Shown one piece after another: positions 1 to 64,000 of a DNA stretch of 64,000 nt. Position numbers and translations under genes: made by a program. The notes beneath the pieces are model-generated. The model did not search any database. It was given only the letters and a program-made list of their open reading frames with translations, and was not told the DNA's origin. How positions within the stretch are numbered: position 1 is the stretch's first letter; each line of letters opens with the position of its first letter. The stretch spans positions 806,001 to 870,000 of the forward strand of contig CANLNT010000001.1 in assembly GCA_947492825.1 (NCBI GenBank). Direction: 5' to 3'. Source of the DNA: an uncultured Paracoccaceae bacterium. GTDB taxonomy: Bacteria > Pseudomonadota > Alphaproteobacteria > Rhodobacterales > Rhodobacteraceae.

Positions 1-153
1 GGTCGCCTCTGCATCACTTCCGATTGGCGAATGCAGTGGCATCAAGGCGTTGTCACCGCGCCCTTGATCTTAACCACCGCACGGTGAGGTGTGGCGACGG
101 ACTTGCGTCAGCATGGGATGTGTATGGCATGTGCATGGTTTGTGCATGGCACC

Positions 154-1155
154 TCAGCGCATCCAGAACCCGGCCGATTTGATCTTGTTGCGTAGCTTCT
201 TTTCGGGGCGAGGCAGGTCGTTTTGGTCGAACATCGCGCGCACCTTCTGGCCGCGTCCCTGAAAGATCATCCGCTTGAACGGCTCGTAATTCTTCAACCA
301 TTTCTTGATCTTATTGGGTGCAGCGACGGTTTCCATCACCTGCACCGCATGATCACTTTCGCGCGCATAAAAGAGCGGCAGCATCCTGTAGTGACAGGTT
401 AACGCCCCATCCAGCCCGTTCAGGTTTTCCCCCGGACGACCACCGCCAAAAGAATGGATCACAAGCGGCAGAACCACCTGATCCAACCAAGGATCCAGCG
501 GTTGAATAACCAGCTCTTCAGGCCGGTCATCGCGCACCGCAAGTGCGTATTCCAGGAACCGCGCGCCAAAGGCTTCCGGGTCGTGCCCAATGAACCACCC
601 GGCGTTAAAGTACAGATATCGTTGCCAATATTCATCCGGCTGTGACACATCCAGCGTGCTTTCAAACTCCAGCCCGAACTTGTCGTAAAGCGATTTCCAG
701 ATCGCCGTATAGCCCGGCCAGTACAGCTCTTCGACCGGCCATGTCCCCTCGCGCTTCATCGAGGCGCTGGGATAATCAAAGTTAATATCCAGCCCCATCA
801 GCTCGCCTGTCACCAGCGTATCGGTGTCAAAAAAGATGAACGGCTCACCAGCAGGCAAGGTGACAAGCCCTTCGATCTTGTTGCCATAAGGGTAAGCCTC
901 GCCAAAGTGCTGGTTTTCAAAGGGGATCACTTCTGCCCCAAGCTCGGTCAGCACGGCTTTGATTTCGCTCGACATTGTCGGGTCTTTGGCCCAGCGGGCA
1001 TTGGCCTGTGGCTCGGCCACAATGACGCGCCCGTCAAACAGCGGCGACATCGCCCGCAGGCTGGCCACAAACAGCACTGCCTCATACTGAAGCCGGCCCG
1101 CCTGACCGACGATCATGATGTTAAACCTTTGGCGTGGCTTGTTTTTCGTCGCCAT
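154..1155 (-). CDS. Glycosyltransferase-like protein
   Basis: A 333-residue soluble protein with the look of a nucleotide-sugar glycosyltransferase fold. A strand-rich N-terminus is followed by a hydrophobic strand ending in Asp-Thr-Asp at residues 110-112 (context IFFDTDTLV), which resembles the metal-binding DxD motif of GT-A enzymes. No signal peptide or membrane segment is visible, so it is probably cytoplasmic. The ATG at 1155 is preferred over the GTG directly before it. The gene is divergent from the small gene at 1235. The sugar donor and acceptor cannot be inferred. A role in surface polysaccharide or capsule synthesis is only a family-level guess. The family assignment rests on the DxD context and overall length. 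Confidence 0.75.
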   Translation of the reverse strand: MATKNKPRQRFNIMIVGQAGRLQYEAVLFVASLRAMSPLFDGRVIVAEPQANARWAKDPTMSSEIKAVLTELGAEVIPFENQHFGEAYPYGNKIEGLVTLPAGEPFIFFDTDTLVTGELMGLDINFDYPSASMKREGTWPVEELYWPGYTAIWKSLYDKFGLEFESTLDVSQPDEYWQRYLYFNAGWFIGHDPEAFGARFLEYALAVRDDRPEELVIQPLDPWLDQVVLPLVIHSFGGGRPGENLNGLDGALTCHYRMLPLFYARESDHAVQVMETVAAPNKIKKWLKNYEPFKRMIFQGRGQKVRAMFDQNDLPRPEKKLRNKIKSAGFWMR

Positions 1156-1234
1156 CACACACTGCCTGCCTTGCTTTTTCAGGCACTATAGAGTGCAATC
1201 CCCACAGGCACTAGTTTTGAAAATGAGGCCACAG

Positions 1235-1741
1235 ATGTTTGAGATATTTCTGCCCTACCTGATTGGAACCGCACTGGGCATTTCGCCGCAAAGTGCCCCG
1301 GAAAACAACGAGATGGCAAGTGTTGGCGACGGGTCGGGCGATGTTGCCATGGAGCGCACGCCAGAAGATCAGACGCCGACCGGTCAATTCACCACCGCCA
1401 CGGAAATCAAACCAATTCTTAACGCCACCATGGGAAGCTGGGTCGCAGTGCGGAATTGGGAAGGTCAGGATCTGGTCTATTTCACCCAATTGCTCGCCTG
1501 GCGCTGCGGCATCTGGGACATCAGCTATGGCATTAACGGTGCCGACCCGGATCAGGTCTTGCCGATGGAACCCTGCCACGAAGGCACCAACAGCCCGAAT
1601 GCGCTAACGGATATCGAAAATTTCCTGCCCTATGTCGTCTTGCCTGAAAACACCGTTGAAAATCTTACGGTTCAGTTAACGCTCGACGATGGGTCAGTGT
1701 TGATCAACAGCTACGATCGTCCGGCGATCCAGATGCCTTAA
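1235..1741 (+). CDS. Hypothetical protein
   Basis: A 168-residue protein of unknown function. The N-terminus (MFEIFLPYLIGTALG) is hydrophobic, as in a weak signal or anchor. The rest is soluble, acidic and strand-like, with two Cys (WRCGIW and EPCHEG) that could form a disulphide if exported. The ATG at 1235 has GAGG six bases upstream. The in-frame ATG at 1223 has no convincing ribosome-binding site. It is divergent from the glycosyltransferase-like gene and ends before tRNA-Tyr on the other strand. The coding potential is convincing because the codon use matches the neighbours. Confidence 0.7.
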   Translation: MFEIFLPYLIGTALGISPQSAPENNEMASVGDGSGDVAMERTPEDQTPTGQFTTATEIKPILNATMGSWVAVRNWEGQDLVYFTQLLAWRCGIWDISYGINGADPDQVLPMEPCHEGTNSPNALTDIENFLPYVVLPENTVENLTVQLTLDDGSVLINSYDRPAIQMP

Positions 1742-1819
1742 TGCGCTCTTGCGCGCATAATGCATTGTTTTCGTTGCGGGAAATCGCCGCTCCGTCTGGT
1801 GGGCCTTCAAGGGTGAAAG

Positions 1820-1903
1820 TGGTGGGCGACCCTGGAATCGAACCAGGCGTGCGTCTCCGCGAGGGAGTTACAGTCCCCTGCCACACCTTGCGGCCTGTCG
1901 CCC
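1820..1903 (-). tRNA. tRNA-Tyr (GUA anticodon)
   Basis: The minus strand folds as a class II tRNA. The acceptor stem GGGCGAC/GTCGCCC is followed by discriminator A and an encoded CCA. A T-arm CCTGG-TTCGATT-CCAGG, a long variable arm and an anticodon stem AGGGG/CTCCCT with loop CTGTAAC give anticodon GTA. The long variable arm fits bacterial tRNA-Tyr. A good promoter lies just upstream. Confidence 0.96.
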
Positions 1904-1913
1904 ACTGGCGCGC

Positions 1914-1942
1914 TGGATAGCCTTGGCCCCTTGGGGCGTCAA
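1914..1942 (-). promoter_or_regulatory. Promoter of tRNA-Tyr
   Basis: On the minus strand TTGACG (1937-1942) and TATCCA (1914-1919) are separated by 17 bases. The -10 box ends about 11 bases before the tRNA 5' end, as expected for a housekeeping-sigma tRNA promoter. Confidence 0.6.
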
Positions 1943-2023
1943 GACGAAAATCGCGCGCATTTGGCACGGGTTCACAGGGGCCGCATAGTCAGGTATCGGC
2001 AGGGGCAAGCAACGCCGGGGACG

Positions 2024-2803
2024 ATGATGAAAAAGCCAAAATGGGTGATCGCCAAAGAACAGGCCAAACGCGCCGCCGCAGCCGAGACGGTCTGGCTTTT
2101 CGGGCTGCACGCGGTGCGCGATGCTTTACAGAATCCGGCGCGCGAAAAGCTGCGGCTGGTGGTGACGCGCAATGCCCTGGATAAGCTGGCGGATGCCGTG
2201 CAAGCCGCTGAAATCGAACCGGAAATCTCGGACCCGCGCAAGTTTGCAGCGCCCATTGATCCACAATCGGTGCATCAGGGGGCCGCACTTGAGGTCAAGC
2301 CGCTCAACTGGGGATCGCTCGAGGACGTGGCGCTGGGCGACGGGGCGATGCCACCACGCATGGTGCTGCTCGACCGGGTGACAGACCCACATAATGTGGG
2401 TGCGATCCTGCGTTCAGCGGAAGTCTTTGGCGCGCGGGCCGTGGTTGCCGTGCAGCGCCATTCAGCGCCTGAAACCGGTGCTTTGGCCAAGACCGCCAGT
2501 GGCGCGCTGGAACGCCAGCCCTATATCCGTGTGCGCAATCTGGCTGACACGATGATCGCGCTGAAAGACATGGGTTATCTGGTGCTGGGCCTTGATGGGA
2601 CGGCAACCGCGACGATGGAAGAAGCGCTGGACGGCAAACGCGACCGGGCCGTCGCACTCGTTTTGGGGGCAGAGGGGCCGGGATTGCGTGAAAAGACGCT
2701 TGAAACCTGCGACCAATTGGTACGGATTGACGCAACTGGCGGTTTTGGTTCGCTCAACGTCTCAAATGCGGCCGCAGTTGCCCTATATGCTTCCAAAGCA
2801 TAG
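2024..2803 (+). CDS. rlmB: 23S rRNA 2'-O-ribose methyltransferase RlmB (TrmH/SpoU family)
   Basis: A 259-residue SPOUT-class methyltransferase that in this family methylates the 2'-OH of a guanosine in the peptidyl-transferase region of 23S rRNA, using S-adenosylmethionine. An N-terminal substrate-binding domain opens with WLFGLHAVRDAL. The catalytic knot domain shows motif 1 (HNVGAILRSAEVFGA), motif 2 (LVLGAEGPGL) and motif 3 (SLNVSNAAAVALYA). The ATG at 2024, directly followed by a second ATG, is taken because the family starts shortly before the WxxGxHAV motif; the longer frame from 1931 overlaps the tRNA promoter. The zinc-ribbon gene follows 8 bases later, probably co-transcribed. Confidence 0.93.
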   Translation: MMKKPKWVIAKEQAKRAAAAETVWLFGLHAVRDALQNPAREKLRLVVTRNALDKLADAVQAAEIEPEISDPRKFAAPIDPQSVHQGAALEVKPLNWGSLEDVALGDGAMPPRMVLLDRVTDPHNVGAILRSAEVFGARAVVAVQRHSAPETGALAKTASGALERQPYIRVRNLADTMIALKDMGYLVLGLDGTATATMEEALDGKRDRAVALVLGAEGPGLREKTLETCDQLVRIDATGGFGSLNVSNAAAVALYASKA

Positions 2804-2811
2804 GAGGCCCC

Positions 2812-3123
2812 ATGGGTGCTGTGAAAGTTGCGACCTGTTGTTATTGCGGCACCAAGGCGGCGCTGGTTCTCAAGGGGAAATCCCGGCATGAATTAGCCTG
2901 TGCGACCTGCGGTGCGCCGCTGCACCGGTTGAAAATGTTACCAAATGCGCCGCGCGGTGCGACCGCGCCTGCGGCGACGCCCGCCCGCCCGGCCCCTCGC
3001 ATTGACCCATCCCACGGTGTGAAACCCGCAGGCTGGGGTAAGAAAAAGCGTAAGAAACGCAAAGGTTTGGGGCGCAAAGTGTTTGAAGAATTGTGGGACG
3101 TGGTCGAAGATATCTTTGACTGA
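2812..3123 (+). CDS. Small zinc-ribbon-like protein
   Basis: A 103-residue protein with two Cys pairs near the N-terminus (CCYCGT and CATCG) spaced like a four-Cys zinc ribbon. A Pro/Ala-rich linker follows, then a very basic stretch (KKKRKKRKG), then an acidic end. The ribbon plus Lys/Arg patch suggests nucleic-acid or ribosome contact, but this is inference. It starts 8 bases after rlmB with AGGAGG upstream (2803-2808), so the two are likely one transcript and it may act in RNA metabolism. No closer family was recognised. Confidence 0.8.
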   Translation: MGAVKVATCCYCGTKAALVLKGKSRHELACATCGAPLHRLKMLPNAPRGATAPAATPARPAPRIDPSHGVKPAGWGKKKRKKRKGLGRKVFEELWDVVEDIFD

Positions 3124-3194
3124 AACATTTGTCCGCCTGCTTTCACGCCTTGGCGAGCAGGGTCGCATTTGCAGGCAGCCTCGCGCATTTTAGG

Positions 3195-3213
3195 CTCAGA
3201 CCCGCAATCTGAG
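3195..3213 (+). promoter_or_regulatory. Hairpin covering the ribosome-binding site of the YHS gene
   Basis: CTCAGA and TCTGAG pair across a seven-base loop. The 3' arm overlaps the GAGGA ribosome-binding site (3211-3215) of the gene at 3222. It could lower translation initiation. Six base pairs is modest, so this is a candidate only. Confidence 0.3.
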
Positions 3214-3221
3214 GACCCAAA

Positions 3222-3674
3222 ATGATGCTGACCCGTCGATCCATGATTGGCCTTTTGGCCGCAACACCGTTCCTGGCCCGTCCGGCCTTTGCCGCCAGCC
3301 CCGAGGTTTTTGCCGAAGGTGGCCTTGCCATCCGTGGCGCTGACCCTGTGGCCTTTTTCACGGCCGGTGCGCCGACCGCAGGTGACGCGGCACACAGCCT
3401 GATGTGGAAAGGGGCGACATGGCAATTTGCAAGCGCCGAGAACATGGCGCTTTTTGAAGCAAATCCAGAGGCTTACGCGCCGCAATTCGGCGGGTATTGT
3501 GCCTTTGCGATGTCCAAAGGTGCCATCGCCACCTCTGTCCCGGAGGCCTGGACGATTGTGGATGACAAGCTTTATCTGAACTACTCGGTAAATGTCCGCA
3601 CCATCTGGTCGCAAGACATTCCTGGCAATATCGAAAAGGCCAATGGGCATTGGCCTGACATCCTCACGGCGTGA
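3222..3674 (+). CDS. Exported YHS-domain protein
   Basis: A 150-residue protein with an N-terminal export signal: basic MMLTRRSMIG, a hydrophobic core, then FAASP near residue 25. The Arg pair resembles a weak Tat signal. The mature part matches a YHS domain: GGLAIRGADPVAFFTAG, then WQFASAENMALFEANPEAYAPQFGGYCAFAMS. YHS domains are associated with metal handling, but the Cys content here is low (a single Cys in GGYCAF). The protein is probably periplasmic. An intrinsic terminator lies about 110 bases downstream. The metal or partner cannot be stated. Confidence 0.88.
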   Translation: MMLTRRSMIGLLAATPFLARPAFAASPEVFAEGGLAIRGADPVAFFTAGAPTAGDAAHSLMWKGATWQFASAENMALFEANPEAYAPQFGGYCAFAMSKGAIATSVPEAWTIVDDKLYLNYSVNVRTIWSQDIPGNIEKANGHWPDILTA

Positions 3675-3782
3675 TCACATCGCAGTGCGAGGGCCTTTTT
3701 CGGCATCGGGGCGACCCCATCTGTTTGACAGGGCAGTCCCCCGGAACAACTGCCTGAAAGACTGTCCCTCGTTCCACAAACT

Positions 3783-3809
3783 GCGCCCGGTTGATCCGGG
3801 CGCTTTTTT
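3783..3809 (+). terminator. Rho-independent terminator
   Basis: Perfect 8-bp stem GCGCCCGG/CCGGGCGC with loop TTGAT followed by six T. It lies 15 bases before the start of the CoA-binding gene, so it closes the YHS transcript or a small RNA from 3675 onward. Confidence 0.88.
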
Positions 3810-3824
3810 GTGACCACGTAAGCC

Positions 3825-4292
3825 ATGACCTATTCCGACGCTCATCTGCGCGAGATTCTGCACCGCACCAAGACGATCGCTGTGGTTGGTGTGTCGGCCA
3901 ATCCGGTGCGGCCCAGCTATTATGTCGCGCGATATCTGACGCTGAAGGGGTTTGCGGTCACACCGGTCAATCCGGGGTTGGCCGGGCAGTCGCTATTCGG
4001 GGTGGAGGTTTACCCTGACCTCAAGAGCGTCCCGCATGACATTGATATGGTGGATATTTTTCGCCGCTCTGTTGCGGTACCGCCGATTGTGGATGAGGCG
4101 CTGGCGCGTTGGCCCAAGTTGCAGACCATCTGGATGCAGATTGGTGTGGAGCATGCGCAGGCAGCCGCAAAAGCAGAGGCGCGTGGGGTGGATGTGATCC
4201 AGAACCGCTGCCCCAAGATTGAATATCAGCGGTTGTTCGGAGAGCTGCGGATGGGTGGGTTCAACACCGGGATCATTTCGTCCAAGCTGTGA
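3825..4292 (+). CDS. CoA-binding domain protein (YccU-like)
   Basis: A 155-residue single-domain Rossmann protein of the CoA-binding family related to the N-terminal domain of succinyl-CoA synthetase alpha chain. Visible features are TIAVVGVSANPVRPSYYVARYL near the N-terminus (nucleotide loop), VTPVNPG, IDMVDIFRRS and the end motif IGVEHAQAAAKAEARGVDVIQNRCP. The biological role in bacteria is not established; CoA binding is inferred from the family. It is monocistronic, lies just after an intrinsic terminator, and is convergent with hisE across an interspersed repeat. Confidence 0.9.
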   Translation: MTYSDAHLREILHRTKTIAVVGVSANPVRPSYYVARYLTLKGFAVTPVNPGLAGQSLFGVEVYPDLKSVPHDIDMVDIFRRSVAVPPIVDEALARWPKLQTIWMQIGVEHAQAAAKAEARGVDVIQNRCPKIEYQRLFGELRMGGFNTGIISSKL

Positions 4293-4297
4293 TGTCA

Positions 4298-4376
4298 TGG
4301 GGGCTGGCCCCCAAACACACAGTAAATTGGGGGCCAGCCCCCAAACCCCCGGGATTTTTCTAGCCAGAAGAAGAGG
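4298..4376 (+). repeat. Interspersed intergenic element, copy A
   Basis: Two GC-rich palindromes (4298-4313 and 4328-4343, each TGGGGGC-x2-GCCCCCA) are followed by CCCCCGGGATTTTTCTAGCCAGAAGAAGAGGG. The same core occurs before murG and, degenerated, at 18181, 40881 and 42484. The tail overlaps the hisE 3' end, supplying its last codons and stop. The palindromes may also terminate transcription between the convergent genes. Confidence 0.65.
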
Positions 4377-4680
4377 GACGTGCCGCTTTTTCGGCAATGC
4401 CGGAGGTGCCCTGACGGCGGGCGAGTTCGGTCAGGACGTCATCAAGCGGGACGTCACGGGCGGCGAGCATGACAAGCAGGTGGTAGAGGACGTCGGCGGC
4501 CTCTGCCGTGAGTGCGACTTTGTCGCCTTTGACCGCTTCGATGATCGCCTCAATAGCTTCTTCCCCGAATTTTTCGGCGCATTTTTCAGGGCCCTGCGCC
4601 AGCAGTTTGGCGGTCCAGCTGGATGCGGGGTCAGCGCCTTTGCGCGCGGCGATGGTGGTGGCGAGGTCGTCGAGCGTCAT
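4360..4680 (-). CDS. hisE: Phosphoribosyl-ATP pyrophosphatase HisE
   Basis: A 106-residue cytoplasmic enzyme that removes pyrophosphate from phosphoribosyl-ATP, the second step of histidine synthesis. The all-alpha MazG-like fold is visible, with [13 protein letters not shown] and [13 protein letters not shown] carrying the acidic metal ligands. The ATG at 4680 overlaps the hisF stop by four bases (ATGA), which fixes the start; an upstream in-frame extension inside hisF is rejected. The C-terminal residues (PSSSG) and stop codon are written by an interspersed intergenic element, so the tail is not native-looking. It is the last gene of the hisF-hisE pair. Confidence 0.95.
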
Positions 4681-5438
4681 GTCATCCTCATCGGGATACC
4701 GTTGGCGGCCATATGCGCCTTGGCCTCGGCGATTGTGTAGGTGCCGAAGTGAAAGATTGATGCCGCCAGCACGGCGGATGCGCCGCCTTCGGTCACACCT
4801 TCGACAAGGTGATCCAGCGTGCCAACACCACCAGAGGCAATCACCGGGACATCCACCGCATCGCTGACTGCACGGGTAAGCGGCAGGTTGAAGCCCGCTT
4901 TCGTGCCGTCGCGATCCATTGAGGTCAGCAGGATCTCTCCTGCACCTTTTGAAACGACTGTCTGGGCAAACTCCACCGCGTCGATGCCCGTGGCGCGTCG
5001 CCCGCCGTGGGTGAAGATCTCCCACCGGCCGGGTGCGACGGTTTTGGCGTCGATGGCCACCACGATGCATTGACTGCCAAAGCGCAATGCCGCCTCGGCC
5101 ACGACATCTGGGTTGGCCACGGCGGCTGAGTTAAAACTGACCTTGTCAGCACCGGCCAGCAGCAGATTGCGCACGTCATGGTGGGTGCGGACGCCGCCGC
5201 CGATGGTCAGCGGCATAAAGCATTGCTCGGCCGTGCGGGTCGCCAGATCGTACATGGTGCCGCGGTTTTCTTCCGTGGCCAAGATGTCGAGGAAACACAG
5301 CTCGTCCGCGCCAGCCGCGTTATAGGCAATGGCGGCATCGACCGGGTCGCCTGCGTCAATCAGATCGACAAAGTTCACGCCCTTGACCACGCGGCCTTCG
5401 GCGACGTCCAGGCAGGGGATGATGCGGGTCTTGAGCAT
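4677..5438 (-). CDS. hisF: Imidazole glycerol phosphate synthase cyclase subunit HisF
   Basis: A 253-residue (beta/alpha)8-barrel that uses ammonia from HisH to convert PRFAR into imidazole glycerol phosphate and AICAR. It starts [12 protein letters not shown], with the catalytic Asp in CLDV, and contains [23 protein letters not shown]-type phosphate loops ([17 protein letters not shown]) and the second-half Asp in TSMDRDGT. The length is normal. The ATG at 5438 agrees with the family; a longer frame upstream runs into the divergent caspase gene. It overlaps hisE by four bases. Its partner hisH is encoded 5 kb away in the same orientation. Confidence 0.97.
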
Positions 5439-5553
5439 GGGGGGCGTGATAGGGCGGATTACTGAAAAGGGGAAGGGGGCAAACGTGATCGCTGCAAGGG
5501 GTGCAATTGTGGATGATCCGGTTAAGCTGCCTGTCAGTTTGGGATGGGACACG

Positions 5554-6777
5554 ATGAAACGGTTAATCGGTATCTTCTTGTTGTGCGTGATCGCACTGCC
5601 CGCGCTGGCAGAGCGCAGGGTCGCGCTTTTGATTGGCAACAACGCTTATGATGCGGTTGAGCCGCTTGCCAAGGCGGTCGCAGACGCCGAGGCGATGGCC
5701 GCGCGGTTGTCGGACGTGGGGTTCGAAGTGATCCTGGCCACCGACGTGACACGGCGCGACTTCAACCTGCGGATTTCGCAGTTCACGGGCTATCTGGGGC
5801 CGGGGGACACCGCGTTTATCTTCTTTGCAGGCCACGGGGTCGAGATTGATGGCGAGAACTATCTGTTGCCGACGGACATCGTTGTGCCTGATGCGGCCTC
5901 TTCCGACTTTGTGCGGTCTGAATCGATCCCGCTATCGGGGCTTCTGGATCGGGTGCGCCGCACCGGAGCGCGGGCGACGCTTGCGGTGATTGATGCCTGC
6001 CGCAACAACCCTTTTCCGCAGCGCGCAGGCCGATCTATTGGCGGCACGCGGGGACTTGCGCGGTTGGCCGCACCCGAGGGGGCGTTTGTGATGTTTTCGG
6101 CGGGTGCTGGGCAATTGGCGCTGGATCAACTGAATGCGCAGGATGACGCGGAAAACTCTGTCTTTACGCGGTTGTTGTTGCCCAAGATCGGTCAGCCGGG
6201 GTTGGAGTTGCGAGAGCTGATCTCGGATTTGCGGGTCGAGGTGCGCGATCTGGCACGCAGCGAGAACCACGCGCAGTTTCCGGCCTATTATGACGAGCTT
6301 TTGGGCGATTTCTATTTCACCAAGGCCTCGGCAGTCTCGTCCGCAGGTGTCGCGACTGATCCGCTGCAAATCCCCAAAGACATCCCCGAACTCAGCAACA
6401 TGGGCGCGGTTGTGACCACCAAATCGGTGGATGAAGTGATGGCCGCGCTCGAGGCTGCGGTGTTGGATTTGGGCGGGCAAGTTTATGGCCGAATTGATCC
6501 ACACGCGGTTGCCGCGCGTGGCGGCGAGGCTGTGACAATGATGCGCGCGCTATGGTTCAGTGATCCCGCCCTTGACGCCATTGCGATCCGCGAAAATAAG
6601 CTGTCGGCGCTGTTGTTGCCGCTGAAGGTGCTGGTGTTTGAACACAACGGGCAAACTGTCTTGGCATACGAACATCCGACAGAGCTGTTTGATGATCTGA
6701 CGTTTGCCGGGAATACGGATTTTCTGGACCTCTATGCCTCTATGCTGTGGGCGGTGACGGAAACGGCCGCACGCTAG
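5554..6777 (+). CDS. Exported caspase-family (C14) protein with C-terminal DUF302-like domain
   Basis: A 407-residue protein with a signal peptide ([19 protein letters not shown]). A caspase/metacaspase domain covers about residues 20-250: [13 protein letters not shown], then the catalytic His94 in FFAGHGVE and Cys149 in IDACRNNPF. Residues about 283-400 align by eye with the DUF302 protein encoded 90 bases downstream. Both share the pattern V(Y/F)xRxx-xxA...LxFxxPAL, LPL(K/R)VLxx and ET/TELF(E/D)xL. It probably acts in the periplasm. The substrate is unknown; family members cleave after Arg/Lys or Asp. It is divergent from hisF and likely co-transcribed with the next gene. Confidence 0.88.
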
Positions 6778-6866
6778 ATCCCGCCGACTGTCATCTGCTC
6801 GCGCAAATGTCAGTGGCGTGCCACTTGTGACGTGGCAGTGTCAGCCCATGTCATTTGGAGGATGAG

Positions 6867-7310
6867 ATGAAGTCTTTGATAGCGGCGGTATTGATCGCAA
6901 GCGGGAGCATGGCCATGGCCGAAAACGTTACCAAATCTTCGCCACTTAGCGTCGATGAAACGATCAACGGGCTTGCGGCCGCGGTTGAAGGGGCAGGGGC
7001 CACGGTTTTTGCGCGGGTCAATCACGCCGCAGGTGCAGAGAGCGTGGGCAAGTCGATCCCGGATGCACAGTTGCTGATCTTCGGAAACCCGGCGCTGGGC
7101 ACGCAGGCGATGGAACAGGACTTGCGCGCCGGGCTGGTGTTGCCGTTGCGGGTGCTGGCCTATCAGGATGCGGAGGGCAACACACAGATGACCTGGGCCA
7201 CGGCAGAGACTTTGTTCGAGGGGCTCGACATCCCTGCCGACGCGGATGTGGTGAAGAAGGTCAACGGTGCGCTGAACATGCTGACCGACAAGGCGATGAG
7301 CGCAAACTAG
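6867..7310 (+). CDS. Exported DUF302 protein
   Basis: A 147-residue protein with a signal peptide (MKSLIAAVLIASGSMAMA) followed by one DUF302 domain: SVDETINGLAAAVEGAG, VFARVNHAAGAESVG, LLIFGNPALGTQAMEQ, LPLRVLAYQDAEG. The biochemical role of DUF302 is unknown; the fold is small and often exported. The ATG at 6867 is preceded by GGAGGATGAG, a good ribosome-binding site that overlaps an alternative TTG at 6855. It follows the caspase gene that ends in a related domain, suggesting a duplication and a shared pathway. It is convergent with hisA. Confidence 0.88.
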   Translation: MKSLIAAVLIASGSMAMAENVTKSSPLSVDETINGLAAAVEGAGATVFARVNHAAGAESVGKSIPDAQLLIFGNPALGTQAMEQDLRAGLVLPLRVLAYQDAEGNTQMTWATAETLFEGLDIPADADVVKKVNGALNMLTDKAMSAN

Positions 7311-7382
7311 CGCCGAACATCTGCCGCTGTCGCTGGCGATTATGCGACGAATAGTCGGTGCCCGCCTTAGATCGGCCGTCGA

Positions 7383-8102
7383 TCAGGTCTTCAGCGCTGC
7401 CAGCGCTTCTGCCAGATCAATCGCGCCATCATAAAGCGCCCGGCCAGAGATGGCACCGGCGATGACGCCGGTGTCGCGCAGTGCGGTCAGGTCCGCCATG
7501 GATGACACGCCACCCGAGGCGATGACCGGGATATCGACGGCACGGGCCAGCGCTTCTGTCGCGGGGATATTAGGGCCTTTCATCGCGCCGTCACGGTTGA
7601 TGTCGGTGTAGATGATCGCGGCGATGCCCGCGTCCTCGAACGATTTGGCGAGGTCGGTGACCATCACATCTGTTTCCTCGGCCCAGCCGCGCGTGGCGAC
7701 GCGGCCATTGCGGGCATCCAATCCAACAGCGACCTTGCCGGGGAATTCCCGCGCAGCCTCGCGCACCAGATCGGGGTTTTCGACCGCGACCGTGCCAAGG
7801 ATCACGCGGGCCAACCCCTTGTCGATCCAGCGTTCAATCGTCGCCATGTCCCGGATGCCACCACCCAATTGCGCAGGCACGGGGCAGGCTTTCAGGATCG
7901 CCTCTACCGGGGCGGCGTTGACGGGTTCACCGGCGAAAGCGCCGTTCAGGTCAACAAGGTGCAGCCATTGGCATCCTGCCGCAACAAAGGCACGCGCCTG
8001 TGCTGCGGGGTCGTCATTGAAAACTGTGGTCTGGTCCATATCCCCATGCACCAGCCGCACAGCGTTGCCGTCTTTGAGGTCAATGGCGGGATAAAGGATC
8101 AT
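7383..8102 (-). CDS. hisA: ProFAR isomerase HisA
   Basis: A 239-residue (beta/alpha)8-barrel that isomerises ProFAR to PRFAR, the fourth step of histidine synthesis. It starts [12 protein letters not shown] with the first catalytic Asp, and has [40 protein letters not shown] with the second catalytic Asp, and IASGGVSS. The length is standard. It lies alone between two plus-strand gene groups, although it belongs with hisB-hisH upstream and hisF-hisE downstream in the same direction. Confidence 0.97.
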
Positions 8103-8226
8103 GGCAAGGCTCCGTGCGTTTTGGGCCTTTTGACCAAGGGTTGCAGCATTTGCAACCCAACGTCAGGCTTGATTGGGTCGCGGCGGGGCGGTCATGGTTG
8201 CCCCATCACTCAGGGAGGAATGAGAC

Positions 8227-8619
8227 ATGAAACGCTTTTTGGTCACTTTGGTGGCGATCTTTGGCTTTGCAACCGCCGCTGCGGCACAGGACGCCGCGGT
8301 TGGAATCTGGCAGACCGAAGTCGACGACGGGGCATTCGCCCATATTTTGATGCAGCCATGTGGCAATGCCGTTTGCGGGACAATCCAGCGGACTTTCAAT
8401 GCGGATGGGTCAGAGTTTCAGTCGGAAAACATCGGCAAGCAGATCGTGATCAATATGATCCCCAACGGCGACGGGTCCTATAACGGTCAGGTGTTCCGCC
8501 CATCGAACGGCAAGACCTACACCGGCAAGATGCAAGTGAACGGCAACGCGTTGCGGCTGCAGGGTTGCGTTGCGGGTGGCCTGTTGTGCGCCAGTCAGAA
8601 CTGGGTTCGCGCGGGCTGA
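8227..8619 (+). CDS. Exported DUF2147 protein
   Basis: A 130-residue protein with a clear signal peptide (MKRFLVTLVAIFGFATAAAAQ). The DUF2147 pattern is visible: GIWQTEVDDGAFAHI, PCGNAVCGTI, GKQIVINM, GNGxxYNG-like GSYNGQVFRPSNGKTYTGKM, and a final LRLQGCVAGGLLCASQNWVR. The four Cys may form two disulphides. Members are small periplasmic beta proteins of unknown role. GGAGGAATGAG just upstream is a strong ribosome-binding site. A terminator follows 21 bases after the stop, so it forms a single-gene unit on the strand opposite to the his genes. Confidence 0.9.
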   Translation: MKRFLVTLVAIFGFATAAAAQDAAVGIWQTEVDDGAFAHILMQPCGNAVCGTIQRTFNADGSEFQSENIGKQIVINMIPNGDGSYNGQVFRPSNGKTYTGKMQVNGNALRLQGCVAGGLLCASQNWVRAG

Positions 8620-8640
8620 ATTTGGTCAGAATAAAAAGAA

Positions 8641-8669
8641 GGCCCCGCTGGCAAAGGCGGGGCCTTTTT
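8641..8669 (+). terminator. Rho-independent terminator of the DUF2147 gene
   Basis: 8-bp stem GGCCCCGC/GCGGGGCC with an eight-base loop, followed by five T and preceded by an A-rich stretch, so it may work in both directions against the convergent transglycosylase gene. Confidence 0.9.
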
Positions 8670-8709
8670 CGTCGGTTCATTGGTATTTCAGTGACGTTCA
8701 GAGAACGCT

Positions 8710-9195
8710 TTAGCGTCCACACAATTCCCGGTTCAGCAGCCCGGTCTCAACCAGCATGCAGCGGTCCCGTGCTTCGAAATAGTAGCCGCGCGCGTACCAC
8801 ATGACCGCCCGCGTCTCGTCCCCGTCGGACACGAGCCACGCGCCGCGCAGGTATTTGCCCGCGTAGCGGAGTGTGACCTCTGGGTCGAGCAGTTCGGACG
8901 GCGGGCCACGGTGGCCCATGGTGCGGGCCGTCTCTGGCAGAATTTGCATCATGCCCCAATAAGGACCGTTGCGCGCGCGGGGGCGGTAGTCGCTTTCACG
9001 CTGGATCACCCGGTGGATCAGGCTGGCGGGGATGTCATGAAAATCCGCGTATTCGTTGATAAGCGCGCGTAATTCCGGTGTTTCATTGGGATACAGCCCC
9101 GGCTCTGCCTGACGGGTGACAGCGGGTGCTGGCTTGCGACCGCAAGCGGGCAAGGCCAGGAGCATCAAGATTGCGGTGCGGCGTTCAAATATCAT
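8710..9195 (-). CDS. Lytic transglycosylase (SLT family) lipoprotein
   Basis: A 161-residue peptidoglycan lytic transglycosylase that cleaves the MurNAc-GlcNAc bond to form anhydro-MurNAc ends. The N-terminus MIFERRTAILMLLALPACG has a lipobox-like LPAC, suggesting an outer-membrane lipoprotein. The SLT domain shows the catalytic Glu in IQRESDYRPRARN, then YWGMMQILPETARTMG and the late LRYAGKYLRGAW segment. The ATG at 9195 has a strong GGAGGAG upstream, so a longer frame to 9273 is rejected. It lies alone among the his genes, sharing their strand. Confidence 0.9.
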   Translation of the reverse strand: MIFERRTAILMLLALPACGRKPAPAVTRQAEPGLYPNETPELRALINEYADFHDIPASLIHRVIQRESDYRPRARNGPYWGMMQILPETARTMGHRGPPSELLDPEVTLRYAGKYLRGAWLVSDGDETRAVMWYARGYYFEARDRCMLVETGLLNRELCGR

Positions 9196-9294
9196 GGCTC
9201 CTCCTAGCAGAATGTTGCCGTCTTGCGCAGCCTGAAAGCAATGGCCAGACAAGCGGTGGCAATCTTGCGCCAAGGTCTTTGCTTAACGTATTGC

Positions 9295-9318
9295 TTAATT
9301 AACGAATGTGTTTATTAA
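9295..9318. promoter_or_regulatory. Candidate operator of the ArsR-type regulator
   Basis: Near-perfect inverted repeat TTAATTAA-N8-TTTATTAA ending six bases before the start codon at 9325. AT-rich palindromes like this are typical ArsR-family operators. Its place over the ribosome-binding region fits autorepression. Confidence 0.5.
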
Positions 9319-9324
9319 GGGACC

Positions 9325-9663
9325 ATGACCCTCGAATCCCACCTTGATCAGACATTTGCAGCACTGGCGCATCCCACGCGGCGCGCAATTCTTGCGCGAT
9401 TGGCGCAGGGCGATGCTACGGTCAAAGATCTGGCCGCCCCGTTTGAGATGAGCCTGCCTGCGGTGTCGCGGCACATCAAGGTTCTGGAAGAGGCGGGGCT
9501 GATCTCTCGTGGGCGCAACGCGCAGTTTCGGCCCTGCAAGCTGAACCCCGAACCAGTCCGCGCTGTGGCAGATTGGGCCGCGCAATATCAGCACATCTGG
9601 GGCGCGCGATTTGATGCAATGGACGATGTTTTGAAAGCAATGAAGGACAAGACTGATGAGTGA
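9325..9663 (+). CDS. ArsR-family transcriptional regulator
   Basis: A 112-residue winged-helix regulator. HPTRRAILARLAQGDATVKDLAAPFEMSLPAVSRHIKVLEEAGLISRGR spans the recognition helix and wing. No Cys cluster for metal sensing is visible, so it belongs to the non-metal subgroup often paired with SRPBCC (Aha1-like) proteins. It overlaps the following SRPBCC gene by eight bases and is surely co-transcribed. A palindrome just before the start codon suggests autorepression. The inducing signal is unknown. Confidence 0.92.
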   Translation: MTLESHLDQTFAALAHPTRRAILARLAQGDATVKDLAAPFEMSLPAVSRHIKVLEEAGLISRGRNAQFRPCKLNPEPVRAVADWAAQYQHIWGARFDAMDDVLKAMKDKTDE

Positions 9664-10135
9664 CACGCAAAACTGGGCGCGGATAGAGCGCACATTTGAC
9701 GCCGCAATTGACGCGGTTTGGGCCATGTGGACCGATCCAGCCATGTTCCAGAAATGGTATGGTCCGATGGGTATGACGGTGCCGATGGCGGAAATGGATG
9801 TACGTGTGGGCGGCACTCGCAAAATCGCGATGGAAATGGTGACACCTGACCGGACGATGAAGATGTATTTCACCGGCGTCTATAAAGAGGTCAATCCGAC
9901 CAGCCGTCTTGTCTATACCGAAGCCATGTGCGACGCCGATGGTACATTGATCCCGCCGTCGCAGATGGGCATGCCCGAAGGCACGCCAGATATCACCGAA
10001 GTCATTGTGGAACTCCGTGCCGAGGGCGACAAGACCGCCATGACAATGGTGCATGTGGGCGTGCCAGCCGGATCACCGGGCGAAGGCGGCTGGAATCAGG
10101 CGATCGACAAGCTGGCTGAAATGCTCGCCGCCTAG
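9656..10135 (+). CDS. SRPBCC (AHSA1-like) protein
   Basis: A 159-residue START/Bet v1-like ligand-binding protein. The family pattern is clear: IERTFDAAIDAVWAMWTDPAMFQKWYGP, then DVRVGGTRKIAMEM, YFTGVYKEVNPTSRLVYTE, and the C-terminal helix GGWNQAIDKLAEMLA. The hydrophobic cavity between sheet and helix binds unknown small ligands. Overlap with the ArsR gene suggests the regulator controls it. Its 3' end overlaps hisH convergently by four bases. Confidence 0.92.
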   Translation: MSDTQNWARIERTFDAAIDAVWAMWTDPAMFQKWYGPMGMTVPMAEMDVRVGGTRKIAMEMVTPDRTMKMYFTGVYKEVNPTSRLVYTEAMCDADGTLIPPSQMGMPEGTPDITEVIVELRAEGDKTAMTMVHVGVPAGSPGEGGWNQAIDKLAEMLAA

Positions 10136-10764
10136 GGTGCCCACCGCAGGAAGTTTGCGATCATGCGCAAACCCGCGTCCTGGCTTTTCTCAGGATGGAA
10201 CTGCGCACCAATGATCGTGTCGCGGCCCACCAGGGCCGTGACGTCACCGCCATAGTCGACGTGTGCCAAAACATGAGCGGGGTCAGCGGCTTGCACGGCA
10301 AAGCTATGCACGAAATAGGCGTGATCGCCTGATCTGATCCCATCCAGCACCGGGTGTGGCTGGTCAATCACCAAATTGTTCCACCCCATGTGCGGCACCT
10401 TCAGCCCCGGTGCATCAATTGCGCGGATGTCGCCGGGCACCCAGCCAAAGCCGGGCGTTTCCTGATACTCATGACCGGTCGTTGCCAGCATCTGCATCCC
10501 GACGCAAATCCCGAAGAATGGCACTGCGCGCTGCTCCACGCTCTCGATGATCGCTTCGGCCAGTGCGGTACGGCCAAACAGTTCTGCCCGGCAATGCGGG
10601 AAAGCGCCGTCGCCGGGCAGCACGATCCGGTCGGCACGGGCCACCACATCGGCATCAGAGGTCACGACCACTGGGCCGCTGCCAACTTCTGCCGCCATAC
10701 GTTCAAATGCCTTTTGCGCCGAATGCAGATTGCCGCTGTCGTAGTCGACAAGAACCGTTGTCAC
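10132..10764 (-). CDS. hisH: Imidazole glycerol phosphate synthase glutaminase subunit HisH
   Basis: A 210-residue class I glutamine amidotransferase that makes ammonia for HisF. The nucleophile Cys lies in FFGICVGMQ, and the His-x-Glu pair in [10 protein letters not shown]. It starts [20 protein letters not shown], as in the family. The start overlaps the hisB stop by four bases (ATGA), so the two genes are translationally coupled. Its partner HisF is encoded 5 kb downstream in the same orientation. Confidence 0.97.
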
Positions 10765-11348
10765 AGCGCACCTTTGGTGGATGGGATCGCATCCGCCTTG
10801 CGCGGATCGGTTTCGAGCGCATCACGCAAAGACCGGGCCACCGCTTTGAAAGCGGCCTCTGTGATGTGGTGGGCGTTGAAACCATGCAGCTTGTCGATGT
10901 GCAGTGTGATCCCGCCATGCGTGCTGAAGGCCTGAAAAAATTCGCGCACCAATTCGGTGTCGAACGTGCCGATCTTGCCAAAGGGCAACTCCAGATTGCA
11001 GATCAGATAGGGCCGCGCTGACAGGTCCAGCGCACAACGCACCTGCGCGTCATCCATTGCGAGATGGCAGGAACCGTAACGCACGATGCCCTTTTTGTCG
11101 CCCATGGCTTGCGTTAGAGCTTGACCCAGCGCGATGCCCACGTCCTCGACGGTGTGGTGATCATCAATGTGCAGATCACCCGACGCCCGCACATTCATGT
11201 CAATCAACGCATGGCGCGACAGCTGGTCCAGCATGTGGTCAAAAAAGCCCACGCCGGTCTGGTTGTCGTAACGGCCCGTGCCATCAAGATTGATGGTGAC
11301 GGTGATATCCGTCTCGGCAGTTTTGCGGGTGATCGTTGCCTTGCGCAT
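10761..11348 (-). CDS. hisB: Imidazoleglycerol-phosphate dehydratase HisB
   Basis: A 195-residue monofunctional dehydratase that converts imidazole glycerol phosphate to imidazole acetol phosphate with two Mn ions. The His-rich metal motifs [14 protein letters not shown] and [16 protein letters not shown] are visible, as is [16 protein letters not shown] near the N-terminus. There is no fused histidinol-phosphatase domain, as usual in Alphaproteobacteria. It is the first gene of the hisB-hisH pair on the minus strand, about 150 bases downstream of tRNA-Gly. Confidence 0.97.
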
Positions 11349-11463
11349 CCGTCTCTCCGTTGGTGTTCACGCGGCTTATAGGGGCAGGCGCAGGCCGCGC
11401 CAAGCTACGCGATGCCCGAATGTCTAAGCCGTGACCAGATCGCACCGGCCTAGAACGAAACAA

Positions 11464-11484
11464 GGCCGCGCAAGCAGCGCGGCC
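11464..11484 (-). terminator. Terminator of the tRNA-Gly transcript
   Basis: On the minus strand a perfect 8-bp stem GGCCGCGC/GCGCGGCC with a five-base loop is followed by TTGTTT. It lies 14 bases past the tRNA 3' end. Confidence 0.75.
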
Positions 11485-11497
11485 TTTGGTTTCGAAT

Positions 11498-11572
11498 TGG
11501 AGCGGGCGATGAGATTCGAACTCACGACCCTAACCTTGGCAAGGTTATGCTCTACCCCTGAGCTACGCCCGC
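11498..11572 (-). tRNA. tRNA-Gly (GCC anticodon)
   Basis: The minus strand folds into a 75-nt class I tRNA including encoded CCA. The acceptor stem is GCGGGCG/CGCCCGC with discriminator T. The D-arm is GCTC/GAGC, the anticodon stem AACCT/AGGTT with loop TGCCA containing GCC, and the T-arm GTGAG-TTCGAAT-CTCAT (last pair wobble). Confidence 0.96.
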
Positions 11573-11593
11573 GCGCCAATTCGTGAGGCGTGA

Positions 11594-11621
11594 TCTATAA
11601 ACACTTCGCAGTCTGCGCAAG
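11594..11621 (-). promoter_or_regulatory. Promoter of tRNA-Gly
   Basis: On the minus strand CTTGCG (11616-11621) and TATAGA (11594-11599) with a 16-base spacer, ending 22 bases before the tRNA 5' end. Confidence 0.5.
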
Positions 11622-11640
11622 ACCAAAATCGCACATTTTC

Positions 11641-12468
11641 TCAATTTGTGGGGTCTGACGTGGCAGAGCCTGTGTTCTCAAAAACCTGGGTCTTCAGGCC
11701 GACATCTTCGCTATGGGCGATAACGCCGTTCGGGGCCAGCAAAAGCAGTCCATAGGCCGGTGGTTCGTCGATTGAAAGCGATGAATTGACGTCATCAAAG
11801 TCGAGGACGCCTTGATGGCAGGGGCTTTTGAACATGGTCCAGGGCACGCCTCGGCTGCTGCCAGAAATGGTGCGGTGGACATGACCACAAAAGAGATGCG
11901 TGGACGGGTGCGCTGCCAAAAGGTTCAGCAATGCGTCACCATCCGCAAGTTTGATTGCATCCATGCCAACAATTCCGGTGTCAAACGGCGGATGATGGGT
12001 GAAAATCAGCGGGATGCGTCCATCAGCGCTTTCAAGCGCCGTACGCAGCCAGCCCATGCGGTCAGCGCACAAAAGTCCGCTGTGGTGTCCTGCGGGATAG
12101 GGTGGGCCGTCGAGCGTATCCAGTGTGATGATGCGGTGTCCCCCGACGTCCATGACATGTTGGATATGACCATGGGCCGTTTGCGGTGCATCGGGGAAGC
12201 AATTTAGAAACGCATCGCGTCGGTCGTGGTTGCCCATCATCGGGACTACCGGCATCGGGACAGGGGCCAGGGCGTCTCGCAACCGTTCATATTGTGCGGG
12301 CAGGCCATGATGGGTCAGATCACCCATCAACACCATCGCCGCCGCGTCGCCGTGGTCGGCGAGGGCCGCGTCGCGCACCATCTCAAACCGCGCCAGCGGG
12401 TCCAGCCCGATGATATTCTGATCAGGCCGGGTGATGTGCAGGTCGGTGATGACTATGATCTTTTGCAT
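11641..12468 (-). CDS. Metallophosphoesterase (CpdA-like phosphodiesterase)
   Basis: A 275-residue calcineurin-type metallophosphoesterase. All five metal motifs are present in order: TDLHI, LMGDLTHHG, MGNHDRR, THHPPF and FCGHVHR. This arrangement and length match class III cyclic-nucleotide phosphodiesterases such as CpdA, so hydrolysis of cAMP or a related phosphodiester is likely but not proven. No signal peptide is seen, so it is cytoplasmic. It lies alone between tRNA-Gly and the VOC gene. Confidence 0.9.
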   Translation of the reverse strand: MQKIIVITDLHITRPDQNIIGLDPLARFEMVRDAALADHGDAAAMVLMGDLTHHGLPAQYERLRDALAPVPMPVVPMMGNHDRRDAFLNCFPDAPQTAHGHIQHVMDVGGHRIITLDTLDGPPYPAGHHSGLLCADRMGWLRTALESADGRIPLIFTHHPPFDTGIVGMDAIKLADGDALLNLLAAHPSTHLFCGHVHRTISGSSRGVPWTMFKSPCHQGVLDFDDVNSSLSIDEPPAYGLLLLAPNGVIAHSEDVGLKTQVFENTGSATSDPTN

Positions 12469-12503
12469 GCCGCATCAAAGGCGCAAATCCCATCGCAAGG
12501 CAA

Positions 12504-12887
12504 TCAGGATTCGGAAAATTCGATCAAATCCCAGCGGTTGCCAAAAGGGTCCTGAAAAACCGCAACAGTGCCATAGGGTTCACGGCGTGGCGCTTCTTCG
12601 AATGTGACACCTTGTGTCAGCATTCGGGCGTGATCGGCGGCAAAATCATCGGTTTGCAGAAACAGCCAGACCCGTCCGCCGCCTTGGCGACCGACAAAGG
12701 CCGCTTGGTCGCCCACGGCGCGGGCCAGCAGAAACGCAGTTTGCGCGCCCGGCGGTGCGACGCGGACCCAACGCTTGCCGCCACCCAGGTCGGTATCTTC
12801 GAGCAGCTCAAACCCCATCGGGCCGGTAAAGAACGCGATGCCGGCGTCATAATCCGGGACGAGGATCGCGACGAGATGCAGTTTCAA
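12504..12887 (-). CDS. VOC-family (glyoxalase-like) protein
   Basis: A 127-residue vicinal-oxygen-chelate protein. The paired beta-alpha-beta-beta-beta modules are visible: VAILVPDYDAGIAFFTGPMGFELLEDT and, later, YGTVAVFQDPFGNRWDLIEF with the conserved DPFGN. The substrate is unknown; the fold covers glyoxalases, dioxygenases and resistance proteins. The start ATG overlaps the stop of the DUF2314 gene, so it is the last gene of the pyc operon. Confidence 0.9.
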   Translation of the reverse strand: MKLHLVAILVPDYDAGIAFFTGPMGFELLEDTDLGGGKRWVRVAPPGAQTAFLLARAVGDQAAFVGRQGGGRVWLFLQTDDFAADHARMLTQGVTFEEAPRREPYGTVAVFQDPFGNRWDLIEFSES

Positions 12888-13405
12888 CTGCAGGTCCAGT
12901 CGGCCTCGAACGGCGGCTTTGCCAGATCGTTCAGCTGATCCAGACTTGCGGCATCGCCCTGCTGTTCAAGTATCACACGCGTTGTGTAATTGCCGTATTG
13001 CGCCCCGCTTGGGTGATACCACGCCCAGTCCACGATCATGTCATAGTCAAAACCGATCTGATCCCCAAGGTTCAGACCGGGAAGAGCATGCGGTTGATTT
13101 GCCAAAAGTCCGGCAAACTCTGCCCCGTCCCACGCTGCAAAAGGGTTCACCCAGATGATTTCATGCGTCATCTCGGGGTGATCCACTGGGATCTTCACTT
13201 TCAGCAAGCCGCCACCTGGGCCATAGCCTTCGTCATCAACGGCTTGGCACAGGAATAGGGGCAGCGACTTTTGCGCCGCTGCAATGGCAGCATTCATCGT
13301 CGGATCGTCAGACCCAAATGGCGTGACTGGATCACCGCTTGCCTGCCCATGCGCTTGGCCAGCGCAGGCAAGAGTGACTGCCACGATGGTGTGTCGCAAC
13401 ATCAC
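12884..13405 (-). CDS. Exported DUF2314 protein
   Basis: A 173-residue protein with a signal peptide (MLRHTIVAVTLACAGQAHGQ) and a DUF2314 domain: DDPTMNAAIAAAQKSLPLFL, HEIIWVNPF, GLLANQPHALPGLNLGDQIGF, IVDWAWY. The function of the domain is unknown. A final Cys pair context (LFLCQAV, WTCS) could form a disulphide in the periplasm. It overlaps pyc by four bases upstream and the VOC gene by four downstream, so all three are translationally coupled even though the products act in different compartments. Confidence 0.88.
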   Translation of the reverse strand: MMLRHTIVAVTLACAGQAHGQASGDPVTPFGSDDPTMNAAIAAAQKSLPLFLCQAVDDEGYGPGGGLLKVKIPVDHPEMTHEIIWVNPFAAWDGAEFAGLLANQPHALPGLNLGDQIGFDYDMIVDWAWYHPSGAQYGNYTTRVILEQQGDAASLDQLNDLAKPPFEADWTCS

Positions 13406-16400
13406 TCCAACTCGACCAGCAAATCCTTGGCGTCGATTTGGCCGCCAGCGGTGACATGCACCGCCTTGACCACCGCGTCGCGTTCGGCGTGGATGCCGGT
13501 TTCCATCTTCATTGCCTCGATGGTCAGCAGCAGATCGCCTGCCTTGACCTCTTTGCCCGCTGTCGCTGCCACAGTTGCGACAACACCGGGCATTGGTGCG
13601 CCGATGTGGTTCGCGTTGCCGTCTTCCGCCTTGGGGCGGCTGATCTTGTCGGCGGCGGCCAGGCGGTTCATCACGCGAATGGTGCGGGGCTGGCCGTTGA
13701 GTTCAAAGAAGACTTTGACCTCGCCATCCTCGTTCATGTCAGATGTCGCCTGCATGCGGATTTCGAGCGTTTTGCCGGGGTCAATCTCTGCTGTGATCTC
13801 TTCGCCCGGTTCCATGCCGTAAAAGAACGTCTTAGTCGGCAGGGTCCGCACGGGGCCGTAGGTCCGGTGACGACCCATGTAGTCAAGGAACACTTTGGGG
13901 TACATCAGATAGCCGTTCAGATCCTCGTCATCGACCGGTTTGCCATCCAGTTGCTGAGAAAGGTCCGCGCGTGTCGCCTCTAGGTCGACGGGTTCAAGGT
14001 GCTTGCCGGGGCGATCGGTTGACGGTTTTTCACCCTTGAGCACCTTTTTCTGGATCGCCTTTGGCCAGCCGCCGGGCGGTTGGCCCAGGCTGCCCTTCAT
14101 CATGTCGACAACACTGTCAGGGAAAACCACCTCGGTCTTAGGGTCTTCCACATCGTCGCGGGTCAGGTTCTGGCTGACCATCATCAGCGCCATGTCACCG
14201 ACCACCTTCGAGGACGGTGTGACCTTGACGATATCGCCGAACATCTGGTTCACATCTGCATAGGTCTGTGCGACCTCGTGCCAGCGTTCTTCCAGCCCAA
14301 GTGACCGGGCCTGCGCCTTGAGGTTGGTGAACTGACCGCCGGGCATCTCGTGCAGGTAAACCTCTGACGCGGGCGCTTGCAGCCCGGATTCAAAGGCGAG
14401 GTAATGTGCGCGCACACTTTCCCAATAGTTGGAAATCTCGCGGATCGCGCTGACATCCAGCCCGGTGTCCCGCTCGCTGCCTTTGAGCGCCTCAACAATC
14501 GACCCCAGCGTCGGCTGGCTGGTGTTGCCTGACAGCGCGTCCATCGCGCCATCGACGCAATCGACACCTGCAGCGGTGGCCGCCATGACCGTCGCAATGG
14601 CGGCACCAGACGTGTCATGCGTGTGGAAGTGGACGGGCAGGCCGACCTCTTCCTTGAGCGCCGTGATAAGGGCGGTGGCCGCGGCCGGTTTCAAGAGGCC
14701 CGCCATATCCTTGAGGCCCAGCACGTGTGCGCCTGCGGCCTCAAGCTCTTTGGCCATGCCGACGTAATATTTCAGGTCATACTTGCTGCGGTCGGGGTCC
14801 AGCAAATCGCCGGTGTAGCAGACCGTGCCTTCGCAGACCTTGTTCGCTTCGATCACCGCGTCCATTGCGACGCGCATGTTGTCCACCCAATTGAGGCTGT
14901 CGAAGACCCGGAACACATCCACGCCGCTGGCTGCGGCCTGCGCCACAAAGGCCTGCACCACATTGTCGGGGTAGTTGGTGTAGCCCACACCATTGCTGGC
15001 GCGCAGCAGCATTTGGGTCATGATGTTGGGCATGTTTGCGCGGATGTCGCGCAGGCGCTGCCAGGGGCATTCCTGCAGGAACCGGTAAGCCACATCAAAA
15101 GTCGCACCGCCCCAGCATTCCACGCTGAACAATTGGTTCATCTTGGCGGCATAGGTCGGTGCCACGCGGATCATGTCGATAGAGCGCATCCGCGTTGCCA
15201 GCAAAGACTGGTGCCCATCCCGCATAGTGGTGTCAGTGATCAGCAGTTGCGGCTGATCCTTCATCCATTGCGCCACCGCCTCTGGTCCGAAGTCATCCAG
15301 AATGTTGCGTGTGCCGGGGACCACATCGGTGGTGGGTTTGACCGGCGCTTTGGGGGGCTTGACGTCGGCGGCGGGGCGCGGACGGCCAGCGGTCTCAGGA
15401 TGCCCGTTTACGGTGATATCCGCGATATAGGTAAGGATCTTGGTGGCGCGGTCGCGGCGCTTGGAAAAGTTGAACAGGTCCGGCGTCTCGTCAATGAACT
15501 TGGTGTGGTATTCATTGTTCAGGAACGTCGGATGCTTCAGCAGGTTTTCCACAAAGGCAATGTTGGTGCTGACCCCGCGAATACGAAACTCGCGCAGGGC
15601 GCGGTCCATCCGTGCAATCGCCATCTCTGGTGTCGGGGCTTTCGCGGTGACCTTGGTCAGCAGACTGTCATAGTAGCGCGTGATCACAGCACCGGAATAG
15701 GCGGTGCCGCCGTCCAGACGGATGCCGGGGCCGGTGGCGGACCGGTAGGTGCCAATGCGGCCATAGTCGGGGATAAAGTTGTTTTGGGGGTCTTCTGTCG
15801 TGACCCGGCATTGCAGCGCGTGACCGTCCAGTTTGACGTCGTACTGGCTTGCGCAGCCGGTGGCTTCGACGATACTTTTGCCTTCGGCGATCAGGATTTG
15901 GGCGCGGACGATGTCGATGCCCGTGACCTCTTCGGTGACGGTGTGTTCCACCTGCACACGGGGGTTCACTTCGATGAAGTAGAACTCTCCACTGTCCATA
16001 TCCATCAGGAATTCGACCGTGCCCGCACATTCATAGTTCACATGCTGGCAGATTTTCTTGCCCAGATTGCAAAGCTGTTCGCGCTGGGTGCCAGACAAAT
16101 AGGGGGCCGGGGCGCGTTCAACGACCTTTTGGTTGCGACGCTGGACCGAACAATCGCGTTCCCACAGGTGATAAATCTGGCCCTGACTGTCGCCAAGGAT
16201 CTGCACCTCGACGTGGCGGGCACGCAGGATCATCTTTTCCAGATAGCCCTCGCCATTGCCAAAGGCCGCTTCTGCTTCGCGCCGGCCTTCCAGCACTTTC
16301 TCTTCCAACTCGTCCTCGGACATGATCGGGCGCATGCCGCGACCACCGCCGCCCCATGACGCCTTGAGCATCAAGGGATAGCCGACCTCTTTGGCCTCTT

Positions 16401-16845
16401 TCTTGATCGCGGCCATATCGTCGCCCAGTACCTCGGTGGCGGGGATCACAGGCACGCCCGCCTCAATCGCGACGCGGCGCGCGCTGGCCTTGTCGCCAAG
16501 CTTGCGCATGGTTTCGGCCTTGGGGCCGATGAAGGTGATGCCGTTGGCGGCACAGGCGTCGACAAACTCGGGGTTCTCGGACAACAAACCGTAGCCGGGG
16601 TGGATCGCATCTGCCCCGGACATTTTTGCGACGCGAATGATCTCTTCAATGCTGAGGTAGGCGGCAACGGGACCAAGGTCTTCACCGATGCGGTAAGCCT
16701 CGTCAGCCTTGAAACGGTGCAAGCCCAGCTTGTCCTCTTCAGCGAAAACCGCGACGGTCTTCTTTCCCATCTCGTTGGCAGCGCGCATGATGCGGATGGC
16801 GATTTCGCCGCGATTGGCAACGAGGATCTTGGTGAATTCGGACAA
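13402..16845 (-). CDS. pyc: Pyruvate carboxylase
   Basis: A 1147-residue biotin enzyme that carboxylates pyruvate to oxaloacetate with ATP and bicarbonate. The biotin carboxylase part starts FTKILVANRGEIAIRIMRA, with the ATP-grasp loop SWGGGGRGMR and FIEVNPRVQVEHTVTEEVT. The carboxyltransferase barrel starts near residue 530 (DTTMRDGHQSLLATRMR). The biotinyl Lys is about residue 1113 in EAMKMETG. The start is a TTG at 16845 with AAGGAG nine bases upstream, which gives the family N-terminus; no ATG fits. First gene of a three-gene operon. It replenishes the TCA cycle on C3 substrates. Confidence 0.98.
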   Translation of the reverse strand: MSEFTKILVANRGEIAIRIMRAANEMGKKTVAVFAEEDKLGLHRFKADEAYRIGEDLGPVAAYLSIEEIIRVAKMSGADAIHPGYGLLSENPEFVDACAANGITFIGPKAETMRKLGDKASARRVAIEAGVPVIPATEVLGDDMAAIKKEAKEVGYPLMLKASWGGGGRGMRPIMSEDELEEKVLEGRREAEAAFGNGEGYLEKMILRARHVEVQILGDSQGQIYHLWERDCSVQRRNQKVVERAPAPYLSGTQREQLCNLGKKICQHVNYECAGTVEFLMDMDSGEFYFIEVNPRVQVEHTVTEEVTGIDIVRAQILIAEGKSIVEATGCASQYDVKLDGHALQCRVTTEDPQNNFIPDYGRIGTYRSATGPGIRLDGGTAYSGAVITRYYDSLLTKVTAKAPTPEMAIARMDRALREFRIRGVSTNIAFVENLLKHPTFLNNEYHTKFIDETPDLFNFSKRRDRATKILTYIADITVNGHPETAGRPRPAADVKPPKAPVKPTTDVVPGTRNILDDFGPEAVAQWMKDQPQLLITDTTMRDGHQSLLATRMRSIDMIRVAPTYAAKMNQLFSVECWGGATFDVAYRFLQECPWQRLRDIRANMPNIMTQMLLRASNGVGYTNYPDNVVQAFVAQAAASGVDVFRVFDSLNWVDNMRVAMDAVIEANKVCEGTVCYTGDLLDPDRSKYDLKYYVGMAKELEAAGAHVLGLKDMAGLLKPAAATALITALKEEVGLPVHFHTHDTSGAAIATVMAATAAGVDCVDGAMDALSGNTSQPTLGSIVEALKGSERDTGLDVSAIREISNYWESVRAHYLAFESGLQAPASEVYLHEMPGGQFTNLKAQARSLGLEERWHEVAQTYADVNQMFGDIVKVTPSSKVVGDMALMMVSQNLTRDDVEDPKTEVVFPDSVVDMMKGSLGQPPGGWPKAIQKKVLKGEKPSTDRPGKHLEPVDLEATRADLSQQLDGKPVDDEDLNGYLMYPKVFLDYMGRHRTYGPVRTLPTKTFFYGMEPGEEITAEIDPGKTLEIRMQATSDMNEDGEVKVFFELNGQPRTIRVMNRLAAADKISRPKAEDGNANHIGAPMPGVVATVAATAGKEVKAGDLLLTIEAMKMETGIHAERDAVVKAVHVTAGGQIDAKDLLVELE

Positions 16846-16970
16846 GGGGAGGCTCCTTCTTCGCAGTTGCAGCATTGTTAAGGTGCCGATGCAGAGAGGT
16901 AAATACGGGTTTCTACGCTGTTTGCGCCCAAACTTGGCCGTTGACGATCATGCCGCGTAATAAAGTTACG

Positions 16971-18116
16971 TCAGATTTGTGTTGGCGTTACGATTGTTGC
17001 GGGCAGGTCGCCAAGTCGACGGGCGCCGATTTGTCCCATGTTGCTGATCATGTCTTGCCGCAGCAGGTCCACCACATGACGCGCACCTACATCCCCCAGC
17101 GCGCCCAAGCCATAGTGAAAGGCCCGGCCTAGCATCACGAAATCCGCGCCGAGCGCGACGGCGCGCAAGATATCCAACCCGCCAGAAATGCCGCTGTCAA
17201 AGATCACCGGCAACTGTGTCGCGGCACGAATCCCCGGAAGCGCGGCAATTGTCGCCACACTCCCCGCAAACTGGCGTCCGGCATGGTTGCTGACCCAGAT
17301 CGCATCGACCCCTTCATCCGAGAGCCGTGCGGCATCGCCGGGGTTCATCACCCCTTTGACAATAAGCGGCCCGTCCCAGGCATCGCGCAGCTCTTTCAGG
17401 TAATCCCAGTCAGGGGAGGTGCGCATCAGGTATCCGATGTGTTCGTTGGACGGCAGCACGCGACGTTCCGTCGTGTAGCTTTCCATCAGCTTCGGACGGG
17501 GCATGCCGGTTTTGCGGATGCCATTGGTCCATGCCGGGCAAAGCGCCATCTGGCCCAGAATTTTGGGTGTGATCGTCGGCGGATTGGTCATCCCGCCTCT
17601 GATCTGACGTTCGCGGCGCGATGCGACGGGCACATCGACCGTCAGGATCAGCGCGGTAAAGCCTGCGTCCTTTGCCCGTTTGAGCATATCTGCAAGGATC
17701 GTGCGATCGCGCGGGGGATAAAGCTGAAACCACGCGTTCGGCCCCATCGACCCGGCCAGATCCTCTGGCGTCTGGCTGGCCATTGTGGACAGGCAATAGG
17801 GCATCCCCTCAGCGGCGGCCAATCGGGCAAGACTGTGTTCCGCCCCAGGCCAAATCAACCCGGACATGCCCACAGGCGCCACACCGAAGGGCAGGGGAAA
17901 GTCCTGCCCGAAAAGCGTTGTGGACAGATCAGGCGCGCATTCGCCATGCAGGATCGAGGTGCGCAGCATCACCTGACCCAGCGCATCTTGATTGCGATGC
18001 AGGGTTGATTCGTCGCCAGTGCCGCTGTCGAGGTATTCCCAAACGAAGTGCGGGATGCGCCGCCGGGCACGAGACTTCAGATCGCTCAGAGCGGGATATC
18101 GGCTGTGCAGGTTCAT
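16971..18116 (-). CDS. FMN-dependent alpha-hydroxy-acid dehydrogenase (LldD-like)
   Basis: A 381-residue (beta/alpha)8 flavoprotein that oxidises L-2-hydroxy acids, most likely L-lactate, passing electrons to quinone or oxygen. The FMN and active-site motifs are present: APVGMSGLIWPGAE, WFQLYPPRDR, LILTVDVPV, PLIVKGVMNPGDA with the flavin Lys, and the catalytic His-Arg in SNHAGRQ, where the family more often has SNHGGRQ. The length matches LldD. It lies directly upstream of pyruvate carboxylase on the same strand with a 125-base gap, so lactate to pyruvate to oxaloacetate is a plausible shared route. Confidence 0.9.
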   Translation of the reverse strand: MNLHSRYPALSDLKSRARRRIPHFVWEYLDSGTGDESTLHRNQDALGQVMLRTSILHGECAPDLSTTLFGQDFPLPFGVAPVGMSGLIWPGAEHSLARLAAAEGMPYCLSTMASQTPEDLAGSMGPNAWFQLYPPRDRTILADMLKRAKDAGFTALILTVDVPVASRRERQIRGGMTNPPTITPKILGQMALCPAWTNGIRKTGMPRPKLMESYTTERRVLPSNEHIGYLMRTSPDWDYLKELRDAWDGPLIVKGVMNPGDAARLSDEGVDAIWVSNHAGRQFAGSVATIAALPGIRAATQLPVIFDSGISGGLDILRAVALGADFVMLGRAFHYGLGALGDVGARHVVDLLRQDMISNMGQIGARRLGDLPATIVTPTQI

Positions 18117-18180
18117 CGCGCGGACGCTAGTGGAGCGGTCGCAGAATGAAAAGGCGGGCGGCGGTTGGGGTGGACAACGG

Positions 18181-18222
18181 GGGAGCCTCCGGCGGGCATA
18201 TTTTTATTCAAAAGAAAGGCGG
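18181..18222 (+). repeat. Interspersed intergenic element, degenerate copy B
   Basis: CTCCGGCGGGCATATTTTTA followed by TTCAAAAGAAAGGCGGG. It shares the core order GC-rich, CATATTTTT, purine-rich AGAAAG with the copies at 4351, 40881, 42484 and 45610. It sits upstream of the helicase gene. Confidence 0.45.
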
Positions 18223-18278
18223 GAACAGAATGTGAACACCTCTTTTGCTGTGCGGGGTTTTCCGCTATCTTGTGCCGC

Positions 18279-20834
18279 ATGAGCCATTTTAGCGAAGATG
18301 ATGCCTTTGAGGCTGCGGCCGTTCCGCTGAGCCGTCAGGCTATGGTGGGGCGGTCGGCACCCTATCTGGAGGGGTTGAACCCTGCACAAAGGGCGGCTGT
18401 TGAGGCGCTAGAGGGGCCGGTCCTGATGCTTGCCGGGGCGGGGACGGGCAAGACCAAGGCGCTGACCAGTCGGATTGCGCATCTTCTTGTGACAGGCACT
18501 GCGCGGCCGAATGAAATCCTGGCCGTGACCTTTACCAACAAGGCTGCGCGCGAGATGAAAAACCGCGTTGGTGGTTTGCTGGGTGAAGCGGTTGAAGGGA
18601 TGCCATGGCTGGGCACGTTCCATGCGATCTGTGTGAAGCTGTTGCGGCGGCACGCGGAACTGGTGGGGTTGAAGTCGAACTTCACCATTTTGGACAGCGA
18701 CGATCAGCTGCGGCTTATGAAACAATTAATTATTGCCGCCGGAATCGACGAAAAACGCTGGCCGCCGCGGATGCTGGCGGGAATTATTGATGGCTGGAAG
18801 AACCGTGCGTTAACCCCTGAAAATGTGCCGGTCGCGGACAGCGGTGCGTTCGACCACAAGGGCGTTGCGCTTTATGCGGCTTATCAACAACGGCTGCTGG
18901 AACTGAATGCCTGCGATTTTGGCGATCTGCTGCTGCACATGGTCACCATATTCCAGAACCACGAAGATATCCTGAACCAGTACCAACGCTGGTTCCGTTT
19001 CATTCTGGTGGACGAGTATCAGGACACCAACGTGGCGCAGTATTTGTGGTTGCGGCTACTGGCGGGTGGGCACAAGAATATCTGTTGCGTGGGCGATGAT
19101 GACCAGTCAATCTATGGTTGGCGTGGGGCCGAAGTGGGCAATATCCTGCGGTTTGAAAAGGATTTTCCCGGCGCAACTGTTGTCCGGTTGGAGCAGAATT
19201 ACCGGTCTACAGCGCATATTCTTGCCGCTGCATCCGGTGTCATTGCCGCCAATAAGGGCCGTTTGGGCAAGACGCTGTTCACCGAAGCCGAGGGCGGCGA
19301 GAAGGTGCGGTTGATTGGGCATTGGGATGGTGAGGAAGAGGCGCGCTGGATCGGGGAAGAAATTGAGGACGCTCATTCGGGACGTGGTAGATTTAGGAAC
19401 CGAAACAACGTTCGATCAACTTCGGTAACGCAAGAAAACGATAGAATGTCGAAGGGCGGAAAGGTGTCGAAGAACCCGGAGGGTGATATCCATGTCCAAA
19501 ATTTGCGAAGGGCGGAAACCTTTACAGAGGCTGGGAAAGACAACTTTCCGATTCCGACGAGATTTGGGCTGGATGAGATCGCGATTTTGGTGCGGGCCAG
19601 TCATCAGATGCGGGCCTTTGAGGATCGGTTCTTAACCATAGGGCTACCGTATCGCGTGATCGGCGGGCCGCGGTTTTACGAACGGATGGAAATCCGCGAT
19701 GCAATGGCCTATTTCCGGCTGGCCGTCAGCCCCGACGATGACCTGGCGTTCGAGCGGATCGTCAACACCCCCAAACGCGGGCTGGGCGACAAGGCGGTCC
19801 AGACCATCCAGCGGGCCGCGCGGACCAATGGCGTGTCACTGGTTGAAGGCGCGCGGATCGTGGTGCAGGCCAAGATGCTGGGCGGTAAAGGCCTGAAAGA
19901 GCTGGGTATTCTGGTCGACAGCCTTGATCGTTGGCACGGACAGGTGCGCGCCGAACAGGACACGCATGTTGAGCTGGCCGAGATGATCTTGGACGAAAGC
20001 GGCTATACCGGGTTCTGGCAAAACGACAAGACACCAGAGGCACCGGGGCGACTGGAGAACCTCAAGGAATTGGTCAAGGCGCTGGAGAATTTCGACAACT
20101 TGCAAGGGTTTCTGGAACACGTCGCGCTGATCATGGACAACGAATCAGAGGATGCCGAAGAAAAGATCAGCATCATGACGCTTCATGCAGCTAAGGGTTT
20201 GGAATTCCCTGTTATTTTTCTGCCCGGATGGGAAGATGGGCTGTTCCCCAGTCAGCGCAGTATGGATGAGAGCGGGCTGAAAGGGCTGGAGGAAGAGCGC
20301 AGGCTGGCCTATGTCGGCATCACCCGCGCGGAAGAGATTTGCACGATAAGTTTCGCAGCAAACAGAAGGGTTTACGGGCAATGGCAGTCGGCGATGCCAT
20401 CGCGTTTCATAGACGAATTGCCCCCCGAAAATGTCGAGGTTCTGACGCCGCCGGGGCTTTATGGCGGGGGCTTTGGTGCGGCGGGGATGTCGGCAAGTGC
20501 CAGCCCCGCGATGCAGGGCGCGATGGGGTCGGACCTGCATGAAAAGGCCGCAAAATCAGATGTTTACAATTCTCCGGGGTGGCGGCGGTTGCAGAACCGA
20601 AGCCAGCAGCGCGGCATGTCGATGCCCGGTGAGGCGCGCAATATGACGATTGATCTGGACGCGGTCAGCGCGTTCACCACGGGCGACCGGGTGTTCCACC
20701 AAAAGTTTGGCTATGGTCAAGTGGTTGGAATCGAAGGGGATAAACTGGATATCGACTTTGAAAAGGCGGGGTCCAAGAAGGTCGTGGCGCGGTTTGTGGT
20801 GAATGCAGATGCCGCCGATGATGTGCCGTTTTAG
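18279..20834 (+). CDS. uvrD: UvrD/PcrA-type superfamily 1 DNA helicase with an unusual insertion
   Basis: An 851-residue 3'-5' helicase for nucleotide-excision and mismatch repair. The Q-motif region LNPAQRAAV precedes Walker A AGAGTGKT (52-59). LVDEYQDTN is motif II, VGDDDQSIYGWRGAE is motif III, LEQNYRST motif IV, ILVRASHQMRAFEDRF follows, TLHAAKGLEF is motif V and VGITRAEE motif VI. A C-terminal Tudor-like tail (TTGDRVFHQKFGYGQVV) is present. Residues about 364-430 are a low-GC, polar stretch where relatives have a loop of under 20 residues. The reading frame stays open. The ATG at 18279 gives the family start. Confidence 0.96.
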   Translation: MSHFSEDDAFEAAAVPLSRQAMVGRSAPYLEGLNPAQRAAVEALEGPVLMLAGAGTGKTKALTSRIAHLLVTGTARPNEILAVTFTNKAAREMKNRVGGLLGEAVEGMPWLGTFHAICVKLLRRHAELVGLKSNFTILDSDDQLRLMKQLIIAAGIDEKRWPPRMLAGIIDGWKNRALTPENVPVADSGAFDHKGVALYAAYQQRLLELNACDFGDLLLHMVTIFQNHEDILNQYQRWFRFILVDEYQDTNVAQYLWLRLLAGGHKNICCVGDDDQSIYGWRGAEVGNILRFEKDFPGATVVRLEQNYRSTAHILAAASGVIAANKGRLGKTLFTEAEGGEKVRLIGHWDGEEEARWIGEEIEDAHSGRGRFRNRNNVRSTSVTQENDRMSKGGKVSKNPEGDIHVQNLRRAETFTEAGKDNFPIPTRFGLDEIAILVRASHQMRAFEDRFLTIGLPYRVIGGPRFYERMEIRDAMAYFRLAVSPDDDLAFERIVNTPKRGLGDKAVQTIQRAARTNGVSLVEGARIVVQAKMLGGKGLKELGILVDSLDRWHGQVRAEQDTHVELAEMILDESGYTGFWQNDKTPEAPGRLENLKELVKALENFDNLQGFLEHVALIMDNESEDAEEKISIMTLHAAKGLEFPVIFLPGWEDGLFPSQRSMDESGLKGLEEERRLAYVGITRAEEICTISFAANRRVYGQWQSAMPSRFIDELPPENVEVLTPPGLYGGGFGAAGMSASASPAMQGAMGSDLHEKAAKSDVYNSPGWRRLQNRSQQRGMSMPGEARNMTIDLDAVSAFTTGDRVFHQKFGYGQVVGIEGDKLDIDFEKAGSKKVVARFVVNADAADDVPF
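19368..19568 (+). other. In-frame insertion inside the uvrD-like gene
   Basis: About 200 bases with near 48 percent GC (27, 30 and 30 G+C in three consecutive 60-base lines) against about 63 percent next to it. A 12-base direct repeat GAAGGGCGGAAA occurs at 19451 and 19507. The encoded residues are polar and lack helicase motifs. It falls between motif IV and the AILVRAS strand, in a surface loop of the family fold. Confidence 0.6.
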
Positions 20835-20872
20835 CACGCTTGCCGGTTAACACACCGCGCCAAAGGCGGCCG

Positions 20873-21469
20873 TTAACCAAACCAGACGGGGTAAAGGGTT
20901 AATACCAAAAGAAGCGCCATTGCCCCGTTAAAAGGCCGCAACCGACCCGGGCGTGACAAGAGACGCTTGAGCTGCGTCCCAAGCGTGGCCCAGAGGGTAA
21001 TCGACGGAAAATTGGTCATCGCAAAGACACCCGCCACCAACACCACGGGCCCCAGACTGCCGTCGCCGGGGGTGAAGTTGGAGATGGCCGTCAGCGCCAT
21101 GTACCAAGCCTTGGGGTTGACCCATTGAAAGGCGGCGGCTTGCAGAAAGGTGAAAGGCTTGCCACGCGCTTCGCCCGTGCGGGGCGGTGCAGCGGTGGCA
21201 ATTTTCCAAGCAAGATAAAGAAGATAGAGCGTAGAGATCAGTTGCATGACCGTCTGCGCGACAGGGTAGAGCTCAAAAATCTGCCCCAGACCCAATCCGA
21301 CGAGAGTGACCATAAAAGCGTGGCCCAGGGAGATCCCCAACATATGCGGGATCGTGCGCCGGAACCCGAAATTGGCACCAGAGGCCATCAACATCAGGTT
21401 GTTTGGGCCGGGGGTGGCAGAGCTGACAAAGGCAAAGCCGATCAGGGCAATCAAGAGGTCGTAGGTCAT
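20873..21469 (-). CDS. LysE/RhtB-family amino-acid exporter
   Basis: A 198-residue inner-membrane exporter with about six membrane helices. The family signature SSATPGPNNLMLMASGANFGFRRTIPHMLGISLGH-type start is visible near residues 15-45 (PGPNN and GISLGH), followed by AAAFQWVNPKAWYMAL. It exports amino acids or their analogues by proton antiport. The gene is divergent from an Lrp/AsnC regulator across 72 bases, the classical arrangement in which the regulator senses the exported amino acid and activates the exporter. The substrate is not known. Confidence 0.93.
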   Translation of the reverse strand: MTYDLLIALIGFAFVSSATPGPNNLMLMASGANFGFRRTIPHMLGISLGHAFMVTLVGLGLGQIFELYPVAQTVMQLISTLYLLYLAWKIATAAPPRTGEARGKPFTFLQAAAFQWVNPKAWYMALTAISNFTPGDGSLGPVVLVAGVFAMTNFPSITLWATLGTQLKRLLSRPGRLRPFNGAMALLLVLTLYPVWFG

Positions 21470-21541
21470 TGCGCAATCCTACATCGCAATAGGCGCGATG
21501 AAATTGCATTCTGTGTGAAATTCGTGCTAGTTGTGCAACCT

Positions 21542-21994
21542 ATGTTGAAGATTGACGAAATTGGCGCGCAAATATTGCGTGAATTGACCCGCGACGGGCG
21601 GATCAGCAATCTGGTGCTGGCTGAAAAAGTCGGGCTGTCGCCCTCGGCCTGTTCACGGCGCGTCACCGAGATGGAGCGGGCGGGGATCATTAAGGGTTAC
21701 CGCGCACGTTTGGACCCGGTGCACACCGGGCAGGCCTATGTCGTCTATGTTGCGGTGGGTCTGGCAGAGCATACCAAGTCTGCGCAATTCACCTTTGAGC
21801 GCGCGATGAAAGCCGCACCTGAGGTCACAGAATGCCACAATGTGGCGGGCGCGTTCGAATATATGCTGCGCGTCGAGGTCGAAGACCTGCCATCTTACAA
21901 AGCCTTTCATACCAATACCTTGGGGACCGTTCCGCATGTGAGGTCGATCACCAGCTATATGGTCATGGGCAGCCCAAAGGACCTGCGGAGTTAA
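21542..21994 (+). CDS. Lrp/AsnC-family regulator
   Basis: A 150-residue feast/famine regulator. The N-terminal helix-turn-helix (IGAQILRELTRDGRISNLVLAEKVGLSPSACSRRVTEME) is followed by a RAM ligand domain with YVVYVAVGL, VTECHNVAGAFEYMLRVEVEDL and the final MVMGSPKDLRS. It forms dimers or octamers and binds amino acids. The ATG at 21542 matches the family start; the long upstream extension is antisense to lysE. It is divergent from the LysE-type gene, which it most likely controls. Confidence 0.93.
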   Translation: MLKIDEIGAQILRELTRDGRISNLVLAEKVGLSPSACSRRVTEMERAGIIKGYRARLDPVHTGQAYVVYVAVGLAEHTKSAQFTFERAMKAAPEVTECHNVAGAFEYMLRVEVEDLPSYKAFHTNTLGTVPHVRSITSYMVMGSPKDLRS

Positions 21995-22162
21995 CGCCAG
22001 TTCCGTTAACCCTGTTCTGGCACAATGGGTTAATCCGCGCATCCGATGCACAAAGCATGCACATTGCATGCATATCCAAATGTGAACATGCGTTAAGGCT
22101 AGGTCGTCAGATCAGTGTTTGTGCCACGGGGCGGTATCAGAACAGGGTCGGATTTTCGCACT

Positions 22163-22209
22163 CCCCAAAAAGAAACGGCGATGCGCGGGAGGAGGTGCAC
22201 ATCGCCGTT
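22163..22209 (-). terminator. Terminator formed by the last CCUCCUCCC hairpin
   Basis: Minus-strand stem AACGGCGATG/CATCGCCGTT with the ACCTCCTCCC loop is followed by TTTCTTTTT. The promoter-distal hairpin therefore also ends transcription of the locus. Confidence 0.85.
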
Positions 22210-22464
22210 CTTATTGGTGGCGCATTCCCCCGGGAGGAGGTGGGAGTTTGCGCCGGTGTCATCGAAACCAGCCAGGGAGGAGGTTGGTGGCTTCGACCAA
22301 CGGGCTTGCGCCGGGAGGAGGTGGCGGGCCCGTATTCTGTTTTGACAAGAATGGCGGCTCCGGGAGGAGGTGGAGCCGCCACCTTGTGTCTGGCCTGGCC
22401 GGATCAGGGAGGAGGTTGACCGGTCAGGCACTGGTCAGGACTGCCGCGGGAGGAGGTGCAGCAG
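22163..22464 (-). ncRNA. Array of seven anti-SD-loop hairpins (CcsR/Cuckoo-type small RNAs)
   Basis: Downstream of the DUF1127 stop on the minus strand, seven hairpins follow each other at 38-53 base pitch. On plus coordinates they cover 22441-22464, 22395-22427, 22353-22380, 22300-22333, 22262-22296, 22219-22254 and 22174-22209. Every loop is the identical ACCTCCTCCC while the stems differ in sequence but are kept by compensation, e.g. GGCGGCTCC/GGAGCCGCC. In Rhodobacter sphaeroides the four CcsR RNAs lie in the same place behind the DUF1127 gene ccaF1 and carry two such CCUCCUCCC hairpins each; they are stress-induced and processed from the co-transcript. Here seven hairpins would make three RNAs plus a terminal one, but the processing sites cannot be read. 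Confidence 0.9.
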
Positions 22465-22480
22465 GCCCGATGCGGTTGGC

Positions 22481-22696
22481 TTACTTGCCGTAAGCGGCTT
22501 CGTAAGCGACGGCCTTGATCGACGCGCGGCTGATGCCGAGGTCGGCCAGCTCGCGGCTGGACAGGGTTTCAAGTTCGGCCACGGTTGTGCGGAAGACTTT
22601 CCGCTTGGCGGAGGCTTCTGCCCACTGCGCCCGGAAGTCTGCGAATTTTTCGGCCAGCGACAGGCCAGCGGTGTTTGTGTTTGTATATGCCATCAT
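22481..22696 (-). CDS. DUF1127 small protein (CcaF1-like)
   Basis: A 71-residue basic protein with the DUF1127 domain in its second half: FRTTVAELETLSSRELADLGISRASI, then AYEAAYGK. The homologous small protein in Rhodobacter sphaeroides (CcaF1) binds RNA and affects maturation and turnover of the CcsR RNAs that follow it. The same layout here supports that role. The ATG at 22696 (followed by a second ATG) has AAGAG upstream. The mRNA continues into the hairpin array and stops at its last hairpin. A heat-shock-sigma-like promoter lies about 100 bases upstream. Confidence 0.93.
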   Translation of the reverse strand: MMAYTNTNTAGLSLAEKFADFRAQWAEASAKRKVFRTTVAELETLSSRELADLGISRASIKAVAYEAAYGK

Positions 22697-22795
22697 GCGT
22701 CTCTTTTCATTCTTCACTGCGTTGCGCCGTATTGCGCCTCGTGGACCAGATTTAGGGATATGCTGCGATTGCACAATGCATGATGCTGCAATGCG

Positions 22796-22824
22796 GCTAT
22801 GCACCAAGTGCATGATGACCAAGG
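22796..22824 (-). promoter_or_regulatory. Candidate RpoH-type promoter of the DUF1127/CcsR locus
   Basis: Minus strand CCTTGG (22819-22824), 17-base spacer, CATAGC (22796-22801). CTTG at -35 is the hallmark of RpoHI/RpoHII promoters, which drive the homologous locus in Rhodobacter sphaeroides. The -10 match is weak, so the exact site is tentative. Confidence 0.4.
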
Positions 22825-22934
22825 GTAAATCTTCAAAATGCTGACACAATAGGCAGAATCGCCGCGAGGCCTTGCGGTTTGCATGTGTCTCAACGATGTT
22901 GCCTTGCGTTTGGGCGTTCAGCAAAGAGGCGATC

Positions 22935-24005
22935 ATGGCAGAGAAAAACGACATTCTGGCGGCTTTGGCCCGCGTTGGCCTGCCCGATGGCGGCGATTTG
23001 GTGAGCCGCGATATGATCCGCGCGCTGACGGTCGAGGGTGACGCCGTGCGGTTTGTCATCGAAGCGCCGGATGCGGCCATGGCCGCCCGGATGGAGCCCG
23101 TCCGGCAGGCCGCCGAACAGGCGGTTATCGGGTTGGGCGCAGCACAGGTGAGCGTCATTCTGACGGCACATGGTCCGGCGCCCAAGCCGCAACAGGCGCC
23201 GCCAAGCCTGAAGGTCGGCCGGCATCCGGAACCACAGGCGGGGCCGAGCAAGCCTGCGGGCGTGGACCGGATTATTGCCATCGGGTCCGGCAAGGGCGGG
23301 GTGGGTAAATCCACCGTGTCCAGCAATCTTGCCGTCGCCTTGGCCAGGGAAGGGCGGCGCGTGGGGCTGTTGGATGCCGATATTTACGGTCCCAGCCAGC
23401 CGCGCATGATGGGTGTCAACAAGCGCCCCGGCAGCCCCGATGGCAAGACGATCATCCCGTTGCAGGCGCATGGGGTCACGATGATGTCGATTGGGCTGAT
23501 GGTGGACCCCGACAAGGCCGTGGTCTGGCGCGGGCCGATGCTGATGGGGGCGCTGCAACAGATGCTGGGGCAGGTGGAATGGGGCGAACTGGACGTGTTG
23601 CTGGTCGATCTGCCGCCCGGCACGGGGGATGTGCAGTTGACGCTGTGCCAAAAGACGCAGCTGACCGGCGCGCTGGTGGTCAGCACGCCGCAGGATGTGG
23701 CCCTGCTGGATGCGCGCAAGGCGCTGGACATGTTCAAGACGCTCAACACGCCGGTGCTGGGGCTGATCGAGAACATGTCGCAGTTTGTCTGCCCGGATTG
23801 TGGTGCAACCCACGACATCTTTGGTGCAGGCGGGGTTGAGGCGGAAGCCGCGCGCATTGGCGCGCCGTTCCTGGGCAGCTTGCCGATTGATCTGGACACC
23901 CGGCTGGCCGGGGATGCGGGCACGCCTGTGGCCGCAGGTGACGGGCCGATGGCCGAGGCCTATGCCGCGCTGGCAAGGCGGTTCATCGCGGGCGGCATGG
24001 CATGA
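22935..24005 (+). CDS. Mrp/ApbC-type iron-sulfur cluster carrier ATPase
   Basis: A 356-residue P-loop ATPase of the Mrp/NBP35 family, which carries and transfers [4Fe-4S] clusters to apoproteins. An N-terminal MIP18-like domain (residues 1-80) precedes a Pro-rich linker, then the deviant Walker [12 protein letters not shown], the [14 protein letters not shown] motif, and [13 protein letters not shown]. The bridging Cys pair is in FVCPDCG. The ATG at 22935 follows the family; an upstream frame is rejected. The next gene overlaps by four bases (ATGA). Confidence 0.95.
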
Positions 24006-24481
24006 TCCGCGCCGCTGCGCCCAGCGATCACGATGCGATCTGGGCGCTTTTGGAGCCGGTGTTTCGCGCAGGCGAGACCTATGCCGTGGATCCAGCGATC
24101 AGCCGGGATGATGCGCTGGCCTATTGGACTGGGGGTGCTGCCTGTTATGTGGCCGAGGTGGATGGGGCCATTGTTGGCACCTATTACATCCGCACCAACC
24201 AGCCCGGCGGCGGCGCGCATGTCTGCAATTGTGGGTACATCGTGGGCGCGGCGGCGCGCGGGCAAGGGCTGGCCGGGCAGATGTGCGAGGCCAGTCAGGA
24301 ACAGGCCCGCGCGCTGGGTTATCGCGCCATGCAGTTCAACTTTGTCCTGGCCAGCAATGCAGGCGCTGTGCGGTTGTGGCGTCGGCTGGGGTTTGAGACG
24401 GTCGGCACGATCCCGGCGGCGTTCGATCATCCCAAGCTGGGTATGGTGGATGCCTACGTGATGTATAAACAGTTCAAGTAG
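24002..24481 (+). CDS. GNAT-family N-acetyltransferase
   Basis: A 159-residue acetyl-CoA-dependent acetyltransferase. [21 protein letters not shown] carries the acetyl-CoA pyrophosphate-binding motif, and [26 protein letters not shown] is the typical motif B. The acceptor is unknown. It starts four bases before the Mrp stop and is translationally coupled to it. Confidence 0.93.
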
Positions 24482-24567
24482 TGTCGAAAATCACCCCTGC
24501 GCCGCCCAATTGAGGCCGAAATTCCTGTGCAGGCTTGTCCCAAGTAAAAGGGGCAGGAGCAGGCCGC

Positions 24568-25689
24568 ATGGAATTGAAAGAGATCATTTTGGGCGCCGTT
24601 TCGCTTTGCGCGGTGGTCATGCTTGGCACCGGGGCAGGGCTGAAAGAGCTGGGGCTGGTTGGTCCGAATGGTGCCTTTGGCGGCGGTGGTCTGTCGATTG
24701 GCGGCAGCATCAATGACCGCGCTGACGACAATCTGCTGCATTGGGATTTGTCGATGGGCAAGCTTCACCCCAAGGGGATTGCCACCACTGACGGCTATGC
24801 ATTGATCCGGCAAGTGGCGGCCGCGCATCCCGGTGAGACGCGGCAGGAACCAAGCGGCATTGTCCCGTTGGTCGCGGATGATTGCACCGCGCGCGCGCCC
24901 GCACCCGGCGAGGTTGTTGCCAATGTTTATGGTGCAGTCAGCTATTTCGAGAGTGGTATTCACGCAATCACACACGATCAGCTGGCCTATCAGGCGGAGA
25001 ACTGGCTGGAAGATCAGGTCAGAGACCTGAGCAAGCCGCGCCTGTTGCCGAGCGGGCGGCTGCAGACGATGGATATTGTCGATGTCTATGTCACCGATAC
25101 CCGCGCGCCGGTCTATCTGATCCTGCAAAGCGACGGCAACGGGCTGGCGTGGAATCTGCAACTGGCGCCGGGCGTGGAACTGGCACAAGTGACGGTGATC
25201 GCGCAGCAGACGGTGGGCGTGGCCAATGTGCCAGACGGTGTGCCGCTTGATCTGATCGGAACCGGTTGCGGTGTAGATGTCACGCGGATGCCGCGTCCGC
25301 AGTGGGATTTTGTGGAAAACACCCGCAACGGGATTGGCGATCAGGACCTGCTGGATCAGCATTACGCGCGGGCAGGGGCCTATGCCGATTGGTTCTATGG
25401 CGTCTTTGGCGTGGGGCCAGAGCAGGCAACAGCCGGGTTCGGCAAACAGTCTTATGTGTTGGCGGGGCCGATGCCGGCCGCGGACGCTTTGATTGATTAC
25501 ACGCCGATGGGTGTGCTGCATCTGACGGAAACCGCGTTGGTGCTGGAAGGTTCGCGCAGCGAGCGGCAGGCAAAACGGGACGCTGCGATAGAAGAGATTC
25601 TGGTCTCTGCAATCAACGGGCCGGTCAGTGATCTGCAGTATACACAACCGATGCTGCGTGACGGCGTGACCTTGCAGGGGGATCAGTGA
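24568..25689 (+). CDS. Hypothetical membrane-anchored protein
   Basis: A 373-residue protein of unknown function. One hydrophobic N-terminal segment (about residues 5-22, IILGAVSLCAVVMLGTG) could anchor it with the rest in the periplasm. A glycine-rich stretch follows (GAFGGGGLSIGGSIN). The remaining sequence is mixed alpha/beta with two Cys (DDCTA, GTGCGV). The ATG at 24568 has GGAG upstream, preferred over an in-frame TTG at 24535. The stop overlaps the next gene start, so the two form one unit and their products may work together. No family was recognised. Confidence 0.78.
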   Translation: MELKEIILGAVSLCAVVMLGTGAGLKELGLVGPNGAFGGGGLSIGGSINDRADDNLLHWDLSMGKLHPKGIATTDGYALIRQVAAAHPGETRQEPSGIVPLVADDCTARAPAPGEVVANVYGAVSYFESGIHAITHDQLAYQAENWLEDQVRDLSKPRLLPSGRLQTMDIVDVYVTDTRAPVYLILQSDGNGLAWNLQLAPGVELAQVTVIAQQTVGVANVPDGVPLDLIGTGCGVDVTRMPRPQWDFVENTRNGIGDQDLLDQHYARAGAYADWFYGVFGVGPEQATAGFGKQSYVLAGPMPAADALIDYTPMGVLHLTETALVLEGSRSERQAKRDAAIEEILVSAINGPVSDLQYTQPMLRDGVTLQGDQ

Positions 25690-26513
25690 TGTTGTTCTTT
25701 CGTATTCTGCAGTTTCTGGTTGGTGGTCTGTTCCTGAGCGCGCTCGCGTTTTTTGCCGTCGTCACCTTTGGTACGGGGCAGGGCGAGGTGGCCCAAGCGC
25801 AAGAGGGGCCAGCGGTTGAACGGCGCGACCAGTTGGAAGAGGCTATTCTGGCGGACCGGCCAGAGGGTGAGGGGCTGAGCTTTCTGGAAAACCTGATCGT
25901 GACGGTGACCGGCAAGGCGATCACGGCTGTTGAAGACGCAGAGGCCGAGGGCGTGCTGGACGTGGCGACGCTGAACCGGGAGCATGTGGTCGAGATTGAC
26001 CAGTTTGTGCATCTGGCTGATTTGCTACCTGCGGGAATGATGTCGCCGCCTGAGGTGGACCGAGATACTTTTGCGCTGGCGCAAGTGCCGCGCTATTTGC
26101 GCGAACGCGAGTGCCCGCTGTTGTTGGAAGAACTGGCAGTGGCCTGCCAAGTGCTGAGCGCGCGGGTGTCGGCGGAAGAGGACAACATCTATCATGTCGA
26201 TGCCAAGATCGCATTTGTCGCAGAGGCCGCGCCGGGCGACGTGCCGCTGGTCGAAAACCTACGCACGGTGTCAGAATGGTTTGACGTCTATGATGGGAAA
26301 CGTCCGCGCGGCGACCGCGCCGATCAGGACGCAGTGCGTCGCCTGAGCTATGCGCAGGTCGTCACGCAATGCGCGGCCCTGCGTGAGACTTACGGCAATT
26401 GCGTGGTCGAAGAGGTGGACGTGAATTTCCGCCGGAACGACGCAACCCCAGAGGCAGAGCGGGCCTTTGTGCGGGTCAAAGTCTCTGCGATCGTGCCGGG
26501 GTCTGACAGCTAG
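25689..26513 (+). CDS. Hypothetical membrane-anchored protein
   Basis: A 274-residue protein of unknown function. A strong N-terminal membrane segment (about residues 5-28, ILQFLVGGLFLSALAFFAVV) is followed by an acidic region and a folded C-terminal part containing several Cys (ERECPLLLEE, VACQVL, VVTQCAALRETYGNCVVEE). If the rest is periplasmic the Cys would pair. It overlaps the previous gene (TGATG) and ends the unit; a long non-coding leader of the dcw cluster follows. Confidence 0.78.
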   Translation: MLFFRILQFLVGGLFLSALAFFAVVTFGTGQGEVAQAQEGPAVERRDQLEEAILADRPEGEGLSFLENLIVTVTGKAITAVEDAEAEGVLDVATLNREHVVEIDQFVHLADLLPAGMMSPPEVDRDTFALAQVPRYLRERECPLLLEELAVACQVLSARVSAEEDNIYHVDAKIAFVAEAAPGDVPLVENLRTVSEWFDVYDGKRPRGDRADQDAVRRLSYAQVVTQCAALRETYGNCVVEEVDVNFRRNDATPEAERAFVRVKVSAIVPGSDS

Positions 26514-26525
26514 TCCCAGTTGGGA
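26514..26525. repeat. TCCCA/TGGGA palindrome after the gene at 25689
   Basis: TCCCA-GT-TGGGA directly follows the stop codon and starts the 570-base stretch without a gene before mraZ. TGGGA is also the core of the larger inverted repeat further on and of known MraZ operators. Confidence 0.35.
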
Positions 26526-26644
26526 ATTCACGGAATCGATTGGTTCGGGCCGAATCAAATCGTGTGAATCGCATGGTTTTACCGGCGTGCGCGGGGTCTT
26601 ATGGCCCCGTTATTGCCGTTGGGGCGAGGGATTTCGAAAAAAGT

Positions 26645-26800
26645 TGGGATTTTTGTGTCGATGTGTACATCGCGCCAGCGTGAGCGCATGTTGATCGGCG
26701 ACTTCTTGCCAACACAACATGTAGTGCTGTGCGTCGCGGAAATCCAGATTTGGTGGTGTCTGGCGGTCGCAAGGATTCACGTTAGTTCACAAAAATCCCA
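26645..26800. repeat. 13-bp inverted repeat upstream of mraZ
   Basis: TGGGATTTTTGTG at 26645-26657 recurs perfectly in reverse at 26788-26800, 130 bases apart. The TGGGA core matches the TGGGN repeats bound by MraZ in enterobacteria. The pair flanks the likely promoter zone of the dcw cluster and could be an autoregulatory operator. Confidence 0.5.
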
Positions 26801-26814
26801 GAAAAGTGTGGACA

Positions 26815-27049
26815 GAACCATGTGGTTCCGGCACAAAGAGTGCACGGTAACGACGGGCAAACGATCAAAGGGACGACAAGATCCCAACCGGCAAAAGTCA
26901 GGTTTCATACAGGCCCCCGAATTACTGAACAAAGAGATCCGGCGCGCGAGCGAGCAGACATCCCCCCAGGTGGCGCGCGCAGCTGGACTAGCCCCCACGG
27001 GGCAGAGGGCGGCGGATTGAGCAGTGGCAGCAGCTCAATCCGCCGTTTT
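26815..27049 (+). ncRNA. UpsM-like leader RNA of the dcw cluster
   Basis: The stretch before mraZ has no convincing gene but ends in a strong intrinsic terminator 35 bases before the mraZ start. In Rhodobacter sphaeroides the dcw cluster has the same layout: a long 5' leader whose partial termination yields the roughly 200-nt small RNA UpsM. The palindrome GAACCA-TG-TGGTTC (26815-26828) lies near the expected 5' end. The 3' end is well fixed by the terminator; the 5' end given here is only an estimate. Confidence 0.55.
27010..27049 (+). terminator. Intrinsic terminator/attenuator before mraZ
   Basis: Perfect 13-bp stem CGGCGGATTGAGC/GCTCAATCCGCCG with a ten-base loop followed by TTTT. The mirrored strand has no T run, so it acts on plus-strand transcription. 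It stands between the leader and mraZ, so cluster expression depends on read-through or on processing. Confidence 0.88.
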
Positions 27050-27084
27050 CACATTCGAAGGACGAAACGAAAGACGGGACGTAA

Positions 27085-27576
27085 GTGGCACTGAAGTTTA
27101 CAGGCGAACACACCCAAAAGGTGGACAGCAAGGGGCGCATGAGCGTGCCTGCTGATTTTCGTCGTGTGCTTGAAGGTGGCGATCCCGACTGGGCCGCTGG
27201 CCTGCCGATGAAGTGCCAGATTGTTTATGGTGACCACCTGGATGGGCGGTTGCAGGTCTATTCGGTCGCGGAATACGACAAGGTCATGGACCGGATCGAG
27301 GCGATGCCCGACAGCGACCCCAACAAGGACCACATCACGCATCTGATGATTACCCAGTCCGAGCCGCTGACAGTGGACAAGGACGGGCGCGCGGTGCTGC
27401 CGCTGAAACGCCGCGAAAAGCTGGGGCTGACGGAAGGCGCGCTATCGTTCCGTGGCAGGTTGAGCCATTTTGAGATTTGGAAGGCCGAGGATTACGACGC
27501 CGAGGTGAGCGCACCGGTGCAGGACTTCCTGAGCGATAAGCCGAAGAACTTTAACCCGCTATCAATGGTGCCGTAG
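27085..27576 (+). CDS. mraZ: Transcriptional regulator MraZ
   Basis: A 163-residue AbrB-like DNA-binding protein with two MraZ repeats: [20 protein letters not shown] and later [23 protein letters not shown], each with the DxKGR motif. In other bacteria MraZ represses its own dcw operon by binding TGGGN repeats. The start is a GTG at 27085, 35 bases after the leader terminator. rsmH follows three bases after the stop. Confidence 0.97.
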
Positions 27577-27578
27577 CG

Positions 27579-28559
27579 ATGTCCACGTCAGCTGCCGCAG
27601 ACAAAGCCCCACACATCCCGGTCCTGATCCGCGCAATCTTAGGCGCGGTTTCCCCTGTTCAGGGGGTCTGGCTGGATGGGACATTCGGGGCGGGCGGCTA
27701 TACGCGGGAGTTTCTGAAGGCAGGGGCTGACAAGGTGATCGCGGTGGACCGTGATCCGCTGGCGTTCGAGATGGCCGAGGATTGGATCGGGGACTACGGC
27801 GACCGGATTGAACCCGTCGCAGGCACGTTTTCTAAGCTGGATGAGTACGGGTCTGATCTGGACGGTGTGGTGCTGGATCTGGGCGTGTCGTCGATGCAGC
27901 TTGATCTGGCAGAGCGCGGGTTTTCGTTCATGCGCGATGGGCCGCTGGACATGCGGATGTCGCAGGAAGGGCCGTCAGCGGCGGACCTGTGCAATGAGGC
28001 CAGTGAGGGTGAACTTGCTGATATCATTTATCTTTATGGTGAAGAGCGCGCGAGCCGCCGGATTGCCAAGGCAATTGTGAAGGCGCGGCCTGTGATCACC
28101 ACAGGGGAATTGGCCAAGATTGTCGAGGGGTGTTTGCCGCGTCCCAAGCCGAACCAGAGCCACCCCGCCACGCGCACTTTTCAAGCGCTGCGGATCGCGG
28201 TGAATGACGAATATGGCGAGTTGTGGCAGGGGCTGATGGCAGCGGAACGCGCGCTGAAGCCCGGCGGGCAATTGGCGGTGGTGACGTTTCATTCGGTCGA
28301 GGACCGGATGGTCAAGCGGTTCATTCAAGCGCGCGCGGGCAAGACCGCCAACGCCAACCGCTATGCGCCCGAGACCGAAAAAGAGGCGGCGGCCTTTACG
28401 GTCAAAAGCCGCAAGGCAATTGGGCCGGACGCAGAAGAACTTGCGATGAATCCACGCAGCAGGTCAGCCAAGCTGCGGGTGGCGGTGCGCACGGATGCGC
28501 CCGCCGAGGCGATAGACCCGAAACAATTGGGCATGCCGATGATGAGGGGCGGAAAATGA
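27579..28559 (+). CDS. rsmH: 16S rRNA (cytosine-1402-N4)-methyltransferase RsmH
   Basis: A 326-residue SAM-dependent methyltransferase acting on C1402 in the ribosomal P-site. [10 protein letters not shown], the SAM loop [35 protein letters not shown] and the C-terminal SFHSVEDR-like [14 protein letters not shown] are present. Start three bases after mraZ. The stop overlaps ftsL by four bases. Confidence 0.97.
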
Positions 28560-28912
28560 AGGCGTTGTTTTATGTTTTGGCCGCGTTTGCGGTGATGGGG
28601 CTGGGGTTCTGGGCCTATCAGGAAAACTATAAGACCCAGCAGGCGATCAAGCATGTGCGCGGGCTACATGGCGAGATTGGCGCGGCACACGAGCGGCTGG
28701 GGATGTTGCGGGCGGAATGGGCCTATCTGAACCGGCCCGACCGGCTGGCCGATCTGGCAGAGCTGAACTTTGATCGGTTGGGGCTGCTGCCGCTGATGCC
28801 CGATGCCTTTGGGAACGTCAGCCAGATCATCTATCCGCTGCCCGATATTCTGCCGATCACCGACCCGATTGATGTGCGTTCCGTCACGATTACAGAGGAT
28901 GACCCGCTATGA
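28556..28912 (+). CDS. ftsL: Cell division protein FtsL
   Basis: A 118-residue bitopic membrane protein of the divisome that pairs with FtsB/DivIC. A single membrane helix lies at residues 3-22 ([19 protein letters not shown]), followed by a periplasmic coiled coil with [23 protein letters not shown] and then [12 protein letters not shown], as in alphaproteobacterial FtsL. The ATG overlaps the rsmH stop (ATGA), which fixes the start; ftsI overlaps at the other end. Confidence 0.93.
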
Positions 28913-30693
28913 TCCGCACGCCGCTGCGCCCGCTGGCCCGTATCCTGAAAGCCCGCGAAGTGGGCGAAAACCCCGACGCCATCGAGGCGGAAAATCTTGC
29001 GCGCCGCCATGAAGAGATGCGCGACAAGGCCCGGTTTCGGGCTGAGGGGCGGTTGCTGGTGCTGGGGGGCGTGTTCTTTAGCGCGTTCCTGACAATTGGG
29101 GCGCAGATGGGGGCGCTGGCGTCATCAGTGCCGGAAGAACCGCGCGCGCGCACGGTGGGCAATCCGATCATTGGGCAAAGGTCCGATATCGTGGACCGCA
29201 ACGGGCGGATTCTCGCGACGAATTTGCAGACCCATAGCCTTTATGCGCAGCCGCCGCAGATGGTGGACCCGCGCGCCGCTGCCGAAGGGCTGGCCGCGAT
29301 TTTCCCTGAAATGGATGCTGACGAACTCTATAAGGATTTCACCGGCAGCCGGAAATTCTTGTGGATTCGCAAGCAGATAAGCCCAGAGCAGATGCAGTTG
29401 GTGCATGACATCGGCAGCCCCGGTTTGCTTTTTGGTCCGCGCGAGATGCGGCTTTATCCCAACGGGCCGATTGCCGCGCATGTCATGGGCGGTGCGTCTT
29501 ATGGGCGCGAAGGTGTGTCGAGTGCTGAGGTGATTGGTGTCGCGGGTGTCGAACGTCGGTTTGACGACTATCTGCGCGATCCGGCCAATGAAGGTGCCCC
29601 GCTGGAGTTGTCACTGGACCTGACCGTGCAAGCGGCGGCCGAAGAGGTGCTGGACGGCGGGATGCGGATCATGAACGCCAAGGGTGCAGCCAGCGTCTTG
29701 ATGGATATTCACACCGGCGAGGTCATTTCGATGGTCAGCCTGCCGGATTTTGACCCGAACAACCGGCCACAGGTGCTGACGCAGGGCGATCAGAGCGACA
29801 GCCCGCTCTTTAACCGCGCGGTGCAGGGGGTCTATGAGCTTGGTTCGACCTTCAAGATCTTTGCCGTAGCACAGGCGATTGATTTGGGTCTGGTGAATGC
29901 CAACACGATGATCGACACCAAGGGCCCGCTGACCTGGGGCCGGTTCCGTATTCGGGATTTCCACGATTATGGCCCGGAATTGTCGGCCACGGATGTGATT
30001 GTGAAGTCGTCCAACATTGGCACGGCGCGGATTGCGATGATGGTTGGCGGCGCACGGCAAAAGGAATTCCTGGGCGAACTTGGGTTCCTTGAGGCGACCC
30101 CGGTGGAAATGCAGGAGGCGCCCAGCGGTGCGCCGCTGTTCCCCCGTCAGTGGTCGGAAATCTCAACGATGACAATCTCTTACGGGCATGGGTTGTCGTC
30201 GTCACCGCTGCATCTGGCGGCGGGCTATGCCAGTTTGCTGAATGGCGGAACACGGGTGGAGCCGACGCTGCTGAAGCAGGACCGTGCGCAAGCGGGGCCG
30301 CAGGTGGTCAGCCCGCAGGTCAGCCGGATCGCGCGCGAGATGTTGCGGCAGGTGGTGGTGCGTGGCACGGCCTCTTTCGGGGAGGTGCCGGGCTACGAGG
30401 TCGGCGGCAAGACCGGGACAGCGGATAAGCCCAAGGAAAACGGTGGCGGTTACTATGATGACAAGGTGATTGCGACGTTTGCCAGCGTCTTTCCGGCCAA
30501 TGATCCGCAATATGTGTTGATCGTCACGCTGGATGAACCCAGCGAGACCAGCGGTGACAAGCCGCGCCGCACCGCCGGTTGGACGGCTGTGCCGGTGGCC
30601 GCAGAGATGATCCGCCGGGTCGCCCCACTGTTGGGTGTACGTCCGCAGATTGAAAGTCTGGAACAGGTCGGTGTAACACTCACCTCAAACTGA
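28909..30693 (+). CDS. ftsI: Division-specific peptidoglycan transpeptidase FtsI (PBP3)
   Basis: A 594-residue class B penicillin-binding protein that cross-links septal peptidoglycan. One membrane segment lies near residues 47-68. The PBP dimer domain follows (GQRSDIVDRNGRILATNL). The transpeptidase domain has the nucleophile Ser313 in GSTFK, SSN at 367-369 and KTGT at 501-504. It overlaps ftsL by four bases. It is the target of beta-lactams and works with FtsW. Confidence 0.97.
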   Translation: MIRTPLRPLARILKAREVGENPDAIEAENLARRHEEMRDKARFRAEGRLLVLGGVFFSAFLTIGAQMGALASSVPEEPRARTVGNPIIGQRSDIVDRNGRILATNLQTHSLYAQPPQMVDPRAAAEGLAAIFPEMDADELYKDFTGSRKFLWIRKQISPEQMQLVHDIGSPGLLFGPREMRLYPNGPIAAHVMGGASYGREGVSSAEVIGVAGVERRFDDYLRDPANEGAPLELSLDLTVQAAAEEVLDGGMRIMNAKGAASVLMDIHTGEVISMVSLPDFDPNNRPQVLTQGDQSDSPLFNRAVQGVYELGSTFKIFAVAQAIDLGLVNANTMIDTKGPLTWGRFRIRDFHDYGPELSATDVIVKSSNIGTARIAMMVGGARQKEFLGELGFLEATPVEMQEAPSGAPLFPRQWSEISTMTISYGHGLSSSPLHLAAGYASLLNGGTRVEPTLLKQDRAQAGPQVVSPQVSRIAREMLRQVVVRGTASFGEVPGYEVGGKTGTADKPKENGGGYYDDKVIATFASVFPANDPQYVLIVTLDEPSETSGDKPRRTAGWTAVPVAAEMIRRVAPLLGVRPQIESLEQVGVTLTSN

Positions 30694-30702
30694 GGGGTGG
30701 TC

Positions 30703-32181
30703 ATGGGCAAGACATCATCATTGGCAGAGCTGGGGCTGACCGCGCAGGGCGGGCGCGAGGCGCAGATCGGCGGCATTGCTGTGGACAGCCGCGCGGTGCG
30801 GCCCGGGTTCCTGTTTGCGGCGATGCCCGGCACGGTGGTGCATGGTGCGACCTTTGTGGCGCAGGCGGTGGAAGACGGGGCCGTCGCGGTGCTGACCGAT
30901 GCCAAGGGGGCCGCGTTGATCGACGTCGACGTGGCGGTGGTTGTGGCGCAGGACCCACGTGCGGCCTTGGCGCAGACTGCGAGCCTATGGTTTGGCCCGC
31001 ATCCCGGAACGGTGGTGGCGGTCACGGGGACCAACGGCAAGACCTCGGTGTCGACGTTTACACGGCAGATCTGGGAGGCGCTGGGGCTGGCAGCGGTCAA
31101 CCTTGGCACTACGGGTGTTGAGGGCGCATGGGCCTATCCGCTGAAGCATACAACGCCGGAACCCGTCACATTGCACAAGGTCTTGGCCGAGGCGGAAGCC
31201 AATGAGATCACGCATGTGGCGATGGAGGCGTCATCGCATGGGCTCGACCAGCGGCGGTTGGACGGGGTGTTGCTGACGGCGGCGGGGTTCACGAATTTCA
31301 CCCAGGACCATCTGGATTATCACGCGACGTTCGAGGCGTATTTCGACGCCAAGATGGGGCTGTTCACGCGGGTGCTGTCAGAGGATGGTGTGGCCGTCGT
31401 CAACATGGATGATCCCAAGGGGCCGGATGTGGCCTCATTGTGCGAATACCGCGGGCAAGAGGTGATCGGCGTGGGCCGGGCAGAGGGGTGCCGGTTGCGC
31501 CTGTTGGGCCAGCGGTTTGATGCCACGGGTCAGGACGTGCGGTTTAGCTGGCAGGACCGGCCCTATCAGGCGCGTCTGGATCTGATGGGCGGGTTTCAGG
31601 CGGAAAACGTGCTGCTGGCGGCAGGATTGGCGATTGCGGCAGGCGCGATCCCCGGTGATGTGTTCAGCGTACTGCCAGAGCTGACCACGGTCAGGGGTCG
31701 GATGGAGTTGGCTGCGACCCGCGAAAACGGGGCGGCGGTGTTTGTGGATTATGCCCATACGCCCGATGCGGTCGAAACTGCGCTGCGCGCGCTGCGGCCG
31801 CATGTGATGGGCAAGCTGATTGTGATTGTGGGCGCAGGCGGTGACCGCGACGCAGGCAAGCGGCCGCTGATGGGCCGTGCGGCGGCGGATCAGGCGGATG
31901 TGGTGATTGTCACCGACGACAACCCGCGCAGCGAAGACCCCGCCAGCATCCGCGCCGCGGTGATGGCCGGTGCGGTTGAGGGCGATTGTGAGCAGGTCTT
32001 TGAAGTGGGCGACCGGGCCGAAGCAATCCTGCGCGGCATTGACGCGCTGGGGGCCGGGGACGCGCTGTTGATCGCGGGCAAGGGCCACGAAAGTGGCCAG
32101 ATCGTGGGCGACACGGTGCTGCCCTTTGACGATGTGGAACAGGCGAGCGTCGCCGTGGCCGCACTTGAGGGGCGGATATGA
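30703..32181 (+). CDS. murE: UDP-MurNAc-L-Ala-D-Glu:meso-DAP ligase MurE
   Basis: A 492-residue ATP-dependent ligase adding the third residue of the peptide stem. The P-loop TGTNGKTS has its Lys at residue 113. The DNPR motif (406-409) shows specificity for meso-diaminopimelate rather than lysine. The ATG at 30703 is ten bases after ftsI; a GTG two codons earlier is possible. It overlaps murF by four bases. Confidence 0.97.
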   Translation: MGKTSSLAELGLTAQGGREAQIGGIAVDSRAVRPGFLFAAMPGTVVHGATFVAQAVEDGAVAVLTDAKGAALIDVDVAVVVAQDPRAALAQTASLWFGPHPGTVVAVTGTNGKTSVSTFTRQIWEALGLAAVNLGTTGVEGAWAYPLKHTTPEPVTLHKVLAEAEANEITHVAMEASSHGLDQRRLDGVLLTAAGFTNFTQDHLDYHATFEAYFDAKMGLFTRVLSEDGVAVVNMDDPKGPDVASLCEYRGQEVIGVGRAEGCRLRLLGQRFDATGQDVRFSWQDRPYQARLDLMGGFQAENVLLAAGLAIAAGAIPGDVFSVLPELTTVRGRMELAATRENGAAVFVDYAHTPDAVETALRALRPHVMGKLIVIVGAGGDRDAGKRPLMGRAAADQADVVIVTDDNPRSEDPASIRAAVMAGAVEGDCEQVFEVGDRAEAILRGIDALGAGDALLIAGKGHESGQIVGDTVLPFDDVEQASVAVAALEGRI

Positions 32182-33593
32182 GCCTGTGGACAGCGGCAGA
32201 GGCGGCGGCGGCCACAGGCGGCACCACGACCGGGGACTGGCAGGCCAATGGTGTGTCGATTGATTCCCGCACCATCGCGGAAGGTGATCTGTTCGTGGCG
32301 CTGACGGATCTGCGCGACGGGCATGATTTTGTGGCGATGGCCTTTGAAAAGGGCGCTGCTGCGGCACTTGTTACCCATCGGCCCGCAGGCGTGGCGGAAG
32401 ACGCGCCGCTGTTGATCGTGGATGACGTGCTGGCGGCCTTGGGTGCGATGGGCACAGCCGCACGCGCGCGGACGGACGCCCGGATCGTGGGGGTGACGGG
32501 TTCGGTGGGGAAAACCTCGACCAAGGAAATGCTGGCCTGCGTGTTGGCGCGGCAGGGGCGGACCCATGCCTCTGTCGCGAGTTACAACAACCATTGGGGC
32601 GTGCCGCTGACGCTGGCGCGGATGCCGCGCGACACCGAATTTGCGGTGATCGAGATGGGGATGAGCAACCCCGGCGAGATCGCGCCCTTGTCGAAAATGA
32701 CCCGGCCCCATGTGGCGATGGTGACCACGGTGGCGGCGGCTCATCTTGAGGCGTTTGACGATCTTGACGGGATCGCGCGCGAGAAGGCCAGCATCGTGGA
32801 GGGGTTGGAGCCGGGCGGCATTGCGGTGCTGAACGCCGATATTCCGACCGCGCCGATCTTAAGGAAATACGCGCAGGATCAAGGCTTTGCGATCCAAAGC
32901 TTTGGTGCCACCGCAACCGATTGGGCCTTGGGCATGGTGCGGGTCACGGATGCGGCGACGGTGATCGAGGCGACCCACGGCGACGATGCCTATCTGTTCA
33001 AACTGTCGCTGCCCGGACGGCACTTTGCGATGAATGCGCTGGGGGCCTTGGCCGTGTGCGAGGCTTTGGGCGCGGACCCGGCGATTGCGGCACAGGACAT
33101 GGCCCTGTGGATGCCGCCACAAGGGCGCGGGTCGCGCAGCATCGTGGCTTTGGATGCAGGATCAGAGGATGAAACCATTGATCTGATTGACGATGCCTTT
33201 AATGCCAATCCGACGTCATTGTCCGCCGCACTCGAAGTGTTGGCGGCCGCGACCCCGGTTGATGGTGTCGGACGGATCGTCAAGGGCCGCCGCGTCGCGA
33301 TTCTGGGCGATATGCTGGAACTTGGGCCGGACGAGGCGGCGATCCATGCGGGCCTTGCAGATGATCCGCACCTGCAGGTGCTGGAGTTGGTGCATTGCGT
33401 GGGTCCACGCATGAAACATTTGCATGATGTCCTGCCAGAGGCACAGCGCGGGCAGTGGTTCGCGGCGGCTGAGGCGGGGGCCAGTGCGGCCACGCAACTG
33501 GTGGATGCGGGCGATGTGGTGCTGGTGAAGGGGTCAAAGGGCAGCAAAGTCAGCCTGATTGTTGACGCCATTCGCAAACTCGGGCATCGCTGA
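32178..33593 (+). CDS. murF: UDP-MurNAc-tripeptide:D-Ala-D-Ala ligase MurF
   Basis: A 471-residue Mur ligase adding D-Ala-D-Ala to complete the pentapeptide. The N-terminal domain has GVSIDSRTIAEGDLFVAL, the P-loop is GSVGKTSTKEML, and IEMGMSNPGEI and DDAFNANPTSLSAALEVL are characteristic. It overlaps murE by four bases; mraY starts 29 bases downstream. D-Ala-D-Ala comes from the Ddl encoded 19 kb further on. Confidence 0.97.
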   Translation: MSLWTAAEAAAATGGTTTGDWQANGVSIDSRTIAEGDLFVALTDLRDGHDFVAMAFEKGAAAALVTHRPAGVAEDAPLLIVDDVLAALGAMGTAARARTDARIVGVTGSVGKTSTKEMLACVLARQGRTHASVASYNNHWGVPLTLARMPRDTEFAVIEMGMSNPGEIAPLSKMTRPHVAMVTTVAAAHLEAFDDLDGIAREKASIVEGLEPGGIAVLNADIPTAPILRKYAQDQGFAIQSFGATATDWALGMVRVTDAATVIEATHGDDAYLFKLSLPGRHFAMNALGALAVCEALGADPAIAAQDMALWMPPQGRGSRSIVALDAGSEDETIDLIDDAFNANPTSLSAALEVLAAATPVDGVGRIVKGRRVAILGDMLELGPDEAAIHAGLADDPHLQVLELVHCVGPRMKHLHDVLPEAQRGQWFAAAEAGASAATQLVDAGDVVLVKGSKGSKVSLIVDAIRKLGHR

Positions 33594-33622
33594 ATTAGAT
33601 AAGAAACGAAGGGGCAGAGCGG

Positions 33623-34705
33623 ATGTTGTATTGGTTGACAGCCTGGTCAGATGGCGGCGACTTTTTCAATCTGTTCCGGTACATCACATTCCGCGCAGGT
33701 GGGGCGTTCATGACCTCGCTTTTGTTCGGGTTCATGTTCGGGCTGCCATTGATCAACGTCTTGCGGCGCAAACAGGGCAAGGGCCAGCCGATCCGCGACG
33801 ATGGCCCAGAGGGTCATTTCGTCAAGGCGGGCACGCCGACGATGGGCGGATTGCTGATTGTGGGCGCGCTGACCACGTCGACCTTGCTGTGGGCGCGGTG
33901 GGACAACCCTTATGTCTGGTTGGTGCTGTTTGTGACGCTGTCCTTTGCGCTGATTGGATTTGCCGATGATTACGCCAAGGTCAGCAAACAGAATACGGCC
34001 GGTGTGTCTGGTCGGGTGCGCATTTTGTTGGGGTTACTGATTGCCGGGATTGCGGGCTTTTGGGCGGCGCAATATCACCCCGAGGGATTGGTGAACCAGC
34101 TTGCCGTGCCGGTGTTCAAGGATACGCTGATCAACCTTGGTCTGCTGTTTGTGCCCTTTGCGGTCATCGTCATTGTAGGAGCCGCGAATGCGGTGAACCT
34201 GACGGATGGTCTGGACGGTCTGGCGATCATGCCGGTCATGATTGCCGCAGGCACATTCGGGATTATCGCCTATTTCGTGGGCCGCGTGGATTTTTCCGAG
34301 AGCCTTGGCCTGCATTATGTGCCCGGATCGGGTGAGATCTTGATCTTTGCCGCCGGGCTGATCGGCGGGGGCCTTGGGTTTCTGTGGTACAATGCGCCAC
34401 CGGCTGCCGTGTTCATGGGTGACACCGGGTCGCTGGCACTGGGGGGCGCGCTGGGGGCGATTGCGGTGGCGACCAAGCACGAGATCGTTTTGGCGATTGT
34501 CGGCGGGTTGTTCGTGGTCGAGGCCCTGAGCGTGATCATCCAGGTGTTTTATTTCAAGGCCACGGGCAAGCGGGTGTTCCTGATGGCGCCGATCCACCAC
34601 CACTACGAGAAAAAGGGTTGGGCGGAATCGACCATTGTGATCCGGTTCTGGATCATCAGCCTGATCCTGGCGATGATTGGTCTGGCGACGCTGAAGGTGC
34701 GGTAA
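33623..34705 (+). CDS. mraY: Phospho-MurNAc-pentapeptide transferase MraY
   Basis: A 360-residue integral membrane enzyme that forms lipid I from UDP-MurNAc-pentapeptide and undecaprenyl phosphate. About ten membrane helices are seen. The catalytic signatures are [21 protein letters not shown] and the C-terminal [12 protein letters not shown]. The length equals the family norm. The stop overlaps the next gene (TAATG). Confidence 0.97.
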
Positions 34706-35040
34706 TGCCCCACGCAGAGATCAAGTATTCCGATGATTTGGCGATTGATCCCTACCGCATTCTGACCCGGATCGAAGAGGTCATTCAGGACCATGATCCC
34801 GGTGCGGGGGCCTGCAAGGGGCGGGCATACCCTGCAAGCGTGTCGCACCACAGTCACATCATGATTGACATCTCGCTTTTGTATAAGCCGCACCGCAACA
34901 GGGCGTTTCGGACCAAGCTGCTGGACGCGCTTGAGGTGGCGATCAAGCGCGAGATCCCGACGCTCTGCGCGTTTTCGCTGGGGCTGCGGTTCAACGAGGA
35001 ATTCTATGTCACCAACACCCACTTTGGGGTCGGCAGATGA
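34705..35040 (+). CDS. Tautomerase-like protein (CHMI family)
   Basis: A 111-residue protein starting [12 protein letters not shown], like 5-carboxymethyl-2-hydroxymuconate isomerase, in which Pro at position 2 becomes the N-terminal catalytic base. The family ending FSLGLRFNEEFYVTNTHF also fits. The substrate here is unknown and the aromatic-degradation role need not apply. It starts on the mraY stop (TAATG) and overlaps the ACT gene, so it is embedded in the dcw transcript although unrelated to the wall. Confidence 0.72.
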   Translation: MPHAEIKYSDDLAIDPYRILTRIEEVIQDHDPGAGACKGRAYPASVSHHSHIMIDISLLYKPHRNRAFRTKLLDALEVAIKREIPTLCAFSLGLRFNEEFYVTNTHFGVGR

Positions 35041-35453
35041 CCGGGACGGTTGCTGATCTGGGCGGGATGCTGGCGGGGTTGACGCCAACGCCGGTGCCGG
35101 GGGTGGTGCATTTCTGCAAGGTTGGATTTGACGATCCAAGGCTCGCGGAGCTCGCAACGCAGGCGCTGTGCACCTTTCGCGAGGTCGAGGATATGACGCT
35201 GATCCTGACGCAAGCACAGGCAGACGCGGCCGGTCTGGCGGGGGATCAGCCGATGGCGCAGATCACGTTGGGGGTCTATTCATCGCTGGAAGGTGTCGGG
35301 CTGACGGCGGCGGTGGCCACGGCGCTGGCCGAGGCCGGGATCGCCTGCAACATGGTGGCGGCCTTTCACCACGACCATGCCTTTGTGCCAGCAGCACAGG
35401 TGGACGATGCTATGGCCGTATTGACGGCGATGTCATCGGCGGCGCGCGCCTAG
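35037..35453 (+). CDS. ACT-domain-like protein
   Basis: A 138-residue protein resembling the small ACT-like DUF2241 family: ADLGGMLAGLTPTPVPGVVHFCKV near the N-terminus, then LGVYSSLEGVGLTAAVATALAEAGIACNMVAAFHHDHAFVP, the ACT ligand module. It probably senses an amino acid or similar metabolite; no enzyme domain is attached. It overlaps the tautomerase-like gene by four bases and converges with the SpoIIAA-like gene. Confidence 0.82.
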   Translation: MTGTVADLGGMLAGLTPTPVPGVVHFCKVGFDDPRLAELATQALCTFREVEDMTLILTQAQADAAGLAGDQPMAQITLGVYSSLEGVGLTAAVATALAEAGIACNMVAAFHHDHAFVPAAQVDDAMAVLTAMSSAARA

Positions 35454-35851
35454 ATCGGCACTGAATCAAAGCCGCTATCCGGCTTTTCACCGTTCAGCCA
35501 TGCGATGGCATCACTTTCCCGATCAAGGCCGAAGCTTTTGATGTCGATGCCCGGCAAGACAAAGCCTTCGAACTCTGCCGCGTTGCGCAGCCAGGTCGCA
35601 TCACAGAGCACCGCACATTTGTCGATCTTGCCAAGCAGCGCAAAGAGCGACGGCAGGCGGCCAAACTCGACCATAAGCGCGCTGAGTGACGGCATTTCGA
35701 AGTCGGTAATGCGGTACAGGACCTTGCCGTTTGTCATGTCGCCCGCTTCTGCGATCAGGCGGTCAAGGCCGGTGGCCATTTCGATGGATGAGACGCTGCC
35801 GGACAGGTCAATGTCGAGACGGTCGGCAGCGGGTTTTGAGATGCGTAGCAT
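35450..35851 (-). CDS. SpoIIAA-like (STAS/CRAL-TRIO) protein
   Basis: A 133-residue single-domain protein of the SpoIIAA-like group: LDIDLSGSVSSIEMATGLDRLIAEA, then VLYRITDFEMPSLSALMVEFGRLPSLFALLGKIDKCAVLCDATWLRNAAEFEG. These proteins have a STAS-like fold of unknown role. GGAGGAGG before the ATG at 35851 is a strong ribosome-binding site. It interrupts the dcw cluster on the opposite strand between the mraY group and murD. Confidence 0.82.
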   Translation of the reverse strand: MLRISKPAADRLDIDLSGSVSSIEMATGLDRLIAEAGDMTNGKVLYRITDFEMPSLSALMVEFGRLPSLFALLGKIDKCAVLCDATWLRNAAEFEGFVLPGIDIKSFGLDRESDAIAWLNGEKPDSGFDSVPI

Positions 35852-36014
35852 GGGGCCTCCTCCTCAATCAGTGTCGAAAGGGTAACCCGGACAGCGCAGG
35901 GCGCGCCTTGATCTGGCGCAAAGCGGGTGCGGTGGCTTGCATGGGCGGCAAAGGCGATGCACTTTGCCGGGCAAACCGCCGGGACAATGGCGGGGGACGG
36001 CGTCAGGGGGCAGG

Positions 36015-37421
36015 ATGATACCAGTCAGAGGATACCAAGGAAGCACCGTGGCCGTGCTGGGGCTGGGCCGCACAGGGCTGGCGGCAGCAGCGGCACTTGA
36101 GGCGGGCGGTGCAGAGGTCATTGTCTGGGATGACGGGCAAAGTGCGCGGGATGCCGCGGAAGACGCGGGCTATGAATTGCGCGACTTGGGCAATGCCGGC
36201 GCGTTTGCGGGCGTCGACGCGCTGCTGGTCAGTCCCGGTATCCCGCATCTTTACCCCGCCCCGAACCCCGCAATTGCGGCTGCATGGGACGCAGGCGTGC
36301 CGGTGGACAATGACATCGGCTTTTTCTTCCGCTCTTTCGCGACGGACGATTGGGACCGGTTTGACGTGGCCCCGCGCGTGGTGGCGGTGACGGGATCAAA
36401 CGGGAAATCGACCACAAGCGCGCTTTTGCATCATATTCTGGTCGAGAATGGCCGCCCCAGCCAGTTGGCGGGCAATATCGGGCGCGGGTCGCTGGATATT
36501 GAACCGGCCCACGACGGCGAGGTCGTGGTGTTGGAGCTGTCGTCCTATCAAACGGAACTCGCCCGCAGCATGACGCCTGATGTGGCGGTCTGGACCAATA
36601 TCAGTGCGGACCATCTGGACCGGCACGCAGGTTTGGGGGGCTATGTCGCTGCCAAGCGCCGGTTGTTCGCAGAAGGTGGGCCGGATCGCGCGGTGATCGG
36701 TGTGGACGAACCCGAAGGGCGGTATTTGGCCAACCAGATGGCTGAAGGCCCCGAAGACGACCGGGTGATCCGGGTGTCGGTGACCGACAAGATCACGCGC
36801 GGCTGGACGGTCTTCGCCAAGAAAGGATTTCTGAGCGAGTACCGAAAGGGCCGGCAGGTGGGGTCAATTGATCTGCGCGACATCGCGGGGCTGCCGGGCG
36901 CACACAACCACCAGAACGCCTGCGCCGCCTATGCTGCCGCCCGCGTGCTGGGGCTGGGGCCAAAGGGGATCGAGGCGGCGATGCGGTCTTATCCCGGACT
37001 GCCGCACCGGTCGCAGATCATTGGCACGCGCGGAGGGGTGACATTTGTCAACGACAGCAAGGCCACCAATGTGGACGCCGCCGCCAAGGCGCTGGCGGCG
37101 TATCAGCGTATCCGCTGGATCTGTGGCGGGTTGCAGAAGGACGGTGGTCTGGACGGGTTGGTGCCGCATCTGGACCACGTCACCAAAGCCTATGTCATCG
37201 GGCGCGAGCCGGAAGATTTCGCGCGGCAATTGCCCGGTGTCGCGGCCGCGATTTGCGGCGACATGGCGACTGCGGTGGCACAGGCCAGTGCCGAGGCGCA
37301 GATTGGCGAGGTGGTGCTGCTGGCCCCGGCCTGCGCCAGCTTTGACCAATACGACAGTTTCGCCGCACGGGGTGACGATTTCATTCAGCTGGTCGACACA
37401 GTGTTAAGCCAGCCAAAGTAA
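36015..37421 (+). CDS. murD: UDP-MurNAc-L-alanine:D-glutamate ligase MurD
   Basis: A 468-residue Mur ligase adding D-Glu to UDP-MurNAc-L-Ala. The Rossmann start [17 protein letters not shown], the P-loop TGSNGKST (Lys131), SSYQTEL and [15 protein letters not shown] are typical. The ATG at 36015 has GGGGCAGG upstream; a longer frame from 35937 has no family support. It is separated from mraY by three unrelated genes. Confidence 0.97.
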
Positions 37422-37505
37422 CCTTAGGGCACTGGCCTTACGGCGCGGTGCGGACTGGTTATGCGCGGCGCACCCTTCTGCGCTAGACTGACGATGGGAG
37501 GAACG

Positions 37506-39395
37506 ATGGAATCACTGGCGCTGAGCTATGAGATGATGGCGGTCTTGGGGCTGCTGGCGCTGACAATATTCCTGTTCGTCTCGGAAATCGTGCGGATTGA
37601 TCTGGCCGCAGTGCTGGTCATGGTCTTGCTGGGTGGGCTGAGTTATCTGCCCGGACTTGGCAATCTGGCGGATGTCCAGAACCTGTTCACCGGCTTTTCA
37701 TCCAATGCGGTGATGTCGATCATTGCGGTGATGATTATCGGGGCCGGGCTCGACAAGACCGGGCTGATGTCAAAGGTGGCCGCACTGATCATCAAGCGCG
37801 GTGGCACGACAGAGGCACGGATCATTCCGATTGTGTCGGGCGTTGTAGGCGTCATTTCATCCTTCATGCAGAACGTAGGTGCCGCGGCACTGTTCCTGCC
37901 GGTCATGAGCCGGATTTCAGCCCGCACCGACATCCCGATGAGCCGGCTGCTGATGCCGATGGGCTTTTGCGCGATCCTGGGCGGCACGATCACGATGGTG
38001 GGATCCTCGCCGTTGATCTTGCTGAACGATCTGATCATCGCCAGCAATGACACGCTGCCCGCGGACCAGCAGATGGAGCCTTTCGGGCTGTTCTCTGTCA
38101 CGCCCATCGGGGTGATGCTGGTGACGACCGGGGTGCTTTATTTCGTGCTGTTCGGGCGCTGGGTGCTGCCTGCCAAGCGCGAGCGTGGCACCGATGGCGG
38201 GTCGGCGCGGTCGATGCAGGCCTATATCGAAAACACCTATGGGCTGCGGGCGGATATGTTCGAGGTCAACGTGCCAGAGGGGTCGATCCTGATCGGGCAT
38301 ACGCTGTCGGACCTGATGGTGGCGCATCACATGTATATTCTGGGCACGTCATATCGCGGCCATAAGGTGATTGCACCCATGGCGGACACAACGATCGAGG
38401 CGCCCGCGCGCCTGGCGGTGCTGGGTCTGCGCCGGGTGGTTGCGGAAGAATTCGCAGAGCCTTACGGGCTGGAGATCATGCCGGAACTCGACGTCTTTGC
38501 CGATGATTTCGCCGCCACGCAATCGGGGGTGGCCGAGGTGGTGATCCCGCCAGGGTCGGGCGTGATCGGGCAGACGCCGATTGATTTGCGGTTGCGCCAG
38601 AGTCATGGGCTTTCGCTGTTGGCGATCCATCGCGGGGCCGAGACCATGAGCCATGTCGAAACCGAGGATCACGTGGCCACCCATATCGGGCAGGTGCCAT
38701 TTCAGGCCGGTGACACCGCGGTGGTGCATGTCCAGTGGGACCGGCTAACGCGGTTGAAGACGGACCGGGACTTTGTGGTTGTGACATCAGATTTCCCGCA
38801 AGAGGAATTGCGCCCGCACAAGGTTGGCTGGGCGCTGGTCTTTTTCGCGCTTGCATTGGGGTTGATCCTGTTTTCGGACGTGCGGCTGTCGCTGTGCCTG
38901 CTGACAGGGGCGGTGGGCATGGTGCTGAGCCGGGTCTTGTCGATTGACGAGGCCTATCAGGCGGTGAGTTGGAGTACAGTGTTCCTGCTTGCCTCGCTGA
39001 TCCCGCTCGGCCAGGCGGTGCAGAATACCGGCACGGCAAACTGGATCGCGGGGCATGTGTTGGTCTTGCTGGATGGCTGGCCGCTTTGGGCGTTGCAGAC
39101 CGGGCTTGCGGTGCTGGGCACCGCGTTCACGCTGGTGATGTCGAATGTGGGGGCCACGGTGTTGCTGGTGCCGCTGGCGATTTCGATTGCGGTCACAGCG
39201 GGCGGAGACCCGGCGGTTTTCGCCCTGACGGTGGCGATTGCAACCTCAAATTCCTTCCTGATCCCGACCCATCAGGTGAATGCACTGATTATGGGGCCAG
39301 CGGGCTATCGCGTCATTGATTTCGTCCGCTCGGGCGGGGTGATGACCGTGCTGTTCCTGATCGTGTCGATGTTCGGGCTGACGGTGTTCTTCTAG
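37506..39395 (+). CDS. SLC13/DASS-type permease with two TrkA-C domains
   Basis: A 629-residue inner-membrane transporter. The first half holds about six helices including SYLPGLGNLADVQNLFTGFSSNAVM. Two RCK-C/TrkA-C modules follow (MFEVNVPEGSILIGHTL and VAEVVIPPGSGVIGQTPIDL). The second half has more helices with NTGTANWIAGHVL and IATSNSFLIPTHQVNALIMGPAGY. The layout matches Na+-coupled sulfate or dicarboxylate carriers of the SLC13/CitT group. GGGAGGAACG precedes the ATG at 37506. The substrate is unknown; it is an insertion in the dcw cluster. Confidence 0.9.
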   Translation: MESLALSYEMMAVLGLLALTIFLFVSEIVRIDLAAVLVMVLLGGLSYLPGLGNLADVQNLFTGFSSNAVMSIIAVMIIGAGLDKTGLMSKVAALIIKRGGTTEARIIPIVSGVVGVISSFMQNVGAAALFLPVMSRISARTDIPMSRLLMPMGFCAILGGTITMVGSSPLILLNDLIIASNDTLPADQQMEPFGLFSVTPIGVMLVTTGVLYFVLFGRWVLPAKRERGTDGGSARSMQAYIENTYGLRADMFEVNVPEGSILIGHTLSDLMVAHHMYILGTSYRGHKVIAPMADTTIEAPARLAVLGLRRVVAEEFAEPYGLEIMPELDVFADDFAATQSGVAEVVIPPGSGVIGQTPIDLRLRQSHGLSLLAIHRGAETMSHVETEDHVATHIGQVPFQAGDTAVVHVQWDRLTRLKTDRDFVVVTSDFPQEELRPHKVGWALVFFALALGLILFSDVRLSLCLLTGAVGMVLSRVLSIDEAYQAVSWSTVFLLASLIPLGQAVQNTGTANWIAGHVLVLLDGWPLWALQTGLAVLGTAFTLVMSNVGATVLLVPLAISIAVTAGGDPAVFALTVAIATSNSFLIPTHQVNALIMGPAGYRVIDFVRSGGVMTVLFLIVSMFGLTVFF

Positions 39396-39402
39396 ACAAA
39401 GG

Positions 39403-39437
39403 AAACCCCGCGCCGCATGTGATGCGGCACGGGGTTT
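39403..39437. terminator. Bidirectional terminator
   Basis: AAACCCCG-C-GCCGCAT / ATGCGGC-A-CGGGGTTT with a three-base loop, flanked by A and T on both sides, between the convergent transporter and VPLPA-CTERM genes. Confidence 0.8.
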
Positions 39438-39464
39438 GATCGCTGAAAGACGCGAAAGGTGGTG

Positions 39465-40286
39465 TCAGGCTTTGGTGGATCGCTTGCGCGCGCCTGCCAG
39501 CATGCCCAGACCCGCCAGCAGCAGCCAGCCCCCGGCAGGCAGCGGTACAATACCGACGTCGCCCTCGGTATCGGAGGCGACGATCAACAGGTTGTCAAAG
39601 GCGGCGTAGCCACCTGACAACAGGTCGATTTGAAGGGTGACAAGACCATCAACCGAATTCTTGGCATCCAGACCAAAGGTGAAGGTGGTGAAATCAATAA
39701 CGTGCCGTGCAGAGGCACCGGGCGAGAACACTTTGCGGTCAAGCAAGGTGCCGCCGCCGATGCCGCCCGCGCCCTGACCGTCAAAGAGCGAGAACTGAAA
39801 ATCAGGCGTGGTGTCGAAGTTGCCACTGTGGAATGGCGCGCCGCAGCATTCCAGGTCAAGGTTGGTCAGGTCGATCCGCACATTCAGGAAATCAAAGCCG
39901 GTAATGTCAAACGTCAGGCCCAGCAGGTCATTTTGTGCCGACGACAACATCCCAATGAGGAAGTCGCCGGACTGGGCAAGATCACCGGAATAGCCTCCGA
40001 TGCTGTTGAACTGCCGGTCGCCGCCGGGATTGGTGCTGTCGGTGACGTTGATCGTTTCAACCGTGAAGGTATTCCCGAAGGTGAAGCCAGCCGGCTGGTT
40101 GCCGTAGTTGACGTTGACCTTTTGTCCATCCACGTCAGACCGGGCCGTGCCGACAAAGGCATTGGGGTTTTCAAAATCCTGATCATAGAGCGTGACTGGT
40201 GCGGCGGATGACGCGGTCGCCAGACCGAGTGAGAACACAGGAGCCAGGGCGAAGGCGCCAAAAATCTTCATGAAATTCTTCATCAT
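39465..40286 (-). CDS. VPLPA-CTERM surface protein
   Basis: A 273-residue secreted protein. A signal peptide (MMKNFMKIFGAFALAPVFSLGLATASSA) is followed by a beta-rich body of the jelly-roll kind (DQDFENPNAF, NSIGGYSGDLAQSGDFLIGM, FDITGFDFLNVRIDLTNLDLECCG). The C-terminus is VPLPAGG, a hydrophobic helix and KRS, the VPLPA-CTERM sorting signal recognised by an exosortase in Rhodobacteraceae. It probably ends on the cell surface or in the matrix, with a role in adhesion or aggregation as an inference. TTGAAA-N16-TATGAT lies upstream. Confidence 0.92.
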   Translation of the reverse strand: MMKNFMKIFGAFALAPVFSLGLATASSAAPVTLYDQDFENPNAFVGTARSDVDGQKVNVNYGNQPAGFTFGNTFTVETINVTDSTNPGGDRQFNSIGGYSGDLAQSGDFLIGMLSSAQNDLLGLTFDITGFDFLNVRIDLTNLDLECCGAPFHSGNFDTTPDFQFSLFDGQGAGGIGGGTLLDRKVFSPGASARHVIDFTTFTFGLDAKNSVDGLVTLQIDLLSGGYAAFDNLLIVASDTEGDVGIVPLPAGGWLLLAGLGMLAGARKRSTKA

Positions 40287-40317
40287 CAATCCTCTTGATC
40301 ATCACAAAATTGACATA

Positions 40318-40345
40318 ATCATACAGCGCGCGCCCCAAATTTCAA
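40318..40345 (-). promoter_or_regulatory. Promoter of the VPLPA-CTERM gene
   Basis: Minus strand TTGAAA (40340-40345), 16-base spacer, TATGAT (40318-40323); transcription would start about 25 bases before the ATG. Confidence 0.6.
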
Positions 40346-40520
40346 TTGGGAAACAGGGAGCGTTGGAGCATGCGACCCGTCGATGCGGTGTTGCGGGGGG
40401 CTGGAACCTGATCGAAATCGGTCGCCGCCTTTCTCTGATTTGGCATCCGTTTGCCGCGTGTGGACCCAACAAATGCCACGTTCCTTGGTTAACAATGGAG
40501 GGCATATTGGGAGTAGTGTC

Positions 40521-40820
40521 ATGGATTACATGCAGGAAATGTTGCGCTTGTATAAGCAGGGTCCCGGCGGGATGGAGGTGTATAACATCTCGGTCGCGGG
40601 GCAGTTGATCACCGTGGAAAGCGGGCCGATGGGGCGACCCGGCCACAAGGTGCTGCATCCGCTGGCGGATAAGCCACGGGTGGATCGTTTGGTGCAGGGC
40701 TTGCTGGAAAAGGGCTATGCGCCGCTGGAAAAGACTTTTGGTCCCTGGGCGGTTGCCAAAAAGGCCGACCAGATGCGCGCACCGACACGTGCCAAGCGCA
40801 AGCTGGGCGGCGGGTTCTGA
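40521..40820 (+). CDS. Small WGR-like protein
   Basis: A 99-residue soluble protein. GMEVYNISVAGQLITVESG, then GPMGRPGHKVLH and LLEKGYAPLEK resemble the WGR domain known from PARPs and bacterial MolR-type proteins, although the Trp of the WGR motif is absent. A basic tail follows. GGGAG precedes the ATG at 40521. The gene at 40923 is a paralogue with the same pattern, so a tandem duplication is likely. Nucleic-acid binding is a guess from the fold. Confidence 0.7.
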   Translation: MDYMQEMLRLYKQGPGGMEVYNISVAGQLITVESGPMGRPGHKVLHPLADKPRVDRLVQGLLEKGYAPLEKTFGPWAVAKKADQMRAPTRAKRKLGGGF

Positions 40821-40852
40821 AAACCGTGGCGAGACCTGACCGCGGCGGGGCG

Positions 40853-40916
40853 CGATTTTTTGACGAAAAATCGGTGCCTGCCGCGCGGAGATTATTTTGG
40901 CCGGAAGAAGAGTGGA
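40853..40916 (+). repeat. Interspersed intergenic element, copy C, with upstream hairpin
   Basis: A hairpin CGATTTTT-TGACG-AAAAATCG (40853-40873) precedes GGAGATTATTTTGGCCGGAAGAAGAG (40887 onward). The second part matches the core of the copies at 4351 and 45610 and ends just before the start of the gene at 40923, where AGAAGAG acts as ribosome-binding site. Confidence 0.5.
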
Positions 40917-40922
40917 CCACTG

Positions 40923-41276
40923 ATGCCTGATGAGTGTGACAAGACGCTGCATTTGTATCGGGATACGCCACGCGGGGTGTGTCTGGTCAGTTTCTTTGAT
41001 CAGGGAGATCGGTTTGTTGTGGAAGGTGGTGGCACCGGGCAGACCCGCAGTCGCGCAACCTTTGGCAAGGATGAGGCGCGGGACGTTGAGGCCGCGATCG
41101 AAGCTTTGTTGGCGGATGGATATGCGCCGATCAGTGCCGACCAGGTGTCCGGGATCAAAGGTCCGAGCGACAACGTCGGACGCAGGTCAGATGGCCGGTC
41201 GCCTTGGCGATCCGGGCGGTTTTGGGACGTCAGAGAAGACATCGGATTGTATTGGTCAGGCGATCGGTTTTTGTGA
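40923..41276 (+). CDS. Small WGR-like protein, second paralogue
   Basis: A 117-residue protein. TLHLYRDTPRGVCLVSFF, then GDRFVVEGGGTGQTRSRATFGKDEARDV and LLADGYAPIS align by eye with the paralogue 100 bases upstream (LRLYKQGPGGMEVYNIS, LLEKGYAPLE). The central GxxGQTR stretch fits a WGR-like domain without Trp. The C-terminal tail is Arg/Trp-rich. An interspersed element supplies the region of its ribosome-binding site. The 3' end overlaps the convergent oxidoreductase gene by 21 bases. Confidence 0.65.
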   Translation: MPDECDKTLHLYRDTPRGVCLVSFFDQGDRFVVEGGGTGQTRSRATFGKDEARDVEAAIEALLADGYAPISADQVSGIKGPSDNVGRRSDGRSPWRSGRFWDVREDIGLYWSGDRFL

Positions 41277-42431
41277 CGCGATCGCCTGACCGCAGGCCCA
41301 GCCCGACGACCAGGCCCATTGGAAGTTGTAGCCACCCAGCCAGCCGGTGACGTCCACAGCTTCGCCAATGGCATAGAGGCCGGGGAGGGTCTTGGCCTCC
41401 ATCGTTTTGGAATTGAGTGCGGCGGTGTCGATGCCGCCCAGTGTAACCTCTGCTGTCCGGTAGCCTTCGGAGCCGGTGGGTGTGAGGTGCCAGTGGTGCA
41501 AGCGCTGGGCGATGTCGGCCAGCGCGGCGTCCGACATTTCAGCGATGGGGCCGGGGGGCAGGGTGTCTGCAAGGTATTGCACCAGCCGGTTCGGCAAGAC
41601 CTGTGACAGGGCGCTTGTCAGTCCTTTCCGTCCTTCCGCGCGCTTGGCCGCCGTCAGGGCTGAAAAGAGGTCCTGCGTGGGAGAGAGGTTGAGACTGATC
41701 GCGTCACCTTCGGTCCAGTAGCTGGAGGCTTGCAGGATCGCGGGGCCAGAGAGGCCGCGGTGGGTGAAGAGTGTCGCTTCTTCAAAGGTGGTGCCGCCCG
41801 CGGTGACTTTTGACGGCAGGGCTGTGCCGGAGATTGGCGCGAAAGTGTCACCGAAGGTGAGCGGCACGAGGCCGGGGCGGGGGGTGATCACGTTCAGGCC
41901 GAAGTGGTCTGCGATCTGGTAGGCGAGGCCCGTGGCCCCCATCTTGGGGATGGATTTGCCGCCTGTGGCGAGCACAAGGTTGCGGGCGGTGATCGGGGTG
42001 GTTTTGCCGTCGCGGGTCAGGGTCGCGCGGAACTGGCCGTCGTGCCGGATGTCTGTCGCAGAGGTGTTGAGCCACAGATCAGCGGGGGCCATTTCGGCCA
42101 GCAGCATGGCGATGATGTCGCGGGCCGTGGTATCGCAAAAGAGCTGGCCCAGGGTCTTTTCATGGTAGGGGATGCCGTGGCGCGCCACGAGGTCGATGAA
42201 GTCCCATTGGGTGTAGCGGCTGAGCGCTGATTTGGCGAAATGCGGGTTTTGGGAGATGAAATTCTCGGGCCCCGCGTAGAGGTTGGTAAAGTTGCAGCGG
42301 CCACCGCCGGAGATGCGGATTTTCTCGCCCGGTGCTTTCGCATGGTCGATGACCAGCGTTGACGGGCCTGAGTGGGCCGCGGCCATCAGCCCTGCGGCCC
42401 CGGCACCAAGGATGAGCGTGTTGACGTGCAT
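41256..42431 (-). CDS. NAD(P)/FAD-dependent oxidoreductase (HI0933/YhiN family)
   Basis: A 391-residue flavoprotein. The FAD Rossmann motif is at the start (TLILGAGAAGLMAA). GEKIRISGGGRCNFTNL is the hallmark of the HI0933 (BaiN-like) family, and the C-terminal AIGEAVDVTGWLGGYNFQWAWSSG completes the FAD site. The reaction is not established for most members. The ATG at 42431 is chosen because the Rossmann motif starts within six residues; longer upstream frame rejected. Confidence 0.93.
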   Translation of the reverse strand: MHVNTLILGAGAAGLMAAAHSGPSTLVIDHAKAPGEKIRISGGGRCNFTNLYAGPENFISQNPHFAKSALSRYTQWDFIDLVARHGIPYHEKTLGQLFCDTTARDIIAMLLAEMAPADLWLNTSATDIRHDGQFRATLTRDGKTTPITARNLVLATGGKSIPKMGATGLAYQIADHFGLNVITPRPGLVPLTFGDTFAPISGTALPSKVTAGGTTFEEATLFTHRGLSGPAILQASSYWTEGDAISLNLSPTQDLFSALTAAKRAEGRKGLTSALSQVLPNRLVQYLADTLPPGPIAEMSDAALADIAQRLHHWHLTPTGSEGYRTAEVTLGGIDTAALNSKTMEAKTLPGLYAIGEAVDVTGWLGGYNFQWAWSSGWACGQAIASQKPIA

Positions 42432-42483
42432 GGGGCTGCTGTCGCGCGAAATGGCGCATGGTGCAAGATGTGGGGCCGCCTGG

Positions 42484-42515
42484 ATTTGCATATTTCTATT
42501 CGGAAGAAAGACAGG
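42484..42515 (+). repeat. Interspersed intergenic element, degenerate copy D
   Basis: TTTGCATATTTCTATTCGGA followed by AGAAAGACAGGG, between the divergent oxidoreductase and GNAT genes. Same order as copy B: CATATTTnTA, then purine-rich AGAAAG, then GGG. Confidence 0.4.
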
Positions 42516-42620
42516 GTGCGCTGTGATGGGGGAGGCTTGGCGCTTGTTGCGGATGATTTATTGCGGCGAGGGGCGTCCTTTGCCTAGGCTGGGGGCAGGA
42601 GCAATCAGGGTGGGCGCGAC

Positions 42621-43148
42621 ATGGCAATCGACGTATCATTTGTGACAGAGGTGTCGGATGTCGCCGCGTTTGAGGCGTTGTTGCTGGATTATTATGAAGA
42701 CGTTATGCAGGTCGCATATGCGGCGGGGTTGCCGGAGCAATCGCCTGCGGGGTTGGCACGTGCCTCGATTGATCATCTGGACGAGATGTTGCCGCCAAAG
42801 GGGCGGCTGTTGCTGGCCCGTGATCAGGATGGGCAGTTGGTGGGCTGCGGCACCTTGCGGCGGATCAGGCCCGATGCGGTGGAAATGAAGCGGATGTTCG
42901 TGCGCCCGCAAGCGCGGGGGACGGGTGTGGGCCGGCAATTGTTCGAGATGCGGATCGCGGAGGCGCGCCAGATGGGGTGTCGGGCAGTTTATGCCGATAC
43001 CGCAAAGGGCAACCGCGCGATGCTGGCGATGTAAGAGCGATATGGCTTTCGCTATATTCCGCGCTATCCGGAGAACGCCAATCCCGAGGACTTTGCGCCC
43101 TATCTGGTGTTTCTGGAGTACCGGTTTCCCCAAGGGGACACGGCGTAA
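42621..43148 (+). pseudogene. GNAT acetyltransferase interrupted by an in-frame stop
   Basis: The GNAT domain is intact through MKRMFVRPQARGTGVGRQLFEMRIAEA and YADTAKGNRAMLAM, then meets TAA at 43032-43034. Translation past this codon continues in the same frame as ERYGFRYIPRYPENANP and FAPYLVFLEYRFPQG to a proper TAA at 43146. Relatives have Tyr at the TAA position (MYxxxGF), so a single T/C to A change is enough. The truncated 137-residue product would lack motif B of the fold. Either a recent nonsense mutation or a sequence error. Confidence 0.88.
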
Positions 43149-43240
43149 GGCCGCCGTCGACCGGAACCGGGGCGGCACGCGAACGGCGGCTGTGCATCCA
43201 TGCAGGTTGCATTGCGCGGGCGGTGGGGGACACTGAGCAG

Positions 43241-44266
43241 ATGACGGACGACACGAGCACACAGGAAGATCAGACAGGGGCCGCGGCACGGCGCGCGAAA
43301 GGTGAGTTTGTGCGCGGTGTCAGTGGCTTTCGGCACGCGATTGGGGATGCGGATTTTCCGCCCGAGGCGGGGCGGTATCACCTGTTTGTCGCGCTGAATT
43401 GCCCGTGGTGCCATCGGGTCACGTTGGCGCGGGCGGTGTTGGGCTTGCAGCAGGCGGTCACGCTGGATGTGGCCTTTCCCAATCGCACGGGCGAGGGCGA
43501 TCCGGCGGGGCCGAACCTGTGGGAGTTTGCGCCGGATCGGGTGGCAACACTGACCGGGGCGGCCTTGCCGGAGTGTACGGCTGAGACCGGGACCGGGGCA
43601 GGGTTGCGGCTGGCCAAGGAGATTTACCAGCGCGAAGGGTCGGATGAACAATCTGTGCCGGTGCTTTATGACAAGCGCACCCAGCGGATTGTGAACAACG
43701 AAAGTGCCGAGATCATCCGGATGCTTGATGCCCATGCGGAGGCATTGGGGTCTGATGTGTCCAGGGTCGCGCGGGCGCGGTTGGTACCGGAGGAGGCGGC
43801 GCTGCGCGCCGAGGTCGACAGGTTGAACGCGCAGATTTACACAGCGATCAACAATGGGGCCTACAAGGCGGGGTTTTCGTCGGATCAGGCGGTCTATGCC
43901 AGTGCTTTTGTGGCGTACTTTGAGGCTTTGAACGCGCTGGAGGCGCTGCTGTCGGACGGGCGACCTTTTCTGACAGGCGAGTCCTTGACCGAAGCCGATA
44001 TCCGTTTGTTTCCAACGCTGTATCGGCATGATCCGGTGTATTACCTGCGCATGAAGCTGAACGGCGCGCGGATTTTGGATTACCTGCATCTGTGGCGTTG
44101 GCTGTGCCGGGTTTATGCGCTGGATGGCGTGGCAGAGGCGGGATCATTGGTGCATTGCAGGCAGGGCTATTTCGGGCGGTCGTGGAACGGCACGATCCCC
44201 TTGGGGCCGCACTATCCGATGTCCTACCCCGCGGCTTATGCCCATCCGGAGCTTGCCAAGGCGTGA
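43241..44266 (+). CDS. Glutathionyl-hydroquinone reductase (xi-class GST)
   Basis: A 341-residue glutathione transferase of the YqjG/Ecm4 type, which reduces glutathionyl-hydroquinones with glutathione. The catalytic Cys is in LNCPWCHRVTLAR, and VPVLYDKRTQRIVNNESAEIIRML is the characteristic second segment. The C-terminal helical domain has GRPFLTGESLTEADIRLFPTLYRHDPVYY and LHLWRWLCRVY. The ATG at 43241 gives a family-like N-terminus; a longer frame overlaps the GNAT pseudogene and is rejected. It sits 93 bases after that gene, in the dcw interruption. Confidence 0.93.
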   Translation: MTDDTSTQEDQTGAAARRAKGEFVRGVSGFRHAIGDADFPPEAGRYHLFVALNCPWCHRVTLARAVLGLQQAVTLDVAFPNRTGEGDPAGPNLWEFAPDRVATLTGAALPECTAETGTGAGLRLAKEIYQREGSDEQSVPVLYDKRTQRIVNNESAEIIRMLDAHAEALGSDVSRVARARLVPEEAALRAEVDRLNAQIYTAINNGAYKAGFSSDQAVYASAFVAYFEALNALEALLSDGRPFLTGESLTEADIRLFPTLYRHDPVYYLRMKLNGARILDYLHLWRWLCRVYALDGVAEAGSLVHCRQGYFGRSWNGTIPLGPHYPMSYPAAYAHPELAKA

Positions 44267-44365
44267 TGAGACGCAATTAGAAGTGGATCACGGCTGCCAA
44301 AACCGCTAAACTTGGGGGATAGACCCGCAAAAGCGGGCGGTTGAGGCAGTATTGGCGGTAGTCCC

Positions 44366-45529
44366 ATGACGGAAATGGTCTATGGCACGGCACCTGTGGT
44401 CCATGAGGACCCGGTTTTGCCGCGTTGGTGGCGAACAATTGATAAATGGACGATGTCCTGCATCCTGTTGCTCTTTGGCATTGGGCTGCTGTTGGGGCTT
44501 GCGTCCTCGCCCCCGTTGGCGAGCAAAAACGGGTTGGAGCCGTTTTACTACGTCACCCGGCAGGCATTCTTCGGCGGCATGGCGATGATCGTGATGTTTG
44601 CCTTTTCGATGATGAACCCGCAGGTGGTGCGGCGCTTGGCGGTGCTGGGGTTCCTTGCGGCCTTTGTGGCGCTGGCGTTTCTGCCTGTCTTTGGTACGGA
44701 TTTCGGCAAGGGCGCGACACGGTGGTATTCGCTGGGGTTTGCATCGTTTCAACCTTCCGAGTTTTTGAAACCCGGATTTGTGGTGATGGCGGCCTGGTTG
44801 ATGGCGGCGTCGATGCAGGTGGGCGGGCCGCCCGGCAAGACCTATTCGCTGGTGCTGACCATCATCATCGTGACCTTGCTGGCCTTGCAGCCGGACTTTG
44901 GGCAGGCCTGTTTGATCCTGTTTTCGTGGGGTGTGATGTATTTCGTGGCCGGGGCGCCGATGATCCTGTTGATCTGTCTGGCAGGGCTGGTGGTGGCTGC
45001 GGGCAGTTTTGCCTATGCCAATTCAGAGCATTTCGCACGGCGGATTGACGGGTTCCTGAGCCCGGATTTGGACCCGACAACGCAGCTTGGCTATGCCACA
45101 AATGCGATCCGCGAGGGCGGGTTCTTTGGTGTGGGTGTCGGCGAAGGGCAGGTGAAGTGGTCCTTGCCGGATGCGCATACGGATTTCATTATCGCGGTGG
45201 CCGCCGAGGAATACGGGCTGATCTGCGTGCTGGTGATCATCGCACTTTATACGGTGATTGTGGTGCGCAGCCTGATGCGGCTGATGAAAGAGCGTGATCC
45301 GTTTATTCGGCTGGCGGGGACGGGCCTTGCCTGTGCCTTTGGGGTGCAAGCGATGATCAACATGGGGGTTGCGGTGCGGTTGTTGCCCGCCAAAGGGATG
45401 ACGTTGCCGTTTGTGTCTTATGGTGGGTCGAGCCTGATTGCGGGTGGGATTGCCGTGGGGATGCTGTTGGCGTTCACCCGGTCGCGGCCACAGGGCGAGA
45501 TGGAAGATTTGCTGAGGCCCGGGCGGTGA
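44366..45529 (+). CDS. ftsW: Septal peptidoglycan glycosyltransferase FtsW
   Basis: A 387-residue SEDS-family protein with about ten membrane helices that polymerises lipid II at the septum together with Fts[39 protein letters not shown], and [18 protein letters not shown] with the catalytic Asp region are visible, then [15 protein letters not shown] near the end. The murG gene follows after an interspersed element. Confidence 0.97.
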
Positions 45530-45589
45530 GCGGGCCGGAGGGTCGCCGCTCGCGCGCAAGCGCGCATCACCCCGCCCACCGTCCCGAAT

Positions 45590-45638
45590 TGTGGGGGCCA
45601 GCCCCCACACCCCCGGGATATTTTTGGCCAGAAGAAGG
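45590..45638 (+). repeat. Interspersed intergenic element, copy E
   Basis: A 9-bp palindrome TGTGGGGGC-CA-GCCCCCACA (45590-45609) is followed by CCCCCGGGATATTTTTGGCC and AGAAGAAGGA. The last bases provide the ribosome-binding site of murG. Nearly identical to copy A at 4328-4376. Confidence 0.65.
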
Positions 45639-45647
45639 ATGGACCTT

Positions 45648-46742
45648 GTGAGCAAGTTGCTGGTCATTGCGGCAGGCGGCACGGGTGGGCATATGTTTCC
45701 CGCGCAGGCGTTGGCCGAGGCGATGTTGGCCAAGGGATGGCGCGTAAAGCTGAGCACCGATGCGCGCGGGGCGCGCTATACGGGCGGCTTTCCTGATGCG
45801 GTTGAGGTGAATGTTGTGGGCTCGGCCACTTTTGCGCGGGGTGGGGCGCTTGCCAAGCTGGCAGTGCCGTTTCGGATTTTGGGTGGCATTGGCATGGCCA
45901 AGTGGCGCATGTTGCGCGACCGGCCCGCGGTCGTTGTGGGCTTTGGGGGTTATCCAGCGATCCCGGCCATGGCGGCCGCTTGGGCCTTGCGCGTGCCGCG
46001 GATGATCCACGAGCAGAACGGTGTTTTGGGGCGGGTGAACCAGCTGTTTGCACGCCGCGTTGATCAGATTGCCTGCGGCACCTGGCCCACGGAATTGCCC
46101 GCCGGTGTTGAGGGCATTCACACAGGTAACCCGGTGCGGGCCACCATTCTGGAGCGGCAGGGGGCGGCCTATATCCCGCCCGGCGATTACCCGATGTCGG
46201 TCATGGTGATGGGGGGCTCTCAGGGGGCGCGCATTCTGTCGGACGTCGTACCTGCGGCACTGGCGGCCTTGCCAGAGGCGCTGCGCCACAGGTTGCGGGT
46301 CGCGCATCAGGCGCGTGAGGAAGATCTGGAGCGGGTTCAGTCCTATTACGCTGAGATGGGAATTCCGGCCGAGGTGCAGACGTTCTTTACCGATGTGCCG
46401 GAGCGGTTGGCCGAGGCGCAGTTGTTTATCGGGCGTTCTGGCGCGTCGACGGTTGCAGATGTCAGCGTGATCGGGCGTCCTGCGGTTTTCGTCCCCCTCG
46501 CGCAGGCCATTCGGGATGAACAAAGCGCCAATGCGCGGCAGATGGTCGATGCAGGTGCTGCGATCCTGATGCCGGAAAGCCAATTCACGGCTGAGACCCT
46601 GTCCGACCAGGTGGAAAACGTGTTGGGCAACCCCGATGGTGCCCTGCAAATGGCAATCGCGGCCTTGTCCTGTGGCAGGCCGGACGCTACGGAGCGGCTT
46701 CAGGCGCTCGTTGAGACTTTGGCAGAGGGCGGACAGAAATGA
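45648..46742 (+). CDS. murG: UDP-GlcNAc transferase MurG
   Basis: A 364-residue peripheral membrane glycosyltransferase (GT28) that converts lipid I to lipid [19 protein letters not shown] is the N-terminal lipid-side loop, and GGSQGAR and RSGASTVAD lie in the UDP-GlcNAc half. The GTG at 45648 is chosen because AAGGA lies about eight bases upstream and gives the family start [11 protein letters not shown]; an ATG nine bases before is possible. It overlaps murC by four bases if that gene starts at the first ATG. Confidence 0.96.
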
Positions 46743-46759
46743 TGGATGGAAGTCAGGTT

Positions 46760-48160
46760 ATGAACAGTGCTGCGACGAAACTGCCGTTGGATGTGGGTGC
46801 GATCCACTTTGTCGGCATTGGCGGGATTGGCATGTCGGGCATTGCCGAGGTGCTGTTGAACCACGGCTATACCGTGCAGGGATCGGACCTGAAGGGGTCG
46901 AGGATCACTGAGCGGTTGGAACGGCTGGGCGCGCGCGTTTTTGAAGGGCAGCGGGCCGAGAACCTCGAAGAGGCGGAAGTGGTCGTGATCTCATCCGCGA
47001 TCAAGCCGGGCAATCCAGAGCTGGATGCTGCCCGCGCCGCAGGTCTGCCGATTGTGCGCCGGGCCGAGATGCTGGCCGAGTTGATGCGGTTGAAATCCAA
47101 CGTGGCTGTGGCCGGCACCCACGGCAAGACCACGACCACAACGATGGTCGCGGCATTGCTGGATGAGGGCGGGATTGACCCCACGGTGATCAACGGCGGG
47201 ATCATTCACGCCTACGGATCCAATGCCCGCATGGGGCAGGGCGAATGGATGGTTGTGGAGGCTGATGAGTCCGACGGCACCTTCAACCGCCTGCCCGCGA
47301 CCATCGCGATTGTGACCAACATCGACCCCGAGCACATGGAACACTGGGGCACCGAAGAGGCGCTGCATCAGGGATTTTATGAGTTCGTCTCTGGCATTCC
47401 GTTTTACGGGTTGGCGGTCTGCTGCACCGATGACCCGGATGTGCAATCGCTGGTGGGCAAGATCACCGACCGCCGGGTGGTGACCTATGGCTTTAACGCG
47501 CAGGCGGATGTGCGGGCGGTGAACCTGCATTACAAAGCCGGGGTCGCGCATTTTGATGTGGCCTTGCAGGCCGAGGGGCTGGTGATTGAGGGCTGTGAGC
47601 TGCCGATGCCCGGTGATCACAACGTGTCCAACGCGCTGTCTGCGGTCGCTGTGGCGCGGCATCTGGGGATGAAGGTGGCAGAGATCAAGGCCGCGCTGAA
47701 AGGCTTTGGCGGCGTGAACCGGCGCTTTACCAAGGTGGGCGAGGTTGGTGGCGTTGTGATCATCGACGACTACGGCCACCACCCGGTTGAGATTGCCGCC
47801 GTGCTGAAAGCCGCGCGGCAGGCAACCGAGGGTCGCGTGATCGCGGTGCATCAGCCGCACAGGTACAGCCGGTTAAGCCACCATTTTGAGGAGTTCTGCG
47901 CCTGTTTCAATGATGCCGATGTGGTCGGCATCGCGGATGTGTTTTCCGCCGGTGAGGATGTGATCCCCGGAGCAGAGCGTGACGATCTGGTCGCCGGGCT
48001 GATCCGCCACGGGCATCGTCATGCGCGCGCAGTGGCGTCGGAGGATGATCTGGAACGGCTGGTGCGCGAACAGGCCACGGAAGGTGATATGGTGGTTTGT
48101 CTCGGGGCGGGGACGATCTCGACCTGGGCCAATGGGTTGCCGGAGCGGTTGAAGGGGTAG
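46760..48160 (+). CDS. murC: UDP-MurNAc:L-alanine ligase MurC
   Basis: A 466-residue Mur ligase adding L-Ala to UDP-MurNAc. [17 protein letters not shown], the P-loop [20 protein letters not shown] and [10 protein letters not shown] are diagnostic. The ATG at 46760 gives the family N-terminus ([11 protein letters not shown]); an in-frame ATG at 46739 overlaps the murG stop and cannot be excluded. The next gene starts seven bases after the stop and is unrelated. Confidence 0.95.
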
Positions 48161-48167
48161 GGAAGGG

Positions 48168-49808
48168 GTGCGGGTTGAGGAGGTTGTTGATCGCGAAAGT
48201 CTAATTGGCTATTTGGGAGCTCTTGCGACAGTTCGCGGCACTGAGGTGATCCGTCAGCTCGGATTTCGCGCGGCTGCTCGAGTCGCTCCCATTCCTATGG
48301 AGCAGTTGTTGGTTTCCGGCGACGCGGAACTCTTCGAGCGCGGCACAATTGCTCTCTTCGTTGCTTTGGCATTTGGATCGACTGATGCGGTTTCAACAAA
48401 CCCAGTTCTGGATCATAAGCCTTTCAGCGTTGTTGCAAATGAAGGATTTTCAATCGCCAATAGTTTCTACGATCACTTAACTGGGATTGAGTTGCGCGAT
48501 ACTTCGAACGCAATCGCTGCGGCGTGTATGGCTGTCGGATCCCATGGTGAGATGGGAAACCTACGTACAGCGATACCATTTTCCGATCCAATTATTCACG
48601 CGGCTTCAACGACCTACTCTGATCTTGTCTGGGCGTCAGTTCGCTCTGATCTTGTCCATTTGGATGAGCACGAGACCTTTAGTGGAGTGCGCCTATGGGC
48701 AGGTTCACTGGCTTCCGCCGAGCTGCAGACCAAGTGGGGGAGAGTTCGGTCGAGTCTGCTTCGACGACCCGTCGAACAGCGATGGGGGTTCTGGGTTGCT
48801 TGGTATGACCGTGTTGTTGACGGTCAAAACATTCACTCTGATTCAATTCTATCGGTATTGGGCGCTTTTATTGACAACGATTGGAACACAGGGCCGGCAC
48901 GCATCAATCCAATGTTTGACGACGTTTGGAAACTCTATCTGGCGGAGGATAACGCCAATAAGGTCGTTACAAAATTTTTTGACGCCGCCCCGGTTGACTT
49001 CGAGTTCAGTGACCTCCTGCAAGCCATGCGACTTATCGGTGTCCAAGACAACATGCGGCACCTCAAGGAACCGGAAGTCGTTCAGAGCTTCCTTGATGAC
49101 AGCAAAGAGGTCCGCGACGGGTTTCGGGATTTCGTGGATGACGCAATTGACATGCAGGGCGGCAATTTTGTGGGGCCGCTCAGGCGGCGCGCCGAGAACA
49201 TCCTGACCGAATTTTCGAATGCTGAGGACATGACCCACATCCGCGCGGAGCGGGTTGTCATGCTCGCGCAGGAATTGGAGTTCTATTCAAAGGATCAGAA
49301 GGCGGTTGATGACCTCGGTGCAACGCTGTTTGCCGTATTGGAGAACAGGCTGAAACAGCTCAAGCGTCTATGTCGTCAGCACTTTGGCCCATCCTATGTG
49401 TCACTGGCGCCACTTGCGCAGCTAACGCTAGAGCAAATTGAGCAGGATGAGGTGCTGCGGATTTTGGATGAAGCGCTGAAGCGCATGGACATGCTACCGT
49501 CTGAAGACCTCTACGCGCTTGATGCGTCCGGGCGAGCGGTGCTGGACAATATGCTGCGCGAGCTGGGCGATACGCGGGCCGCGATTGCAAACGCAACCGA
49601 CGAAGAGTTTGTCGCAATTCTTGAGGCACGTTTTGCCGAAAGTTCCGGCGCACTTGGTTTGTCGATTGGCAAATTCTATGAAAGTTCGGCGCAGGCGATG
49701 GGGAAGATATCGCAGCGTGTTGATATTGCGATCAGGACGCAAAAACGTGCGAAAGGGTTGGACGCCATTTTGGACGCGGTCAAAGACCTTGGTGGCGGCG
49801 GCACATGA
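48168..49808 (+). CDS. Unknown 546-residue protein inserted after murC
   Basis: A large soluble protein of unknown function, mostly helical. The N-terminus has DRESLIGYLGALA followed by the aliphatic/Ala-Arg pattern of a helical bundle, and near residue 205-250 the segment WGFWVAWYDRVVDGQ with DNDWNTGPARIN, a pattern I associate with uncharacterised accessory proteins of Alphaproteobacteria. The C-terminal half has long amphipathic helices. Base composition is uneven and partly much lower in GC than the flanking mur genes. The start is a GTG seven bases past murC. It is co-directional, with the next gene overlapping by four bases. Probably acquired; function not assignable. Confidence 0.8.
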   Translation: MRVEEVVDRESLIGYLGALATVRGTEVIRQLGFRAAARVAPIPMEQLLVSGDAELFERGTIALFVALAFGSTDAVSTNPVLDHKPFSVVANEGFSIANSFYDHLTGIELRDTSNAIAAACMAVGSHGEMGNLRTAIPFSDPIIHAASTTYSDLVWASVRSDLVHLDEHETFSGVRLWAGSLASAELQTKWGRVRSSLLRRPVEQRWGFWVAWYDRVVDGQNIHSDSILSVLGAFIDNDWNTGPARINPMFDDVWKLYLAEDNANKVVTKFFDAAPVDFEFSDLLQAMRLIGVQDNMRHLKEPEVVQSFLDDSKEVRDGFRDFVDDAIDMQGGNFVGPLRRRAENILTEFSNAEDMTHIRAERVVMLAQELEFYSKDQKAVDDLGATLFAVLENRLKQLKRLCRQHFGPSYVSLAPLAQLTLEQIEQDEVLRILDEALKRMDMLPSEDLYALDASGRAVLDNMLRELGDTRAAIANATDEEFVAILEARFAESSGALGLSIGKFYESSAQAMGKISQRVDIAIRTQKRAKGLDAILDAVKDLGGGGT

Positions 49809-50059
49809 CCGCCTCTGCCATCCTTGCCATCGTCTGGGTGCTGGCTGCCACGGCAACGGCCTTTTTGCCTATGAAACGGCAATATAGGCCCGGGATTGTG
49901 CTGTTGGGCGCGGCACCGGTGCTTATCGTATGGTTAGGCGTTGACTATGGGGCGCTCGTGGGCTTTTTGGCGGCTGCGGGGTTCGTGTCGATGTTTCGCA
50001 ACCCGCTGATCTACTTTTACCGCCGCGCGAGGGGCGAGAGGCCGGACGTACCGAAATGA
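49805..50059 (+). CDS. DUF2484 membrane protein
   Basis: An 84-residue protein with two or three membrane helices (ILAIVWVLAATATAFLP, IVLLGAAPVLIVWLGV, GALVGFLAAAGFVSMF) and the ending MFRNPLIYFYRRARG typical of DUF2484. This family occurs mainly in Rhodobacterales, between murC and murB. A link to wall synthesis is inferred from position alone. It overlaps both neighbours by four bases. Confidence 0.85.
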   Translation: MTASAILAIVWVLAATATAFLPMKRQYRPGIVLLGAAPVLIVWLGVDYGALVGFLAAAGFVSMFRNPLIYFYRRARGERPDVPK

Positions 50060-50325
50060 GCTTTGCCTGGATCCTGAATTATCTGCCCATCGTGTTGGGC
50101 CTGATCTGGCTGGTGGCGGCGAACCTGTTGGGTATGATCCCCAGCCGGGATAACCACTGGCGTCGCGCCTATGTGCTGATTGCGTTGGGCGTGCCGCTGC
50201 TGGGGTGGATCACGCTGGAGTTCGGGCCGTGGATCGGGCTGGCCTTTCTGGCGGCGGGATCAAGCGTGCTGCGCTGGCCGCTGATCTATCTGGGCCGCTG
50301 GCTGCGGGCGCGGTTGCCGGGCTGA
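50056..50325 (+). CDS. DUF2484 membrane protein, second copy
   Basis: An 89-residue relative of the preceding gene: IVLGLIWLVAANLLGMIPSRDNHWRRAY, then two helices and the common end VLRWPLIYLGRWLRARLPG. The shared layout suggests tandem duplication within the family. It starts on the stop of the first copy and ends on the start of the next membrane gene. Confidence 0.82.
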   Translation: MSFAWILNYLPIVLGLIWLVAANLLGMIPSRDNHWRRAYVLIALGVPLLGWITLEFGPWIGLAFLAAGSSVLRWPLIYLGRWLRARLPG

Positions 50326-50612
50326 TGGGCGGGCTGGTCGTCTTTGCGATCATGGTGCTTGGGGCGTTTATTCCGTTTGGCATTGTTGGCTATCTGGTGC
50401 GCGCGGGCAAGAACGGGCTGGCGCTGAGCATTGCCGCCGTGATTGGCGCGATGCTGTATATTCTGGTCTGGGGGTCCGACGGACGGCTGGGTATTGATCC
50501 GCTGCTGGCGATTTCCTGGGCGATGCTGTTTTTCGTGCCTGCACTGATCGGCACGCTGGCGGGCGGTCTACTGGGCTGGCTGATGCGGCGCAGGGATGAC
50601 CGCTCTATCTGA
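50325..50612 (+). CDS. Small membrane protein
   Basis: A 95-residue protein with three hydrophobic segments (VVFAIMVLGAFIPFGIVGYLV, ALSIAAVIGAMLYILVW, LLAISWAMLFFVPALIGTLAGGLLGWL) and an Arg/Asp tail. Function unknown. The ATG overlaps the previous stop (TGATG), so it is translated from the murC-murB transcript. Confidence 0.78.
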   Translation: MGGLVVFAIMVLGAFIPFGIVGYLVRAGKNGLALSIAAVIGAMLYILVWGSDGRLGIDPLLAISWAMLFFVPALIGTLAGGLLGWLMRRRDDRSI

Positions 50613-50641
50613 ACTTTTTTCGGCTCAAAACCTTGAACAAC

Positions 50642-50677
50642 GTTCACGAATGCCCATCTCGTGAACATCGTTCATGA
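50642..50677. promoter_or_regulatory. Candidate operator GTTCACGA before the gene at 50695
   Basis: Inverted repeat GTTCACGA (50642-50649) and TCGTGAAC (50659-50666) with a nine-base spacer; a third half-site GTTCATGA lies at 50670-50677. It falls in the only sizeable gap between murC and murB, so an internal regulated promoter is possible. Confidence 0.45.
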
Positions 50678-50694
50678 AAACGGAGGGACGAGAA

Positions 50695-50988
50695 ATGGAT
50701 GAGTTCATGATTTTTGCAATCCCGGCGGGTGTTTGCGCAGCGGTCGGTCTGGCCGGGTTTCTGGCGGCAAAACATCGCGCAAAGGCGGTGCTGGTGACGC
50801 TGGCGTTGGTCTGGGCGGGGTTTACCGCCGCGATGGCCTATGGCATGGCGACGGCAACGGGCTGGGACGGGTTGGGATACTTCCTTGGACTGGCCGGGAT
50901 CAGCGCGCCGAGCCTTGTTGGATTGGGTCTGGGTGGCGTGATCGGCAAGTACAAGAGAGAAGGGCGCAAGGACCATGCGGCTACCTGA
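50695..50988 (+). CDS. Small membrane protein
   Basis: A 97-residue protein with about three membrane helices ([66 protein letters not shown]) and a charged tail. Function unknown. CGGAGGG precedes the ATG at 50695, which lies just downstream of a palindromic operator candidate. It overlaps murB by 14 bases. Confidence 0.78.
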
Positions 50989-51907
50989 TGTCAGAGGCAC
51001 ATTAACGCGGGACCGCCCCCTGAACAGCCTGACATGGCTGCGGGTGGGCGGGCCTGCCGATGTGCTGTTTCAGCCTGCGGATGTCGATGATCTGCGCGAT
51101 TTTCTGCGCGATCTGGACCCGGATGTGCCGGTTTTTCCGATGGGTGTCGGGTCAAACTTGATCGTGCGCGACGGCGGGGTGCGCGGCGTGGTGATCCGGC
51201 TGGGACGCGGATTCAATGGGATCGAGGTCGACGGTCAGACCGTGACGGCGGGGGCGGCGGCGCTGGATGCGCATGTGGCGCGCAAGGCCGCTGAGGCGGG
51301 TGTTGATCTGACGTTTCTGCGCACGATCCCCGGTTCTATCGGTGGGGCCGTGCGGATGAATGCGGGCTGTTATGGGTCTTATACGGCGGATGTTTTTCAA
51401 AGTGCCGAGGTGGTTCTGCGCGATGGCAGTCTTGTGACGCTGGGGCCCGATGACCTGCAATTTGCCTATCGGTCCAGCGCCATGCCCGAAGGCGCGGTGC
51501 TGATCAGTGCGACGCTGAAAGGGCCGGAGGGTGATCCTGCTGTGCTGGCGCAGCAAATGGAAGATCAACTGGCCAAGCGGGACGAAACCCAGCCGACCAA
51601 GGACCGCACGGCAGGCAGCACGTTCCGCAATCCGGCGGGCTTTTCCAGCACCGGGCAGGCGGATGACACGCATGATCTGAAGGCTTGGAAGGTGATCGAC
51701 GACGCGGGCATGCGCGGCGCCAAGGTGGGGCAGGCGGTGATGAACGAGATGCACTCGAACTTTCTGACCAATGCGGGTGGGGCGAGTGCAAAAGACCTTG
51801 AGGATTTGGGCGAGTTGGTCCGGAAAAAGGTTTACGCTGCCAGCGGGATCACGCTAGAGTGGGAAATTATGCGCGTGGGTGACCGCACGCTCAAAAATCA
51901 AGAATAA
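50975..51907 (+). CDS. murB: UDP-N-acetylenolpyruvoylglucosamine reductase MurB
   Basis: A 310-residue FAD enzyme reducing UDP-GlcNAc-enolpyruvate to UDP-MurNAc with [20 protein letters not shown], the FAD loop [36 protein letters not shown] with the catalytic Ser, and the final [17 protein letters not shown] are present. The start overlaps the preceding small gene by 14 bases. Confidence 0.97.
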
Positions 51908-51990
51908 CGGTTCAAAGAACCGGACCCGAGGCAAGGGTCATCGCGATAAAAGACGCTGCGAAAACGGAGCGCTTCAAAAGGTGGTAGGGT

Positions 51991-52905
51991 ATGTCGAGCA
52001 GGGCAAACCCGAAAGTTGTGGTTCTGATGGGCGGCCCATCGGCGGAGCGTGAGGTTTCGCTGTCGAGCGGTGCGGAATGTGCGGCAGCTTTGCGGGTATC
52101 AGGATGTGAAGTGATCGAGGTCGATGCAGGGCCTGACCTTGTCGCGCGCCTGCACGACATTGCCCCGGACGTTGTTTTTAACGCTTTGCATGGCCGTTGG
52201 GGTGAAGATGGCTGTGTGCAGGGTGTGCTGGAATGGCTGAAGATTCCCTATACGCATAGCGGTGTCCTTGCCTCTGCCCTGACGATGGACAAGCAGCGCA
52301 CCAAAGATGTGTACCGCGCAGCAGGGCTGCCGTTCATGCATTCGGTCATCGCCAAGTCGAAGGACGTCGAAGCTGCGCATGTGATGGACCCGCCGTATGT
52401 GGTGAAGCCCTTTAACGAGGGCTCCTCGGTCGGGGTGTATATCGTAGGGGAATCGGCCAATGGGCCGCCGCAGCTGGCGCAAGAGATGCCTGAGGATGTG
52501 ATGGTCGAGACCTATGCACCCGGGCGGGAGTTGACGACCACCGTGCTGGACGGCAAGGCGCTGACGGTCACAGATATCGTGACTGATGGCTGGTATGATT
52601 ATCACGCGAAATACGCGGAAGGTGGGTCGCACCATGTGATCCCGGCAGACCTGCCGCAGGATATTTTTGACGCTTGCATGGATTACGCGGTGCGGGCGCA
52701 TGTGGCCTTGGGCTGTCGCGGGTTGACGCGTACCGATTTCCGCTGGGACGAGGCGCGCGGGCTGGACGGGTTGATCCTGCTTGAGACCAACACGCAACCC
52801 GGCATGACGCCCACATCGCTGGCACCGGAACAGGCCGCGCATGTGGGCATGGATTTCCCGGCGCTGTGCCGTTGGATGGTGGAGGATGCGTCATGCGACC
52901 GTTAA
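51991..52905 (+). CDS. ddl: D-alanine-D-alanine ligase
   Basis: A 304-residue ATP-grasp ligase that makes D-Ala-D-Ala for MurF. VVLMGGPSAEREVSLSSG at the N-terminus, FNALHGRWGEDG, KPFNEGSSVGV and LLETNTQPGMTPTSLAPEQA with the metal ligands are all present. It starts 83 bases after murB, where a CGGTTC/GAACCG hairpin (51908-51922) lies. It overlaps ftsQ by 13 bases. Confidence 0.97.
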   Translation: MSSRANPKVVVLMGGPSAEREVSLSSGAECAAALRVSGCEVIEVDAGPDLVARLHDIAPDVVFNALHGRWGEDGCVQGVLEWLKIPYTHSGVLASALTMDKQRTKDVYRAAGLPFMHSVIAKSKDVEAAHVMDPPYVVKPFNEGSSVGVYIVGESANGPPQLAQEMPEDVMVETYAPGRELTTTVLDGKALTVTDIVTDGWYDYHAKYAEGGSHHVIPADLPQDIFDACMDYAVRAHVALGCRGLTRTDFRWDEARGLDGLILLETNTQPGMTPTSLAPEQAAHVGMDFPALCRWMVEDASCDR

Positions 52906-53777
52906 CCGCCCCACCCAAACCACGCCCGATCAAGGACCCCGCGCCCAGCAAATGGGGCTATCGCTGGCAGCGGATGATGCTGACGCCGGGGTTCCGCAGT
53001 GCCATGCGCGTGGGCATCCCGCTGGTGCTGATCGGGGTGATTGCCGCCACCTATTTTTCCAAGGAAGAGCGTCGCGCGCAGCTTGCCATGCAGGTCGCCG
53101 CAACCAAGGCGGCGATTCAGCAGCGGCCCGAGTTCATGGTGACTGATATGCTGGTCACCGGTGCGGATGAACATATCGTCGCGGATGTGCAGCGGGTATT
53201 GCCGCTGCAATTGCCGGTGTCGTCCTTTGATCTGGACCTTGAGGAAATGCGCGGCACGGTGGCCGCGCTGAACGCTGTCGAAGAGGCGCGGGTAAAGATC
53301 GGCGAGGCGGGGACGCTGACCGTCGAGATTACGCCAAGGGTGCCGGTGGCGCTGTGGCGTGAGCGAGGAACGCTCAAGCTGATTGATGCGGGCGGTGTCT
53401 TTGTGGGGGTGGTCGAGGCGCGGTCAGACCGGCTTGACCTGCCGTTGATCGCAGGCGACGGCGCGCAGACGCATATCGACGAGGCCCTGGACCTTTTTGC
53501 AGCCGCCAGTCCGATCGCCAACCGTGTCCGCGGCCTTGTCCGCATGGGCGAGCGGCGCTGGGACATGGTGCTGGACAAGGGGCAGCGCATTTTGCTGCCC
53601 GAAACGGGGGCGATGGCCGCCATTGACCGGGTGATCGCGCTGAACGAGGCGCAAGACCTATTGAAACGCGATGTGGCGGTTGTGGATATGCGCAACCCTG
53701 CACGCGCCACATTGAGATTAAGCACAGAAGCAGCGACCGCCATGCGGCGTGTTAGCGAAACGGGGACAGAAGAATAA
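52893..53777 (+). CDS. ftsQ: Cell division protein FtsQ
   Basis: A 294-residue bitopic divisome protein. A proline-rich cytoplasmic tail, one membrane helix near residues 46-63 (VGIPLVLIGVIAATYF) and a periplasmic POTRA domain (EFMVTDMLVTGADEH) followed by the beta domain are visible. The ATG at 52893 has GGAGG upstream and lies inside the end of ddl. The stop overlaps ftsA (TAATG). Confidence 0.94.
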   Translation: MRPLTAPPKPRPIKDPAPSKWGYRWQRMMLTPGFRSAMRVGIPLVLIGVIAATYFSKEERRAQLAMQVAATKAAIQQRPEFMVTDMLVTGADEHIVADVQRVLPLQLPVSSFDLDLEEMRGTVAALNAVEEARVKIGEAGTLTVEITPRVPVALWRERGTLKLIDAGGVFVGVVEARSDRLDLPLIAGDGAQTHIDEALDLFAAASPIANRVRGLVRMGERRWDMVLDKGQRILLPETGAMAAIDRVIALNEAQDLLKRDVAVVDMRNPARATLRLSTEAATAMRRVSETGTEE

Positions 53778-55111
53778 TGCGGGACCTTTACGAGAGCCAG
53801 CGGGCGATGCGGAATATGCGCAAGGCAGCGATGCAGCGGGGTGTCATCGCGATTTTGGATGTGGGCACATCCAAAATCGCCTGTCTGGTGCTGCGCTTTG
53901 ACGGGCCAGAGCAGTTCCGCGAGCACGACGGGATTGGGTCACTGGCCGGGCAATCTTCGTTTCGGGTGATTGGTGCCGCCACGACGCGGTCACGCGGGGT
54001 GCGGTTTGGCGAAGTGGACGCCATGCAGGAAACCGAGCGGGCGATCCGCACGGCGGTACAGGCCGCTCAGAAGATGGCCAATGTGCGCGTGGATCACGTG
54101 ATTGCCTGCTTCAGCGGCGCGCGCCCCCGGTCTTATGGGTTGGACGGCGCGGTGGATATCGCGGGCGGGACAGTGACGGATGGTGATATTGGTCGCGTGA
54201 TGGCTGCCGCAGACGTGCCGGATTACGGTGCGGATCGTCATGTGCTGCATGCGCAGCCGGTGAACTTTGCGCTGGATCATCGCAGTGGCATGGCTGATCC
54301 GCGCGGGCAGATCGGCAACAAGCTGACCACGGATATGCATATGCTGACGGTGGATGCGACGGTCATTCAGAACCTGTTTTTCTGCATCAAGCGCTGTGAT
54401 CTGGAACTGGCAGGGCTGGCGTCCTCTGCTTATGTCTCGGGCATTTCATCGCTGGTCGAGGACGAGCAGGAGTTGGGCAGCGCCTGTATTGATCTGGGCG
54501 GCGGGTCCACCGGCATTTCGGTCTTTATGAAGAAGCACATGATCTATGCTGATGCGGTGCGCATGGGCGGCGATCACGTGACCGGTGACATCAGCATGGG
54601 TTTGCAGGTGCCACAGGCCACGGCAGAGCGGATCAAGACGTTCTATGGCGGCGTCGTGGCGACTGGCATGGATGACCGCGAGATGATCGAGATCGGTGGC
54701 GATACCGGCGATTACGAACACGACAGGCGGACCGTCAGCCGGGCAGAGTTGATTGGAATCATGCGCCCCCGGATTGAAGAAATCCTTGAAGAGGTGCGCG
54801 TGCGGCTGGATGCGGCGGGCTTTGAATATCTGCCAAGCCAGCAGATCGTGCTGACCGGTGGCGGCAGCCAGATCCCGGGCCTTGACGGGCTGGCGGCGAA
54901 GATCCTGGGCCAGCAAGTGCGGTTGGGGCGGCCTTTGCGGGTGCAGGGCTTGCCGCAAGCGGCCACCGGCCCTGCGTTCTCGGGTGCGGTTGGCCTGACC
55001 CTGTTCGCGGCCAACCCACAGGATGAATGGTGGGACTTTGATATTCCTGCGGACACTTATCCCGCGCGGTCACTGAAGCGCGCGGTAAAGTGGTTCAAGG
55101 ACAATTGGTAA
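53777..55111 (+). CDS. ftsA: Cell division protein FtsA
   Basis: A 444-residue actin-like protein that anchors FtsZ to the membrane. VIAILDVGTSKIACLVLR is the phosphate-1 motif, LGSACIDLGGGSTGISVF phosphate 2, and IVLTGGGSQIPGLDGLAAKIL the adenosine motif. The C-terminus SLKRAVKWFKDNW is the amphipathic membrane-targeting helix. It starts on the ftsQ stop. Confidence 0.97.
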   Translation: MRDLYESQRAMRNMRKAAMQRGVIAILDVGTSKIACLVLRFDGPEQFREHDGIGSLAGQSSFRVIGAATTRSRGVRFGEVDAMQETERAIRTAVQAAQKMANVRVDHVIACFSGARPRSYGLDGAVDIAGGTVTDGDIGRVMAAADVPDYGADRHVLHAQPVNFALDHRSGMADPRGQIGNKLTTDMHMLTVDATVIQNLFFCIKRCDLELAGLASSAYVSGISSLVEDEQELGSACIDLGGGSTGISVFMKKHMIYADAVRMGGDHVTGDISMGLQVPQATAERIKTFYGGVVATGMDDREMIEIGGDTGDYEHDRRTVSRAELIGIMRPRIEEILEEVRVRLDAAGFEYLPSQQIVLTGGGSQIPGLDGLAAKILGQQVRLGRPLRVQGLPQAATGPAFSGAVGLTLFAANPQDEWWDFDIPADTYPARSLKRAVKWFKDNW

Positions 55112-55198
55112 TGGTTAACCAAAGGTTAGTCTGAGCATAGACATCGTCACAATCCTGCCGTATTCGGGAGGGGTAGAATGATTAACGAGGGATGGGTC

Positions 55199-55771
55199 AT
55201 GAAGATTTTTGCAGCCGCAGCATTCGCGGTCATGCTGGCGACAGGCGCGCAGGCGGCCGTTGTGGCATCAGGTGTGACGCAGGTGGGCGACACTGGTGGG
55301 ATCAACGCGCAAGGCGCGGATGTGGCCATCGCGTCAAACAACACCGCCTACAACAACACGCCGACATCGCCGGTTGCTGACTGGGTCTGGATCGGCGACA
55401 TCAACAACAACAACAATGCGGTCTTTGAATTCGCCTTTGATCTGACGGGTTATGACCTTTCGACCGTATCTTTGTCGGGTGTCTGGGGTGTCGATAACTC
55501 TGGTACGATCGACCTGAACGGCACTGTGATTGCAACGCTGACTTTCGGGTTTCCGGCGTTTCAGACGATCAACAACTACGGAACGATGGACAGCAGCCTG
55601 TTCAATGCGGGCGCGAACCTGCTGACGTTCACAGCACTTGATCAAGGTGGCCCCGGTGCGATCCGCGCGACGGCGATTGTGGAAGCCACCGCAGTGCCGC
55701 TGCCCGCAGGCGCGCCGCTGCTGATCGGTGGTCTGGCGCTGCTGGGCTGGATGCGCAAGCGCAAGGCCTGA
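55199..55771 (+). CDS. VPLPA-CTERM surface protein
   Basis: A 190-residue secreted protein. A signal peptide (MKIFAAAAFAVMLATGAQA), an Asn/Thr-rich beta body (NNTAYNNTPTSPVADW, GDINNNNNAVFEF, FDLTGYDLSTVSLSG) and a C-terminal sorting signal AVPLPAG, hydrophobic helix, RKRKA. It is processed by an exosortase. GAGGGATG precedes the ATG at 55199; an ATG at 55178 with GGGAGGGG is an alternative but gives a poor signal-peptide start. Inserted between ftsA and ftsZ; an intrinsic terminator follows. Confidence 0.9.
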   Translation: MKIFAAAAFAVMLATGAQAAVVASGVTQVGDTGGINAQGADVAIASNNTAYNNTPTSPVADWVWIGDINNNNNAVFEFAFDLTGYDLSTVSLSGVWGVDNSGTIDLNGTVIATLTFGFPAFQTINNYGTMDSSLFNAGANLLTFTALDQGGPGAIRATAIVEATAVPLPAGAPLLIGGLALLGWMRKRKA

Positions 55772-55805
55772 GCCATGTGCCGGGTCTGATGGCCCAAAGA
55801 ATTTG

Positions 55806-55837
55806 AACCGCGCGCCTGAACGGGCGCGCGGTTTTTT
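55806..55837 (+). terminator. Rho-independent terminator
   Basis: 11-bp stem AACCGCGCGCC/GGCGCGCGGTT with a short loop, then a T run. Ends the VPLPA-CTERM transcript; convergent with the gene at 55844. Confidence 0.9.
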
Positions 55838-55843
55838 GTTGGG

Positions 55844-56455
55844 CTAGAGGTCGTCGCGCCGGTCTTCGGGGATGACCACACCGGCGCGGGCTGCGTCGGC
55901 GGCGCGGATCATCGCAAGCTGCCCATACATGTTGTTGCGGAAGGTCTTGGCGGATTTGCCTGCGACACCAGAGACCATCTCGGCGATATTGCCGAGGATA
56001 TTGTCGATCAGATCAAGGAACAACTCGACCGGTTGGGTCAGATGCGGCAGCTTGATGCCGTCAAGGATCAGGTGAAACGCTTTCTTGATCGCTTCGACAA
56101 TGCCCAGCAGGGCCCCAATCGCAGCGTCTGCCACGGCACCAGGCACTGCGGCAAGATCGTCTAGCAGCTTGTTGAAATCATCCAGCATATCGTCGATCCC
56201 GGCTTCGACGAAACTGCCGATGGCTTGCGCAGCACCAAAGGGATCAAGTTGGGCGATGACCTGTTTGAGGCGCGCAAAGAATGAGCGCAACAGCCGGAAC
56301 AAGAAGTTCTTGAATGCCGCAGCCGTTTGCGCCACGTCATTGGCCCCTTGCGCCTGCAGGGCGTGGACAGAGACGTCCGTCCAGGTGCCGAGCGCTTTTG
56401 CAAAGCTTTTCTCGGCATTGGCGAAGGGATCATCTTTGGAGCGTTTGTCAGGCAT
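55844..56455 (-). CDS. Hypothetical helical protein
   Basis: A 203-residue protein of unknown function. It starts with a charged stretch (MPDKRSKDDPFANAEKSF) and continues as amphipathic helices with several weakly hydrophobic stretches (VPGAVADAAIGALLGIVEAI, LFLDLIDNILGNIAEMVSG). No signal peptide or Cys. The pattern could suit membrane or granule association, but no family was recognised. AAGGA precedes the ATG at 56455. It is divergent from ftsZ across 440 bases. Confidence 0.75.
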   Translation of the reverse strand: MPDKRSKDDPFANAEKSFAKALGTWTDVSVHALQAQGANDVAQTAAAFKNFLFRLLRSFFARLKQVIAQLDPFGAAQAIGSFVEAGIDDMLDDFNKLLDDLAAVPGAVADAAIGALLGIVEAIKKAFHLILDGIKLPHLTQPVELFLDLIDNILGNIAEMVSGVAGKSAKTFRNNMYGQLAMIRAADAARAGVVIPEDRRDDL

Positions 56456-56571
56456 GGGAATATCCTTGGTCAAAATGGACGTCTGAAATGAATGCCGCAG
56501 CCTAGCACAATTTCGCGAACCCGCCAAAACAGAGCAGTTGGGGCGTGACCCACGGGGTGGAATCAGCTAGG

Positions 56572-56580
56572 TTATCCACA
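56572..56580 (+). promoter_or_regulatory. DnaA box
   Basis: Perfect consensus TTATCCACA, 316 bases before the ftsZ start. Confidence 0.65.
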
Positions 56581-56784
56581 GGGCCCAGAAAGTGGCCAAA
56601 GGCAGATAAACGGCGGGGCAGTCGAGCAGACACCCCAGAGAATTGATACGAAAAACGCCCGCGTGAATGGGGCGTGTTGCGGCCCCGTCTGGCGCTGCAG
56701 GATAGTGTTTTGACATTAACGAACCGCTATAACTAGTTGGATCGGCGAAATCTTACCGATGCGGTCGCTTTTGCCCCTATATTT

Positions 56785-56793
56785 TGTGGATAA
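56785..56793 (-). promoter_or_regulatory. DnaA box, inverted
   Basis: TGTGGATAA, the exact reverse complement of TTATCCACA, 103 bases before the ftsZ start. Confidence 0.65.
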
Positions 56794-56895
56794 ATCGTCA
56801 TTTGCGGGTGACGTTTGGGGCGTGAATCGTTAAGGTCAGCCTAATTTACGAGAATCTGCCCGGTGGGACGGGCCAATAGCGCAGGCGGACTGAGT

Positions 56896-58509
56896 ATGAC
56901 ATTGAACCTCTCTATTCCGGGTCAGGAAGATCTGAAACCACGTATTACCGTGTTTGGCGTTGGTGGTGCGGGCGGCAACGCCGTCAACAACATGATCGAA
57001 AAAGAGCTGGATGGGGTCGAGTTCGTGGTGGCCAACACCGACGCGCAGGCGCTGCAGCAAAGCCAGTCGAGCGCCAAGATCCAGATGGGCATCAAAGTGA
57101 CCGAAGGTCTGGGTGCAGGCGCGCGCGCCACTGTGGGTGCTGCTGCTGCAGAAGAAAGCATTGAGCAGATCGTCGATCACCTTGCTGGGGCACACATGTG
57201 TTTCATCACCGCAGGCATGGGCGGGGGCACCGGAACCGGTGCCGCGCCGATCATCGCACAAGCCGCTCGCGAGTTGGGCGTTCTGACGGTGGGTGTTGTT
57301 ACCAAGCCGTTCCAGTTCGAAGGCGGCAAGCGCATGAAGCAAGCCGAAGAAGGTGTTGAGGCGCTTCAGAAAGTTGTCGACACGCTGATCATCATTCCCA
57401 ACCAGAACCTGTTCCGTCTGGCCAACGAAAATACCACGTTCACAGAGGCCTTCGCGCTGGCCGATGACGTCCTTTACCAGGGTGTCAAAGGTGTGACGGA
57501 CCTGATGGTGCGTCCCGGCCTGATCAACCTCGACTTTGCGGACGTGCGCGCCGTGATGGACGAAATGGGCAAAGCGATGATGGGCACTGGCGAGGCCGAG
57601 GGCGAGAACCGCGCTGTGCAGGCCGCCGAGAAAGCAATTGCCAACCCGCTGCTGGACGAGATTTCGCTGGAAGGTGCCAAGGGCGTGTTGATCAACATCA
57701 CAGGCTCGCACGATCTGACATTGTTCGAACTGGACGAAGCCGCGAACAAGATCCGCGAAAAGGTCGATCCAGAGGCGAACATCATTGTCGGTTCAACGCT
57801 GGACCCGTCAATGGAAGGCGGCATGCGCGTGAGCGTTGTTGCGACCGGTATCGACGCGACCGTCAGCAATGCAGAAACACCGCTGCCACGCCGCAGCATG
57901 GCGCAGCCGCTGACCACGCAGGTCAGCATCGAAGGCACAGATGCGCCGGTTGAAGAGATGCCAGCCGTGGCCGCAACCGCAGCTGCAACCCCGGTTGCCG
58001 CAGAAGCCGCACCCGAGCCGAGCCTGTTTGAAGGCATCGAAGAGGCACCTGCCGCTTATGAGGCTGACGTAGTACAGGCCGACGACGCGCTACCGCCGCC
58101 CGCTTACACGCCACGCCCCGAGCCGGTGATGGAAGCGCCCGAGACATTCGTCGCACCGCGTGGCGCTGGTGGAACCGGTCAGCCTTCGCCTGAAACGATG
58201 GCCCGTCTGGAAGCGGCCGTGCGCCGCGCGCCTGCTGCTGAACGTCCTGCCGCTGCGGATGGGGCTGCGCGTCCTGCTGCTGCTGCACCGGCTGCGGCTG
58301 CCGCCGCTGCGGGTGAGGCGGGCAAAGCCCGGTTTGGCATCAACGGGTTGATCAACCGGATGACAGGGTCGGGTGCGGAAGCCGCACAACAGCCAAGCCG
58401 CCAGCAACCACAGGTGACCGCAATGCGCGAGCCGCAGGTCGAGGCAGAGGCCGATCCGGATCAGGAACGCATCGAAATCCCCGCGTTCCTGCGTCGCCAA
58501 GCGAACTGA
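56896..58509 (+). CDS. ftsZ: Cell division protein FtsZ
   Basis: A 537-residue tubulin-like GTPase that forms the division ring. [17 protein letters not shown], the tubulin signature GGGTGTG at 109-115, NTDAQAL and [11 protein letters not shown] are clear. After the GTPase core (about residue 320) comes a long Ala/Pro/Glu-rich linker of about 190 residues. The end [14 protein letters not shown] contains the conserved tail that binds FtsA. The ATG at 56896 fits the family. A terminator follows 24 bases after the stop, so it is a single-gene transcript separate from ftsQA. Confidence 0.98.
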
Positions 58510-58533
58510 CGCCACGTCGAAATCACGAGATTG

Positions 58534-58555
58534 GGCCGCCTTCGGGCGGCCTTTT
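58534..58555 (+). terminator. Terminator of ftsZ
   Basis: 7-bp stem GGCCGCC/GGCGGCC with a TTCG tetraloop followed by TTTT. Confidence 0.88.
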
Positions 58556-58713
58556 CCGTTGTGGAACAAGGACTTGCCGCGCTGCGGCGTGAATTGTGAT
58601 GCGTGTTGCAGTGGATGTTTCAGACCGTTGCAAAGCGTGAATTGAGGTACGGGCACGCGCGCCCTATCTCTGTTGTCAACAATTGCTTAACCAATACGGA
58701 ACCTAGGCGCGTG

Positions 58714-59634
58714 ATGCAGACGACACTGCAACAAGCTGTGACATTCGACGGGACGGGCCTGCACACGGGTGCGTCCGCGCGGATGGTTGTCCGCCCGGTG
58801 GGTGGCAATACCGGCATCGTGTTCCGCCGCACGGATGTTGCGGGCCGCGACGGGATCATTCCCGCGTTGTGGAAGCATGTCGTTGTCTCACCGCTGAACA
58901 CTGAGCTGCGCAATGACGCAGGCACCAGCGTGTCAACGATCGAACACATCATGGCGGCCCTTGCCGGCTGCGGTGTGCATAATGCCTTGGTGGAAATCGA
59001 CGGGCCGGAAGTGCCGGTCATGGATGGCAGTGCGGCAGCTTTCGTGCGCGGCATTGTCGAGGCCGGTGTGCAACGCCTGCAGGCACCACTTGAGGCGATT
59101 GAGATCCTCAAGGAAGTACGCGTCGACGTGGGGCAGGCGCGGGCCGTGCTAACACCAGCGACCAGCCTGCAGATTGATTTCGCGATTGCCTTTGATGATG
59201 CGGCGATTGGTGCGCAGCACAAGGTGCTGAACATGGCCAACGGCAGCTTTGTCCGCGAGCTGTGTGACAGCCGCACGTTTTGTCGCGCCGCCGACGTGGA
59301 TGCGATGCATGCGCAGGGCAAGGCCTTGGGTGGAACGCTGGACAATGCAGTGGTCGTGGATGGTGACAAGGTGCTGACGCCCGGCGGGCTGCGCCACGCT
59401 GATGAGGCCGTGCGCCACAAGATGCTGGATGCGCTCGGTGATCTTTATACAGCCGGTGCGCCCATTCTGGGCCGCTACACCGGTGTACGGTCCGGTCATG
59501 CGGTCACCAACGCCTTGCTTCATGCGCTTTTCGCGCAACCTGATGCCTGGCGGCGGGTGCAATGCGACCGCCGGATCGCGGCGCGGTTGCCCGGTGTTGG
59601 CGTGACCCGCGCCGATCTCGCGGCTGTTGCCTGA
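58714..59634 (+). CDS. lpxC: UDP-3-O-acyl-GlcNAc deacetylase LpxC
   Basis: A 306-residue zinc deacetylase, the committed step of lipid A synthesis. MQTTLQQAVTFDGTGLHTG opens the enzyme, STIEHIMAALAGCGVHNALVEIDGPEVPVMDGSA carries the zinc His and active-site segment, and DEAVRHKMLDALGDL the later catalytic His. The ATG at 58714 is the family start; the longer frame from 58603 lies over the promoter gap. It follows ftsZ, as often in Proteobacteria, and confirms a Gram-negative envelope. Confidence 0.96.
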   Translation: MQTTLQQAVTFDGTGLHTGASARMVVRPVGGNTGIVFRRTDVAGRDGIIPALWKHVVVSPLNTELRNDAGTSVSTIEHIMAALAGCGVHNALVEIDGPEVPVMDGSAAAFVRGIVEAGVQRLQAPLEAIEILKEVRVDVGQARAVLTPATSLQIDFAIAFDDAAIGAQHKVLNMANGSFVRELCDSRTFCRAADVDAMHAQGKALGGTLDNAVVVDGDKVLTPGGLRHADEAVRHKMLDALGDLYTAGAPILGRYTGVRSGHAVTNALLHALFAQPDAWRRVQCDRRIAARLPGVGVTRADLAAVA

Positions 59635-59764
59635 CCGAAGTGTGATCTGCCAATGCGCCGGAAGGTGCAAAAGGCATTTTGCCCCTGATTTTTCTATGCT
59701 AGACCGAACCGCAACAGGGATCGCAACGATCCCAAGAAGACGAGCAGAAATGCGGAGACAGGGC

Positions 59765-60616
59765 ATGTCAGGCAGCAGCTTTCCAGGCAAGACGCCCCGC
59801 CGGTTTGTGGCGGTTGCCGCGCTATCGCTGCTGGTGGCCTGCGGTGGGTTCGACCCGCGCGCCGAAGGTGCGTTGGATCAATATACCGCCGAAGAGATTT
59901 TCACCCGCGGAGAGGTCGAGCTAGAGAATGGGCAGGCCGATGACGCGGCCTTCTACTTTGGCGAGATCGAGCGGCTATATCCCTATAGCGAGTGGGCGCA
60001 GCGCGCGCTGATCATGCAGGCCTTTGCCTATCATCGCGATCAGGATTACCCCAACAGCCGTGGTGCCGCACAGCGGTATCTTGATTTCTATCCCGGCACT
60101 GAAGATGCAGCCTATGCGCAGTATCTGCTGGCGCTGTCGTACTACGATCAGATTGACGAGATTGGCCGCGACCAAGGGCTGACCTTTCAGGCCTTGCAGG
60201 CGTTGCGCGTGGTGATCGAGCAGTACCCCGACACCGAATATGCCCGCGCATCGGTGCTGAAGTTTGATCTGGCGTTTGACCATCTGGCCGCCAAGGAAAT
60301 GGAAATCGGGCGCTACTACCTCAAGCGCAAGCATTACACCGCAGCCGTGAACCGGTTCCGCACCGTGGTCGAGGATTTCCAGACCACAAGCCACACCGCA
60401 GAGGCGCTGCACCGTTTGGTGGAAAGCTACCTAAGCTTGGGCCTGACAGATGAGGCGCAGACCGCGGGGGCCATTCTGGGCGAGAACTATCCCAGCACGG
60501 AGTGGTATCAGGACAGCTTTGCCCTGTTGACCGGGCAGGGACTTGAGGCGCGTTCGGTGGGGAATAACTGGCTGTCGTCGATCTACCGTCAGGTTATACG
60601 CGGCGAGTGGTTGTGA
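59765..60616 (+). CDS. bamD: Outer-membrane assembly lipoprotein BamD
   Basis: A 283-residue TPR lipoprotein of the BAM complex, which inserts beta-barrel proteins into the outer membrane. The lipobox LLVACGG follows a short signal peptide. Repeats such as LYPYSEWAQRALIMQAFAYHR and YPDTEYARASVLKFDLAFDHLAAKEMEIGRYYLKRKHY are typical. The ATG at 59765 has GGAG upstream; an ATG at 59750 is possible. recN follows 31 bases later. Confidence 0.95.
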   Translation: MSGSSFPGKTPRRFVAVAALSLLVACGGFDPRAEGALDQYTAEEIFTRGEVELENGQADDAAFYFGEIERLYPYSEWAQRALIMQAFAYHRDQDYPNSRGAAQRYLDFYPGTEDAAYAQYLLALSYYDQIDEIGRDQGLTFQALQALRVVIEQYPDTEYARASVLKFDLAFDHLAAKEMEIGRYYLKRKHYTAAVNRFRTVVEDFQTTSHTAEALHRLVESYLSLGLTDEAQTAGAILGENYPSTEWYQDSFALLTGQGLEARSVGNNWLSSIYRQVIRGEWL

Positions 60617-60647
60617 GGAGCGGCGGGGCTGACCCCGCCGATGGCCG

Positions 60648-62294
60648 ATGCTGCGCGGACTAGACATACGCGATATGTTGATCATCGACCGGCTGGAACT
60701 GGCGTTTCAGCCCGGTCTTAACGTGCTGACCGGAGAGACCGGGGCAGGCAAATCCATTTTGCTGGACAGTCTGGGCTTTGTGCTGGGATGGCGTGGTCGG
60801 GCCGAATTGGTGCGTGACGGGGCGGATCAGGGCGAGGTGACGGCCTGGTTTGATCTGACAGCGGACCATCCTGCACGTGCCGTGCTGGCGGATGCTGGGA
60901 TCAGCGCCGAGGACGAGTTGATCTTGCGGCGGATCAACACGCGCGATGGGCGCAAAACCGCGTGGGTCAATGACCGGAGGGTCAGCGGAGAGGTGCTGCG
61001 GGCGCTGTCGGAGACGCTGATCGAGTTGCACGGGCAGCATGATGACCGGGGGCTTTTGAATCCGCGCGGGCACAGGGCAATGCTGGACGACTTTGCCGGG
61101 CTGGATACGGCAAAGGTGCGCGCGGCTTGGCGCGGGTTGGCAGAGGCCCGCAAGATGCGCGAGCAGGCTGCAGCGCGTTTGGCAGAGGTGCAGGCCGAAG
61201 AGGAATACCTGCGCCACGCGGTGGCCGAGTTGGATGCGCTGGCACCTGAGCAGGGCGAAGAGGCGGTGCTGGATACGCGCCGCCGGATGATGCAATCGGC
61301 TGAAAAGATCCGCGCGGATATTGCCAAAGCGGGTGAGGCGTTGGGGTTGCAAGGGGCCGAGGGCATGATATCCGATGCCTCGCGCTGGTTGATTGGTGCA
61401 GCAGACAAGGCCGAGGGCGCGCTGGACGGGGCATTGGCCGCGATTGAGCGCGCGATGCTGGAACTGGATGTGGCACAGCGCGGTGTCGGCGAATGTCTGG
61501 ATGCGTTGTCGTTTAATCCGTCAGAGCTGGAAGACACCGAAGAGCGGCTGTTCGCGATCCGGGGGCTGGCGCGCAAGCATAATGTGCAGGCCGACGATCT
61601 GGGCGCGTTTGCCGATGATCTGCGCGCACGTTTGGCGGTGCTGGACGGGGGGGCGGCTGATCTGGCGGCGCTGGATCAGGCCGTCAGCGACGCTGAAGCG
61701 GAGTATGACGCGGCGGCCACGGCCCTGCACAAGGCACGCACAAAGGCGGCAAAGGCGCTGGATCAGGCGATGGCGGCAGAGCTTGCCCCCTTGAAGATGG
61801 AGCGCGCGGTATTTGTCACGAAGATCACCGAGGCTGACCCCGGACCAGACGGGCGCGATGCGGTGGCGTTCACGGTGGCGACCAATCCCGGCGCACCCGC
61901 GGGGCCGCTCAACAAGATCGCATCGGGCGGCGAATTGAGCCGTTTTTTGCTGGCGTTGAAGGTCTGCCTGACCCAGGCGGGCGGCGAGACGTTGACGATG
62001 ATCTTTGACGAAATCGACAGGGGCGTGGGCGGGGCCACCGCAGATGCCGTAGGTCGCAGGTTGGTTGACCTTTCGGTCAAAATGCAAGTTCTGGTTGTAA
62101 CTCACTCTCCGCAGGTGGCGGCACTGGGTGGACATCACTGGCGGGTTGAAAAGCGTCAGGGGGCTGATGCAACCACGTCAACCGTGACGGCATTGGACCC
62201 AGATGCCCGCATCGAAGAGATCGCGCGGATGCTGTCAGGGGACCGGATCACCGAGGCCGCGAAAGAGGCGGCGCGGGCGCTGATGCCCAAATAA
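60648..62294 (+). CDS. recN: DNA repair ATPase RecN
   Basis: A 548-residue SMC-like protein for double-strand-break repair. It starts MLRGLDIRDMLIIDRLEL, Walker A GETGAGKS is at 29-36, LIELHGQHDDRGLL is typical, two coiled-coil arms fill the centre, and the signature ASGGELSRFLLALK plus Walker B TMIFDEIDRGVGG close the head. No LexA box is obvious upstream. It probably shares the bamD transcript. Confidence 0.97.
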   Translation: MLRGLDIRDMLIIDRLELAFQPGLNVLTGETGAGKSILLDSLGFVLGWRGRAELVRDGADQGEVTAWFDLTADHPARAVLADAGISAEDELILRRINTRDGRKTAWVNDRRVSGEVLRALSETLIELHGQHDDRGLLNPRGHRAMLDDFAGLDTAKVRAAWRGLAEARKMREQAAARLAEVQAEEEYLRHAVAELDALAPEQGEEAVLDTRRRMMQSAEKIRADIAKAGEALGLQGAEGMISDASRWLIGAADKAEGALDGALAAIERAMLELDVAQRGVGECLDALSFNPSELEDTEERLFAIRGLARKHNVQADDLGAFADDLRARLAVLDGGAADLAALDQAVSDAEAEYDAAATALHKARTKAAKALDQAMAAELAPLKMERAVFVTKITEADPGPDGRDAVAFTVATNPGAPAGPLNKIASGGELSRFLLALKVCLTQAGGETLTMIFDEIDRGVGGATADAVGRRLVDLSVKMQVLVVTHSPQVAALGGHHWRVEKRQGADATTSTVTALDPDARIEEIARMLSGDRITEAAKEAARALMPK

Positions 62295-62512
62295 AAAAGG
62301 CGCCCTAAGCCCGTTACAGACCCAGAGCGCCCCGTTACTCACGGGCACACACACACCCGAAAACAACTCACGTCAACACCGCACGACCTATGCAAATCGT
62401 GCTTTCTGGTCGCGTGGTTCATGAGGGATAAGCCGAGGCCTGATCACCCAGTTCGCAGCACAACCGGACACCCAGAGGTTTAATCTCATGAGGATTTATC
62501 TCAACCTGTCAA
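62295..62512 (-). ncRNA. Candidate small RNA between recN and the FAD oxidase gene
   Basis: On the minus strand TTGACA (62507-62512) stands nine bases past the end of the oxidase gene. The following 200 bases hold hairpins GCACGA/TCGTGC and CGGG-TGTGTGTGTG-CCCG and end with a GGCGC/GCGCC stem followed by six T near 62295-62300. No open reading frame is convincing. It may be an independent RNA or the long 3' UTR of the oxidase gene; the -10 box is poor. Confidence 0.35.
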
Positions 62513-62520
62513 AAAGAAGG

Positions 62521-63894
62521 TCAGTTATGTTGACATAACTTGCCGGGATTCATGATATCGGTGGGATCAAGTGCCTTTTTGATCTGGCTCATCACGGCCC
62601 ATGCGGGGCCATGTTCGGCAAGCATATAAGGCATTTTACCTATTCCCACACCGTGTTCGCCTGTCACTGTGCCACCCAAAGCAAGGGCGCGTTCGGTCAT
62701 CGTGTGGGACAGATTCTGCGCTGCTTGACGTTGGGTCACATCGTTTGGATCGATCAAAAGGATGGCGTGAAAGTTCCCGTCACCCACATGACCGAGAATC
62801 GGGCCGGTGATCGGGCTGGCCGCAATCTCGGCCTGGGTTTCGGCAATGGCTTGTGCCAGTTTCGAGATTGGCACGCAGGCATCTGTGACGACAGCGGTGG
62901 CGCCCGGTTTGCTCGCTAGGATCGCGTAATAGGCGTCATGGCGGATTTGCCAAAGGCGATTGCGGTCTTCGATGGCGGTGGCCCAGTCGAACCCGGTGCC
63001 GCCCATATCTGCGGCAATTTCCCCAAAGGTGGCAACGTCAGCGGCCACGGCGGCATCCGAGCCGTGAAATTCCACCAGCAGGTGCGGCGAGGCGGGCCAG
63101 TCCGCGTCTGCGTAGGCATTGACGGCCGCCGCAGAGGCAGCATCAACCAGTTCGATCCGCGCCATTGGCACGCCCATCTGGATCGTGGTGATGACCGCGT
63201 CGACCGCATCAGCGACCGTGGCAAAGGCGCAGGTCGCTGCCGCCACGGCCTGTGGCTGACCGTGCAGCTTGAGTGTCAGTTCGGTGATAATGCCCAGCGT
63301 CCCTTCGGCCCCCACGAAGAGCCCGGTCAGGTCATAGCCTGCTGATGATTTGCGGGCGCGGCTGCCGGTGCGGATCACTTGGCCATCTGCCAGTACCACC
63401 TGAAGCCCCATGACGTTGTCGCGCATGGTGCCATAACGCACTGCCGTGGTGCCCGATGCGCGGGTTGCGGCCATGCCGCCAAGGGCGGCATTGGCACCGG
63501 GATCAACCGGAAAGAAGAGACCCGTGGCGCGCAATTCGGTGTTGAGCGCCTGCCGCGTGAGACCCGGTTGCACAGCGCAGTCCATATCGGCGGCGTTCAC
63601 GTGCAGGATTTTATCCATACGCGACATATCCACCGTCACCCCGCCGCGCACCGCGAGGCTGTGACCTTCGAGCGACGTGCCGGTACCCCATGGAATCACC
63701 GGACAATCATGGGCGGCGCAGGTTTTGACGATGCGCACGACCTCTGCCGTTGAGGTGGGATATGCCACCGCATCGGGAGGTGTCAGCGGAAAGTGTGTCT
63801 CGGACCGGCCATGTAGGTCCAGATCGGACTTGGACAGGCTAAGCCCTTCGCCTAGAAGAGGCTTTAGGGCGGCAATTGCACTTGCGATCGTCAT
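62521..63894 (-). CDS. FAD-linked oxidase (D-lactate dehydrogenase/glycolate oxidase GlcD-like)
   Basis: A 457-residue flavoprotein of the vanillyl-alcohol-oxidase superfamily that oxidises D-2-hydroxy acids. The FAD domain shows VIPWGTGTSLEGHSLAVRGGVTVDMSRM and FPVDPGANAALGGMAATRASGTTAVRYG; the C-terminal domain has GHVGDGNFHAILLID and the end motif TGEHGVGIGKMPYM followed by LDPTDIMNPGKL. D-lactate or glycolate are the likely substrates but cannot be told apart. No signal peptide. Confidence 0.94.
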   Translation of the reverse strand: MTIASAIAALKPLLGEGLSLSKSDLDLHGRSETHFPLTPPDAVAYPTSTAEVVRIVKTCAAHDCPVIPWGTGTSLEGHSLAVRGGVTVDMSRMDKILHVNAADMDCAVQPGLTRQALNTELRATGLFFPVDPGANAALGGMAATRASGTTAVRYGTMRDNVMGLQVVLADGQVIRTGSRARKSSAGYDLTGLFVGAEGTLGIITELTLKLHGQPQAVAAATCAFATVADAVDAVITTIQMGVPMARIELVDAASAAAVNAYADADWPASPHLLVEFHGSDAAVAADVATFGEIAADMGGTGFDWATAIEDRNRLWQIRHDAYYAILASKPGATAVVTDACVPISKLAQAIAETQAEIAASPITGPILGHVGDGNFHAILLIDPNDVTQRQAAQNLSHTMTERALALGGTVTGEHGVGIGKMPYMLAEHGPAWAVMSQIKKALDPTDIMNPGKLCQHN

Positions 63895-63967
63895 GAATGG
63901 GCCTTTGGGCTGTCAATTCGTGGAAGTCTAGAGCAGGGTCGCCGCACGGACCAGAGGCAGGGCAGGT

Positions 63968-64000
63968 ATGAGCCGTACGCTCGCAACGCTGATTGCAGAA
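63968..64000 (+). CDS. Start of a further gene, cut by the window end
   Basis: ATG at 63968 with GGCAGGG-like purines upstream opens a frame of 11 codons (MSRTLATLIAE) that runs off the window. Divergent from the oxidase gene. Too short to identify. Confidence 0.4.
   Translation, partial: MSRTLATLIAE

Follow-up and report, generated by a model that had tools for sequence, protein, structure and literature searches.

Cuckoo RNAs (CIN1) are described by Reinkensmeier and Giegerich (2015), as reported in the papers that cite them, as two to four hairpins that carry CCUCCUCCC in the loop, have free stems and stand beside a short DUF1127 gene. According to the available parts of PMC10746234 and PMC3927594, NfeR1 and SmelA075 of Sinorhizobium meliloti go with the Rfam family ar14. 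NfeR1, in the sections of PMC10746234 at hand, is a single RNA of three hairpins with a promoter of its own. It has three identical loops and acts by pairing: two ABC-transporter mRNAs are silenced in this way, and so is ntrB, where the pairing takes place in the translation initiation region; the majority of its target candidates encode ABC transport systems. In Rhodobacter sphaeroides, the RNAs CcsR1-4 are released from the 3' UTR of ccaF1 via RNase E (PMC10253847, PMC8625941, PMC7866481, all in excerpt), and the CcsR target named in the accessible text of PMC8307010 is flhR, which is not a transporter.

Here we analyse a locus of this kind in a stretch of 64,000 nucleotides from an uncultured Paracoccaceae bacterium, called the window below. 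Like the cuckoo RNAs, it has neighbouring hairpins that share the CCUCCUCCC loop, free stems and a short DUF1127 gene at their side, but it counts seven hairpins instead of the two to four described. The likeness to ar14 and NfeR1 lies in three such hairpins with a T-tailed last one, the ar14 model fitting both hairpins 1-3 and hairpins 5-7; on the other hand, two ar14 copies and an additional hairpin 4 are found here in one 3' UTR, unlike the self-standing NfeR1. With CcsR1-4 the locus shares the place in the 3' UTR of a ccaF1-like gene and the loop, and its promoter may be of a stress type as well, whereas the two-hairpin CcsR1 model fails on it.

The hairpin array and its gene

The first-pass annotation had claimed seven identical loops on the minus strand behind a CcaF1-like gene. 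An exact-match search found the 10-mer ACCTCCTCCC seven times in the window, always on the minus strand, with the first bases of the loops at 22457, 22416, 22371, 22322, 22284, 22241 and 22196. The loops span 22187-22457 at distances of 41, 45, 49, 38, 43 and 45 bases, and a first-order Markov model predicts about 0.0004 occurrences of the 10-mer per 302 bases. The word CCTCCTCC alone has nine copies in the window, seven of them in the array.

Each of the seven elements forms a hairpin that has the motif in its loop, with energies of -16.4 to -26.9 kcal/mol. The fold of the whole array reaches -139.5, compared with -99.4 +/- 4.8 in 200 dinucleotide shuffles (z = -8.4). We also exchanged the arms between the hairpins: the 5' arms pair with their own 3' arms at a mean of -20.6 kcal/mol and with foreign ones at -9.9, and among the 5040 possible assignments the true one is the single one that reaches the true score, that is, the stems are private. 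Since the array folds far below the shuffles and each 5' arm goes best with its own 3' arm, the array of seven hairpins with the same loop is confirmed. Its range was first given as 22163-22464, which clips the 5' arm of hairpin 1 (Table 1).

Table 1. Positions of the features of the locus in the window
Feature	Position	Strand	Remarks
PhaR-like site CCGCATTGCAG	22786..22796	minus	one mismatch from CTGCNNNGCAG
Promoter-like box TTGTGCA-N3-GCAGCAT	22760-22776	minus	by sequence; whole box with -10, 22748..22776
-10-like CCTAAATCT	22748-22756	minus	RpoH-like by sequence
Gene of CcaF1-like small DUF1127 protein	22481..22693	minus	70 aa; range includes stop codon
Rfam ar14 (RF02344) match, hairpins 1-3	22346..22475	minus	58.3 bits, slightly below the gathering score of 58.8
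Hairpin 1	22435..22470, loop 22448-22457	minus	10 bases after stop codon
Hairpin 2	22392..22431, loop 22407-22416	minus	from fold
Hairpin 3	22345..22387, loop 22362-22371	minus	strong G+C stem; last hairpin in the upstream ar14 match
A-rich linker between hairpins 3 and 4	22334..22344	minus	widest loop spacing (49); candidate processing site
Hairpin 4	22300..22333, loop 22313-22322	minus	from fold
Hairpin 5 (core stem)	22261..22297, loop 22275-22284	minus	from fold
Hairpin 6	22219..22254, loop 22232-22241	minus	from fold
Hairpin 7	22167..22212, loop 22187-22196	minus	T-rich tail 22167-22175; third hairpin in the downstream ar14 match
Rfam ar14 (RF02344) match, hairpins 5-7	22171..22301	minus	59.5 bits, above the gathering score of 58.8

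The gene directly upstream, on the same strand, does encode a DUF1127 protein (Pfam PF06568, 34.4 bits, cut-off 23.3), as had been proposed, and such a gene precedes the array in all six genus genomes examined. At the other end, hairpin 7 runs into TTTCTTTTT and is likely the Rho-independent terminator of the operon, as judged from its fold and tail. The terminator scan did not list it, probably because the scan takes loops of three to eight bases only. A sigma-70 promoter scan gave no site, and neither the ar14 model nor a search for exact motif pairs found a second array in the genome. Words containing TGCA are clustered at 22020-22090 of the window, between a gene of the Lrp/AsnC type and the end of the array.

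The annotation had further described the loop as a repeat of the anti-Shine-Dalgarno end of 16S rRNA, and its complementarity to Shine-Dalgarno sites holds. The 16S pattern, which we take to be the right 3' end, has no match in five assemblies of the genus, that of the window among them (G000, G061, G001, G002 and G004). Their rRNA genes may have been lost from the assembly, be masked or differ at this place, and the comparison of the loop with 16S rRNA rests on the sequence that we assumed.

Family placement

The CcsR1 model (Rfam RF02791) gives 31.0 and 26.3 bits on the array, both below its cut-off of 65.3, and we rejected a CcsR1 membership by Rfam. The covariance search proposed earlier thus had a mixed outcome: ar14 reaches its cut-off on the downstream half, CcsR1 does not. 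Likewise, the suggested match to the CcsR RNAs stands for the position behind a ccaF1-like gene and falls for the model, the closer Rfam match being the three-hairpin ar14. When 15 relatives were scanned with the Rfam models, there were nine passing matches, eight to ar14 (at six loci) and one to CcsR1, which does reach its cut-off in one relative (L106). Eight of the 15 had no match above a cut-off though arrays are present, and the Rfam models therefore cover the family poorly.

The loop CCUCCUCCC is found in seven of the seven hairpins, the stems are not conserved while their pairing is kept (one assignment of 5040 in the arm swap; 70 changed cells kept, 46 broken, see below), and the short DUF1127 gene adjoins the RNA. 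These features support the assignment to the cuckoo/CIN1 family made in the first place. Together with the ar14 matches, the failure of CcsR1 and the poor coverage by Rfam, they lead us to file the locus, on its sequence features, as a cuckoo/CIN1 locus of the ar14 type that is not a CcsR1 member.

Conservation and number of the loops

The genus set comprised six genomes, including that of the window. The array is present in all of them, with seven exact loops in five and six in G003, the most distant congeneric species, where the first loop is decayed. We compared the stems without gaps, using the structure from the window's genome and up to four congeneric species. There were 40 two-sided and 30 one-sided changes that keep the pair, and 46 broken cells, of which 24 fall in G003 and are partly register shifts; hairpin 6 has five two-sided and eight one-sided changes and no broken cell. 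The idea that the stems are kept paired by compensation is borne out by the 70 pair-keeping cells and weakened by the 46 broken ones, that is, judged from this comparison the compensation is real but not clean.

For a wider view we took the best 80 of 300 candidate loci, chosen by their DUF1127 protein and called named loci here; those nearest by this protein come from uncultured Rhodobacteraceae, Loktanella and Yoonia. At least one exact CCTCCTCCC loop is found downstream of the gene in 78 of the 80 and at least two in 76, and at least two copies of the 8-base core CTCCTCCC occur in every one, with a range of 2 to 16 cores per locus. Seven is the commonest count (11/80 with exact loops, 13/80 with the core), and the number is odd in 36 loci by exact loops and in 30 by the core. 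Comparing the element numbers in relatives, as had been proposed, thus showed that seven is the mode; we rejected seven as an unusual number, and an odd number of elements is nothing special either. The same is true for stems of its own, the other trait thought to set this array apart: the 69 loci with at least three exact loops comprise 525 elements, and in 451 of these no foreign arm pairs better than the own one (ties included); private stems are therefore the rule.

Across the family, 235 of 296 genomes (completeness at least 95%) have two exact motifs at a distance of 20-50 bases in at least one place, a count that includes the window's species twice and in which single matches may be chance; a reversed control pattern gave about 47 of 296 by hand count. 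Many relatives have hairpin pairs with long linkers (for example 39, 67, 39, 48, 33, 38, 39 in Rhodobacter capsulatus, L102). The gaps of about 60-90 bases between hairpin pairs that they show are absent from the array described here, and close spacing throughout is seen in the window's genus and in some Yoonia and Loktanella loci.

Some relatives differ in other ways. One (G168, locus L204, G168:C1:334300-337300) has 26 exact loops, mostly in tandem repeats of one unit that holds three hairpins and is about 140 bases long. Two others (L023 and L027) count 13 and 10 loops; they contain runs of two-hairpin units, about 107 bases each and nearly identical, which give the impression of recent amplification, whereas the hairpins of the window have diverged. 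No DUF1127 match was found in the stretch examined around the six loops of L020, nor in that of the distant relatives G045 and G052, whose pattern matches may, like other single matches, be chance.

Putative promoter region

TTGTGCA stands upstream of the array in 69 of the 80 named loci, and in these 69 the later G, C, A and G, following after exactly three bases, are kept in 69, 69, 68 and 69 loci. Thirteen bases after TTGTGCA, the consensus of the 69 loci reads CCCCAT, where the window has CCTAAATCT. We take CCCCAT at this place to resemble the -10 element of heat-shock sigma promoters, and the promoter of the array, with its RpoH-like -10, may be of a stress type.

A second conserved element is the palindrome CTGCNNNGCAG. 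It is exact in all four other species of the genus. In the 300 bases upstream, 46 of the 80 named loci have an exact copy and 78 a copy with at most one mismatch; the loci are related, so that these counts are not independent. For eight control palindromes in the same region we found no exact copy in any of the 80 loci, and 3 to 16 with one mismatch; CTGCNNNGCAG itself was exact in 2 of 78 control stretches and had one mismatch in 19. In the 39 loci with both elements, the start of CTGCNNNGCAG precedes TTGTGCA by 28-29 bases in 30 loci and by 20-21 bases in the other 9.

The PhaR site published for R. sphaeroides, as cited in the accessible part of PMC12542648, reads CTGCNNNGCAG. The same text reports that the PhaR site in the promoter of mmgR, an sRNA gene of S. 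meliloti, reads CAATTGTGCACCGCAGCATTA and gives an efficient EMSA shift. This site resembles the TTGTGCA-N3-GCAGCA box of our locus, with the difference that the EMSA-tested sites of mmgR and SMa1961 have a spacer of two bases, compared with three here. The likeness to MmgR concerns the promoter box alone; no kinship of the RNA is claimed. PhaR is not mentioned in the two CcsR papers PMC10253847 and PMC8625941, and a paper on Paracoccus sRNAs has no mention of ar14, CcsR, DUF1127, PhaR or Rfam.

The extended box TTGTGCA-N3-GCAGCA-N3..5-CC occurs at one other place in the genome, behind groEL (L197:1501-1794, G000:C1 near 108745). There it is accompanied by the heat-shock-like CCCCATAT and precedes a 70-aa frame that starts with MAYLATHTLEEMNRGW; the frame has no Pfam match and by eye resembles the small DUF1127 proteins. 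A TTGTGCA-N3-GCAGCAT box is also found behind groEL in another genus assembly (L199, G004).

Candidate target mRNAs

We found GGGAGGAG, which is complementary to the loop, at 38 places in the genome. Seven of these are the array itself, and the word is so rare elsewhere (31 places) that it yields a short list of likely targets. Eleven of the 31 sites stand 3-10 bases before an ATG, compared with 3 of 30 for the reversed control word (Fisher p = 0.018). Six of the 11 frames behind them have at least 70 aa, and five of the six match Pfam, all five being uptake components: DctP (L128), DctQ (L129), Peripla_BP_4 (L132), DctP (L133) and BCCT (L134). For the sixth (L127, 103 aa), Pfam gave no match; the remaining five frames, of 5-62 aa, lay outside the Pfam scan and are probably not genes.

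As a control we used AAGGAGG before ATG, a 7-base word in one genome and a small set: 31 places, of which 30 were taken, gave 19 distinct frames of at least 70 aa that were scanned, 17 of them with a Pfam match. Three of the 17 are of the uptake type (L169, L171, L190; the exporter-like L176 was not counted), compared with five of five for GGGAGGAG (p = 0.002), and there is no binding protein or TRAP part among the 17.

The four other species of the genus have 31 places with GGGAGGAG before ATG, of which 30 were taken, 26 leading frames of at least 129 aa. Among the 25 genes scanned, 16 encode uptake components, one of them (L161) called by a weak solute-binding match of 40.6 bits. By eye, what seems to be one DctP gene is found again in three of the four species, and one DctQ gene likewise in three. 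The other nine encode an NTP transferase, two copper-chaperone-like PpoB2 proteins, a CO-dehydrogenase flavoprotein, an acetyltransferase, two DUF2147 proteins, a CoA transferase and a metallo-beta-lactamase-fold protein. A pooled test gave 21 of 31 versus 3 of 17 uptake genes (p = 0.001), where orthologues are not independent and L154, which lay outside the Pfam scan and by eye resembles L145 and L151, is counted as non-transport. GGGAGGAG precedes a PpoB2 gene in three species of the genus (L145, L151 and, by eye, L154) and a DUF2147 gene in two (L153, L166), and such recurrence makes these genes candidate targets outside transport.

The loop is predicted to pair with the five uptake sites at -15.5 to -16.6 kcal/mol, and the assumed 16S end with the same sites at -11.7 to -12.4, that is, the loop would bind tighter by about 4 kcal/mol. 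By way of these sites, the earlier suggestion that the loops bind ribosome-binding sites gains indirect support. The uptake-gene sites agree with the NfeR1 pattern without proving regulation, because strongly made binding proteins might use such Shine-Dalgarno sites without any control by an RNA.

Possible processing of the transcript

The linker at 22334-22344 contains AATACG, the end of the word lying inside hairpin 4. We counted six linker words (AGTTTC, AAATTC, ATACCG, ATACGG, AATACG, ATTTCG) in the gaps of the relatives and found them in 25 of 292 short (shuffles 4.4), 13 of 37 mid (0.7) and 70 of 125 long gaps (6.5), a count that is no independent test because the words had been picked from these very data. 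The RNase E word RNWTT occurs in 44 of 292 short (shuffles 40.1), 16 of 37 mid (7.3) and 67 of 125 long gaps (36.4); thus it is enriched about twofold in the mid and long gaps of the relatives and not in the short ones. Taken together, the widest spacing, the A-rich linker and the two ar14 matches suggest that the 3' UTR may be cut into one RNA of three hairpins and one of four.

Alternative explanations

Instead of silencing mRNAs, the loops could act as a decoy or sponge that binds other RNAs or a protein (for example G/A-rich regulatory RNAs, CcaF1 or Hfq), the number of loops setting the capacity for titration. The loop number, which varies from 2 to 16 cores in the named loci up to 26 exact loops in G168 at a constant loop sequence, would fit a dose effect, and the parts of PMC12559287 at hand describe a Caulobacter RNA that is a sponge for sRNAs with a stretch like an anti-Shine-Dalgarno sequence. 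However, the sponge in that system is rich in G/A, and it is its C/U-rich partners that repress, as we propose for the array, and direct silencing of mRNAs fits the uptake-gene sites. We consider a decoy improbable.

A role purely in cis, with hairpins that serve to stabilise or end the ccaF1 mRNA and a loop that is conserved through binding by CcaF1, appears to us slightly more improbable still. It is favoured by the terminator-like hairpin 7 and by the position behind the DUF1127 gene, which is seen in all six genus genomes and in the 80 named loci, a set picked by means of this gene. But stability would not call for seven to 26 copies or for a perfect loop, six loops are found in L020 with no DUF1127 match in the stretch examined, and both CcsR and NfeR1 act in trans, as far as the accessible text of PMC10746234 and PMC8307010 goes.

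Activity of the plus strand, where the seven loops would offer GGGAGGAGGT, a perfect Shine-Dalgarno site, is hardly credible and was rejected: the sequence is there and the terminator scan gave one plus-strand stem (22352-22381, with 1.1 expected by chance), but the ar14 matches and the final T-rich run lie on the minus strand, and the conserved boxes upstream and the orientation of the gene favour it as well. Just as little credit goes to a selfish or recombinational repeat without RNA function, which was rejected too, since in spite of near-identical tandem units in the relatives G029, G030 and G168, the elements of the window and its genus share the loop only, and largely keep their pairing as the stems change, and the ar14 model and the motif-pair search showed no further array in the genome.

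Proposed mechanism and significance

We think it probable that this cuckoo (CIN1, ar14-like) locus makes multi-hairpin RNAs under stress, perhaps one of three and one of four hairpins, which block the translation of uptake genes. We infer that the gene of the small, RNA-binding DUF1127 protein and its long 3' UTR would be transcribed together from the stress-type promoter with its PhaR-like operators, and that the transcript would end at hairpin 7. The 3' UTR would then be split, the A-rich linker that separates hairpins 3 and 4 being the most likely place, into a three-hairpin and a four-hairpin RNA, in which every hairpin would present a single-stranded ACCUCCUCCC. This stretch could form eight base pairs with GGGAGGAG where it serves as the Shine-Dalgarno site of a few mRNAs, mainly those of TRAP, ABC and BCCT uptake systems, so that binding of the 30S subunit would be blocked. 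Having many loops on one RNA would provide redundancy and dose, not distinct targets.

The locus itself is of a known kind, and the worth of the analysis lies in two leads, the list of targets and the PhaR-type operators. The Pfam-recognised targets in the genome are uptake genes, and the promoter palindrome kept in the relatives points to possible control by PhaR, a regulator of the storage polymer. More tentatively, and with a greater chance of being wrong than right, the DUF1127-cuckoo operon of the Rhodobacteraceae might be a switch for the carbon status, in which PhaR, a repressor that senses PHB, and an RpoH-type sigma factor control RNAs that shut off TRAP, ABC and BCCT uptake via GGGAGGAG, with a dose set by a loop number of 2 to 26. 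The available part of PMC12542648 states that PhaR appears to activate transport genes in Sinorhizobium; if the switch were real, it would offer a possible reason for this effect, provided that a similar RNA is at work there. If both leads are true, a stress-RNA locus with motif pairs in most of the family genomes examined would be linked to carbon storage and nutrient uptake.
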